Origin: Spinellus fusiger
Taxonomy: Eukaryota > Mucoromycota > Mucoromycetes > Mucorales > Phycomycetaceae
Assembly: GCA_025094145.1 (NCBI GenBank)
Contig: JALLLS010000037.1
Span: 124,001-188,000, forward strand
Length of the DNA stretch: 64,000 nucleotides
Direction: 5' to 3'
Shown: in pieces, positions 1 through 64,000 of the stretch
Layout of the letters: each line of letters starts with the position of its first letter
Numbering within the stretch: the first letter of the stretch is position 1
Position numbers and translations under genes: made by a program
Notes under the pieces: generated by a model
What the model saw: only the letters and a program-made list of their open reading frames with translations
Told to the model about the DNA's origin: nothing
Databases searched by the model: none

Positions 1-253
1 GAGGGAATGCACTTGGGGAGTAGCTATAGTCATACTATAGTATTAGCTATACTATTATAATAAACAATTTTATTCATAAATAATATATTTTACTGATAAT
101 ACAATTTGATATTGAGGTATCCACAAAAGGAAATATTATTTTTGATATCCGCAAACCTTTTGTTTTAAATGAAGTTTCATAAAAGGCAAGAAAATTTCAG
201 TTTTAAAGGGCGAAGATATCATCGCTTAAAGGCCAGAAAAATCTTCTGGTGTG
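1..253. repeat. Left copy of the inverted ~1.25 kb repeat unit (partial)
   Basis: This stretch matches 62815-63066 in the same orientation, including the GAGGGAATGCAC start, the TATCCACAAAAGGAAAT block and the terminal GGCCAGAAAAATCT..GGTGTG. The unit appears to end at 253 next to a TA (254-255). Its outer part lies beyond the window start. The same sequence reappears inverted from 2739, so the two copies face each other across about 2.5 kb. No coding capacity is visible here. Confidence 0.85.
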
Positions 254-849
254 TAGATATAGTATTCCTTTAAAACTCAGAAGTGAATATGAGAGACAGT
301 TTATCTCTTACAAGTTTGAAAAATTCTTAGAAAAGAAGGATAATTTACACAGATGTGCCTCTACAATGTATCCACAGTCTGGATAAGCCAAAACTACTGT
401 AAGGCTATTCAAATAAAAGTTATGAATATTAAAGACCCAGGCTCTTCACGCTCAGAAGTCATTGCTTTTGTAGATTGAATAATACAACTAGGAAAGTATA
501 AAAGTATTTGGAATATTTTATTCTATAGGCTCTTGAGAAATGCACCTTTTTTTTTTACCAAGCACTCCTTTTTGTTCCAAGTATTTTGAATAATATGATT
601 CAATGTCCATAATGTCACTTGGGGTCATCATGAATCAATTTTTTTTCACTTTATTCTTTATTCTTTATTAGTATATTTCCTCATATATTTTCCCCTTTAA
701 ATTGTTGTTTTTATATAAATATAAATATATATTCTTTTGAATTCTTCAAAATAGAGTGGATTCAAGAAAACATATAAACTGTCTATTATTAATATGGACA
801 TTTGGACAGCTCCGTTTTCTCTTCAATGAAATAAAGAATAATTTTTATT

Positions 850-2209
850 TTATACTTTCATAGATAATTCTACTTGATTATCATGGTTCAACAATAAATA
901 GCATTTTTGACAATAAGTATCATTCACCACTTCTAAAGGATGTGTTCGGCTTGGAACCACCAGTGGTTTATAAGTCTGTGAGTGGGTATTGAAACAACTC
1001 TCCATAGGAATTGAATCAGTACAGACCCCCACTCCAGCCTCCATAGTACCTGGATCTTGTTCTTCCACCTCATCTTTTTTCTTTTCTATTTTGAACTGTT
1101 TGATCAATAGAAACCCGGTGATGGTCCCTGTCTCCATCATATGTTAATTCCAACCTCTTGATTAGTCTTACTACCACTCTGATCACTTACAGTCAATGGC
1201 ATACATGTTAGAAGTTAGTCCATGAAGAACATCCAAAGAAATAAGAAGAGTGGTGATAATATTACTTGCAAAAACACCAATGCTATAATATTTTTAAAAT
1301 AAATAAATGGCAGGTTACAATGCATCTCATTGCTATGTTCCATTTTCCATGACTATGTTTCTCTGGAAATTCATTGAAATAATAAACACACACTTACAAG
1401 AAGATGATGCCGTTGGATAATAATATCTTCAAGGAAAAAGATCCAAATAGCCGATAATGGCGATAAATAGTCAATAAAAAGGCAAGGGATAAAAATGAAT
1501 TGCTAACAAGATCTAATCCAAGCTTAGCATAGGCCTGCCAGTGGACTTTTTTTTTAAGAAAAATAATATGGTAAACAAGAGCTTAATGAAATGCCATCTT
1601 GAACATGCATTCAACATAAACACTGACTTACGTCCTTCAATCTATAGTGTAAGTAGGCTCGATCGATAATAAAAATAACTTACTGAACAATTGCCAGCAA
1701 TGTCCATGATGGATACTGTTTTGCCAACAGTACTATAAATGCAAATAAGGGCAATATAACCCATGTTAATAAACAGTCCAATGACAATCACCCAAAGTGC
1801 CTTGTTGTAGCATATGTAGGCCTTATAGAGAAGAATTGTATGGACACAACATCCACTCAGATCAATGGCAATAATAGCCACCCAAAATCTCTATACAGAA
1901 GGGTGAGTTCTATTCTTGTTTCTATTTTGATAGTGCATAATTTACCACACCGCAGCCAATGGATAATAATGGACTGATTAATGTCGCAATAATAGAACTG
2001 TAAGAAAATAGCACGGCAGAGAAAACAGCCCAGTGCATAATTTTCCGAGTACGATACACCATCATTCCAGAGACAATGATTTGCCAAGTGGTGCAAGTAA
2101 AGCAAATACCCATGAACAGCATTGTAAAGATAGTTTCTTTCCAGAACCGTGACAATACTTCACTTTCGATAGGTAATCTTTCTGTAGAGGGATCTCCTAA
2201 TGAATTCAT
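850..2209 (-). CDS. Seven-transmembrane (receptor-like) membrane protein, six exons
   Basis: Exons on the minus strand: 2209-1946, 1890-1684, 1641-1632 (a 10-nt microexon), 1545-1398, 1282-1191 and 1127-850. All introns are GT-AG, and the joined frame is 999 nt, coding for 332 aa with no internal stop. Seven hydrophobic stretches are visible: about residues 28-50, 58-80, 90-112, 120-143, 165-185, 197-222 and 236-255. A cytosolic-looking basic/polar tail follows, with a late CxxC. The ATG at 2209 was chosen because the upstream in-frame ATG at 2278 would add only an odd hydrophobic leader. I do not recognise a named family. The layout resembles fungal 7TM receptor-like proteins, so a signalling role is inference. 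The gene sits between two inverted repeat units and looks intact, unlike the transposases beside it. The weakest splice call is the A-rich acceptor before 1545. Confidence 0.7.
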
Positions 2210-3447
2210 TTTTTGAAGAATAATAAGAAAGAAAACTAAAGTAAGTGTATGATAAAACACAAAGCAAGAAGAAAGCAAGAAGAATAAAAAGAGTAGTAAA
2301 TCAACAAGATTTTATGGCATTTCCTGCCTCACCCCTCTCTTTACTTCTTTTTCTTTTGATCTCTCTCTTCTTTTTCTTTTTTTGGTTTAATAGCTTCATA
2401 GTTAAACATTGCGTAACTGAGTACAAGGATAAAAAGTCCAAGTTCTTAGTACCAAGAAAGCAAAGATCTATCACTTGTTATATTCTGTCAAGAGAGTATA
2501 GGATACCCATGCCTCATTCTTTCAATAACAGATAAAAAGCAGTTTGAATGGTGCTCAGTGGGCAGTATGGCTCTGTGGATAATGTTGTTGATCTACCTCA
2601 GTACATCTCTTATTCATATTATTTAGTCGTTATTTTTCTTTTATTAATATGATTTTTTATAATTCACTTTCTATCCCACTTTCTCGGGTCTTTTGTTCGC
2701 TACATTTGGAATCTTTATCTTCATTTCTAGACTCCCTAGACTCCCAAAGATTTTCTGGCCTTTAAGCGGTGATGTCTCCTTCCTTTTGAGATCGGAAATA
2801 TATTACCTTTTATAGAGATGTGTTTAAAATCAAAGAATAGTGGGTATCTAAATAATTATTTCTTTTTGTGGATAGCTAAATATCAAATTGTATTATCAGT
2901 AAAATATATTGTCTATGAATAAAATTGTTAATGGATAAAATTGTTTATTATAGAAATATAGCTTCTGCCTAAGTGCATTCCCTCATAACAATAGAATCCA
3001 CACCCTAAAATCCTTGTGATTTATCCTTGGTAGATAGATAACTATGATCAAGAGTATAACATAGACACTATTGACCCTTTAGAAGACCATCTGAGACTGA
3101 CTTGAGAAGAGTCTTTATTTGTCTAATAACAATACAACGAGTGTCTTGTGGGTTGTAATGAGCTCAAGCCCAGATAAAAACACTGCTTACCTTTTTACTT
3201 CGAGAATAGTCCTTGGTGGTGTCTATCACTTCTTTCTATTGTTTCTCTTTGTTAATAATAGCACACCACCTTGATCAGTTATGTTCATCTTGACAAGTAC
3301 TTAGGTATCAATTTGTATGGACAGTATGGGAAATATCAAAAAGAGAGGATTATCAACACAAATAATGTTTCATAAATCATTCTGGTAATTTACTACACTA
3401 TAGACTCCACTCGTAAAATTCACACGTTGAAATTCACACGTCAAATA

Positions 3448-5158
3448 CAGTATTTTTACTTGGTTTTCGGACCTTTTCAAAAAAAATTCAGATGTTCTCT
3501 TTTCTTTTTTGAACGATTTCCATTCTAATTTCAGACGTTTACGAAAGGAAATTCAGACTTTATTTTAATTTAATCTCATTAGAAAGACATCTATCCCAAT
3601 AGGTTTCAGCATGTCTTACCCATCCTTTACAATCTTCTAAAGTAATCTGGTTAAAAGCTTCTGTAATTCGTGGAGTAAGTGTGTCTGATTTATCTAGAGG
3701 ATTTCTTCTGATAAGCTTTTTGATTTTTGACCAGCATTCTTCGATGGGGTTCAAAAAAGGTGAGTAAGGTGGCATAAAAAGAGGTCTGTAACCTCTATTG
3801 TTAATGGCATCGATAACGTAGCGAGAATGATGGACTCTACAGTTATCTAAAACTATAAATATGCCCTTTTTTTATGCTTATCCAAAACATCCATTACAGA
3901 TTCCATAAATTTTACAATGTGGTAAGCTGTAGTGCCTTTTGGAAGTTGTTTTGGCTTTTCTTTTCTTGCTTGTGTGTTGCTGGGGAAATTCCTTTTCAAT
4001 TTTTTCCGTGTCTGTTTTTTTCAAAGGCTCAACTTTTGAAAAGTTTATAACACCAAATGAAGCAATACAGCCAACAATGCTTATATTAATGCCCTTTTGG
4101 GTATGAACTTTCACAATTGCTGGATCACCTTTCTTTGACCACGCACGACCTCTAATCATTTGAGTATGGAATCCGGCTTCATCGACGAATACACAATTAT
4201 TTTGATAATCAACGCCAGCTGCTTTCCATTGAGTAATGATATCAAAACAAAGTTTGATAGTCCTAGGTGCATCTCGTTCAGCTGTATATTTCGATGCTTG
4301 CTTTAAGGATAAAGCACATTTTTCAACGATATGCTTATAAAGCCCACTGACAGAGACTTCCAGTCCAGGAAACGCCTCACACTTTAATCTTGCTTCTTCA
4401 AGGACAATCGACGGATTTTTATCGAAGAGTTCGACTAGAAATGCCGAGTGTTGAGGGAATAGTTTCTTTGGTTTATTGTTCGTTTTTCTTGGATTGTTTC
4501 CAGGCAGAATAGTGCCGTTACTAACATTGAATTCATTTATTAATTCATACGCAGTGCTTCGAGGAATACCGCACAGCATAGCGGCTTTTGGGACTGACAT
4601 GCCCTCTTCTTGCTTTACACGGATAAACCGTTCTATCTGATCTTGGGTATATTTCTTATATCTGTTTGACTGATATAATGATACAGCTCCCATGTCTTCA
4701 ACAATGTTATCCATAGCTTCTGCCATCTGTGTTGTTTGATTTTGCAACATCACATCGAAATTTACGATCATCTCAATATTGCCGTACTCAGTTGCTGTAG
4801 TCTCTAATTCCATCTCTTCATCAGTATCTTCTGTCAAGTATGCATCTTCTAATGGTTGGTATTTAATATAGTCCATCTTTTTATTTAGTTCAGTTTTTTT
4901 TTAAAAAAAAATTATAAATATGAAGTTCAAGGAGATAATGAAATAGGTTGATGAAATTTACTGCTTCTCTGAAATAAGAGTTTGTCTAAATTAAGTAAGG
5001 AAAAAGTCTGAAGATAAAAGAAACTCGTCCAATAAAAAATTGGAATTGTCTGAATTTCCTTTCGTAAACGTCTGAAATTAAAATGAAAATCGTCCAAAAA
5101 AGAAAAGAGAATGTCTGAATTTTTTTTGAAAAGGTCCGAAAACCAAGTAAAAATACTG
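3448..5158. mobile_element. Tc1/mariner-IS630 type DNA transposon with long terminal inverted repeats
   Basis: Terminal inverted repeats of about 113 bp start with CAGTATTTTTACTTGG at 3448 and end with its complement at 5158, flanked by TA at 3446-3447 and 5159-5160. The paralogous repeat at about 63755-63800 shows the uninterrupted site with a single TA, which confirms both insertion and TA target duplication. The element is 1711 bp and carries one minus-strand transposase, whose stop codon lies at the inner edge of the left repeat. Confidence 0.93.
3560..4876 (-). pseudogene. IS630/Tc1-type DDE transposase, broken by two frameshifts
   Basis: The N-terminal reading frame (start 4876) has an acidic leader, then a helix-turn-helix region around residues 80-115 that resembles DNA-binding domains of this family. 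The first catalytic aspartate lies in the motif VFVDEAGFH. Near 3985 the conserved frame shifts. It shifts again at the A7 run around 3867-3873, just before the second aspartate motif (IVLDNCRVHH). The third catalytic residue is in PYSPFLNPIEECW in the last frame. All three DDE motifs are therefore present but in three different frames, so the protein should not be made whole. The two changes could be assembly errors in homopolymers, but two independent ones favour true decay. Confidence 0.88.
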
Positions 5159-5654
5159 TAACTCACACTCTATTTGCCTTGGACTTAAGACAGTATTAGA
5201 AACAATACCCTGTTATCATTAAGTACTATCGTTGAGAACAGTTAAAATGAGTTAATTGAGGTGATTATGAATATTGAGTCAATGAATGGCTATACTATTA
5301 TTAATATAGTTGCATTTGGTTCTCTTTTCTGAACAATAATCACTAGAGTTAACTCTATAAGTTCTGTAATACATCTTTCTTAAGCAGTGTTATGCTGCAA
5401 ATAGTGTGGGCTTAAGGATAACACATTATGTTAAGAGAAGAATATCAGTGACTGAGTTGTAATTTTGGGGGATTCTTGTTCTATTTCTTGTCTTTACAGC
5501 CAATTCTATACTTTATAATTACAAAGTCAGTAGCTATTGCTAAAACAGGCAGGTAGAGTTTGAAATAGATTATATACACACCAAAAAGGTGTTCTTAAAC
5601 ATATTAGCCAGTCATAAGAATATTGCAGTTTTATTCTCAGAATATTTCTTTATA

Positions 5655-6974
5655 CAGTCACACAACTAGAAAGTATACGATTTTCATTTTTTGAAATCCT
5701 GAAAAAAACATGCTTTACGGATATAAATGTTACGACCTCAAAACACATACTAATGACTTCAAATTCAACACAAAGTTAGTTTAACATATTGTTTATATTA
5801 ATGTATATAAAAAAGTTTTTATTTAATATTTTTTTGGGCCACCTTTGGCAGCGATCCATCATTGAGCCAACTAGACGTTCGGCAAGATCAACGTGGATAT
5901 TTCCCTAAGTTTCTTCTAAAGCTATCTTGAGCTCATCAATATTATTAATACTGACTCTCTTTTTATCAATGAACTTATCAAGACAGCTCCAGAGATTTTC
6001 AATGGGCTTGAGATCAGGACTTTGTGCAGACCAGTAATTAAAACGCTTAATTACATGTGTGTTTTTATACCATGTTGTATAGCCACCTGTATGGCAGCTA
6101 GCTCCATCTTCTTGGAATATGAAGTCCTTATCCTCCTCATTCAATTCAATGAACCATGGCAGAAATTTTTCTGCCAAAATGTTGACATATACGTCCTGAT
6201 TCAGAGTGCCATCAATAAAGACCAAAGGCCCAAATCTGCCAGCCCAGAAACAGCTCCAGATCATTATGCTACCTTTCGTCCATTTGGTTGTAGGTATGAT
6301 ATGAGCAGCCTTATCTCTCTCTTCGATCTTTTGAATAACTCTGGCTCCTCCCTGGTAACCCTCTACTTCAAACCGTGACTCATCAGACCATACAACTCGT
6401 CTCCAGTCTTCAAGGGTCCAATTGACCTGTTCCTTCGCCCAATGAAGTCTTTTCTTCCTATTTTCTTCAGACAATCTTGGCTTGTGTGATTTAAAATAAG
6501 AATCATACTCATTCTGGTGTATGTATTTTATGAATATTGCTCTACAGATGATTATCTCATATGCCTTAAGTTCCAGATTTATATAGTTATAGGAGGCAAA
6601 TGGGTTGCCTCTTAGAATGGCCTCAAATCGTCTGAGATCTCTTTCCTTAAGTTTTTCTAGTGTACCAGAACTAGGCCTTGGTAGAGGTGTACCATTAGTC
6701 TTGATTCTACTAATGATCTTCTGGACAGCAGACTTGCTAATGCCAAGGACCTTTGAAATGCTACCCATGGAGTATTTTTCTTTTTTAAGCCATTAAACAC
6801 CCCAGTACTCTCTTTCTTCAAGCTTATCATAAACTCTATAGTTTTTAGTTGAGGATTCTGCGTTTGACATTTGAGATTGCTTAATGAAATGTGATTCAGT
6901 GGTAAAAAGAAGAAGAATCATGTTTAAAAATGTATAGATTATGGGGTCGTATACTTTCTAATTCTGTGTGGCTG
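5655..6974. mobile_element. Tc1-like DNA transposon (1.3 kb)
   Basis: The ends are CAGTCACACAACTAGAAAG at 5655 and a matching inverted copy ending in CTG at 6974. TA duplications lie at 5653-5654 and 6975-6976. Length (1320 bp), TA target and an internal transposase are typical of Tc1-like elements. The uninterrupted target is visible in the paralogous unit at about 61808-61825, where ctttata-tattcc runs through. It is a second, independent insertion in the same host repeat. Confidence 0.9.
5776..6870 (-). pseudogene. Tc1-like transposase with two in-frame stops
   Basis: The start at 6870 (MSNAESST) is followed in the same frame by a TAA at 6795-6793. The frame then continues through a helix-turn-helix segment (SISKVLGISKSAVQKII), a catalytic Asp motif (VVWSDESRF), the second Asp in FIFQEDGASCHTG and the Glu motif QSPDLKPIENLW. 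A TAG at about 5907-5905 interrupts the C-terminus, which otherwise continues to a Tc1-like end (RCQRWPKK). No frameshift is seen, only two point stops, so the copy looks young but inactive. An open frame of 287 aa from 6768 could make a protein lacking its N-terminus. Confidence 0.88.
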
Positions 6975-7001
6975 TATATCCCAAAAATCTTTGGGTGTGT
7001 A

Positions 7002-7459
7002 CAATGCTAAATATTAATTATAACTCTAAATCATCTATATAAATACATTTATCTAATTATCTATCAATCAGAGTATGACATTTATCAGAAGACAGGCCAA
7101 TGGACTATTGATTGAGTTTATTGAATGATCTATAGACAATGAATAAAGTTTTTCTTGGAGTCATGTATTTCTGCATTTAATTCGCTTGCCTTAAAAATCC
7201 TATGAATATGGGTCTGCTGTGGATGACTTTTGGAATACAGTCAGCCATTCCCACTGACAGCCTCTTTCTATCTTTATGAATTTCAAAATATTAAAGTTCA
7301 AGTCCCGTAGTTTCACATTTACAAAGGCACAATAATAGTCCTGTGCTATTGCTTCTCTATTTCTTCTTTTCCTTTCTTACTAGCATGATAAGAGCACTTC
7401 TTCCCACAAACAGCGCTAAACTATACTCTCTTCCTGTTTTATTATCGAGAAAATCAACA
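7002..7459. other. Intergenic, 5' region of the SSADH gene
   Basis: This AT-rich stretch holds no convincing gene, only short ORFs without family features. It presumably contains the promoter of the gene starting at 7460; I cannot point to specific elements. Confidence 0.5.
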
Positions 7460-9324
7460 ATGTCCACACAAGCAGTAATCTCAAAGGTATTTCTTTAATA
7501 GAATGTTATTGACTGTTATAACATAACCCTAATTCAACACGTCCATCTTTTATAGTTATCTGATCCAGAACTGTTTCGTCAAAAGGCATTCATTAACAAT
7601 GAGTGGGTGGGCTCTGATGATACATTTGATGTCTATGGTAGTGTACTTGCATTAGTATTGTTGTTTGTACAGGGAGAACAATCTCTCCTCTTCTCATTTA
7701 TATGTACTTACTGGTATTGCCTTTAGATCCTGCAACAAACCAAGTAATTGGCAGTGTACCAGACTTGGGAGTTACAGAAACAAAAGAAGCAATTATCCAT
7801 GCATCTAATGCCTTCAAGACCTGGTCGCGCACAACAGCAAAAGTGCGTCATGATTTGCTCAAGAAATGGTCTGATGCTATTATGACACACCAACAAGACC
7901 TTGCTACTATTTTGACATGGGAAAATGGCAAAGTAGAGAAAGAAGCTCAGGGTGAGATTGCTTATGGTGCGTCTTATTTTGAATGGTTCGCAGAAGAATC
8001 TGTGCGTTCATATGGTCATGTCATTCCTTCCTTTTCCCCTGATCAAAGATCCATTACTATCAAGCAACCTGTGGGTGTGGTTGGTATTATTACACCATGG
8101 AGTAAGTTAATGATAGAATAAAATGTATTTGGGAGAGAGAGAAACTCATCAACAAATGATAGACTTTCCTACAGCTATGATTGCTCGTAAAGTGTCTGCT
8201 GCGCTTGCTGCTGGATGCAGTGTGGTGATCAAACCTGCTGCAGAAACTCCTTATTCTGCACTGGCACTATGTGAATTAGCAAAGCGTGTAGGCATTCCTG
8301 CTGGTGTGGTGAATGTAGTCACTACTGAGAAGCAGGTGGCTAGTATTGGCAAGGAATTGTGCACACATCCTACCGTGCACAAAATCTCATTCACTGGATC
8401 TGTAAGTTAAATAAGATATTTCTATGAACAAGGTTGCTTTTAGAAGATTTAGGTAGCTAATATGTAATGATTAGACACAAGTGGGTAAGTTGTTAATGGA
8501 ACAGTCATCCTCGACAATGAAGAAACTGTCAATGGAACTTGGTGGAAATGCAGCCTTTATTGTGTTTGATGATGCAGACATTGATGCAGCTGTGAATGGT
8601 AAGAAATATATTCTATGTTTCGTGGGACATTTGCTCCTACTTATATTTATCTGTTATAGGTCTAATCATGGGAAAATTCAGAGGCACAGGACAAACATGT
8701 GTCTCTCCTAATCGTATTTATGTTCAGAAGAGCATTTACAACAAGTTTGCTTGCCAATTAGCAGATAAATTAAATGATTTTAAAACCGGCAATGGATTCG
8801 ACAAGAGCAGCACACATGGCCCACTGATCAATGAGAAGGCAGTAGAGAAAGTGAAGGCCCATGTATCTGATGCCCTGGAGAAGGGAGCTACTGCCCTTGT
8901 AGGTGGCAAACATCTTGGTGGCAACTTCTTTGAACCTACCATCCTTACTGGCATGACAGCCGACATGAGAATTGCCAAAGAGGAGATATTTGGACCTGTT
9001 GCTGCCTTGTTTGAGTTTTCAACAGAAGAAGAAGTTATTGAGTTGGCAAATAATACACCTTTTGGACTGGCAGCCTACTTTTATTCTCGTGACATTGGAA
9101 GAGTATGGAGGGTGTCAGAGGCATTGGAGACTGGTATGGTGGGTGCGAACTCTGGCGTTGTTTCTAGCTGCACCACACCCTTTGGTGGTGTCAAAGAGAG
9201 TGGAATGGGTAGAGAAGGTAAATATTACTTATGGTTTTGATGTGTCTGACTATTATTCTTAGGTTCATCGTATGGTCTAGATGATTACACTGTCCTAAAA
9301 TACATTAACATGGGTGGTGTATAA
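7460..9324 (+). CDS. UGA2: Succinate-semialdehyde dehydrogenase (NAD(P)+), seven exons
   Basis: Exons: 7460-7486, 7556-7637, 7727-8101, 8163-8401, 8475-8598, 8660-9217 and 9263-9324. The joined frame is 1467 nt (488 aa), the usual length for this aldehyde dehydrogenase family. Diagnostic segments in order are [35 protein letters not shown], the general-base Glu in ELGGN (about residue 262), the catalytic Cys in GQTCVSPNR (about residue 296), EEIFGPV and [14 protein letters not shown]. It oxidises succinate semialdehyde to succinate, the last step of the GABA shunt; family knowledge favours cytosolic or mitochondrial action, but no clear targeting peptide is seen. All introns are short GT-AG. 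Related aldehyde dehydrogenases cannot be fully excluded. Confidence 0.93.
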
Positions 9325-9600
9325 AGGCTCTTCTTTTGTAATCATACAGACACTAAATAAAGATATTCATTTTGCTAATATGCATTAATTAAATAGCATA
9401 ATAAACAATAAGAATTTACTAAAGAATAGAGTCTCTATTATCTATTTAATATATGAGATAAAATTACATAATTATGACATCAAAACAGGCCATGAATCAT
9501 TCACACTGCTCTTCAACACAGCCAAAGATCTTTTCTGATATTTAAACCTCCCTTTTGTTAATCTTTTTTAAAAGAAAAAAGAAAAAAGAATCGCCTTTTA

Positions 9601-9795
9601 CACACCAGAAGATTTCTCTGGCTTTTAATAAGTAACACCGCCTTCCCTTTAAGTCATGAAGATCACCTTTTATGTGACGCTATTTAAAAATCAAAGAATA
9701 GAGGGTATCTGAATTATTATTTCCTTTTATGGATACCTCACTATCAAATTGTATTATCAATAGAATATAATGTTGATGAATAAAATTGTCTATTA
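9601..9795. repeat. Fragment of the inverted repeat unit
   Basis: Starts with CACACCAGAAGATTT next to TA (9599-9600) and follows the unit through the GGATACCTCACTATCAAATTG block, as at 63069-63260. It is broken by the solo LTR that begins at about 9796; the unit-like AT-rich sequence seems to resume after 10072. Confidence 0.75.
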
Positions 9796-10072
9796 TGTCG
9801 GATAATCACTTTCTATAGATAGAACTATCGATCATCCCAGTCAATGGAAATACAAACTGCCTAAACGGGACCACATAGTAGAAGATGAGTTAGTTAGCAA
9901 GGCGTATATCTAGGGGATGATACTTTAACAAGAAGAGGCTTTCCATAGCTTTTATTAGTAGATATTAGTAATTAGAAAAGTAGAAAAGAAGTGTGAAAGA
10001 CCCATCAATAAAGAGCAGACTTTGTTTACTCTTTGAACTGACCGGATTTCCTTTGGTTAAAGCCAGACGACA
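9796..10072 (+). repeat. Probable solo LTR of a retrotransposon
   Basis: The segment begins TGTCGG and ends CGACA, is about 277 bp, contains an AATAAAG poly(A)-like signal near its 3' part, and is flanked by ATTA(T) on both sides. A diverged relative ending in the same GACGACA is at 56106-56354. No internal gag/pol sequence is visible near either copy. Boundaries rest on terminal dinucleotides and the flanking repeat only. Confidence 0.6.
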
Positions 10073-10129
10073 ATTATAATAATATATATAATAAAGTAAT
10101 CAGAAAAATATAATAGGATTCTCTTAATT

Positions 10130-11230
10130 TCCGGACTATTTCTATACTAAAGAATAACATACACTATTCTTTTCTCTGTTCATAACACCTCATTTCTTAT
10201 AATTTCTAACTCATCCAATAATATCAATGTTTTTTTTTCTTTTTTCAAAACACCCGAGATGTATAATAATTATACCAGCAATAACACTTGTTCAGCTATC
10301 ATCCACCAAGTGCTAAACCTGAAATCTACTCAACTCGAGACATCTAGTGTGTTCAACCTGCCTATTTCCACTGTAGGGTACATCTTAAAGCATTTCAAAG
10401 AGACAGACTCAATGGCTTTTTTTATACCCAAAATAAGTAGAAAGAGAAAGTTGGACAACATGACCCTCAAATGGTTGAGAAGAATAGTTGTAGGCAATCC
10501 TCAATAGACCAAAGAAGCTTTAGGGCAGACATGATCATCAAGGTCTTAGACAAGACTTTGAAGAAGTAGCTTAATGAAATAGGCTTTTATTTGTGAAGTC
10601 TAGTGGTCAAGCCTATTTTCACCAAGAAGAACATGGAGCCAAGACTCATGAACAGTAGCATGAGGTTATCTGATCGGATGAGTCCTTGGTTGAGCTCATA
10701 AGTCATGGTAGGATCATCAAAATCATCAAGCAACATGGTACAGCTTTTGATCCTGAGAGTGTCCTGGAGACAAGGAAGTCTGTAGGTGTTGAGAGACTGG
10801 TCGTAGTAGAAAGTAGGATAAAATTTTACAGGTACATCAATGTCTTGGGAGAAGTCTACTGCCATGAACTTGAGTCTCTCTCCTAAATTCTAGTGTTAGT
10901 TACCATCTACAGGAGGTCAATGATGGACCTCTTACGATCAAAACAACTAAAGAATAAAAGGCAGCTAATGGTATAGTGATTACTTTTTAATGGCCCTCAT
11001 AAAGTCCTGATTTCAATCTAATTGATTGTCTGTGGGCTTAATGGAATATCATTAGGGAAGAAAAGAAGGGTATATTCCATTAAACAGAAGTTAGAGGTGG
11101 CCCTAATGCTGAAATGGGGCAAAACATCGAAAGTGACAGACAGCTTCATTGCCAGTATGGGGCGAAGACACCAGGCAGTCATAGATGCCAAAGACTAGTG
11201 GTGGTTACTAATCAACCTTATAATAAAGCC
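10130..11230 (+). pseudogene. Decayed Tc1-type transposase (family shared with 59150-60285)
   Basis: Read forward, 10259-10507 encodes a helix-turn-helix-like stretch (KSTQLETSSVFNLPISTVGYILKHF) homologous to the minus-strand frame at 60210-59983. Further on, frames with many stops retain a SDES motif near 10676-10687. A terminal sequence near 10130-10152 (aatttccggactatttctata) matches the inverted end near 60258-60286. The coding frame is shattered, so this is an old dead copy. Confidence 0.65.
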
Positions 11231-11874
11231 ACTGTTATGTATTATCAACACTACTATCTTTATCTATTGAAGGTTGTATGTCTTTAGCTAATGACTCTAT
11301 GAAATTATAACACTATTAAGATGAGGTACAAAACTAAGAAAGGAAACCTGCATTTAAAACCGTCGATTACATTCTTTTGGTTACATTACTTTCACTTGGC
11401 CCAATTAGGCTATAAAAATCTTTTCTTACTCACTTAAACCGAGAAAGGTCGTATTAGCCAATTAAGGCATTGTAGAACATCCAGGCACAGATCGCTGCCT
11501 TCTATACACTCTTTCCCGAGACAGTTGAGCTAACATCCAAGAAATCTATAGACCAGAGTAAGAGTGACTTGAATAAACCAGAAAGTGCCAGTAATAATAG
11601 TTTATAAGACTCTACAGTATCTGAAAGTATTCTATACCAAAGACTGATGACTGTTTAGGGTGTAAATCTCTCTCTTCTACCTTCATTTGTGGCTCGTCCA
11701 AATCACACTTACTCTGGTCCAATAGTTCTATAAAAGTATGTACTACAAGAATCTTGGTGTATCCCAAGCTAAGGATCACCAAGCCTAACCATCATACAAG
11801 TATAAATAAGAAGTCTCTATGTGTATGGGGCTTATTTCTTTTTGATAAATAAAACACACACACATACACACAAA
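11231..11874. other. Intergenic, upstream of the actin-like gene
   Basis: No gene seen. The last 60 bases before the start codon hold a (CA)-rich leader ending in cacaaaATG, typical of a fungal 5' leader; the promoter itself is not identifiable. Confidence 0.45.
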
Positions 11875-13121
11875 ATGGGCATAGGAAATGGAACCACTAT
11901 TGTTATTGACAATGGATCTGGATTTATCAAAGCTGGTTTTGCTGCAGAGGACGCTCCTTCTTCTGTAAGCAACCTATTATTCTACTGTTTTACTGTATGT
12001 AATAACACTCTGTAGATATTCTCTTCTGTTGTAGGTTACCCCAAGCTTCATAAATCGATGGCCGGTACCATCAGAGATGAATGTTAAGTTGGTAATGAAG
12101 CCCAATCCAGATGTGATACTCTCACTCTTAGTCACCCCATTGAACGTGGTATTATCAACAACTGGGAGGATATGGAGAATGTCTGGCAATACACCTTCAA
12201 TGAATTGGATGTAGTTCCTGAAGAGAATAATGTTCTTCTTACAGAACCTCCCAGGAATCCCTCGCCTAACCGTGAAAGGATGTTAGTAATGATGTTTGAA
12301 ACATTCCATGTGTCTTCTGTCTATTTGTCTATGCAGGCTGTGCTCTCTTTGTACGCCTCTGGTTGTACTACAGGTCTTGTCTTGGATTCTGGTGATAATA
12401 CTTCCTATGCCGTCCCCATCTTTGAAGGTTATCCTATCCAAAGTTCTGTCTCACCTATATACCTGGCAGGTTGTGATGTGACAAATTACTTGACATGCAT
12501 TCTTAATGAGCGTGGTCACTCTTTCACTACTCCTGCTGAACTTGACATTGTCCGTAATATCAAAGAGACATTGTATTATGTTGCTTCTGACTATAATCAA
12601 GAAGTACAAGCTGCTGCTCAATCTTCTGATCTTGAGAAGAGCTACACCCTTCCTGATGGTGAAGTCATTAATATTGGCAGCGAATGGTAAGTTGCTTTTC
12701 CTCTATAGAACGAACAAAAAAATGTATTTATAAGTACACACTTTTTTTATATAGTTTCCGTGCTCCTGATATTCTTGTCCAGCCTAGAATGGTTGATATT
12801 GAGTCCAAGGGTATCCATGAACTCATCAATGACTCTATCCTAAACTGTAATATGGATGTCCATAAGGACTTGTACTCTAATATTCTCTTGTCTGGTGGCA
12901 ATACCATGTATACTGGCATGGCAGACCGTGTAAAGAAGGAACTCACTAATCTTGCCAATAGTGGCATCAAGGTCAATATTATTGCTCCTCCCTATAGAAA
13001 CCACTCTGTTTGGATCGGTGGATCCATGTTGGCCTCTCTTTCTACCTTCCAGAGTATGTGGATTGCTAGGGAAGAGTACAATGAGTTTGGTCCCTCTATT
13101 GTCCATAGAAAATGTGTATAA
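11875..13121 (+). pseudogene. Divergent actin-like gene with a damaged second exon
   Basis: Exon 1 (11875-11964) encodes the actin nucleotide-binding start (IVIDNGSGFIKAGFAAEDAP). Exons 2 (12035-12686) and 3 (12755-13121) carry the rest: [48 protein letters not shown] and the C-terminus [10 protein letters not shown]. In exon 2, the region matching the actin segment between IVGR and VGDEA has about 50 nt where 69 are expected. The reading frame is lost there and a TAA (12084-12086) lies in the downstream frame. Downstream coding is clean. Substitutions at normally invariant actin positions (for example GCTTG where actin has GRTTG) show it was already a divergent paralogue. A missed intron does not rescue it, because no splice pair restores phase. 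Recent loss of function or an assembly deletion are the two explanations. Confidence 0.8.
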
Positions 13122-14929
13122 CCTGTATAGTGTTTTATATATACAGACTATTTATAATAATAATAATAAATATATAGCATTGAGTAAGAAGTCTATCTTA
13201 AAGGTGTGTAGGTCTCTAAGAAAATAAGTTACCTATACAATATACTTCCTAACTTTATAAATAGCCTAGATTTGAAATGTTATAATTGTTTTTTTTTGTT
13301 TCGCTGATCATTGTGTATACTACTAAACAAAGTATTCATAGAACGAATAAAAGAATAAATGTGATATTTAAAATACAAGTTTTCTTTTATGTTTGTTTGT
13401 ACATTCTACTTTACAATAGAGATAGCTTTATAAATCCCTTGGTAGAGAAGGTCTTCAATGTTTCAATCAGTAGATAAATGAGTGCTTTATTATAACAGAA
13501 AGTGACTCTTCTCGAGAGAAGTTTTAATCGCGAGAATGAGTGATATACTGCCCTCTTTTTTTTCCCTTAATAAAACTAACAAGCTTAATGACAAAAACCT
13601 GTGTTTTTACCCTATAAATAAGTTTTTTTTTTTGGTAGATAGAAAGTGTGATGGATTTCTTCTATGATTGTTCTTTTTTAATAGGCTTCAATTCAACCTT
13701 TTCTCTCTCTCTCTCTCTCTTGGTGGTGCCTGAACCATCTGCACTCATAAATGGGGAGCACATTTCATTCTAATATGCTTTGACTATGTTGTTGTTGATT
13801 GTTGATTGTTAGCGCATTCAGTAGAATATAGCAAGTCTCAAGACTCGTAGTTTTCTCAGCCATCTCAGGGGTCTTGCCAAAGATGCTTTTACTATTGCAA
13901 GAATACTCTAGGATAGAGACAAATAAGCATGAAAGAAATAATATAAAAAATAAAAACAACTTGTCTTTTGAAGATTTCAAAGTATTTCTTTTCATTCACA
14001 CAAGCATAAATTCATTTCATCTTTTTCATCATTATTTTACCTTGCATTTTATTTTCCAACGCACGTATTTAGAGTGTTGAATAGACTTTCTCTCTCTTGA
14101 TCTTTTACTTACTTCCCTGTAGAGTGGTTATAAAACCCAATGCATGAACGGCAACACAAAACACCCACAAAAATAAAATAATAAATATTTTGAACTTTAA
14201 CCTGTATTCATTTGCTGTCTTTCTATATATATTTTAATAGAACGGCGAGTATATAATAATATAATTAAAGGCAATGGAATATCCAAGAGGAAATCAGGTC
14301 TCGAGAGAGATTGACTACCAACACAAAGATCGTACATAAAAGAGGGAATTGGGGGATGTTCTTAACGGAGTAGTCCTTCTGCTAATTCAGAAAGAGTGAT
14401 AACAGGGACCAAAGAGTATTCACCAACAATAGTGACAACGGACAAATGAGAGTATGTAACCTACAGTGTTACAGGGACTAATAAGGCGATAGTGATAGAA
14501 TGGAAAAAAAATTGAAAGAATGGGTATTACTGTCCGTTTCAATACTTAGAGCGAGCTTAGCCTCTACACTATGATTCAGAAGATAACAAGGAAATTCGAT
14601 GTTTATTAGAGAAGTCTATGGTACGCTATATATATGCCATGACTTCAAGGGAATATGGTTCTTGTTATGACTACCTATTTTAATATGGGCCTTCCTACGT
14701 CTTATTGGTACACAAGCCTCTGATGGGCATTCATGCCTATCACCACAATAATATTTAATATTTATTTATTTATTAGAATGAGTCTATTTGCCTCATACAA
14801 TCAACTGAAATTGGGAATATTGAAGTTTGAGGTGGATGTGTGTAGACACCATTATCAGCTACTGCAATCAGTTAGTGTTTGGATCTTTTTCTGTAGATCA
14901 CAAGCCAGCTTCAACTGAAGAACACAAGG
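13122..14929. other. Intergenic, no supported gene
   Basis: AT-rich sequence with a (TC)n run at about 13700-13720 and only short unsupported ORFs on both strands. The last few hundred bases may be the eroded start of the Tc1 relic that follows. Confidence 0.5.
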
Positions 14930-15310
14930 AGAAACAGCCTTGTTGGGCGAAAGAACATGTCAGTTGGACGAGTGATCAGTAAAGAGGTGTCATCTGGTCT
15001 GATGAGTCAAGGTACACCATGAAAGAGAATGATAGAGGTGCATTTGTCATCAGAAAAGTTAGAAAACATTGGGATTCTAATCATATTGCTCCAAAAACGA
15101 AGTTTGGTGGCGATGGGGTCATGCTTTGGTGCTGATTTTGGATGGGTGGATTTGGCCTATGAGTCTTTGTTGATGGTATTGTAAACCAAGACAGATATAT
15201 CAATATTTTAGCTTATAAGTTTCATCGTTGGTGCATGTAATTGCATCAGAAAGAGAACGAAGAATTTCAGTTACAAGAAGATGGTGGTAGCTGTCATAAT
15301 GGGTCCTGTG
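14930..15310 (+). pseudogene. Tc1-like transposase relic
   Basis: Forward translation shows WAKEHVSWT, then VIWSDESRY (first catalytic Asp) near 15000, KTKFGGDGVMLW, VFVDGIVNQDRYINILAYKF and FQLQEDGGSCHNG (second catalytic Asp), interrupted by stops. It resembles the element at 5655-6974 and is closest to the minus-strand relic at 60300-61020. No C-terminal Glu motif or ends could be defined. Confidence 0.75.
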
Positions 15311-16111
15311 ATAGATAGTAGAAAGAGACACATTAAATCTGATGATTCGATGTACAAGCTATTGTGGATAGAGTCATTTGTACAAAAGTCATTACAATTG
15401 TCCAAATAATGATAGGTACCAAACAGAGAGTAGTGACATTGTGATAGTACCAAGGAATGGCAGCTTACTGCAAAGAATGAGTGAGATGAATCAGTCATAC
15501 AATCCTATGGGCTACGTACTTCTTTCTTCCTAAGGACAGTTAGGTTAGACTATAAAAACATGCTCAGTCAATGACCAAAATGTCAAGATAAGCACACTAA
15601 AACACCACTGTCTCAAATTGATGTACAGAAAAATAAATCACTTGCATTTATTTGGAAAGCCCTTTTATCAGTATAGAGTAGATATGTATGCTAACATTAG
15701 GGTCACTTGAATTTAATACGGCATAACCAAGACATGCTGAGAAGAGATATACTAAGTGATGTACAGGATACAGTTACTTTAGGTCTTATACATTAAAAAC
15801 AGGAAACTGACAGTTAACAGTTTATAAAAAAACAGCTACAAAATCAATGGTATTGAATAAAGCATCTATGATAAGTCATAACTTATTTAATGTAGTGGAT
15901 AGATATTTTAGAGATAGTATAAGAGTACAATAGCCTGCATTAGTATGTGTAATTTCTGGTGGTTATTTCCTTGAAGTTCTTTTATCTGTAATAATCATTA
16001 GATTGTAATAGTTCAAATGTCAAATGTCAAATGACAAAGAAGTTGAATAGAAAAGAACAGACTTACTTGTACGTCGACTAAACAAACACTTTTGAACCTA
16101 AGAAGCCATTA
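15311..16111. other. Intergenic, no supported gene
   Basis: The first part probably contains eroded 3' sequence of the Tc1 relic. The rest is AT-rich with no coding signal I can defend. Confidence 0.45.
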
Positions 16112-17052
16112 ATGACAATTAAGACCTCTTTACATGACACTGGTTGGAGATCGGACTATTCATTTGTTTTACAATATCTTGTTCATAATATCAATACCAT
16201 TGTCTCTCATACTTATACATTCTCCATGTATACATTGATCTATCTACTCAGTAAAGATGGATTTGCTTTGAATGAATGCATAACCAAGGATTTCTTCCGT
16301 GAGGTATTTTTGTCTTTCGTTAATAAGCAAATCAGAGAGGGTGGTGCTTCAGGTAAAACATGCTTCACACCCAAGGTGCATCAAATAAGAGAGAAGATCA
16401 ACCCATTGAAAGATGACTACTGCCACTATGCGTTCTACACTCCAATCAAAATAACCAATGCTCAACAAGTATCTATCTATGAAAGCACAAAGATACATAC
16501 GTTCTACATTTTAAAAACAAAAACAAAAACAAAAACAAAACAAAAAACAAGAGCTATATAGGCAATAGGTTTGATCTTTGAGGTCATGTCAATTCAAAAT
16601 CAAAGGTCAAGGTACAATAGAAACTGATGGTGTGGCAGTGTCGGTAGTCAAGCAAAACTTTATATCGAGATGTTCCTCAGGTAGTAGCCGCAAACTGCCT
16701 ATTGATGAGGATTACATTGAGTCTATTGAAGAGCTATCTCAAGCTACATTATCAGAAACAAAAGACAAAAACTCACTTTTCTCCCTTCAAATGGGTGTTC
16801 AAACTAAAATTGTATAAAAGACAAGACATTGAAGCTTTGGAATCTTAATCTCGCCGCTACATTATACTTTAGACATAGTCTGTTATCTCCAAGAGAAAAT
16901 GGTACTTGCCCAGAGTGCTTTTGTAGATATAACAAAAGAAAATATGACTTCAAGGATACAGCTAGAACCAAGAAAAGGTCCAAGCCTATTGGTTTATTCT
17001 TCTCCTTCTTCTCCTTCTCCTCCTCAGTGATCACTAGAGTCTCGATTGACTA
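16112..17052 (+). pseudogene. Decayed TnpB/Fanzor-like gene (internally deleted)
   Basis: Three consecutive plus-strand pieces in different frames look like one broken protein. 16112-16561 has an N-terminal helical segment (HNINTIVSHTYTFSMY.., ECITKDFFREVFLSF). 16578-16770 has FKIKGQGTIETDGVAVSV and KLPIDEDYIESI. 16829-16930 has LWNLNLAATLYFRH and SPRENGTCPECFCR. To me this order matches the long N-domain, the region before the first RuvC motif, and the C-terminal WNRDxxAA-type end of Fanzor/TnpB-like proteins of Mucoromycota, from memory of the family. The expected RuvC-I and RuvC-II segments are missing, and the final motif has lost its Arg-Asp (WNLN). Assignment is tentative; a lineage-specific transposon protein is the alternative. 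Confidence 0.5.
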
Positions 17053-18438
17053 ACTGACGGAAGCCCATGATACAGGTAAACTATCTAAAATAATAATGAA
17101 GTGTATCTTATTGAATTTTTTTCATGTAAAAAAACATTATAATGTCTAGTAATTAGATACTATTATTTACTTATATTTGACACAGAGGATGATCATTTGC
17201 ATAGGAAGGCTCAAATAAGGAAAAGGTAGATCAAAACCTATTCCATATTTATTTGTTTGTTCACATTGCTTGTGATAAGTGGGGCAATAGTAATTTTAAT
17301 ATTGGGATTAATATTGGTATTAATAGAAAGGATGACTATTTGAGTATGAAGCACAGTTTCCTTTTTGTAAGACGGATAAGACAGATAGACACTGTCGTTG
17401 TTTCATTTCTATCAATTGCATACACTTTGTGGTTATTATTCTGAACTACCCACCCAATAGTGATGCATTCTATAATATTGGCTCATAAATGACCTTGCAC
17501 AAAACATCTTTGTCATTTGAATCTCAAAATCTAAATAACCTTCCATAGCATCGTCACAAGAAAAAGAGAATGAAAAAGGGGAAGAAAGTGATCTACAGAA
17601 TTTTTTTTATATGTATGTCTATGTCATTTTATTCCATTATGATTTTCACTGCAGATGAACTCACCTATACACCCATAGAAAGACAAGGAGAAAGAAAGCA
17701 AAAAAAAAAGAAGGGGTTTGTGGCCGTGTAGACAAAAAGACTTGAGGGCGGAATTAATAACTACAGATGAACAGAGCTACACTGTAATCGTTTGTATCCA
17801 ATTGACTAAGCACATCTGCATTTCATCCTAGAAGGGAAGGTCATGGACTCTTTTTGATGTATTTAAAAAGTAAGAGGTGGTTGAAGAAGAGATAGCAATA
17901 GCAATACTTAATACTCACACCAATACTGTGTGTGTAATTTACTACTTGCACAGGAATAGAGTGAATCATGGCTGCTTTGATTAGGCTCCACAGTGTAGAG
18001 CTTTAAGCAAAAGGCATCTTCCAACATGCTTATTTAATAATAGTTTACAGTGAATACATCTCTTGTAGTGTGTCTGTCATGTAACCACTAGAACATGGAA
18101 TATAGATAATAATAATAAGAAAAGATTTCCTTAAGAATCACAGTATTTTATTTTTATGTCTATTTCTTGGAGAGATAAGAGGAAGATGAGAGTAAAAGAG
18201 TGAATACAAATGAATAGAGAAGCTATAAAATGAATACAGGAAGACAATATATAAGAAAAAAGAAGACTATCTATAATAAAACAAAAAGAGAGTAACTATA
18301 GAATATACTCAAGAGAATGATAAACATGATGATGATTATACTAAGAATGCTAAGCTAGAGAATGTGTGTGAATAGGTGTGTAAATGTAGCTGCGTTGTTA
18401 CTGTTTTCTTTTTTTTTTCTTTTTTCTTTTTTTCTTTT
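17053..18438. other. Intergenic, no supported gene
   Basis: Mostly AT-rich. ORFs of 60-65 codons occur but lack family features or codon bias. The stretch near 18400-18440 is the 3' flank of the MIT-domain gene. Confidence 0.5.
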
Positions 18439-19537
18439 TCACTGATGGGCCATCTTTCGGGATTCCTTATAGCCTGGTGTTTCAGTATAGGCTATCCCTG
18501 CTTTCAAGAGAGCAGTACATCCAATATAAACAGCCTCTGTGAACATTTGGTGGATTTGGTAGCTTTGATCCATCTCAACTGCCTTGGCTACACCCTGAGA
18601 TGCCATTCCCCATGCTCGTTTTCTGATCTGGTAGGTCTCGTCCACAGAGTGTAGTCCAGAATTACAATAGCCTGCAATTGAGCCTACGACATCTGTACAG
18701 ATTTGTATGAGTCCTTTTGTATTCTTTGGCCATTTATAGAGGGATGAGTGGGCAGAGTAATGTTACCTGGAAGAGGGCTTCGTTTAAGAGCCACTGCACT
18801 CAGAATAGCAGCATTGATAATGAGGCCTTTAAGACTGTAAGGCTCTTCTGTCTCTTGCTGAAGATCAGAGGTCAGTTTTGAAGCCCCTTGGAGGTTAAGT
18901 CCTTTTGTTTCTTTGAACTCGACTAACTTTTTCTCCAATGCTTGTTTTATTTTAGGATCTGACTCCACTGCAAAACCAACATTGTCTCGTGTCAGTTTCC
19001 AATGATGTTGATAGAAAGAGAGAGAGAAAAAAGAAAATAAAATAGAAACTTACATGGAAGAGCACACAGCATACGTTCCAGCCCCATCAAATACAAATCA
19101 GCAGCCATGGTATGATTGCCTGCCTGGTCCATTTCAGTAGCCACCTGGATCAATGTCAACCCATGATCAATTTGCTTCTTATCCATGGTGATCGGTTCTA
19201 CTTCCACTACAGGCTTAAAGGGAGACTGGACAATGGATCCTGCAGAGAAAGAGGCACGTTTCCATACATAATCAGAAATCTGGGTGAGTCTTGATGCAGA
19301 CGAGGCTTCTTTTTCATAGGGAGGAGGTGGAGCGGCATAGAGGCGAGGAGATTCGGGTATGACATAGGCACTGGTATTGGATGGAGTGTAGGGTGCATTT
19401 GCCTGGTGTGCCTGAGAAGAGAACAAAGAGTTCTTTGGTGAGGTGCCAGAAATCCACTGTGTGGCTGTGCTGACATGGGAGCCTATCAGAGGGAGTCTGT
19501 CTGCTTGAGAGACGAGGTGAGATACAAGACTAGTCAT
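18439..19537 (-). CDS. MIT (microtubule-interacting and trafficking) domain protein
   Basis: Exons: 19537-19054, 18967-18767 and 18683-18439, 930 nt, 309 aa. The N-terminal third is low-complexity and rich in Ser, Pro and Ala. An MIT-like helical hairpin follows at about residues 122-161 (GLTLIQVATEMDQAGNHTMA.., LYLMGLERML); MIT domains bind ESCRT-III tails or related partners in membrane traffic. The C-terminal half has an Ala-rich helical region and a conserved-looking segment (YQIRKRAWGMASQGVAKAVE) without a family I can name. The ATG at 19537 opens the frame; an upstream in-frame ATG at 19582 exists but adds an unlikely leader. Partner and compartment are unknown; endosomal function is inference from the domain. 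Confidence 0.75.
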
Positions 19538-22500
19538 AGTGAGTGTGTGCTGTGCAGTGAAGAGAGTATGAAACGGAAGCAAGCAATAGAGAAATCAGTT
19601 CAATAGGAGTAATTAAAATAATAAAATAATAATAATAATAAGTGTGATTTTTGTGTGGTGTTCAAATGAAAAATAATCTGGACTTTTTATAAGAAAAAAC
19701 TTTTCAATACAATTAAGAGAGAATCTATGTTCGTAGACAAGAGGACATATCAATGAGCAAGGCAGGATTATATATACTGCAGGGAAGTGACACGTGAAAT
19801 TAGACATTATGTATTACATAACTGCAGCGCCATGTGAAGTCAGTGAATGAAAAGGGTATAGACGGATGCGTTGGCTTGCTAATAAAAGTTGTTTCTATAG
19901 GCACAAGAATAATGCGATGGGACCAAAGCTCATTCATGTGTTATGTTCATCTCCATCTCTATCCATCTCTATCCATAAAAGAAAGACAGCTATTCTACTA
20001 CTTTATCCTGGCAAGAAGAGCTGTGTTTCTCTGTTTCCGTACTTCCGTTGATCACCAAGTAGGTGTTCCATTAAGAATAGATGTATATAGAAAAAGAGAG
20101 AAATAAAGAGAAATAAAAAGCCCTCATTTACTCTGTACAGGTGAATGTGTGGATCTTGGCAGTGTCCAATCATTAGAATCCAATGTCCTGTCTGTGCTTC
20201 CTATGACAAGTGATACATTCATAAGGAGGTCTACCCCAGAGCTTCTATCTTTGTCACTAGTACGGAGAGTAGATTGACTGAACTCTATGTCTAGGACTGG
20301 TATCAACTCAAAAGAAACTGCAGTGAGCATGCAATGGCATCTATCAGAGTCTTGCTCTTGTTCTTTCTTACAAGGAAGTAGGCTTCACCATGTCCCTGTC
20401 TAATACTAAAGAGCAGTGCCTAAGAGTGTTATAAAAGGCAAAAGACATGAGTACACAAGCAAGCCACCCACCTACGCTTTACACTGTAGGTTGAAAAATA
20501 GATAAATGAATAAATTGATAAATAGATAGATATGTGTTTGTGTATGTGTATGTGCATGTGTTTGTATGTGTTTCATCTTTACTTTCTTTATTATTGTTAC
20601 TATTTCTTATTATAGATCCACTGGGCTTATGTAAAACAACATTGATACAACAGAAGGGTGATATCTATTGACAAGTAAATAAAGAAATAAACAGATATTT
20701 GGTTTATCCCACTGTCGCCTCGTTTAAATAAATAAATAAATAAATATTCGGAGATTTATCCTCTCTTCCTACATCAACACTCATGTAGAACAAAACAAGC
20801 AGAAGTGTGTAATAAAGGGAAGACTAAAATGCACTATTAAACAAGTACTTTTATAGTCTTGCTTTTTATTCTCTTTAGAGTTCTATAGGTTTTCTATGAT
20901 AAAAGAGAGAGAAGGGGAGAATTGAAGAAGTGATAAAAATATAAAATATAAAATATAAAATATAAGATATAGAATATAAGATATAGAATATAGAATATAA
21001 GATATAAGATATAAGATATAAAATATAAAATATAAAATATAAAATACAAAATACAAAATACAAAATACAAAATACAAAAAAGTATGAAACACTATCTCCT
21101 AGTTTAGTATTCATTTGGAGATTCTCCATCGATTCTCTTTTTAAAGAGTAAAGTAGTGCAATGGTCTGTGGACGCAAAGAAAGAAAGGGACGAGAAGAAA
21201 AATAAACGAATCAAGGCAAGTCTATGTATCATGTGTCTGCTTTGTTCATAATGCATTATCCTGGTATCCTTTGAAGAAACAGGGTACGAACAATAGACAT
21301 GGTTCTATTCTTGGTAATAAGCACAAAGAGGGTGTCGTTAATATAGTAAAACACACTACAGTGTACGCTACAACACAAAATGATAGAAAATGACTTGCCA
21401 TTCTTGCTCTCATTAGTGGCATCGACTCCAAGGGACTAAAGTGAATAGAGTATCGACTCTAAATAATCTTTTGTCTGTGTCCAACTTCCCGTGCCCCAAA
21501 ACACAAATCTCGGAATGAAATGGTCCTTCTGTACTCCTCACATACAAAAGATAGAAAAGAGGGATATGTTTGCAAGCCTATTTTCAACTGTCTTATTGTT
21601 AATTTAGAATGATGACATATTCATTGCTTATATTTTATTCTTTTGATAGTCATATTCCAATTCTACACTTTATCTCTTGCTCTTTACTGCTTATTCCTTG
21701 TAGAAAGGGGCAGTCTTGTTAACAGGCCAATGAATCGCATGACTTTATTTCCCTTTTCCCAGATAGAGTGACTTCACCGTCTATTTTGAATACCCGCTGC
21801 TGTTACTGTTACTATGACTATGGCAATAACTATAATGGGTAATGTTACTATGACTATGACTCTAATGGATAGTGTTACCATAGCTGTAACCCTCACGGTG
21901 AAGATGAATGCTGCATTCCGTTGAAAAAGGACGTGACCTTTCCATATCAAGAAGGTTTTGCTTTAGTGATGCCTTACCCACAGATACAGGTCTTTAACCT
22001 AAAAAGAGACAAGCTGTAACTTCTTATAGACAAAGTTGTTGATGGACGATTTACATGCAGATATATTCATCCTAATGAAAACTGTCTTGTATGCAGTAGT
22101 GTAGAATACAGTAAGAATGATGATGTGTCTCTACAGAGTAGATCTAGTCATTGACAGCTATTGAACACCTCTTCTGTGCTATTGACTATGCTTTTAATGC
22201 ATGCATTGATATCGGCCACAAGAAGACGATTGCCCATGTGTCTGTTCTTTCGTGTTTTGGTGTAAGATATCTGTCATTATAACACAATGACCTTTTCTTT
22301 TAATAATAAATAGGAATTGACAGTAGAATGATCATTCTTATAAAGAAAGAGGCTCCTATAGGAATAATAATAGTAGCAATAGTCCATCTTACAGTGGCTT
22401 CATGATCCTTCCTAGGTTAGAAGAGAGAGAGAGATCATAATTGATCTATCTATTCATCAGTCTACACAGCCATGACTAGTAGAACATAACCCTGGACACT

Positions 22501-23812
22501 TCATACTGATCTCTAAGCTCTGGGTTATCCAACTGCTAAATCATACAGAATAAAATAGTCATTTTTATTCTCTAATTCAGAGTCTATTTGAATTATTTGA
22601 TAAATCAGAATGTGCCTTGATGAGATGGTTGGGAATTGAAATGAATGGGTTTGGAATAATCATAAAGTCATTCACTATGATCTGAAATTGGTCAAAAGCC
22701 TCTTCTCAAACACATCAATGTTTTACAAGCATAGGCATGTATAAAGAGAACCTGTTGATGAACGTCCTTTGAATATATATATAAGAAAGGCAATGGAGAG
22801 ACAGATAACAAAGAGACTGAATTGATATAGAGTCTAGAAAGAAGCATACCAAGCAATGGAGAGACTTCTTTTCTTCCACTAAGTGTACTGAACTGAAATC
22901 TCTATAACATGTATTATGGGACACGGCTTTAAAACGGATTTGTTACGGCTCTTATTTTTTACCGCTGTCGTGAGTCATCTGTGACTGATAAAACCTACCG
23001 TCTGATGTTTTCACAGTAATGTCTAAACCTGTGAAAACATCACTTTATAAAGTTAATTTTTTTCTGTGCATTCTTCTCCATTGTCTGTTTTAGGCCAGTG
23101 TTTGTGTTTTCCTATTTTCACTCCTCTTTCCTCTTTACTGTCACTCTCCTTTTATGTACTGCTGTGCGTTTTACATGCATAAGGTCTTGCTATCTCTCTG
23201 GGGGCAATCTTTCTTAATATTACAAAAGATGTTTACATTTGAATCGTCTACAAATCACTCTTACTTTGTTGATAAAAATTTACAACTCGATTTGATTTAT
23301 TTTCGCTTCTCAAACCAATTTCTTATTAGTCTTTTTTAAATAAATAAAAGAGTTACAGTTTGTCTCTTTTTAGGTTTAACGTGTGTATCCCAGGTTCTGT
23401 TCAACAAGTGACGTCACATTCCCATTCTATAAATGCATTATGCAGTGGACACTAAGGGATGGAGAAGTAGTATGTTATACTAGTGATTGTTCTTGTGGGG
23501 AGTCCCAGCTGTCATGATGGAAAGAGCAGTAGCACTTTTTCATCTGTTTTTTACTGATGCACTTTTTGACTGTATCCCACAACTTCACCAGAAGAGACTA
23601 CTTGTTAGCTGTGCACTTGCAAGGCAGATAAATGACAGAGAAGTTTACACTCCTCTTTTTCTTCTTCCTAGACGTGTGTTACCTTGCACAATAACAAGCA
23701 TAAAATGTCATGTTTTATTTTCCCTGTTACTTTTTTCTTTTGTTTTTTGTTTTTTGTTATCTTTATTAATTTCTCGTTTTAAGAAACATAAACAACCAAG
23801 AAAAACGCACCA
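19538..23812. other. Long intergenic region without a supported gene
   Basis: About 4.3 kb. Scattered ORFs of 60-100 codons are mostly low-complexity or repeat-derived. A tandem AT array lies at 20937-21078. The part after about 23480 runs into the 5' leader of the TM2 gene; an ORF starting at 23487 overlaps that gene in another frame and is treated as a shadow. Confidence 0.45.
20937..21078. repeat. AT-rich tandem array (AAATATAAAAT type)
   Basis: About 140 bp of 5-10 bp variants of ATAAAAT/ATAAGAT/ATACAAA in tandem. It produces spurious Tyr/Ile/Phe-rich ORFs on the minus strand. Confidence 0.9.
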
Positions 23813-24353
23813 ATGTCTGGGGAATACGGAACTGTTCATACTCAAGATGAGGAAGCCCCTCTTTTGCACATCCTTCCTGTGGAAGAAACCTTCCCACAAA
23901 AGGTCAAGCGGGTGCTCCACCTCCATGGTCACCGTGTCTTTATTACTTGGTTGATTGTTATTTCCATGGCTGTGGTGCTGACCCTTTCCTTCCACTTTGC
24001 TCTTTTGCCTACACAACGTCCTGCTGAAGTCGAGCCCATTACCAACGCAGAGTGTATTTCAGAACGTAGCTGGTTCCTTTCTTTATTCCTGTCTGTCTTT
24101 TTCGGTGCCTTTGGTAAGTTTTTAAACTCTTTTTCTTTTTATCCTTTAAATGCCAGTCATGGAAGTACCACTAACATCACCCCTCTTATTCTTGTATTTC
24201 AAAGGCGTTGATCGGTTCTACCTCGGATATGTGTTCCTTGGCATTGTTAAATTGGTCACCGCTGGTTTGGCAGGTGTCTGGTGGGCTGTGGATGTGGTAC
24301 TGATTGGCTTGAATGTTCTTACTGACCATCCCAATGGCTGCCATCTTCGTTAA
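23813..24353 (+). CDS. TM2-domain membrane protein
   Basis: Two exons, 23813-24113 and 24205-24353, give 149 aa. After a polar N-terminus with a dileucine-like stretch (EEAPLLHIL) comes a membrane segment at about residues 42-64 (VFITWLIVISMAVVLTLSFH). A TM2 domain follows: SLFLSVFFGAFGVDRFYLGY, then GIVKLVTAGLAGVWWAVDVVLIG. The DRFYLG motif between the two helices is diagnostic of TM2 proteins. The molecular role is not established for fungal members. The start codon has a good context (accaATGtct) and is the first ATG of the frame. Confidence 0.88.
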
Positions 24354-24953
24354 TATCACCTTTCCATTTCCTATTCTAATGTCTATTTACTTTTCTTTAT
24401 CTCTTCCATTTTGATCCGTCAATAAATGTATAATCTACTATTCTATTTCCAGTCTGTATACTTGAGTGAGTGGATGAGTGGGGCCAATAGAGTATATTTG
24501 TTATGTAGTATATTTATTATGTAGTATGTATTACATGTAGTATGGCCATAGGAGAAAGGTCTTTTATAGATATACTTTAAAATAGATCAAAAGAAACACT
24601 TTATGGTTGATTCCTTTTGCCTGTTATTAAGACAGATGCATTCACACACCACACCACACCACACCACTTCATTCTATGCTTATCAATAAGATCGATAGAT
24701 AAATACCAATATGCAAATATTTATAGCAAATAATAAAAAAAAAGTCATGTGATGAATAGCGGCTAAATTCCAAAAAGAAAAGAAAAAAAACAGTAAAAAT
24801 TCTCTATTTTAAAAAATAATAAACAAGCAAATTTATGACCTGCAAAAATAAGAAGAAAAAATAAGAAAAAATAGGAAAATAAGAAAACAAGTTTCAATCC
24901 AACCCATGCATGTCTCCCTTTTTCTATAGGCATCTTTTTTTCCCCCATGACAC
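24354..24953. other. Convergent intergenic region
   Basis: Lies between the 3' ends of the TM2 gene (+) and the PRMT gene (-). It contains a CACAC/CCACA array near 24645-24666 and A-rich stretches that probably serve as poly(A) regions. No gene seen. Confidence 0.55.
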
Positions 24954-26521
<1,568 letters not shown>

Positions 26522-26825
26522 TGTTATGTATTGATGTATTTATATACAAGTAATGAAGAGAGAAAACAAAGAGAGAAAAGGATAAAAACAACAAAGAGGA
26601 AAAAAAATATATAAATAAAATCAAATAAAAATTGTCCTCTATTTTCACACTTTTTTTTTTCACTTTTTTTTCTTCTTTTTCTTTCCTGCTTTTTGGTTTG
26701 GCAGTCACATATTTTTATTTTTATTTATTTATTTATTTTTTTGTGGACTGAGTTTGGAGTGTTTTCATTTTTGTGGACACTACAGTGGTGGTAATGTGTT
26801 AGCATTAAAAAGGTTATTTCTACAG

Positions 26826-27190
26826 TGCATAGAGTGATATTCCCAGTGATATTCCCAGTGATATTCCCAGTGCTATTATCTATTGTTTATTATCTATTGT
26901 TTATTATCTATTGTTTATTATCTATTGTTTATTATCTATTGTTTATTATCTATTGTTTATTATCTATTATCTATTGTTTATTGTTTATTGTTTATTGTTT
27001 ATTATCTATTGTTTATTGTTTATTGTTTATTATCTATTGTTTATTATCTATTGTTTATTATCTATTGTTTATTATCTATTGTTTATTATCTATTATCTAT
27101 TGTTTATTATCTATTAACTATTATCTATTAACTATTATCTATTATCTATTATCTATTAACTATTAACTATCATAGTATCTATTATCTATT
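26826..27190. repeat. Minisatellite: TTATTATCTATTGT-type array preceded by a 14-mer array
   Basis: Three copies of a 14-mer (GTGATATTCCCA core, 26833-26872) lead into about 300 bp of alternating TATTGTTTA and TATTATCTA units, with a change to TATTAACTA units near the right edge. All frames stay open in places, giving meaningless Tyr/Leu/Ile-rich ORFs. Confidence 0.92.
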
Positions 27191-28017
27191 ATCACTACCA
27201 TTATTATCACTACCATTATTATCACTACTAACAGATACATGATCACCTTGTGGAGAGTGACTTGTTATTCTCACCACAGCATACAGACACCTAAATCCTT
27301 CAGCTGTTCTGGGATTCATATTTAGAGTAGAATTCCCTAACATAGATATTATTTATAGATCGATATTTCTTTTCTATTTTCCACCCTTCAGAAATGCATT
27401 TTTTTTTTCTATTTCATTTTGGCTGGGAAAATCCAGAGGGAAATTGATGAGATGAGTCATACAAGCAAGCCTCCCAAACCAGTCCTAGATCAATGGACCA
27501 AGCAAATACATTGCTGTTGATATAAGATACATTTCTTGCCATCCTTTTCTATAGCAATAGTACAAAGAGAAAAGAGAAAAAGAGAAGAATAACAGCCAAT
27601 AAGGCCTCTTGTGTAGTATCTTATGCGAATAAGAAAGAGTGTTCTCTTCTGTGACTCTTGGACAGGCAGGAAGACAAGGTCCTCTTCTCTTTATTGTGAC
27701 AGTCTTCTTTCTTTCCCACTTTGTGCCTAGTGCAGAAGAGATGTTTTACAAGGTTTGTATCTGAGCCTATTCTACTCCTAATGTTTTGGTTGGGCTTCTG
27801 GTGCTGTTTCCCATTTCCTCAGTCTCCCTGCCCATGTGTCCTCTTACTGATGACAAGATGTCTGCTATGAAGTCTGTTGACTAGTAGTGAAGGAGGAGGA
27901 AGGAGGACTGTGGGTGGAAGGGTGTGTTTATCTTCCATCTGTGCTGATGTTCAATCTCCTCACACGGGTGTGTACTCTTACTATTCCTAGGAAGGCTATT
28001 TTCTGATGATGGGTTCT

Positions 28018-28145
28018 TTTTATTGTTATTATTATTATTGTTATTATTATTGTTATTATTATTGTTATTATTATTGTTATTATTATTGTTATTATTATTG
28101 TTATTATTATTGTTATTATTATTGTTATTATTATTGTTATTATTA
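28018..28145. repeat. Microsatellite (TTATTATTATTG)n
   Basis: About ten near-perfect 12-bp units, 370 bp upstream of the PRPP-synthetase start codon. Such an array could tune promoter spacing, but nothing in the sequence shows that it does. Confidence 0.95.
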
Positions 28146-28518
28146 TGATGTTGATAATTGGATCATCCTAGTAATAGCTACAACAACAAGACACCTCTTC
28201 TTCTTCGTAGGATAGCTCCTCCCTCCTCACCCATAAAATCCCTCTGTTCTAGAACTGACATGCATCGGCCACCCTCTACTTCTCTACTCATCAGCAAAAC
28301 GTCACAAGAAAACCCCGATAGCATCGGACCTCCAATGCATACGGATGTTTTTTTTTTTTACTTTCCTTGTTTGTCTCTTACAAAAAGAAGAAACACCCCA
28401 CCTATTTCTTCCTCTTCTTTTTTCTTTTTCTTTTTCTATTACCACCATTGTGTTGAGCCGCCTGTCTCCCTGTTCTCACTTGACCTGAGCAACTCCCACC
28501 CTCCCATTTCTCCTCAGT

Positions 28519-29921
28519 ATGTCTGATAATTCCATCAAAATCTTCACTGGTAACTCGCACCCAGAACTAGCCAAATTAGTGGCTCGTCGCATTGGTATTG
28601 AGTTGGCCAAAGCGGTTATTATGAAGTACTCCAACCAGGAGACCTCTGTGACCATTGGCGAGTCTGTGCGTGACGAGGATGTGTTTATCATCCAGTCTGG
28701 GTGTGGAGAAATCAATGATAATCTGATGGAACTGTTGGTGATGATCAATGCGTGCAAAACAGCGTCCGCCCGTCGAATCACAGCAGGTAAATAAGGGGGT
28801 TGGTTGGTTGGTTAGTTGGTTGGTTGGTTGCTAGAGAAGAGAGAAGAGAGAAGAGAGAGAGAAGAGAGAGAGAAGAGACTCACTGTAGACTACACACTCT
28901 ACACACTACACAAACGTGCGTCTGGCCCTCCCTCACCCACAGTGATTCCTTGCTTCCCCTATGCGCGTCAGGACAAAAAGGACAAGAGCCGTGCCCCCAT
29001 CACTGCCAAACTGACTGCCAACATGCTGACGGTGGCGGGTGCTGACCATGTGATTACGATGGATCTGCATGCATCTCAGATCCAAGGCTTCTTTAACATT
29101 CCAGTGGATAACTTGTACTGCGAGCCTTCTATGATAAAGTATATCCGTACGCAGATCCCCAACTGGACCAATGCTATTATTGTTTCTCCAGATGCGGGAG
29201 GAGCCAAGCGGTAAGTTCCGTAGAGAGAGAGAGAGACTAAGAGAGAGATGGACTCACTGCCCTTTTTATCTCTCTCTTATTCTCTCTATTTACATGCCTA
29301 TTCTTATCTATTGGCGGGTGGACTCTCTCTCAGTGCCACTGCCATTGCCGACAGACTGAACTTGGATTTTGCCCTGATCCACAAGGAGCGCAAAAAGGCC
29401 AACGAAGTCTCTCGCATGGTGCTGGTGGGTGATGTGCGCGACAAGATTGCTATTCTCGTGGATGACATGGCAGACACCTGCGGGACTCTTGGCCTGGCTG
29501 CCAAGACATTGAAGGAGAATGGTGCTGTGCAGGTGTATGCCATTGTGGCCCATGGCATTCTGTCTGGAAAGGCCATCCAGGTGATTAATGATTCTGTCAT
29601 TGAGAAGCTGGTGGTTAGCAATACCATTCCCCATGAAGACAAGATGGTAAGTGGCAGATCTGTAGAGAGATCTGTAGAGAGTCAAGGGAAAAGAAGAAGA
29701 AAAGAAAAAGAAAGTCCACCGACCAAGTTGAATTTGTTCTCTAGGCAATATGTCCCAAGCTCGATATTATCGATATCTCCCCTACACTTGCAGAAGCCAT
29801 TCGAAGGTAATCTATGCTTTGTTACGGAAAAAAGAAAGAAAAGAAAACTCACCCTTGCATGTATATTAGAACCCACAATGGCGAATCTGTGTCGTATCTA
29901 TTCTCCCATGTCCCAGAATAA
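28519..29921 (+). CDS. PRS: Ribose-phosphate pyrophosphokinase (PRPP synthetase), five exons
   Basis: Exons: 28519-28786, 28943-29210, 29334-29646, 29745-29806 and 29870-29921; 963 nt, 320 aa, the normal size for a class I PRPP synthetase. Visible motifs are the N-terminal [13 protein letters not shown], the ATP/flexible region [25 protein letters not shown], the catalytic loop [12 protein letters not shown], and the PRPP-binding loop [13 protein letters not shown]. It makes 5-phosphoribosyl diphosphate from ribose 5-phosphate and ATP for purine, pyrimidine, His, Trp and NAD synthesis. It lacks the long non-homologous insertion of yeast Prs1/Prs5, so it resembles the Prs2/3/4 type. Intron 1 carries a GAGAAGAGA purine run. 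Confidence 0.95.
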
Positions 29922-30219
29922 TAAGCAACTCTCCATCCTATCGTACATTTATTATCTTTTGTCTGTGTCTGTGTCTGTGTCTGCTATTTTCACTCTTTTA
30001 CTCTCTCATTCTTCCCATCTCTGCCTTGTTCTTTTCACTCTAGAAACAGTCAAACACCCTCAACTCCTTGTGTGTTGTATAGATAAACATCATTTCACAT
30101 TCCACCCATGGCGTGCAAGGTCCACAAAAGCATCGTCACAAAATAAGACACAAAAGAAAAAGTCCCAATAAAAGTGATTGAACACTGTTCTTTTTCAACA
30201 CACACGTCCCCATACTGCT

Positions 30220-31520
30220 ATGGACACAACAGACCTTATCCCACAGGAGCACAGTGTGCTTGCGTTTCTTCTTTCTCGTGGCTATGCACAGACAGCCAAA
30301 GTATTCCAAAGGGAGGCTGCTCATGTACTGCAGGAGCCACTGAAGAAGAAAGACGAAGAAGAGAAAGAAGAGGAGGACTTTGTTCAACAGTTCAACCGTA
30401 TGGCTATTCCAAAGTAAAACACCCGTTGTGATGGTGCCTTGCTGACTCTCTTCTTTGTTGCTATTAGCTCACCCAACAAAATCCCCTACTATTCTGTGCT
30501 CAAGGACTCTTTCCAAGTCAACAAGTCCAATGTTCTGGCTGTGGCTATTGAGCCGCACTCCAAGACCATCATCAGCAGTGCTACAGACAAGTCAGTGACT
30601 GTCAGCAAAGGAAGACTTGGTCCACCTTCTACCACCACCACCACCACCACCAACACTACGGTCGTCTACTGCCACCACACTGCCCCTGTCCTTAGCATAG
30701 ATATCCACCCACACCACCCCAACCTCGTCCTCACCACTTCCATGGACGGCACCAGCGTCATTATCAACACAGACCTGCCTAGTCTAGACACCTCTTCAGG
30801 CATCCACCAACAATTCCACCACCACCAACGCTATGTTGTACGGGGCCTGTTCTCTCCTACCACCGGGGCATGGATAGCCACCGCCTCCTACGACCGCACT
30901 GTCTGCATCTACCACACCCAGGACACCCAGGACACCCTGCCCCACTACACACTTGTCCACCAATGGGGTCCCTTCAAGGGCAACGTCGAGGCCCTGTGCT
31001 TCCTCAGCGACACTGTTGTAGTAGCAGGCATACGAGACGACCACTGTCTCCACGCCCTGGCCCTGGCCTCCCTCTCACAGCCAGACATCACCGTCACAAA
31101 GTACAACCTGAATGCCAATGGAGACGACTGGGTGTCGTTTTCTCCTGTATGGCTGTCCCTGTCCCCTCGCGGCGATGCTCTGCTGTGCTCCACAGACCAT
31201 CCCACGGCCGCCTCCTGCTGCTCACACCCCACGCATCCCACCAGATCATGAACTGCTACGACGTCGCTGCTGGAGAGACAGGGCTGTCGGCACGGCGCCA
31301 TGCATGGGATCCAAGTGGCCAGTGCTTCTATTGTATTGGCGGCGACAGTCCCACAGTGCGTGTGATGGCAGCCGACACGGGTGAGTGTCTCCAAGAATGG
31401 CAGGGGCATGCCAAGACAGTGCGGTGTCTTGCGGTGGATCCTGAGGGTGGGTTGGTGACAGGAGGGTATGACCACTGCATCAATGTGTGGCAGCGGCCGA
31501 CCCGTGTAGAATCAGCATAG
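30220..31520 (+). CDS. LisH domain / WD40-repeat protein with a frame problem
   Basis: Exon 1 (30220-30413) encodes an N-terminal LisH-like motif (HSVLAFLLSRGYAQTAKVFQRE, residues about 11-32) and an acidic Lys/Glu stretch. Exon 2 from 30468 encodes WD-type blades (VLSIDIHPHHPNLVLTTSMDG, GAWIATASYDRTVCIYHTQ). This frame stops at 31251, while blade-like coding continues one frame back (GHAKTVRCLAVDPEGGLVTGGYDHCINVW) to 31520. Between GACCAT at 31195-31200 and GGCCGC at 31206 there is either one base missing or five extra. An alternative is a 98-nt GT-AG intron 31147-31244, which restores phase (382 aa) but removes sequence that looks like a WD blade. LisH-WD40 proteins are usually dimeric scaffolds; the specific orthologue is not recognised. 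Confidence 0.75.
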
Positions 31521-31592
31521 TCGTGTTTCTCCAAGCAAGAAGTTTTCTTTTTTTCTTTTATTATTCTTTTATTATTCTTTATTCTTTTATTA

Positions 31593-32835
31593 TTATTCTT
31601 CTTCCTCATCCTTCAGCGGTACAATGTTGGTACAGGTGGCTTCAATCTCCTTGACAAGAGACTCCCACTGAGACGTGTGGACAAACAATAACTTGCGTGA
31701 AGGTGCAATCCCAAAATCAGAAAAGGCACGCTTTGCATCTGACACAGCCTCTTTCTCACTGTGAGTAAACCGAAAGTCAAAGTGGTGTGTGGCGTATTTA
31801 GCAATGATTTCGTCCTCGGCCTGGAAATAAAAGGTTTCTGTGTCCTGTGAAGACTTTTTTTTTTCCACAGTAAGAAAGAAAAGAAAAGAAAAAGACATCT
31901 CCACCACCACTCTACCTTTTTGGCCTTTTTCTTCTTGGGCTCAGAGGAGCTGTCTTCCTCTGCTGTAGGCATCACTTCCTTGTATGTCTTTGAAATGAAC
32001 ATGTACCATTCAAACACATAGGGCTCGTCCTGTCGATGCATTAACAGAATTGAAGGAAGAAAAGAAAAAAAAAAGTCCTCTTCACGGCATGTATTTACCT
32101 GCTCTACTGCCTGTGTCAACTCCTGCTGCAACATCGAGTACATGGGCGGCATGATTTCTACAGGCATATTGATAAAGCGTTCAGACACAATCCACCCCAC
32201 CGACACGTCCTTCAGCGACAGTATCTCACTGACAGCCTTGTGGAGCTTCTCTTCTTTCTTGGGACACTTTCCCAGCAGGTAGGTGCATAGAGACTGGATG
32301 CCTCGGTTGTCCTATAAAGAGGAGGCAGGAGACAGGCATCTCATCAATCTTCCTGCTGCTGCTGCTACTACTGCTACTACCACTTTTGTAATAATAACCC
32401 AACACCACCCAACTTGCCTTTTGTGCATTCAGGTGGATCGCACTGAGAATGGCATAGGGATCAGACTCCTGGCTGTCTACCTTGACAGTGGTGCCCACAT
32501 GGTTCTCTTCAATGATGATGTCGGTTATGTCAGACAGGTGGATCAGTTCGTTGTCCGAGGAAAAGAGTTGGCCCAAGAGTCGTTTCAGAGCATGGAAATC
32601 CACAGGGTCAGGGTTGTAAAAGTCAAAGTCCACATTCACAATATCCTAAGCACCCTCGTGTGTAAGAGGGAGCATTTTGAGAGAGAGAGAGAAAGAAAGA
32701 AAGAGAGGAGGGTTTATGAAAAGAGCGGATTACCTCGGGCACACCATCATCAGACTCATCATCATCAGAGGACTTTGAGTGATCTTCCTTGGAGGGCTCT
32801 TCTGCTTCTCTTTTGGTGCCATTTTGCTTCGACAT
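31593..32835 (-). CDS. BCP1: BCP1/BCCIP-family protein, five exons, one GC-AG intron
   Basis: Exons: 32835-32734, 32645-32418, 32311-32099, 32029-31916 and 31820-31593; 885 nt, 294 aa. After an acidic Ser/Asp/Glu leader the family core begins (IVNVDFDFYNPDPVDFHALKRLL) and continues with the BCP1-like middle (VGWIVSERFINMPVEIMPPMY), YVFEWYMFISKTYKEV, a Lys-rich stretch and the C-terminal half (FDFRFTHSEKEAVSDAKRAF). Yeast Bcp1 is a nuclear chaperone for ribosomal protein Rpl23 and is needed for export of the Mss4 kinase; I infer the same role. Intron 2 has a GC donor in a strong AAG-GCAAGT context, which is needed to keep frame. Converges tail-to-tail with the LisH-WD40 gene, 72 bp apart. Confidence 0.9.
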
Positions 32836-33497
32836 GGTGCAATAATAAATACAATAATAAATATAAATATAAATATAAATATAAATATAAATATAAATAT
32901 AAATATAAATATAAATATAAATAAATCACTAGTGCAAGTAGGAAAAAAAAAAAAAAAAGTCAAAGGAGAAAAAAAGAATGACTGCATCTCTCGCTGGACC
33001 CTACTCCACGTGACTGGACAACTGCACTGTGACGTCGTGAGCAAGAGAAGCATTGGCCCCTATCCCGTGAAAGGCAAGTCCATCTTTCTTCTCTCTTGTG
33101 TGACTGACTTGTTCTGTGATGAAGTGTGACTGTGGTTCAGAGGGAGTAAAGGAAAAGAATAGTAATAGTCATAGTCATAATAGTCATAGTCATAGTCATA
33201 ATAGTAATTGTAATAATAGTAATAGTAATTGTAATAATAGTAATAGTAATAGAATAAGATAGAAAGGCTTAGTTCCACACAAGGCTCCATGGAAGAAGAA
33301 CATAGATTTCCTTCTATTTTTATAAATATATAAAAATATGCGTTGTCAAGGGGATGCTGATCTTTTTTATTCTTATTGCCATGGTAACACACGCCACTAC
33401 GACAGGGCCTGTCAATTTCATTTTCATTTTCATTTTCATTTCCATTTTCAATTTCAAAAAAGAAATGAATCTCTTACACATACCCCATGTGGCTGGC
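32836..33497. other. Intergenic with three short tandem arrays
   Basis: Between the BCP1 start and the CRY-DASH stop, both on the minus strand. Holds (AAATAT)n at 32858-32926, (TAGTCATAGTAA)-type at 33158-33252 and (ATTTTC)n at 33418-33455. ORFs across it are repeat artefacts. It must contain the BCP1 promoter. Confidence 0.7.
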
Positions 33498-34081
33498 CTA
33501 AAACACCAACTTTCTCTGCTTTAATTTGGGTGTGGCGTCTGATGTGGCTTTCTTCACCTTTTCATGCTTGTTTCCATTGACCTTGGCCCCTCCCTTGACG
33601 GCATAATGCTTTTCCCAAGCAGCCACAACAATCATTGGCTTGGGGTAGTCCTGGCCAATGCGACAGTTGGCCTTGGTCTCTTCTTCTGGGGTCATGGTCC
33701 AGGGTGCATGGATTTTGAGAGCAGGCACATCCTTAAGTTCTGGACACCACAGCTTCACATAGGCACCCTCGGGATCATAGTCCTTGGCCTGTTTTATGAT
33801 GTTGAAGTGGCGAATGGATTCACGAGGATCACAGCCAATGCCTGACACTGTTCCGCTGTGAGAATGATGATTGACTATTGACTACCACTTACCATACTGC
33901 CAGTTGCCATAGTTTGAATACACATCATGGTCTAATAGCATGGACTCATACCATTCTGCCCCCATACGCCAATCTAGGTGCAGATCCTTGGCCAAGAAAC
34001 TGGCTGCGTTCTGTCTTCCACGATTGCTCATAAACCTAATAAAGGAAGAGGAAGAGGAAGGAAGAGGAGGAAGAGGAGGAA

Positions 34082-34113
<32 letters not shown>

Positions 34114-35512
34114 GGAAGAAGAGGAAGTTTTTTTTTCCTTCTATGAATAAAACAAACACATTGCCACTTCAAAAGAATGACTTGATCTTTTTTTTTACCC
34201 TGTTGTCCGCAGTTCTCGCATACACGCATCTATGAACGGAATTCCTGTCTTCCCCTGACACCACAGATCAAAGTTGTGTGGGTCCTTGAGCCATACGCCC
34301 GAATACCGTTTCGACTGCACATCCACCTCCCCTGGGGGTGGCACTGTTTTTCGAAACCCATGAAGAAAGAACACTTTGCGGCCATGTCCAGCCACCAGGT
34401 ACCGCCAATAATCACGCCATAGCATTTCAAACTGCACCCAGTATGTCCCAGGCTGTTCTTCTTTTTTTGTAGTGGTGGATCGCTTCTTCTTTGCATTGTC
34501 TCTTTTCTTTTCAAACGCAACCAGGGTATGCCACACTGTACGAGGAGAAACACACCCATGGGCAAGAAACGCAGACAGCTTTGTGGAATAGTCTGTGCCT
34601 ATCAACCCATTGCGCGTCTGCTTGTAGTCTACCACTGCCTGGGTGCCAGACACATAGGCATGCAGTCGAGCCAGGGCCTGGGTCTCGCCCCCCTGCCACG
34701 GGTAGGCTGAGCGTGGGTCGCGTTCAAACGAGGGGAACAGAGAAAAGCCATCGAGGGCAATAGAAAGAGCCTCCTGGGTCTGGAAGGACGCAAGGGCAGT
34801 AGATGGATAGGCAGGCAGGCGGCTGGGCAGAGCAGGAAAGGCCGGTCGGACCGGGGTGGCCATGGCTTCGATGCGTTTGCGGAAGGGTGTGAAGACGCGG
34901 GAGGTTTGTTGAAAAGAGAAGTTGACGTCGTCAGGGTGGACCATGGTGGTGTCGTGGTGGTATTGAATAGCAGGGGTTGGGTAGGCTTTGTTGAGAGAGT
35001 CTTCAATGGCCAGTTCTTCCCAAGCATACTACAGTAGATAAAGTGGGTAAGTGAAAACACATAGTTGTTTTCCTATCTTTTTTCTTTTTTTTTTCTTTCT
35101 TTGCTTCAAGTCTGTGACTGACCTCTTTGTGTGTATGAACTTCTTGGACAGTCCATCCTTGGGTCTTTAAAAAGGCATCCAACTGTGGCAGGAGAGTCTC
35201 TGGCTCACCATACAACACCATCAAGTCACTGTGTCGCTCTTTTAATTGCTGCTTGAGATCCAACACACTCTCGAGAATAAACCGCGTACGGGGAGCATCA
35301 CACCGGGTCAGACCAAAGTGCCATGTGGTAGGAGAAGTGTACTTTGTGCCGAGAGTATCATTGAGACAGGAGAGGTCCATCATGCGTGGATCCAGACACA
35401 CCAGGGGCAACAAGCACTGTGCAGAAGGTGTGCTGTGGATGGCATGGTGGAGAGAGGCGTTGTCATGGAGACGAAAGACGTTTCTGAAAAAGCAGATATT
35501 AACACGCTTCAT
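33498..35512 (-). CDS. CRY-DASH cryptochrome / photolyase-family flavoprotein
   Basis: Exons: 35512-35123, 35028-34199, 34035-33893 and 33847-33498; 1713 nt, 570 aa. The N-terminal photolyase (antenna-binding) domain spans about residues 1-150 ([21 protein letters not shown]). The FAD domain follows: [89 protein letters not shown] and [13 protein letters not shown]. These are DASH-type signatures. In Mucoromycota CRY-DASH proteins have been linked to repair of CPD lesions and light sensing, so DNA repair or blue-light response is the likely role. Intron 2 contains a long GGA/GAA purine tract. The tail (about the last 40 aa) is basic. Confidence 0.93.
34041..34132. repeat. Purine tract (GGAAGA/GGAGGA)n inside a CRY-DASH intron
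   Basis: About 90 bp of uninterrupted purines on the plus strand, i.e. a polypyrimidine tract upstream of the acceptor on the transcribed minus strand. It directly abuts the 3' splice site at 34036. Confidence 0.9.
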
Positions 35513-36167
35513 AAGGTGCGAGGTGCAAGTAGAAGGAGGATGAGAAGAAAGTTATATTAATATAAATAAATAAAAAGGCAGTGTAAATGTCCTTTCTTTT
35601 TATAGAAAGATATAGATTGATAGAGGAGAATATTAAGTCGAAGAAATGTGACTTGTCTTCCTGCGATATCGAGCCGATGGTTCCTGAAGATCGACATTTC
35701 TGATCTGATAAGATTGGAGAATGTCACTGGGTTTGAATGTCACAATGTTCTGTCATTGTTTTATATTTTGTTCTTGGGCTCTGGGTGTCCAAGAGATTCA
35801 ACGTGTATTTACTTTGTTTTTCTCTTTTCAATACTTGTAAGTGATAGTAGTGATAAGAGCAATTGTAGTAATTAAGTAACAGTAATAAGTAACAGTAATA
35901 ATATCAACCATTGTAATAATATCAACCATTGTAATAATATCAACCATTGTAATAATATCAACCATTGTAATAATAATAACACTGATAATAACATTAATAC
36001 TATTCCCTCTCTCTCTCTCATGCCTATGCTTCATTCATCCAGCTATAATACAAAGTAATAATAGTAATAGTAATAATAATAGTAGTAGTAATTGTAATAG
36101 CTGTCATAAAGCATTCTTTCTTATACACATAAATAAACATGTAAAGGATTTGGCCTTTTCTCTCTTT
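35513..36167. other. Intergenic with an 18-bp tandem repeat
   Basis: Holds the CRY-DASH promoter and the P4-ATPase 3' end. At about 35896-35970 an 18-mer (AATAATATCAACCATTGT) is repeated four times. Short ORFs are not supported. Confidence 0.65.
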
Positions 36168-39100
36168 TTAACCACTGGGTTTCTGCTGTGTTGTGTCATA
36201 CATGCGAATAATCTTGGACTGATCATTCTCATTCTGTGAAAATGCAAATCCTCTTGACTGTTTGAGTCTTTGGATTTTACGGACCTTATTGACAGCCTGT
36301 CTGAATCGATCCATGCGAGGTCTATAATCTGGCAAATTGAACTTTTGGATTTCTTGAATATAGTGGTAGCTGCGTGTACGGTACATGCGCTTATAACTAC
36401 ACAATCAACACAGATGAGTCCACCTCCCTCCAAGCAGGATTAAAAATAAATAAAAAAGACACTACTTACTATTTCCACAGGTAATCACGAAGAATACACA
36501 TCAGGGGCACGAGTAGAAAGAAGAGCCAGAAATTGACATTGCCCAGTAACAAGGGAATAATTCCTTCGTACTCATAAAAGATACCCCAGGGCAGCATGGG
36601 CCCTACATAGGCGACCAGTGGTAGAAAGATAAACCAAATCAGCATGGATCCTGGGATGGCAATGAAAGTGTATTTTGTCCAAATACTATAGAAGCATGTC
36701 CATTAGAAGATGTGTAATTTATATACCAACAGTGTTATTCTTTGTTCCATGCCAATAAGTGCAATGACAGAAGAACTTACTCTGAAATCAAGGCTGCCTT
36801 CCATAGAATCGTGGCCAAAGTAGCACTAAAGATGGTTGTTCCTACCCACCACTGCCCTCCCACCATGCCATTATCAAACACGGCATCATTGGAGAATGCA
36901 AGCACACCAAGGAAGAACAGTAACTAGAGACATCCCGCTCAATACATTAGTCTCTCTCTCTCTCCAATACACGCATTTCAAGAAACACAACATTACCACT
37001 GAATGATAGACAGCATTCAGAATCCATCCCCAGAACCGCTTCCGATTAAAAAACTCATTTCTCTGTCCCAACATGTACATCTGTGGGTACTTGTCTAGTA
37101 ACCGTGCAGATGCAAACTGATCAAAAACACCAATGGCCATGGGAGGCAGAAAAGTAAAAATCACATTGAAGCAAGACATGGTCCACGATTCATACAGGGT
37201 CTGTCCTGAAAACCCATTAAAGATGGCATACTTACAATACACACCTATATAAGTACACACATACACACATACACACATACACACACACACTTACCCAGAA
37301 CTGAGTGAGATAAAGAGCCACATTCTTATAAAAGTAAAAAAAGATCATCTTGCTCAACCGCTGATACGCCCACGACCCATGCACCAACAACAACTTCTTC
37401 AAGAACCGAAACTGCGAAATCGCAAAATCAGCACTCCTGGCCGCCTGCAATCCCTCCACCCCACTGATCCCCACCCCCACATGCGCCGCCTGGATCATCG
37501 ACACATCATTCGCACCATCACCAATCGCCAAGAGAATGCAATTGGAGTACTTTTTCACCAACTTGACCACCAACGCCTTCTGCAGTGGAGACACACGACA
37601 GCAAATCACTGCCTTGCACCGGGTGGCAAGATCAAACAGTGTCTTTTCAATGTCCTTTTCCAGCGCAAACGTCAATGCCTTTCCTTCAATGATCAGAGCC
37701 AGAGGTTCTTCTGTGGGCGAGGCGGCATGCACCAGGGCATCTGACAGGGCATTCTCCAAAAACTTCCTTGTTGACACCTGGTCCTGTTCATTGCACAGCA
37801 CCAAGGCCATGTCTTCAGTGAGCAGTTTGCAGCTGTAGCCAATGTTGATGGCGGTTTCTTGTCGGTCGCCTGTCAGGACCCATATTTTGATATTGGCCTC
37901 TTGCAACGTGTGGATGGTTTCGGGCACGCCGTCCTGGAGTTTGTCTTCGATGGCGGTGGCGCCCAGGAGCTGCATGTCTTTTTCAATGAGTTCGGCAGCC
38001 TCGCCAAGGGCTTCTGCGCGGTGGACGAGGGTGGTGGAGGCCTTGTCGTGGATGATGGACCATTGTGCGTAGTCTTCTTCTGAGAGGGTGCGGACAGCAA
38101 AGCATAGAGTGCGCAGGCCCTGAGAAGCAAAGTCCTAAGAATAGAGAGTAGAGAGAAAGATGAGTTTTTTTTTCCTTTCCTTTCCTTTCCCTTCCCTTCC
38201 CTTCCCTTCCCTTCCCTTCCCAACTCTATCTTACCTCAAGATGTTCCAAGGTCGCCTCTACAAACGGATTCTCTCCCTTCAGACGCTCCAGAATCACTGT
38301 GTCTGCACCCTTGCAATACACCTTGATCTTCCCATCCGGCCCCCTCAGAATCACCGACATGCGCTTCCGTGTAGAATTAAACTCACACACATTCAGGATC
38401 TGGAACTCGGCCTCAACCCCCTTGACCGTGCAATGAATCGAGCGCGGACGACGCGCATAGAACCGATACCCAAACACACTGCTAGCACCCTGCACAAGAG
38501 CCGCCTCATCCGGCGACGATGCCTGGTAGACACACTCGCCCGTCTCACTGTGGGTCTCTGGAATCACTGTGTGGCATGTCATCAGCGCCGTCATAAACTC
38601 ATGGATCACGGTCCGATGGGGCGAGGCAAGGAGGTGGGTGTCGAGCTGCTGGTACGAGTAGTGTGCGGTGCTGTCGGCATCCGAGGCAGGGGTGCGGTCA
38701 GGGTCGGGGGCAGTGGCATACGATAGCCCGGCAATGGAGCATTCTCGGAACCCCATTTCGTTGCAGGTGAGGGTGCCTGTCTTGTCGGAGAAGACGTACT
38801 CGACTTGGCCCAGTTCCTCAATCAGGCTGCTGCTGCGTGCGACTGCGGGGGTGTTAGTTTTTTCGTAGTAGATGTCGAGGTCGTTGTCGATCATTGTAGC
38901 CTGGATGAACTTTACGATCTCCATAGTAACCATAAGACTGTCAAGAAAGAAAAGAGAGAGAGAGAGGAGAAATCAATAACAGATCCATGGTGTCTTGCCA
39001 ACACATAAAGAGAACTGCTACTGTGGTTTACCTGATGGGAATAAAACTGTTGAATAGAATCATAAAGGTAAGGATGTTGAGACCAAATTCGCGTGCTCTT

Positions 39101-41108
39101 TCCGTAGCAGGGGTTGAGATGTATTCAATCTGATCGCCATATCTAAGCTATAGATACAGATGCCATTAGATAGATCTAGCCGAGCCATGGCATTGCGCTT
39201 ACAGAGATGGCAAGATTGCCAATAGAACAAAGAATGCTCATCATCACCAGCATGGCAAACAAGTACAGAATATTTCGATTCGTGATCCGAGTCACATTCG
39301 ATGCCTTGGAGGGCTTCTTGCTAGAGTTCAGCATCAACTTGGACTCGTGCCCAGTAAACACAACCACAGCATACACCCAGCTTGTGTTTCTTAACTGAGC
39401 ACCCCGTAGCAGCACCTGGGTTGGATCCAGTGGCAGGTCTTTGGGAGTCTCTGTGGCTATTTCTGTGGCCAAGGACAAGGTCCCATCGTAATTGTACAGA
39501 CGGTTGTTGGGGTGTTCAGAGAGAAGAGTGCCTTGCAGCAGGGTGAGTTGTTGGGGTGAAATGTACTTGCTGGTTTCTGGCAGTGCTTGTTTGATCTTTA
39601 GATTGACTTCTCTACAGAATTCCTTTTTCTTTTTAGCTGCTAGATTTCCCCCCTCCCTCTCTTTTCTTTTCTTTTCTTTTCCTTTAGAAATAGATGACTA
39701 TTTCTCTCTCTATTTTTTCTTTCTTTTTCTCTTTTTCTCTCTTTCTCTCTTTCTTTACCCATCTAGGTTGCTGGTCTCAATGTAGCAAAGTCCCTCGGGC
39801 TCAGAACTGCTGAGTAGAATCAGATCAGCAGGAAAAAACTCCGAGTTCTCTACTCTGCAGATGTCTCCTACGATGATATCCCTCCATTGTTTCTTTACAA
39901 ACTGTGTACCATCAAACACACGGCATGCACGTGCATTTAGTGCATTGTCTGATCGGTACACACCCTTTTGGATAGACAGGCATAGCAATTAGTCTCTTGT
40001 TTCATCTTATAGAGGGTATGCATAAGTGAGGAGGGTTCTTATTCTTTCATATTCTTTTATATACACATATCTGTCTGTCTATCTATCTATCTAGAGTACT
40101 AATGTAATGTGTGCTGTTAAAAGAAAAAAGAAAAAAGGCTGGATGGAATAGATAGGGTACATTGGATATACACCTACATAATCCTCAATGATCTCCTTGA
40201 CAGCAGTAATGAACAGGACAATGACAAGAGGCACCAATGTAGTGTAGCGAGATGTAGGCGAGATGTTGGGGATTTGCTATAGACATGTGTATGTGATTGT
40301 GATTTCATAGCAGTGCATGGGATTCCCCTTGGATACAATAAGAGAATAGGGAATTCTAGAAGAGTATTGAATGTACCTGAATACCAGAAATAAACAAAAA
40401 GAACAGATTGGCTGATTTGCTAAACTCCTCGTATAGGAACTTGATGAGAAATGTCAGTGGGTGGTATTTCGTAGTAGACACTGCATTGCCCACTGCCTGG
40501 CACTGTGCATTCAATTCTGGTCTGTTCAAATAAAGTGTGCGAGGAGTGTCTGCGGTGGGTGTGCGTTGCCATGAGAAGGAGGAGAGTTGCTTCCACCAGG
40601 ACACAACAAGCGTGTCTGTGGGTGTCTGTGGGTGGGTGGGTTGTGTGGGTGGGTCCATGTTGCTGTTGCTGTTGCTGTTCTTTTGTGGGTGGGCAGCAAA
40701 CGGAATATACATCTCTGTGGCCTCGTCATGTCCTAGTGACGTGGTTGAATCATGAGAGTGGGTGGGCATAGCAGAACGATGGAGAGAGGGACGAGCAAGG
40801 AGTTGCAAACCTTCTTCGTTTTCCTCTGGAAATGTCCGGCTGTCGTCCGAGAAAGAAGCTTTGTGATGTACAACAGAGTATATGGGAGGGAGTATCAGCA
40901 CATGAGGAGTGTGTCGTCACAACATGAATAATAATAATAATAATAATAAAGAAAGAAAGAAAGACTGTTCTATATTACCAGCGGACTCATAGGACCCCAT
41001 CTTCTTTAGTGGGATGGGTGGAGTAGAGGACTGAGGAGAGGTGTCTATTGGACTGAGGTCAAGACTGTTGCTGTGTTTGGATGTGTCTTGCCAGCCAGAC
41101 TTCTCCAT
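36168..41108 (-). CDS. DRS2: P4-type ATPase (phospholipid flippase), Drs2/ATP8A-like, 12 exons
   Basis: Exons: 41108-40979, 40858-40377, 40276-40178, 39964-39759, 39611-39203, 39147-39032, 38937-38235, 38134-37295, 37230-36997, 36923-36781, 36685-36470 and 36396-36168; 3807 nt, 1268 aa. After a long polar N-tail comes the P4 entry motif ([20 protein letters not shown]), then [28 protein letters not shown], the phosphorylation site [11 protein letters not shown] (Asp about 532), [28 protein letters not shown], the hinge [13 protein letters not shown], and TM segments including [16 protein letters not shown]. It flips aminophospholipids to the cytosolic leaflet of trans-Golgi/endosomal membranes and normally needs a Cdc50-type subunit, which is not in this window. 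Most exon joins preserve conserved blocks; the join at 39964 is least certain. Confidence 0.95.
38165..38221. repeat. (CTTTC/CCTTCC)n tract in a P4-ATPase intron
   Basis: A pyrimidine-only run of about 55 bp on the plus strand between exons 7 and 8, grading from CCTTT to CCCTT units. Confidence 0.85.
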
Positions 41109-41837
41109 TAGTATCTCAGCTGTGACAAAGAGAGGGGGTGAAAAGGGAGTGTATGTAGGTGTAGGTGGGTCTGTTGTTGTTGTTGTTGTTCTTCTTATTT
41201 TTCTTCTTCTTCAAAGTGAAAGAAAGAATGAAGGACGATTTAGCAGTGCATAAAAGAGAGATAAAGAGAAGAAAAAGATGGGATGATCTCTCTTACTTAA
41301 ACAATGCAAATGTAGGGAAGTGTGTAAGCCAATAGGAAAGTGTAGGTAGTGAGCAGCCAATCAGTGGAGCGGGATAGGAGGAAAAGAGAGATACTTTAAG
41401 AAGAAACAGTCCCCACTCTATGCTCGTGTCCCTTTAGAGAAATAGAAACAAGTAAATAAATAAGTAGATAAGTAGATAAGTAGATAAGTAGATAAGTAGA
41501 TAAACAAGTAAATAATTAATTAAATAAATAAATAAGTAAGTAAATAAGGAGACGCTTCCATGGCCTGTGCTTTTTTCTCTCCTAGGCCTGTGCAATAAAT
41601 ATCAAAAGGCTGTCTCTTAGAGTATTCAACAGGAGAAAGAGGAGATCGTTCTGCCGGACCATCTGTGGGTCTGGGCCGAGTCCACGATCTGTTCGGAGAA
41701 AGAGGGGAGTCTCAGGCGGACAGATCATTTGACAAGAGCTTATTCTCTTGTCTCTTTTTATACTTGTTTATTTATAGGCTTGGTGCAATTTCACCTACTG
41801 AAAAAGAAACAGTCCATGTATATGAATTGCTCACATC
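41109..41837. other. Intergenic, P4-ATPase promoter side; GC-richer island
   Basis: Contains a GATAAGTA array at about 41455-41550 and a conspicuously GC-rich stretch at 41640-41720 (cggaccatctgtgggtctgg) inside otherwise AT-rich DNA. The latter opens a 78-codon ORF from 41665 which I do not recognise as a gene; it may be part of a dispersed repeat. Confidence 0.5.
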
Positions 41838-43012
41838 TCAAATAAGCACTACCAGCACAAGAAGAACAATCAGAACAATAATAAGACAGCAGACGCAATA
41901 GTCGGATTTGGACTCTGGTGATGGTGAGTGACTGTTCTTGGACACACAGGACAAGGGTTTAGATTACCTTCTTCTCGCTTCAGTAGGTTTGTGATATTCT
42001 TCATTGCCCTGCTTAGCCTTCCTTGGGATCGGTCGACCTGATCTCCTAAATCATTCAGCAGTCTGTAGCAGAGTCAGTCAGTATGAGTGAAGAAACACAA
42101 GTCACGACTACTCTCTCTTATAGCCCTCTCTTATAACCTACATGGCCTGATCGTCCATTTCTCTATGCATTGTCCCTGCAATATCACGCAGCTGGACAAG
42201 AGTACCTGATAATCCATCCAAATGAGTCTCCTGCTCCTGCATCATCACCTATTCTACAGTCAATGCCCACAGCCAGAAAGAAAGAAAGAAAGAAAGAAAT
42301 TAAGGCACTGATGTCTCTACCATTTGTTGCTGTCTTTCGTCCTGAATCCATCGTTCATTCAAGTCTCTGCCTACAGGGGATGGCTACATATAAATATATA
42401 AATACAACAGTCTATCTTCTGTCTGTCTGTCTCTCATGCCAACCCTTACCTTGTCCTGAGGCACCTTTCCTCCTGTGACATTTGTCTCTATTGTCTGTTG
42501 CATGGTAGCCACTGTCTTCTGTGCCTGGTTAAGAAATGTCCGTCGACTCTGTAGCTCCTTTGTAGACACTCCAAACTTCACTGGATTCGCCTGCAGTGCC
42601 TTGAATGCTGCCTCAAGATCCCCAAGATCCATGGCAATTCCTTCCAGAGCCAAACGCAGCTCATCAGCAGCCCAGACAAGTTCCTGGTTCTCACTGGACT
42701 GGACTGTACGCTGAATACGCTGCCATGAAGTGAATAGAACGTCTGCATTGACAAGAGCCTCTTCCACTTGTCTATACACCACCAACCACCACCACCACCA
42801 CCATTAGTACAAAGGTGTCGTTGTAATAAGAACTCTAGTCTCTCTCTTTCTCTCTCTTTCTTTCTATTTCTCTCTCTTTCTCCTTCTCTTTCTCTTTCTC
42901 TCTCTCTCTTTTCTCTTTTTCTTGTTCTTTTCTGTTTTTTTTCTGTTATCAATAGACAGGCCATGTTCGTCTTCACTTACAGCTTTACAATGACAAAGGG
43001 ATCGTCTGGCAT
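41838..43012 (-). CDS. TLG1: Syntaxin-6/Tlg1-like t-SNARE, six exons
   Basis: Exons: 43012-42981, 42771-42450, 42383-42321, 42248-42142, 42062-41968 and 41914-41838; 696 nt, 231 aa. The N-terminus MPDDPFVIVKLQVEEALVNA and the following helices (WAADELRLALEGIAMDLGDLEAAF) match the syntaxin-6 N-terminal three-helix domain. The SNARE motif follows (QMVMMQEQETHLDGLSGTLV, then GTMHREMDDQ, LNDLGDQVDRSQGRLSRAM) with the central glutamine, then a C-terminal anchor preceded by cysteines (DYCVCCLIIVLIVLLVLVVLI). It mediates fusion of endosome-derived vesicles with the trans-Golgi network. The acceptors before 42383 and 42248 are choices among close AGs, decided by frame. Confidence 0.88.
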
Positions 43013-43359
43013 GCTTTGTTCTTTTACAAGAGGGCATACCCTACTTGAATCTCCGCAGTGACGTGATGGAAAAAGCAAGGTTATATTTCAATGGCCGCAC
43101 AGTCATGGTAGGGTATGGCATTGTACACACCAGGAGGTCTTTAGGATATAAAAGAAAATAGTCGAAATACAATTGTTTAAGAAATGACATGGATTTGAAA
43201 AGGAGCAAAAAAAGTGAAATGTATTCATGTTAGTTCTTAAATAAAGATTATTATTATAATTTACCTGTAAATATCTGAATCCCGAAGGAAACCACTTTCG
43301 ATGTGGTGATATATAATATGAATGCATCAAAGAATATCTATTCTTATGTGACTGTATAG

Positions 43360-43486
43360 ATACCCTTTGATGCATTCACATCTCTGTTCCAAACAATTCC
43401 GCAACTTTGGCAAGCGCAGATAGTGTTGAAATTCACTAATACCTCAGTGAGGATATTTGTGTTGCAAGTATGGCAGATCTTGAGAA
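43360..43486 (-). pseudogene. Isolated C-terminal zinc-ribbon/RuvC-III fragment of a TnpB/Fanzor-type nuclease
   Basis: Minus-strand translation reads LKICHTCNTN ... CACQSCGIVWNRDVNASKGIY without a stop. The CxxC...CxxCG...WNRDxNAS arrangement is the signature C-terminus of TnpB/Fanzor proteins: the zinc ribbon followed by the last RuvC aspartate. Nothing upstream on the minus strand (43490-43660) continues the protein, and a stop follows soon after. It is therefore a severed relic. An inverted repeat at 43320-43332/43365-43377 overlaps its 3' edge. Confidence 0.7.
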
Positions 43487-43664
43487 TAAAAATAAGAGTA
43501 ACTGTTAGAAGAGCATTTTATATTGAGTGAGAGGTCAATGTATTCCACAAGACATACTACTGACTCTTCTTCTAATAGATAATATATGGCTTATTATTCT
43601 AAAGACAAGCATTAAGTACAAGGTAAGCATACTATCTCTCTTATTGAATTATTACTAATACACT

Positions 43665-44122
43665 CTTCTGTTATTAGATAAGTTAAGACTCTTTCTCAAG
43701 TCAGTCCAAGGTGGTCTATTCTTCTTTCTATACTGTCTAAGGTGTCTAGGCTGTCTAGGGTATACTCCTGAGCATAGTTATCTATCTTCCAATATTAAAG
43801 CACAAGGCCTTTAGGTTGTGGATTCTATTGCTATGAGGGAATACGCCTAAAACAGCAGTAGCTATATTAATAGTAAGTATTAGCTACAGTATTATTAGCT
43901 ATATTATTATAATAAACAATTTTATCCATCAATAATTTTATTCATAAACAGTATATTTTACTGATAATACAATTTGATATTGAGGTATCCACAAAAGGAA
44001 ACAATTATTTAGATACTTATAAACCTTTTGATTTTAAACACAGTACGATAAAAGGCAATACATTTTTAGACGTAAAAGGAAGGAGATATCACCGCCTAAA
44101 AGCCAGAAAAATCTTTGGCATT
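43665..44122. repeat. Truncated copy of the inverted repeat unit
   Basis: Aligned in the same orientation as 62660-63066: the TACTCCTGAGCATAGTTATC block, GATTCTATTGCTATGAGGGAAT, the TATCCACAAAAGGAAA block and the end GCCAGAAAAATCTTTGG. It carries a small duplication near 43915-43945. No inverted partner follows, so this is a solo half. Confidence 0.8.
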
Positions 44123-45163
44123 GTAGAGTATGACCGTATTTGTGTGTCAGCTGTTGGAGGAGATATATTTCCTATTTTCATTTCTGTGTTTGAATTCATT
44201 GTTGGTCACTGATTTTGTCAGAGGTGTGTGAGAGAGACAGAGATGATTGGCCAGTCTTTCTTTGGATCAGTAGGATTCATCTTATAAGTGAATGTATGTA
44301 AAGGGAGTTGTACTCTTATAGACTTCTTTTATGTTTTTATTATATATATCTATATAAGGGAAAGAAAGAAAAAGAAAGAAAAAGATAGATAGGCTGGTAC
44401 TGTGGGTGAGGCTATAGATTAGAACACACAGTCTTTCCCTATGTAACCCATACACGTCTATCTACACATCTATCTATCTGTCTATCAATTGGTATACGCC
44501 ACCAATAGAATTCTTATTCTATAGTCCAATTCTCCTCCCTTTACCAAGAACAACCACCTGCCTATTTCTGATAAACAAGTTGTTTCACAGGAGACATGGA
44601 CGGGAAAATGGTGTTCTGACCAGGGTCTTGTTTTTCGTGTGACTAGGAGACACCTTATGTAATACATCTGACCAATGGTAGTGTGTGAATTGCTTATGAA
44701 AGCAAAGGTTTCTCTTTCTTTTTGTACCGTTTGTCTATCCTTTCTATCTGTCTTATGCTACAGAATAGGAAGGAATACTAGGTTGATAGTGTGTATTTCT
44801 ATTCATAAATACAAGACAAGGAAGAAATAATAATAATAATACAATATTGATATCATAAAAAGGTGCATTCAGAAGAATAAACATCCTTTACTCTCTCTCT
44901 CTATGTCTGTCTGTCTGTCTGTTATGGAAAAGGGGTCACCTGCCACACAGTTCAAAAGGACCCTGAATGCCTCAGGTTCTGTCCACCGAGCCATTCAACC
45001 ATCGACCCAGAGAAGAAACGGCGATTGGCTGTGTTTTCATGTCTCCGCTCCATTGTCGTTTCAGTGCCTGTCCGAAACAACTATAAGAGGCCTCCTTGCA
45101 TTTCTACCTGATCTTTTCCCTCACTACCTTTTTCTTTCTCTCTTTCTTTGCACTTTTATCACT
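44123..45163. other. Intergenic, upstream of the glucosamine-6-phosphate deaminase gene
   Basis: No supported gene. Short (TCTG)n and (GAAA)n runs are present; the last 60 bases are a pyrimidine-rich 5' leader (ttctttctctctttctttg) before the start codon. Confidence 0.5.
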
Positions 45164-46347
45164 ATGAGACTGATTATTCGTGAAGACTATGATGAAGTGG
45201 CTCACTACATTGGTAAGCACAGAAGAATATATTATAGACAGTGTGTGTGTATTATAGACAGTGTGTGTATATATTATAGAATATGTGTATATATTATAGA
45301 CAGTATATATATATTATAGAATATGTGTATATTATAGACAGTGTGTGTATATATTATAGAATATGTCTAATGGGTTCATGGTGACTAGCCAACTACATCA
45401 AGGAACGCATTCGACAGTTTGGACCCACTCCAGAACGCCCGTTTGTACTTGGTCTTCCTACCGGCTCCTCTCCTGTAGGCGTCTACAAGAAACTCGTTGA
45501 CATTTACAAACAAGGAGAACTGAGCTTTAAGAATGTGGTGACCTTCAACATGGATGAATATGTAGGACTCACGCGTGACCATCCAGAGTCCTACCACACC
45601 TTCATGTGGAAGAACCTGTTCATGCACGTCGACATCCGGCCTGAAAATGTTCATATTCTGGACGGCAATGCACCCGACCTGGACGAAGAATGCAAACGGT
45701 TCGAAACAGACATTGCTCGTGTCGGTGGTATTGAGCTGTTTCTAGGGGGCATTGGTCCTGATGGCCACATTGCCTTTAATGAGCCTGGGTCTTCCTTGAC
45801 CTCGCGCACTCGTGTCAAGACGCTTGCCTATGAGACAATCATTGCCAATGCCCGGTTCTTTGATGGGGATATTAGCAAAGTGCCCAAGTTGGCGCTGACG
45901 GTGGGGGTGGCGACAGTGATGGATGCGCGTGAGGTGGTGGTGATTATTACGGGGGCCCACAAGGCGATTGCTCTTGCCAAGTGTATTGAGGAAGGTGTGA
46001 ATCATATGTGGACAGTGTCGGCTATTCAAATGCATCCCAAGGGCCTGATTGTGTGTGACGAGGATGCGACTTTGGAATTGCATGTCAAGGTAGGTGTATA
46101 GGTGTATAGGTATGTATTAATATATATATGTATGTGTGTGTGTATGTTAGACTGTTAAATACTTCAAATCCATTGAACATGTCCATCACTCATTGATTGG
46201 TGCTGAGAACTTGTCTCTTCAAGGTGAGTTGGGTTGGGATTGCATGAGAGAAGGTGGCTGTGGATCTCATACTTGGGTATTGTAGGTGGTGTGAAGCAGC
46301 TAAGAGGTTCTTTGGCCAATGAACGTCCCCAAACCCCTTATGAGTAA
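45164..46347 (+). CDS. NAG1: Glucosamine-6-phosphate deaminase (isomerase)
   Basis: Exons: 45164-45212, 45389-46089, 46151-46223 and 46286-46347; 885 nt, 294 aa. Motifs are [27 protein letters not shown] (catalytic Asp region), the lid/active-site [17 protein letters not shown] with the catalytic His, [17 protein letters not shown], and a C-terminal GAENLSLQG. It converts glucosamine 6-phosphate to fructose 6-phosphate and ammonia, the entry of amino sugars from chitin turnover into glycolysis. Its presence suits a chitin-walled fungus. No other N-acetylglucosamine catabolic gene is adjacent. Intron 1 holds a tandem array. Confidence 0.95.
45228..45368. repeat. Tandem array (TATTATAGACAGTGTGTG-type) in intron 1 of the deaminase gene
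   Basis: About 140 bp of 16-24 bp units alternating ATTATAGACAGTGTGTG and ATTATAGAATATGTG. It fills almost all of the intron between 45213 and 45388. Confidence 0.88.
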
Positions 46348-46621
46348 ATATATATATATATATAAATATAAAGAAGAAAGAAGAAAGATAAGACTCCTCT
46401 CTTCTCTCTTTATTGGATTGACTCATTCTTGTATACAAAACTATATACCCTCTCGCAATGAATAACCCTATACACTATGTTCTATAATAAACCTTGATAC
46501 ACTATACTCCTTATTGTTGCAGTGATTCTGCTGTGTGTGTATTGATGTATTGATGTATTGATGTATTGATAGATAGATAGATAGATATCTTAATAGACCT
46601 GGGTATACATTGCCTGATATC

Positions 46622-48913
46622 TTAGCACAGGAATTCAAGACCAACATCAATGGGATGGGAGCAACTCAATTGAGGACGCTGTGAATACTTGTCACGCAGA
46701 ATATCACGCACACTGTTCAGCAATTCCTGGTATGACTGTTTAGGATTCGAACGCAATGTGGCTAATACAAAACAGCAACAACAACAAATGATAAAAGAGT
46801 AGTAGAAGAGTAGTAGAAGAGTGAGCTCATTATATACACCTGCATACGTCTATTCTTACTTACTAGTAAAAGCATAACTCATTGCTCCTGTTGCCTTTCC
46901 TGCTTCCTTGGCATCAGCAGAAGTCTGGTCATCTTTGCATCTAACAAACAGTAAGAATAATATATAATAATAATAATAAAAGGCATAAGTCCTTTCTACT
47001 TCTCATGTCTTTCTCTTTCTTTCTTCTGTTTACCCCGATAGCATCACAACATCAGCAGGTGAGCTGTTGGTTCTTCGTAACTCATCCTCCACATCATGGG
47101 CATTGAACAGCTTCTCCCCCAGCGACAGAATAGAAGACAGGGCCGCTGACCTGTCTCCCGAGGCATAGACCATGCCTGCCGACAAGAGACCCATGCCTGC
47201 ATCCTTGAACAGGTTCTGCTGCTTGATCACGCCACGAGTTGAGTAGACATAGGGCAGATCGAGGGCTGTGCCTGAATGGCAGCTATCAAAGATGGCCGTC
47301 AATCGACATCCCTTGCACAAGGGCTTTACTAGGCGATCATGCATTATCTACAAAAGAGAGACGCAATGTATCCAGATTAGACTCCAACAAGAAGAGAGAG
47401 AGAGACTGCTTAAAGAGGAACACGCCAACCCACTTACATCATCAATGATCTGGCCAGATGTGCCTTCGAAGGATTCAAAATCAGAAGGGTAGATGGTCTC
47501 ATCGTACCCATCTGCCTCATCTCCATTGAGGTCCACCACCTTGAAGAGAAGAGTGAGTGAGTGAGTGAGTGAATAAGTGAGTGTGTTTGCTATATATCTC
47601 TATCTCTATCTCTATAGGAACTTCTCTTACACTGCCACCATGGCCACTGTAATGGAAAAAGAATCTATTCAAATGGACTCCTGTGTTGAGTTCAAATGTC
47701 GATGGGAAATCCATGTCTTTTTATTGCCATGTCAATGGTACTTACGAATCATTGGGCTGGTTATCGTGCACTAACCAGTCCATACCAGCCAAGATATTCT
47801 CGCGTGTTGGAATAAAGGCAGGTGTCTCTTGGTCGTCGGTTAAAATCACCATGTCGTTCTATTAGAAATCAGAATACAAGTGTCATTAAAATGCCTCTTC
47901 TCTTTTTTATCTTTTTCTCCTACCTCTTTAAATCCATACAGACTGATCAAAAAGTCCTTGACATTGTTGACATCGTTGACACAGCCTAGAGACAGGTCAA
48001 AGTACTCTTCTTTTTCTTTCTTGCTGGAAGACAAGTTCCAGAGTATTTACCATTCAATTGATTCGAAGTGCCTGTGTAGTTGATCCCAATCAACAAGGCT
48101 CTCTTTCTTCCTTGGCCTAATGTCAATTCAAAGTGTCAATTCAGTGCAACTATGCAAACAATCCTACAATGACGATGGTTGCTATGGACTTACAATTCGA
48201 TAGCTGAAACACAGGAGGCTTGCTGTCTTTTAACTTTGGGTTGGTGTGCAAGTAAATCTCCGAGTCCGTGGCAGTGGGTCTTGCATGTGGATTAGCATAA
48301 GGGACTGCTGAATCATGGCATAGATAGATGTTGGTGTGGATGTAAACATAGACATAATAAAAATAAAAAATAAAAGAGAGAGAAAGAAAAGGGCATGCAT
48401 GGGTTATATATAGCACCAAAGATACACACCATTGTCTTTCTTCTTCTTACCTGGGTGAGGAGCAGGATTGTGCTTTGACATGGGAGGCTGGGAGGTACAA
48501 GGGCCCAAATTCTCAATATTCTCAGAACTAACACTATACTCGTGCTCTTCATCCTGGACTTCTTGAGTGTAGGAAGAAGAGTACTTTTTGGAATAGTGGT
48601 AGGTAGTCTATCGGCAGACAAATGCACCCATAGAATAGAGGCGTTTGGTGTTTATTTCTTTATTTCTTTATTTCTTTATATTCTAAACCTGCCATGTTGA
48701 TATGATGATACACATATACACATATACACATATACACATGGATATAGAATAGAATAGAGTAGAATAGAATAGATAAATTACCTGTCCTTGGCTGTAGCTA
48801 TGCTCCTCGTAGGATTCTGTAGGACCTTCTTCAGAGTGGGTGTATGTGCTAGTGTGACTTTTTATTGAAGGCAGTTGACTGCTATACTCATAGTGTGAAG
48901 ACCCATACGACAT
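46622..48913 (-). CDS. MCA1: Type I metacaspase, eleven exons
   Basis: Exons: 48913-48782, 48607-48451, 48307-48194, 48116-48051, 47985-47924, 47858-47746, 47664-47631, 47539-47438, 47347-47034, 46940-46864 and 46761-46622; 1311 nt, 436 aa. A Tyr/Ser/Pro-rich prodomain (about residues 1-130) precedes the p20-like domain starting [11 protein letters not shown]. The catalytic dyad is His about 223 in [10 protein letters not shown] and Cys about 283 in [27 protein letters not shown] lies between them. The p10-like end is [14 protein letters not shown]...VGLEFLC. Metacaspases are Ca-dependent Arg/Lys-specific cysteine proteases acting in stress response, protein quality control and cell death. 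Two acceptors (47985 and 47664) were chosen over nearby AGs because only they keep the conserved frame. Confidence 0.95.
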
Positions 48914-49451
48914 GATAGTTAAAATAAAAAGAATAAAAAAAGGAGGGGAGGGGGGAATTCAATGGATAAATAGTTTATGTCGTTGAGATAAGGTTTTTCT
49001 TTTTCTTTTTTTCTTTTTTCTTTAAAAATAATAAAAATAATAATAAAAATAATAATAATAATATAATAATAATAATAATATAATAATAATAATAATAATA
49101 ACAATAAAATGCCTTATCGCCGGGATAAGGTGATGGGAATCAATATAAAAAGTAAAAGGGCCCCTCTTTTTCTGTCCACTCAGAGTGGCATTCTATAGGC
49201 AGTCACTCTTCGGACATTTAATAAAAGAGTAGAACTGCCAAACATGGAGAAAGAGAGAAAACAAGACAAAGATAGAAATCTAACCGCTCATCCAAAAATG
49301 GAGATATATTTTTACTTGCTATCGTAGAATATAGTCACTTTCCCAGGCTATTCAAAGACAGAAGAAGAAAAGCATGTGATTGTGAGCAAAAGGACAAACA
49401 TAATGATCATCTTAGTAACTATAGACTGATGATAGAGTATTTTTCTCCACT
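48914..49451. other. Intergenic, metacaspase promoter; AT microsatellite
   Basis: An (AAT/AAATAAT)n run spans 49025-49108 and ends in a short palindrome, CTTATCGCCGGGATAAG (49113-49129). If the transcription factor gene splices at 49470, a small last exon (about 49306-49338) would fall here. Confidence 0.5.
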
Positions 49452-52005
49452 CTACTGTACTCTATTACCTGTCCAAGGCATGGTGGACGCATCTCTGACA
49501 CTTGAACCATCCGACACTGGCTGGTGATTTGTTAATCGTAACGAAGAAATTTTCAGTTGTTCTTGTGTCATCTTCATCAATGACTGTATAAACTTAATTT
49601 TGTAGGCTGCGTAAGGTATATGTTTGCTCAACGGACGAAGACATCCTTCGATTAGTTTCTCAGAATAGACACAGGCTTCTTTAGCAATGATGGGGTCTGA
49701 ATGGAACCCATTATAAACATGCACCAGGCATGCTTGAAGAATAGAAAATACTATATACAGATACAGATACAGATATTGAAAGAAGAAAAATGAAAAATGA
49801 AAAATGAAAAATGAAAAATGAAAAATGAAAAATGAAAAATGAAAAAGGAATACAGTTAGCAATGTATCTGCTTTTTATACATGTCATTGTCTCTTCTATC
49901 TCTTATGCACCTACCACAATAATTCCAGCCAAAAAGCATGAGTTCCTTGGGTGGTATAAGACATGCTATATCCACTGATTGCTTGGCTGCTTCTCTACAC
50001 TTCTTCACTGCTTCTTGTCGGGCTTCTTCGGGAATATCTTCCTCGTCACACATACCATTGCGATATAACAGAATAACCACAAGGTAATAACACAAGGCCA
50101 GAGGTCCTGCTTCCTTGATCAGGGCAGGAGGACTTTCGGGTGTAATACGGTAATATTCAGGAAGCTGGCTCCACCAGTCTATCAACATCTGCTGTAGCAC
50201 GTGTATTGTCTGCAAGGTAGAAGAACAAGGCAAAGACCTGGCTTTGGGTGAATGAATGCATCGAAGGACTTCACCCAGCAGTGTCGACAATCTGATAAAG
50301 TACGGAAAAACATCGTAATTTTGTGACATTGGCAGATCAATATCACAGTCATTGTCTGAAATAGCCAGTGGACGATTCATAATAGCACACGACCAGCGAT
50401 CGGAAGCATAAACATTGTACCAAATACGTTTTTGAAGCTCAATCGTGTGGGTAGGCAAGGACAGTCCATAGAATGCACGGTAGAATCCTAGTTCTTGTGC
50501 CTTAACGCATAAGCTAAGATAAAAACGAGTGTCCTTTACGTTTCTTACCATTCTGACAGCCATGCCTGTACGGATCCATAAAGGGTGGACATCACTGACA
50601 AACGAGGGAATGTTGCAGATAAGTATCAAGGCCTGGAGGGTCGACAGGCGTGGTATGAGGTATTCTGTACGAACAAGATCATTGAATGCCGTCAGAAATA
50701 ACTTGCAGCTTTGTTCGTAGTCTATGCCTAGGGTTTTCCAAATGGGGTCACATTGTGATGTACTGAAGCAAGTGTAGACACAGATGGCATACAGGAGCAG
50801 CTGTGAGGGTGGGCTTGTTCTTCTTTGGAATGAGTTCATAAAAGTATTCTTGTCGATAATGGCTAATAGGGGATGATTGACTGAAAAGTATCTTTTAAGA
50901 AATAACAAATAATAAACAATAACAAATAATAAATGAGTCACTGTACTATTATTACCAATAATAAAAATAAAACAAAAAATAGTTAGCTTACTTGTCTACC
51001 AAGACTTCTGTGACAATATGTGGAGCAACTGTGTCAGTATATTCTATATCACACGAGGATAGTTGTGACATCTCATCGTATTCTGTTGCATGGTATCGCA
51101 TTAGAAAATCATCACTGTATTCATCTATTCTTTCAAGTGACATGGGATTGTAGGAAGGATGACAAATGTAGGGTTCTTTTTCATTTGGCTGACTCACAAC
51201 TGTTTCGTTTTTTTGGAAAGGAGTAGGGTGAATAAGCATATCTCCCAACACATAGTAGCCGAAAGAATTTTCTGGATACTGAATATTATCGTTTTTCATT
51301 GAAATGACTGTAGGTGCAGTGTTAGGAACACTAACAGATGCTGTACGTTTTAATGATAGTTGTGGCTGTGGCTGTGGCTGTGGTGGTTGTACTTCAGAAC
51401 TATAGCTCGATGAGGATATAGGAAAATAGGTGGTGTCCATCATGTAATTGACAGGTAACTCCATGGGCTCTTCCATCTTTTGTGTATTTACATTAATGTC
51501 GACATTTTCAGGTGGATTAACAGTCTGTAACTTTTTCTCAATAAATTGAAGTCGTGCCTCAAGAGCTTCAATGTATCTTAATTTATGTTAAAAATAAACT
51601 ATAGAAATTTAAACCTTACCCTTTGGGAGGTCCTCTTTTCTTGGGTGTCTATTTTTTTATTATTAAAAAAAATGAGCAAATGTCTTTTTTATTTATTTAT
51701 TTTTATTTATTACTATGACTTACATTATGAAATGTACAATCATCATCATTATTCTGGCAAGTAGTGCAGGGATGACATACATCTACATTGCATCTATGAA
51801 TGCATTATAGTGAACAACTGCTCTTTAATTATTATTCATTCATTCATTCATAATATTTACTTAATCTTTTTGCGTTTACAGGCATCACCTAAAGAAAATA
51901 CATATTGTTAAACAAAGAACAAAGTTGTATTTTCTTACATGCACGAGTGATCCGAGTACGTCGATAATCAGCACTAGAAGAAGTCCCAGCAGAACGATTG
52001 CTCAT
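49452..52005 (-). CDS. Zn(II)2Cys6 fungal transcription factor, seven exons
   Basis: Exons: 52005-51939, 51888-51861, 51793-51724, 51648-51620, 51576-50992, 50891-49915 and 49750-49452; 2055 nt, 684 aa. The binuclear zinc cluster is assembled from three small exons: C23-DA-C26-KRKKIK-C33-(7)-C41-TT-C44-(6)-C51, with an extra Cys at 38, followed by the linker KKRGPPKGYIEALEARLQ and a coiled-coil start. A Gln/Pro repeat lies in exon 5. The fungal-specific transcription factor domain occupies exon 6 (YFSVNHPLLAIIDKNTF, ELQKRIWYNVYASDRWSCAI, NRPLAISDNDCDIDLP). It should act in the nucleus as a sequence-specific regulator; the targets are unknown. The C-terminus could instead splice at ACA-G/GTAATAG near 49470. 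Confidence 0.9.
49789..49848. repeat. Heptamer array (GAAAAAT)n in the last intron of the transcription factor gene
   Basis: Eight to nine near-perfect copies of AAAAATG in tandem; next to it a short (CAGATA)n run. Confidence 0.9.
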
Positions 52006-55000
52006 ATCAATTGTGGAATAAAATCCTCCTATTGGCTCAATGTGATTTTTCATACTTGAAAAGAAAAAGAAAAAGAAGGAATGAGAAAGAAAAAGGCAAA
52101 AAAGGCAAAAATAATAGAGTATTTTTTTTAATAAAATAAACCTTTTATGTTTGATCTATCTATTAATTGTGGAAGGTCATAAGAATACTCTTGAGTCGCA
52201 TTATTGTTTCTCCGTGAACTAATAAGTCAAGCGACTCAGCACAAGTAAATAAATAGATTTCCAGCCATGCATTGCTTAGAGAATCGTACAACTATTTTAA
52301 AGGAAAAGGCGGGACAATGTTTGAAAGAGTGGATCTCTGATGGGGTTCCTTATCTTTTTTTTTACGTGATGAATGGGGTTTCTATATGGGCCTGATTCGA
52401 CGTTTTTTTTTGTCTAGATTCTGTCTTGAATCTGTATCTGTCAAGGATTCATCTCTATTTTTATGATATGATTTTTATTAGGAAAATTAAGTATTCCTGT
52501 TTTGAACTCATTTGTTTGCATGTTCCCTTCTTTCTCATTCTCAGTTTAAAATTTCTATAGATCTGACGGTAATCTCAAATCAAGCAATAGATTGAAATTG
52601 GAGTATCCAATCAAAATAATTGAAATAATGAAAACGTGAGATGACAAACTTAATCATAGTTATGGAATAGATTTGAATCATTGTAGCCATATGAGAAATA
52701 GCAATAATGTTGTAACCCATTGGCCATAGTCATAGTCATGCTTTTCTTTTTATCCCAGTTTTTCTATTTTCTTTTTCTTACTTTCTTATTATTATTTTCA
52801 AATAGATATATAAAAGGCAGAAGAAAGTGTTGACAAAGAACACATAAGATAAAATAATCATTAAAATTAACACAACGTTATTTTAGACAAATGCATAGAA
52901 TATATACACTGCATGTCCCTAGAAAACTGTTTGAAAATGGTAGCTTAAAATATACAATAGACAATTTAAATCATTATGACAAATAAGTATTAAAGCAATT
53001 CTCCAATCTTACTTGAAGTCTTACTTAAATTTATACAAAACAACTGCTTAAAATATATTAGTTATGTCAGTTATCCTATGAAATTACTGGTAAACAGTAG
53101 AAATATAAAAAGTATTCTTAAAAGGCAGCATTTGGATAGAGGACATAATAGAGAAAACTTCATGTGACAAAATCATTTTGAGAACAGATTTAGTAAAAAG
53201 TGGCTGTCTAAATAATTGAATAAAACACAAGATCTGTTAGCAGAAAATTAGAGTCATCAAAAAGATAAATGTCTTTTTATGGTGAATTGAAATGTAAAGA
53301 AAAGCAACTTAAAGATTAGTGTCAACCCTCAAGGTACAAGAGCAGCAACAAATCCCTGTTACTTTTAGCACCATTCATCTGATTGATTGTAGGAGATAAA
53401 AAGGGAATCTAAAAGTGGGTAGCTTGATTGAGTGATGATAAGATGTTCTGTGATATTATAATCGTTTATACTCAACACTATTCTTGATACTTATAATAAA
53501 GTGGCGAGGTACATAAAACTCCAGGCCTTTTTTTGTTATCATTTCTCGTCATAATCTCACCTCTTTGCTCATTTCTGAAGAAAATATAACCCCATGTGCC
53601 TTAAGCAGTTAGTTTCAGCAACACCAAACTTGGCACTTGGCTTAGTCATAAAGCTGGGATTAATTCTGTGATATTATATTTCTTTAAATTGACACCCAAG
53701 TGTAATAGTAGAAAGCAAAATAAAAGCACAACACTTGCTCTAAAAGTAAGAAAAAAAGAAGAATTGTTGAACAAAAGTCTTATTCACTCTGTTTGCCCTT
53801 TTATCCATCAGAGGCTTTATTGTCATTCTGTTGTAGGCCATTTTTTATTTTATTTTTTGATCATTACGGTGAAACAATAAAGATAAGACTAATGATGGCA
53901 AGACCTTTCGAAGGATCTATATTTCTTCTATTTAAGTGTGGCACAATAGAATAACTATGTGTTATCTACAAACACTGAATTGCCGCTAAACTTTTAAATT
54001 ACACCGCCAACTGTTTGATAGGGCTGTCTCCTTTACTGCGGGCTTATCATTTTTACTTAATTTTTAGTTCTAACTACTCCAATGAGCAAAAAAAAGGCCA
54101 TATTTTAATTGGAGAATTTCTATATAGATTTTTGGCAAGTATTTATATTTATAAATAAACTGCCAAATTATTACTTGTTGTGCTATACTATATTGTCTTG
54201 AATATATATTCTGTCTTAAAAGCAGAGATCTATTTGTTTTCTATAGAAAGTATTAAGTAATCACAAAGGGCCATAATTACATATTAAGATAGCTTTAAAG
54301 AAACTAAACAGCTTTAAAGAAAATGTTTTTTAGTTTATAAACCAAACAGTCCATAATTTCATCCACTTATGTAATTCAGATAGTAATATTTAATAAAGTG
54401 GGTACTTATTAAGCATATTTCTCTATCTATCAGAGCATATTTTCAAGTCTTTAATTTTAAGCAACCTATGAATTTTATAACAATAACATTGTTATAAAAT
54501 CTTTTGCGTTTTCTCCTACCTTACATGTCATTTTAGCTTCTCAGGATACTATATTACTATAATCTTAATCCTAGGTATATCCATTAACAACTAAAAGTCA
54601 TTGTAGTCACTTTTAATTATCTTTACACGTAATTTTAAATTATGCTATATGCATATTTCTTCTGGTCTCTATTTTACTCTTAATTCATAGCGCCGCAAAA
54701 ACTGACCCCATTTTGCTTATGTTTCCAATAAGAAAAACATATAAGGTTTTCAAGCTTTTTCAAGGATTTCAACCAGCTTTTTAATCATAATAAGGTTTTT
54801 TTGCTATTTAAATCAATCTATCGAGATTTTCACATTGCTAGCTATTCATAATAAAATATCAACACTAAACTGTCTTCTTAATAGTAAAAAAAAAGTAACT
54901 TTATTTCATTACCTATTCATAAATACTCTTTTAACTGAATTTAAGATTAGACAACACTATATCAGCCTACTGATTATTTAATACATAAGATCAATTGAAA

Positions 55001-56105
55001 TTATAAAATGTCATTTACTAAAACTTTGTTAAATGATAATAAATTTACTACGTCTATAACCACACCTACAGCTTATTGTATTGTGTATGGTTTTCAATCT
55101 AAAATTGGCTTCTTCATTAAATCAATCTTACTCATGGCATTGATACTTAAGCATCTTAGGTATTGAATCTACTCCCTAAGGTGTACTAAATACAATAAAC
55201 ATTACTCTTTTTCTCTTGTGTGTGTGTGTGTTTTCTTTTATAAGAATACACTTATTGAAAAAGTAATAGACTCCAGTCTTTTTTTTCCTTTTCCTTTTTA
55301 GAATATGAAACTAGAGACCTTAGTATGTATTGCTTAGTGTAGAACTTCTAGTTTTTTAAACGGATAAAGATAATATCATAGCTATTTTTTTTTGCATATT
55401 TGAAACATGAGTTGTGAGTTTGTAACTCAAATAAAGGACCCTGGGAAAGTTAGACAAAGTAATGCTATGAATATTTGCTAGATGTACAATGAGGCTGTGG
55501 GGGAATATGGTTAATGATTATCCTAAAAGCACTACAAATGACTTTTTCCCCCTGGTTTGATGCTTATAAAAAAACTTAAAAGACTATAAAAGGAAGCATT
55601 AAGAAAAAAGAGTAACATAGTTTATGCCTTCTTTCTTATGTATCTAAATTTGACTAGGAAAATCGCATGTGATCTCTTTTTCACTGTAAGCCTAGTTCAT
55701 CCCTAGGTTAGGTTGACTTTATAACTAACACTGTCTAAAATACCTTTGCTTTAAATGATTAATACCAGTCTCATCAGGTAGATTGGATCTTTTGAGTCAA
55801 TTTTTCAATCCCAATGCTCCTGTTCATGATAGAATTTATGCTTTACAATATTTATCTCTTATGAGTAAAATATTATCTCTTTATGAATAATCAGACTGCC
55901 TATACGAAAAGTGTATATCAATTAATGACTAACACTAAGATTAATAATATAATATAGTCACTCTTTCTTAATTTATATATCTTCTTTATACCAGTATAGT
56001 CTTTTAGATTGTATATATCTTACTTTAGAGTCTACTATAAGTACGACTTAGTTTTTTTTCTTTTCAAGTGTGAAATTTAACTGTATAGAATGCATACACA
56101 TATCG
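52006..56105. other. AT-rich region without recognisable genes
   Basis: The first few hundred bases are the 5' flank of the Zn2Cys6 gene. Beyond about 52.6 kb no ORF longer than 70 codons has any family feature on either strand. Base composition is visibly more AT-rich than the 25-52 kb core. It is probably old, fully eroded repeat sequence. Confidence 0.55.
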
Positions 56106-56354
56106 TGATGTCACTTTCCTTTTAGGGATAGTGGCATCTTTAGTGAAGAAGCCAACTGGAAATAGAAAGGTAAACAGTTGAAATCAGACTAAAGGATAGC
56201 TTGTCTTGAAGATGTAATTATTATATCATAAGTTAGCAAAAGTAGTGCGTAGAAATAGTATAAAAGAGGTATTGAATTGAATGAATAAAAGGCAGAGTTC
56301 TACTACATGTTTAACTGTCCGGATTTCTTTTGATACCTAAGATCAAAGACGACA
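56106..56354 (+). repeat. Diverged solo LTR, related to 9796-10072
   Basis: Starts about TGATGTCACTTTC and ends CAAAGACGACA. It shares with the first copy the patches CACTTTC, CTGGAAATA, the AATAAAAGGCAGA poly(A)-like stretch and CTG-CCGGATTTC-TTTG. CACATAT occurs on both sides. Diverged, so boundaries are approximate. Confidence 0.5.
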
Positions 56355-57949
56355 CACATATACACAAAAATAAGTCTATATCTAATTTTTATACCTAATA
56401 AGAAATATTTGCCCATATTTGATATATTATACGTCAGACATGCATTTCAAAGTAAAAAAGTAGACCCAAAGATGGATATCTGAGATAGACTCTAATGTAT
56501 TATTATAATTTTTCAAATAAAAAAAGATTAACACACGTTTGAAAACAGTTGGATAGTATTACACTCAAAAGCATATAGCAAAAGTAATATACTTCTTTTA
56601 AATACTAAGTCAAGGCTTAGCATTTAATATCATATGATCTAAGATTAAGGTTAAAAGAGGTATTTAGTAACAATGGTCTATTCATTGTTCAGTTCATCTA
56701 GACAAATTTAAATATTTAAAGGAATTTCACTAGATTATAATTAAAGAGTTTGATAGTATCTGTTTATCAATCCTGTACATATCTTTCAAATACAAGTAAC
56801 ATTTCACTCTCTATAGATGTTAAATAAATGGAACAAAAAGCTATCATTAATTTCATGACATTCTATATTTTTGTACTGAATTAAATTCTGTTAAGGCCCT
56901 CTTCATCCACTATCATTGTTTCTGAATATAATTAAAAATTACGCACTAAGAGATTTTGTGAAATATAAAAATACCGGGCACATAAAATTTAACACTTTTT
57001 GGATTGGATAAAATCTCTTTCTCCGTTTCAATAAACAAGTTAAGAAGCAGATGTGGCCAAATGAGTCACAAACAGGTGTCTTTATGCATTTTTTTTAAAA
57101 GAAAAAAGAATTTCTTGTTTTGATATTGCTCATAGTATGGCCGACATAAAAAGCAATTATGTAATCAACATTGTTCGGTATCATAAATCTAATACTGATT
57201 CAAAAACAATAAAACCATCAAACATATTATTTATATTAACGACAATTATTGTTATGAAGTTCATATTATCTTAATATGAATAGATAGAGAGATAAAATAT
57301 GAGCAATATAAATTGGTTGACCTAGCTTTGGTAAATGATTAGTTAAAGTTATAGCTGAGACTGAGATTAGGTACACCATCTTCACAAGCAATTTGCCTCG
57401 TTTTTCACTCTTCATCACACTATAGAATGAGTATTAAGATATAGCAGCCAGCTATAAGTTTTAGAGCAGTTAGAGATAACGCACTATCAAATTTGAATTC
57501 ATATAAAATAGTAAATAAGTTCATATAATATCTACAGTGTACTATATTAATATGAAATCATCTGTCATGCTATTAAGGATATCGTTAATGCAGACCAGCT
57601 GTTATTCCATTAATAAGCACTAATAGCATATTTTGTTAATGGGCTTTTATTATTATTATTATTATTTAAAAAAATAACTATTTTCAAATCAAAGAAAAAC
57701 CCATCTTCTTTTCTGTATTATACATCGTTTATTTACAAGATATATAGTTTACTGTTTTCACAATAATCTCTAAATAGCGGTAACTATGTATGAGTTTCAA
57801 ACTTAGTGAAAATCCTTTAGTTTATAATCATACTCTTTGTATAGTGCAGTTATTTCTTTTTGCCATAGCAGCACATAAACTAAATATATCACAGACTTTA
57901 AAATTATAATATAAATATAGATATTCAAAAGAATAATATAGTACTTTAT
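56355..57949. other. AT-rich region without recognisable genes
   Basis: No coding signal found. A stretch near 56945-57010 (actaagagattttgtgaaatat) weakly resembles the outer end of the repeat unit and may be a very old copy. Confidence 0.5.
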
Positions 57950-58720
57950 TGAGAAGAGAGCACTTAGTATGTAGTACTGCTACCCTTGGCTTCCATTATA
58001 GCTTTGTACCTCAGACCTATGCTCTCGATAAAGTTGTCTGTATTTTCTGGGGAATAATATCCCGAGCTAACAACAAAGTATCAGACAAATAGTTGAATAA
58101 ACTGGTCATATTAAATATATTGAAATACAGATGCTCAAAGCTTCTCAAATAATCTCTATCGGTTTTAGGTTGAGACTATAATGGTCAGAATTTCAGCCCA
58201 ACTATAACTTCCTTTTTCATATTCTATACATTCTGTTAGTATGACAACTATTATCTTTCTATTGAAATATACAATCACCATTAGGTTTACTATAAAGGTA
58301 AAAGGTAGCCCAAGAAAGCAAACCTCTTTCAAGCCAAAGTGAATCTTAGCTTAATTTATAATACTTTATATTCCTGCCAATTATTAGTTAAATGAGCATG
58401 AATCTAGACATGAAAATTATAATAAAAATTACAACAAAACCTGTTTGTTAATATGAAAATCCTTATGTCTATTTCTACACAACTCATGAGTTAATAGTTA
58501 TAATAGAGAATGGTATAGAGATAAAGAAGCCTTTGATGTTATAAATGTTGTATATTCAATCGTATCATTTAAGTTGGGTCTTTGCTCAAGAAATTCTCAT
58601 CTTTATGAACTCAAAGTTTAAAAAAGTAAAATAAAGGTTTGTGTCTCTTTCTTACTTTTTTTAGGAGTGTGCTCATTGAAATACGAGTCTTTTGTCTTGA
58701 TAAAGCTTCTCTATCATGGA
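57950..58720 (-). pseudogene. Heavily decayed Tc1-like transposase
   Basis: Minus-strand translation around 58190-58140 gives YSLNLKPIEI, recalling the Tc1 catalytic Glu motif (SPDLNPIENLW). About 58025-57970 gives RYKAIMEAKGSSTTY, the typical Tc1 C-terminus. The upstream part is unreadable. No ends could be defined. Confidence 0.55.
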
Positions 58721-59149
58721 GTGGGACCCAAGTCACCCCATAATTTTTTTATCTCTTCCTTCTCATTGATAGTGAAATATTCTTGTGTCATTATTATTAT
58801 TTAAGCAGATATTTTTTTGTGTCTCCTTACCACGTAAAAAATGACAGTGAAATTCACGTTCAATGGTAATAAAATAAGAACAAACAAAAGATGGACATGT
58901 TTATCATCGGCGATTAAATACTATCTATATATTATGAGATTTACTGTACATCTAAATTGCTGAGGAAAGATTGTGCAGAAATATTAACACCACTATGGAG
59001 CAATAACATATTTGTGAATTAAAGTGACCCAAGAAATGTAATAGGATTTTTTCAAATGCAGATATACTTTTTTAGTTTTGTAGTTTATCTGAATAGTGTT
59101 ATAACTTCATGAATTCATTAGATAGAAACATAAAGCTTTCAATAGATAA

Positions 59150-60286
59150 AAATAGTAATGTTGATAATAAATAACAGTGGTTTTATTACAAGGTTACTTA
59201 GTATCTACCATCAGTATTTGGAATCTATCACTGCCTGGCATCTCCGCCCTATACTGGTAATGAGGGTATCTATTACCTCTTTAGATAGTTTCCCTCATTC
59301 CAGCATCAAGTCAGCCTCTAACTTTTTCTTGGTAGTATACACCATCTTTTACTTCCGAATGGCATTCTTCATATGGGTTCACAGATGCTCAGTTGGATTG
59401 AAATCAGGACTTCGAGAGAGTCAGTAAAGAGCCATTAATATACTATTTACTACCTTCCAATTGAGTTGTCTTAATCACATGGGATCTATGGAGATAACTG
59501 ACTCCAGGATTTAGAAGAGAGAATTACTTTAGTTCATGGCAGTAGACTTCTCCCAAAACATTCATGTACTTGTAGGAGTTTATCCTACCCTCCACTATGA
59601 TCTATCTCCTAACACCCTCCCGCTGAAGCAGCGTTATACCATCACTCCGTCACTTCCAAACTTCCTTGTTTCCAGGATATTATTAGAATGGAAGATCGTG
59701 ACATACTACCTATTGAATTTGGCACCTCTTTCATAGATCATCAGCTCGACCCTAGACTCAGACGACTAGATTATCTGTTGTAACTGCTCATGAGTCCAAC
59801 CAACGTACACATGGGCCCACTGGAGTCTTACATTTATGCTATTTTTTGTAAATAAAAAAATAAAAAAATAAAAAAAAGAGGCTTTATCACTGGACTGAGT
59901 TAATGAAAGCTTATTTTGCCAAGGTATTTCTTCAAGGTATTATCTTCAACCATTTGAGGGCCCTGTCGTTCAACTTTCTCTTTCAGCCACTCTTGGGAGA
60001 AGATATCACTAAACCTGTCTTCTTGAAGTATTTTACAATATCTCTTACAGTGAAATTAGGCACATTGAACATACGAGATGCTTCGACCTGAGTAGATTTA
60101 AGTTTCGGCACCTGGTGAATGATAACTGAGCGAGTCTTGAGGATGATATATTTCCAAGACACCTCAGGGGCTTTGTTAAAGATGTTTACATTCTTGGATG
60201 AGTCAGACATGATGAGAAAATCATTGTTATGAGAAAAGAAAATGTGTTTATTATTTTTGGTATAAAAATAGCCCGGAATTTAAAGA
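59150..60286 (-). pseudogene. Decayed Tc1-type transposase, sister of 10130-11230
   Basis: 60210-59983 on the minus strand reads an N-terminal DNA-binding stretch (IIHQVPKLKSTQVEASRMFN) homologous to the 10.3 kb relic. The segments at 59536-59736 mirror that relic's 10.6-10.9 kb part. The inverted end near 60258-60286 (ggtataaaaatagcccggaatt) matches the end near 10130. Multiple stops and frame changes. Confidence 0.65.
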
Positions 60287-60299
60287 AAGAAAGAAAAAA

Positions 60300-61020
60300 G
60301 ACAAACCTCTTCCCTATCACTTTACATTTGTAATATGTCTATTTATTTAATTCGTATTTCTTGGGCCAATAATCAAAGACCCTAATGTGATGTGTCTCTT
60401 TCCACTATCTAGTATAGACCCAGTATGACCGATAGCATCATCTTGTAATATAAATTTATTTTCCTCTTTCTAGTGTAAATTCCTGTACCAAAGATCAAGC
60501 TCACTATCCAGAATTTCAATGTATTTGTCTTAGTTTACAGTACCATCGATAGAAACCAGTAAAATTTACCCGCTCAAACATAGCTCCAAAGCATGACATC
60601 ATCGCCACTAAATTTTGTTGTTAGAACAATATGATTAAGGCTACATAATTCTATAATGTTTCTTTGACTATCAAATATGTTCCTCTTTGTGTTTCTCAGC
60701 CAAGAAAAGCTTATGATTTATATAGAAAAATCATCACCCTAACTGACTACAGTAGCTGATCATAGTGTTTCTAAATCCATTAACCTAGAACTTCAACATT
60801 TTCAATTTTAGCTGGTCGTATGAGGCAAATGATTCTTTCTTAATAATATTTTTTAGGTGTTTTAGATCCTTCTCATTAGTTTTTTTATATTGTTTTAATT
60901 TTCCGTTGTTCATCAAACACGGGTGTGATCCATACTCTTTAATGTTCCTAATATTATTTTGAACTGTTAGTCTTTATCTCAGCTACGGTCATGATCTTGG
61001 TCAACCTCAATCTAACTTTA
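60300..61020 (-). pseudogene. Decayed Tc1-like transposase, sister of 14930-15310
   Basis: The minus strand reads NHIVLTTKFSGDDVMLWSYV near 60630-60570, then DKYIEILDSELDLWYRN and ENKFILQDDAIGHT, corresponding to the middle of a Tc1 transposase up to the second Asp motif. Interrupted by stops. Confidence 0.65.
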
Positions 61021-61795
61021 AACAAGTAATATATGCCCCATTCTTATTTTTTCTTTCCATTTTCAACTATATATTTTTCAAGGACGTGACTGTATAAGGT
61101 AATATTGTCTGACTATAGATGACAATTTAACAGCTATAATTATTGATCCAGATAAAAGTGTGCCGATTAAAGGCAGTATAAATTGAATGGGGTATTCCTA
61201 TTTTTGATAGGTGATTGGCTCTTGAGCCAATACTTTAATTATAAAAATAAAAATAAAACATTGTCTGTAAAATAGATTTAAATAAATCCGTAAACTTGCA
61301 GAAAAAAACAAATATTAAGCCGCCCCATCCAGTACTTTTATCTCTATTTATGGTGTTGAGGTTGCCTATAAATAAACTAAAATTATTAAATCAAATTATT
61401 TACAAAATTAATGCTTTGTAAAGAGAAATATTCACGCCGAAAAGTATGAGGATGTGAATGTTTTTCTTCTTATTTTTCTTATCCAGCCTAACTATTTGAA
61501 ATTTAGTGTGGAGGTGTTTTCGTTTTGACAAGAACTCTACCTCATTGAATGTTTTTGAATCCATTTCCAGCCTCATATTTTCTACCAATGTTTCTTTTCT
61601 TTTTTAGAGTCCTTTAAGGTGGTTTCAGGTATATATTTTTTTACTCTCTGGAAATTTCACTTGCAATTATTGTTTGAAAAAATCTCTTTCATTATAGCTC
61701 ATGTTGATCTTATGACTAAAAAGACTATTCCCGTGATTATAGCTGAAGGAAATATTTAATTTTTTTTCTTCTCAATTTTGACTTTATTATTACTA
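61021..61795. other. AT-rich spacer before the palindrome
   Basis: No supported gene; a 62-codon ORF on the minus strand (61400-61588) lacks recognisable features. Ends at the TA (61794-61795) that abuts the repeat unit. Confidence 0.5.
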
Positions 61796-63066
61796 CACAC
61801 CAAGAGATTTTGGAATATATAAAGAAAAGTCCTAATAATAAAATTGCAATATTTTACTGGTTGGCTAATGTGTTTGAAGGGGCCTTTCCGTTGTCTAAAT
61901 AAACTATTTCAAACTCTACTTGCCTGTTTTAGCAATAGCTACTGACTTTGCAATTAGAAAGTATAGAATTGGCTGTAAAGATTTTTTTTTATAAAAGAAT
62001 TGGCTGTAAAGACAAGAAATAGAACAAGAATCACCCCAAAATTGCAACTCAGTCACTGATATTCTTCTCTTAACATAATGTGTTATCCTTAAGCCCACAC
62101 TATTTGCAGCATAACACTGCTTAAGAAAGATGTATTACAGAACTTATAGAGTTAACTCTAGTGGTCATTGTCCATAAAATAGAACCAAATTCACTTACAT
62201 TGAGAACTGTATAGTCATTTATTGACTCAATATTCATAATCACTTTAACAACTACTTCATTTTAACTGGTATTAACAGTGGTGCTTAATGATAACAGGGT
62301 ATTGTTTCTAATAATGTCCTTTAGGCCCAAGACAAAAAGAGTGTGAATTATTTGACTTGTGAATTATTTGACTTGTGAGTTTTATGAGCGGAGGCTAGTA
62401 TATTTATCACCAGAATAGAGAAATATAAATTATTATTTGTTTTGATACTCCCCTCTTTTTGTTATTTCCCACACTGCACATACAACTCAACACCCAAGTA
62501 ATCGTCAATATGAGCATAACTGAGCAAGTTAATGTGCCATTATTAACAAAGAGAAACAATAGAAGGAGGTGATAGACACTACCAATGACTATTCTAGTGA
62601 TAAAAAGGTAAACAGTGTCTTCATCTGGGCTATAGCTTATTCTAATGTACAAGATACTCATTGTATTGTTATTAGGCAAGTAAATACTCTTTTCAAGTCA
62701 GTCCCAGGTGGTCTTGTACAAGGTCAATAATGTATAGGGTATACTCCTGAGCATAGTTATCTATCTCCCAAGGATAAATCACAACACTTTTAGGGTGTGG
62801 ATTCTATTGCTATGAGGGAATGCACTTGGGCAGTAGCTATAGTCATAATATAGTATTAGCTACATTATTATAATAAACAATTTTATTCATAAACAATATA
62901 TTTTACTGATAATACAATTTGATACTGAGGTATCCACAAAAGGAAATATTATTTTTGATATCCATAAACCTTTCGTTTTAAATGCAGTTCCATAAAAGAC
63001 AAGAAATTTTCAGTTTTAAAGGTCGAAGATATCATCGCTTAAAGGCCAGAAAAATCTCCTGGTGTG
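61796..63066 (-). repeat. Repeat unit, left arm of a large palindrome (1271 bp)
   Basis: Begins CACACCAAGAGATTTTGG after TA (61794-61795) and ends CCAGAAAAATCTCCTGGTGTG before TA (63067-63068). The ends are thus short inverted repeats beside TA dinucleotides. It contains a 90-codon minus-strand ORF (62407-62679) with hydrophobic stretches, which I do not recognise; the same ORF is broken in the 3-5 kb copy, so it is unlikely to be a conserved gene. Confidence 0.85.
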
Positions 63067-63068
63067 TA

Positions 63069-64000
63069 CACACCCAAAGATATTTTTGGCCTTTAAGCGA
63101 TAATATTTCCTTCTTTTTACGTCACGGATTTCTTTCTTTTTATGGATATGTGATTAAAGTCAAAGGTCTGCAAGTATCCAAATTATTATTTCCTTTTGTA
63201 GTATACCTCAGTATCAAATTGTATTATCAGTAAAATATATTGTTTATGAATAAAATTGTTTATTATAATAATGTAGCTAATACTATATTATGACTATAGC
63301 TACTGCCCAAGTGCATTCCCTCATAGCAATAGAATCCACACCCTAAAAGTGTTGTGATTTATCCTTGGGAGATAGATAACTATGCTCAGGAGTATACCCT
63401 ATACATTATTGACCTTGTACAAGACCACCTGGGACTGACTTGAAAAGAGTATTTACTTGCCTAATAACAATACAATGAGTATCTTGTACATTAGAATAAG
63501 CTATAGCCCAGATGAAGACACTGTTTACCTTTTTATCACTAGAATAGTCATTGGTAGTGTCTATCACCTCCTTCTATTGTTTCTCTTTGTTAATAATGGC
63601 ACATTAACTTGCTCAGTTATGCTCATATTGACGATTACTTGGGTGTTGAGTTGTATGTGCAGTGTGGGAAATAACAAAAAGAGGGGAGTATCAAAACAAA
63701 TAATAATTTATATTTCTCTATTCTGGTGATAAATATACTAGCCTCCGCTCATAAAACTCACAAGTCAAATAATTCACAAGTCAAATAATTCACACTCTTT
63801 TTGTCTTGGGCCTAAAGGACATTATTAGAAACAATACCCTGTTATCATTAAGCACCACTGTTAATACCAGTTAAAATGAAGTAGTTGTTAAAGTGATTAT
63901 GAATATTGAGTCAATAAATGACTATACAGTTCTCAATGTAAGTGAATTTGGTTCTATTTTATGGACAATGACCACTAGAGTTAACTCTATAAGTTCTGTA
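63069..64000 (+). repeat. Repeat unit, right arm of the palindrome (cut by window end)
   Basis: Mirror image of 62136-63066 about position 63067.5, with near-identity away from the centre; the 90-codon ORF recurs here without change at 63457-63729. The final 300 bases reach the window edge still in register, so the true end lies outside. Confidence 0.9.

What the first reader, a model, noticed from the sequence alone, without database searches (positions are those of the whole stretch)
1..6999. Intact 7-transmembrane gene held between two inverted copies of a TIR-ended repeat unit
The two copies (to 253, and 2739-6999 minus insertions) face each other across 254-2738, which holds one complete six-exon 7TM gene on the minus strand. 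At 61.8-64 kb the same unit forms a facing pair with nothing in between. This suggests a composite or foldback-type element able to capture a host gene, or insertion of two units on either side of a gene. The gene is open throughout while nearby transposases are dead, so the cargo may be under selection. Observed: repeat alignment and the open gene. Inferred: capture and selection.
Basis: partly seen in the sequence, partly recalled or inferred. Interest (0 to 1): 0.75.

Follow-up and report, generated by a model that had tools for sequence, protein, structure and literature searches.

The report
Gene between two independent transposon insertions
An old, ordinary fungal membrane-protein gene has a copy of a very common short mobile element on each side, and the two copies look like separate old insertions rather than a vehicle that captured the gene.

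Summary
The geometry is real. In Spinellus fusiger (Mucorales), a 332-aa, six-exon membrane-protein gene (window 850-2209, minus) lies between two inverted copies of a ~1.25-kb TIR-ended unit: the left is C129:123030-124255 (ends at window 255); the right is 2737-7001, split by two other transposons. Capture is not supported. (1) The unit is abundant: 819 right termini in 38 Mb, so about 11 facing pairs with gaps up to 2.5 kb are expected by chance. (2) The copies are only 82.5-83.6% alike throughout, and neither is among the 40 scored relatives of the other. (3) The gene has no strong paralogue, has relatives across Mucorales, and its Phycomyces nitens homologue is on a contig of the same length (582,831 bp) as that of its ALDH neighbour, so the linkage looks ancestral. 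Most likely the units landed beside a resident gene.

The 61.8-kb facing pair is a one-off junction: an 891-bp identical core between ends 76-85% alike. Homogenised inverted pairs recur elsewhere, two around host genes; I read them as gene conversion, possibly with inversion. That side observation is more interesting than the finding.

The parts
1..255 (+). Right end of the left unit; the whole unit is C129:123030-124255, 1,226 bp, left end outside the window
850..2209 (-). Six-exon membrane-protein gene, 332 aa; exons 2209-1946, 1890-1684, 1641-1632, 1545-1398, 1282-1191, 1127-850
   Evidence: homologues; alignment
2737..3446 (-). Right unit, first piece (right-end half; terminal TIR partly decayed)
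3446..5160 (-). Nested DDE-type (IS630-like) transposon, 113-bp TIRs 96% alike, TA at both ends, coding frame split in two; Pfam matches are below the curated cut-offs
5159..5654 (-). Right unit, second piece
5653..6976 (-). Nested Tc1-type transposon (HTH_Tnp_Tc3_2 above cut-off, DDE_3 just below), TA at both ends
6977..7001 (-). Right unit, outer left-end terminus (about 25 bp)
7384..9332 (+). Aldehyde dehydrogenase gene region next to the block; tandem paralogue at C129:116307-118248, 81.9% DNA identity
61794..63068 (+). Unit U1 of the facing pair
63067..64000 (-). Unit U2 of the facing pair (continues to C129:188312)

Best explanation
Two copies of a very abundant, apparently non-autonomous, TIR-ended DNA element (about 1.25 kb, TA at both ends) inserted independently on the two sides of a resident, ancient Mucorales membrane-protein gene. 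The facing orientation is coincidence. The right copy was later hit by two other transposons. The gene stays open because it is an ordinary conserved gene. Shown: copy number, independent divergence, lack of a strong paralogue, conservation, contig-level linkage to ALDH. Inferred: the order of events, mobilisation by a Tc1/mariner-type transposase in trans, and that the gene is expressed.
For: Copy number 819 right termini, 10.9 facing pairs expected. Left vs right unit 581/695 = 83.6% and 405/491 = 82.5%, even along the length (79-89% per 100 bp); longest exact run 44 bp, inside the 24-138 bp range of 54 non-partner comparisons among 11 units. The left unit's best scored relatives are elsewhere (right end: 96% at C133; body: 91% at C142, and 95% over part of it at C123), and the right unit is in neither list. 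The right unit's best is C119 at 85%, and the left unit is not in that list. Gene: five of six matches in its own genome are its own exons; the sixth is weak (39%, one stop). Relatives at 40-58% identity over 60-95% of the query in Phycomyces (two species), Cokeromyces, Syncephalastrum, Cunninghamella and one unnamed source. The P. nitens relative and the only P. nitens ALDH in the listing are both on a contig of 582,831 bp; Cunninghamella blakesleeana shows the same for a 9,117,306-bp contig, which is weaker. The GGTGTGTACACACC junction occurs once.
Against: A MIT-domain gene about 17 kb away is on other contigs in both Phycomyces species (288,546 and 720,041; 7,033,412 and 2,187,738), so synteny is broken somewhere nearby. 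Only 40 of 1,315-1,618 candidates were scored in each of the three unit searches. The ALDH listing was cut at E 1e-200 and only 8,000 candidates were scored. A very old composite whose arms have diverged since is not strictly excluded.
Confidence: 0.88

Rival explanations
1. Composite or foldback transposon: two units act as one element's ends and carried the gene to this place.
For: Inverted geometry. Composite-like structures do exist in this genome: C176, C143 and C85 carry a shared structure with inverted arms of 3.0-3.2 kb (C176, C143; at least 2.1 kb in C85, whose fetched stretch ends inside the arm); C176 and C143 are about 97% alike, C85 and C143 99.5% alike, and in C176 and C143 the outer ends are the TIRs of the nested DDE-type element, with TA.
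Against: The window arms are 82.5-83.6% alike and not in each other's scored lists. The gene has no strong paralogue, has relatives in other Mucorales, and ALDH looks linked to it in P. nitens. In the C176-type structures the outer ends are not unit ends, and the units there point right end outward, opposite to the window. No duplication beyond TA is visible around the block, but TA would be expected either way.
Confidence: 0.04
2. The unit pair is a recombination-maintained bracket: gene conversion and occasional crossing-over between the inverted copies flips the gene in between; the window pair is a decayed example.
For: Other inverted pairs are homogenised: C46 1224/1226, C157 1225/1233, C135 1202/1214, and mosaic tracts at C116, C187 and the 61.8-kb pair.
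Against: The window pair itself shows no homogenised tract (longest exact run 44 bp).
Confidence: 0.05
3. Old inverted segmental duplication of one unit, rather than two insertions.
For: A direct segmental duplication that includes part of a unit occurs about 60 kb away (U2/U3, 1,306 bp at 99.46%).
Against: The printed flanks of the two window units do not resemble each other by eye, no match between the two flanking regions other than the units themselves, the ALDH and other repeats was listed, and the divergence is that of unrelated copies.
Confidence: 0.03

Closest known systems
Non-autonomous TIR elements of the Tc1/mariner-IS630 group (MITE-like)
   Same: TIR ends, TA at both ends, high copy number, no reading frame above 97 aa in the seven units checked
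   Different: About 1.25 kb is longer than classic MITEs (size limit recalled); a transposase with matching TIRs and a clean empty site were not found
Pack-MULE / Pack-TYPE gene-capturing elements (features recalled)
   Same: Gene sequence between TIR-bearing sequences
   Different: Complete intron-bearing gene without a strong source paralogue, between two whole elements rather than inside one
Composite transposons / foldback elements
   Same: Two inverted copies around a segment
   Different: Arms independently diverged; the exact junction of the empty facing pair occurs once
Gene conversion between inverted repeats, as in human Y palindromes (PMC3723533; title and start of abstract seen in the listing)
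   Same: Would explain near-identical inverted pairs with diverged ends elsewhere in this genome
   Different: Not seen in the window's gene-flanking pair

Membership tests
Tc1/mariner-type non-autonomous element | TA at both ends | tested here: met
   13 of 20 units as cut have TA at both ends; in 6 more the cut was one base off and the TA is there; in 1 (L026:119-1337) the right end was not reached. Partly circular, since the reference unit used to find them starts and ends with TA
Tc1/mariner-type non-autonomous element | TA is a target-site duplication shown by an empty site | tested here: inconclusive
   joined flanks of 20 units; the only spanning matches were self-matches or a spurious match to another unit end, no genuine empty site
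Tc1/mariner-type non-autonomous element | Matching autonomous transposase | not tested
   No search was made for a transposase element with these TIRs; the two nested transposons have other TIRs
Classic MITE | Short (recalled: usually below about 800 bp) | tested here: not met
   Seven units measured 1,226-1,275 bp
Composite / foldback transposon | Arms of common origin moving together (high mutual identity) | tested here: not met
   82.5-83.6%, not in each other's scored lists
Composite / foldback transposon | Target duplication around the whole block | tested here: inconclusive
   Only TA seen, which single insertions also give
Pack-TYPE gene capture | Captured gene has a source copy elsewhere | tested here: not met
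   No paralogue except one weak 39% hit with a stop
Seven-transmembrane protein | Seven membrane helices | tested here: inconclusive
   No Pfam family at E up to 1; simple hydropathy gives 5 strong segments; the model of the P. blakesleeanus homologue shows six long helices plus shorter ones, but mean pLDDT is 50.4

The most novel reading that the evidence does not exclude
In this genome, inverted pairs of the unit 9-20 kb apart act as recombination partners that keep each other nearly identical and may invert the host DNA between them (C116: ubiquitin-hydrolase and MIZ-finger exons; C187: MBOAT and possibly WD-type exons; C46; C157). The gene in the window would sit in an old, decayed bracket of this kind.
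Probability: 0.1. Interest if true: 0.5.

Novelty: new member of a known kind. Interest (0 to 1): 0.2.

Why it matters
It shows that a striking gene-between-inverted-repeats picture is expected by chance when a mobile element has several hundred copies in 38 Mb. The by-product, homogenised inverted pairs of one element with diverged tips, offers a natural test bed for ectopic gene conversion and inversion in an early-diverging fungus.

Tried and rejected
Foldback-module idea for the 61.8-kb pair: rejected because the exact junction occurs once in the genome and the two units have distinct ends. The idea that the unit is the long TIR of one larger element: the C46, C116 and C187 pairs have similar 9-11 kb gaps, but the C116 and C187 interiors hold different host genes and identity breaks inside the unit at C116 (98.4% over 669 bp, then 78.9% over 418) and C187 (98.8% over 507 bp, then 77.8% over 194), so homogenisation fits better; left open for the C176/C143/C85 structure. 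Local hopping as the source of near-identical pairs: not excluded for C46 and C157. Of the 10 distinct pairs within 25 kb and within 2% in bit score are inverted and 3 direct (C14, C1, one at C172); equal score is only a proxy, and the pairs at C14, C1, C121 and C172 were not fetched. Rfam found nothing. The structure model was too weak for a fold search, which I did not run. Linkage of a MIT gene gave a negative, of ALDH a positive. Literature: 7 searches; I saw listings and starts of abstracts, and opened no paper. The two papers that name S. fusiger are, by title, about other matters.

Full report
What is there. The window is C129:124001-188000 of a 38.08-Mb genome in 197 contigs. The protein database places the gene on a 328,353-bp contig of Spinellus fusiger, the same length as C129; Spinellus is in Phycomycetaceae, Mucorales. 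The left unit runs C129:123030-124255 and ends at window 255. The right unit runs 2737-7001 on the other strand and is split by a DDE-type, IS630-like element (3446-5160) and a Tc1-type element (5653-6976) (the Pfam matches of the first are below the curated cut-offs). The 2,481-bp gap holds one gene on the minus strand with six exons (850-2209), GT/AG introns and 332 codons.

The gene. It has no Pfam family at E up to 1. Seven database proteins match: one is the public S. fusiger model (260 aa) and six are relatives in Phycomyces blakesleeanus, P. nitens, Cokeromyces, Syncephalastrum, Cunninghamella and one unnamed source, at 40-58% identity over 60-95% of the query. The public model uses a different last splice site and ends early; the exon 6 used here gives the stretch D-W-x-I-T-G/S-x-L-L-I-K-Q-F found in all six relatives. 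In its own genome five of six matches are its own exons; the sixth is weak (39%, one stop). The label 7TM is plausible, not proven. dN/dS and expression were not tested.

The unit. A right-end pattern with 27 fixed positions and up to 3 mismatches occurs 819 times (402 forward, 417 reverse; reversed-pattern control 0). Uniform placement predicts 10.9 facing right-end pairs with gaps up to 2,485 bp. Within C129:115001-194500, eight unit-derived copies or fragments were found, so this neighbourhood is rich in them. The longest stop-to-stop frame in each of seven units is 57-97 aa.

Were the two units once one? They are 83.6% (581/695) and 82.5% (405/491) identical in the two comparable pieces, evenly along their length, with a longest exact run of 44 bp. 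Eleven units compared in all pairs gave, for the 54 non-partner pairs, 82-91% identity and longest runs of 24-138 bp. Neither window unit appears in the other's list of scored relatives (40 of 1,315-1,618 candidates scored each time). They behave like unrelated copies.

Did the gene move? The P. nitens relative of the gene and the P. nitens ALDH closest to the one that adjoins the block are both recorded on a contig of 582,831 bp; C. blakesleeana shows the same coincidence for a 9,117,306-bp contig, which is weaker because that contig is very long. This is a length fingerprint, not a reading of the contig. Against it, a MIT-domain gene about 17 kb away is on other contigs in both Phycomyces species. 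ALDH has a tandem paralogue on the far side of the block (81.9% DNA identity, same strand), so the gene lies between two ALDH copies.

The 61.8-kb pair. Two units meet right end to right end sharing one TA. The exact junction GGTGTGTACACACC occurs once in the genome. The two units are exactly identical over 891 bp in the middle but 76-85% alike per 100 bp in both end parts. U2 is also part of a direct duplication with a third unit 5.3 kb away: at least 1,306 bp at 99.46%, covering flank and the first 430 bp of the unit, and running to the end of the stretch held. This mosaic is what recombination between unit copies would leave.

Elsewhere. For C157 (1225/1233) and C46 (1224/1226) the inverted partner is far closer than the next best of the 40 scored relatives (86% and 88%). 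C135 (1202/1214) and C31 (970/970 over the shared part) are also near-identical pairs; for these I compared only the 11-unit set, where C135 reaches at most 90% and C31 at most 89% with others. C116 and C187 are mosaics: 98.4% over 669 bp then 78.9% over 418, and 98.8% over 507 bp then 77.8% over 194. C116 holds exons matching UCH (above cut-off) and MIZ finger (just below); C187 holds MBOAT (above) and a WD-type match (below). Of 10 distinct pairs within 25 kb with bit scores within 2% are inverted and 3 direct; this is a proxy on a scored subset and no clear excess. Assembly error in long inverted repeats cannot be excluded.

Mechanism and confidence. Independent insertion of two TA-flanked non-autonomous elements next to a resident gene: 0.88. 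Shown are abundance, independent divergence, lack of a strong paralogue, and conservation. The mobilising transposase, the insertion order and gene expression are inferred. The finding is ordinary as stated; the homogenised inverted pairs deserve a separate look.

Noticed in passing
window 61794-63068 and 63067-C129:188312 (L011:2067-3312): Facing units share an 891-bp exactly identical core between ends 76-85% alike, and the second unit is also part of a direct duplication of at least 1,306 bp with a third unit 5.3 kb away.
   Followed up: partly
C46:262246-273710, C157:117711-140207, C116:89881-102049, C187:130417-141298: Inverted unit pairs 9-20 kb apart that are near-identical wholly (C46, C157) or in part (C116, C187); C116 and C187 lie around host genes.
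   Followed up: partly
C176:667306-675005, C143:224162-233368, C85:2501-9889: Composite structure at three loci: inverted arms of 3.0-3.2 kb at C176 and C143 (at least 2.1 kb at C85, cut by the fetched stretch), apparently a whole DDE-type element plus a unit; outer ends are the DDE-type TIRs with TA at C176 and C143. The C176 centre has a reading frame that looks to me, from recall, like a serine recombinase, but Pfam gave no match.
   Followed up: partly
unit termini, positions 9-11: The triplet after TACACACC is mostly AGG or CAA in the places listed; the paired units at C157 and C187 differ there at their left ends while identical just inside. Unexplained.
   Followed up: no
window 1127-850: The public protein model of the gene (P0001, 260 aa) ends early because of a different last acceptor; conserved residues support the longer model.
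   Followed up: yes
C129:116307-118248 and window 7384-9332: Tandem ALDH paralogues, 81.9% DNA identity, flank the gene block.
   Followed up: partly
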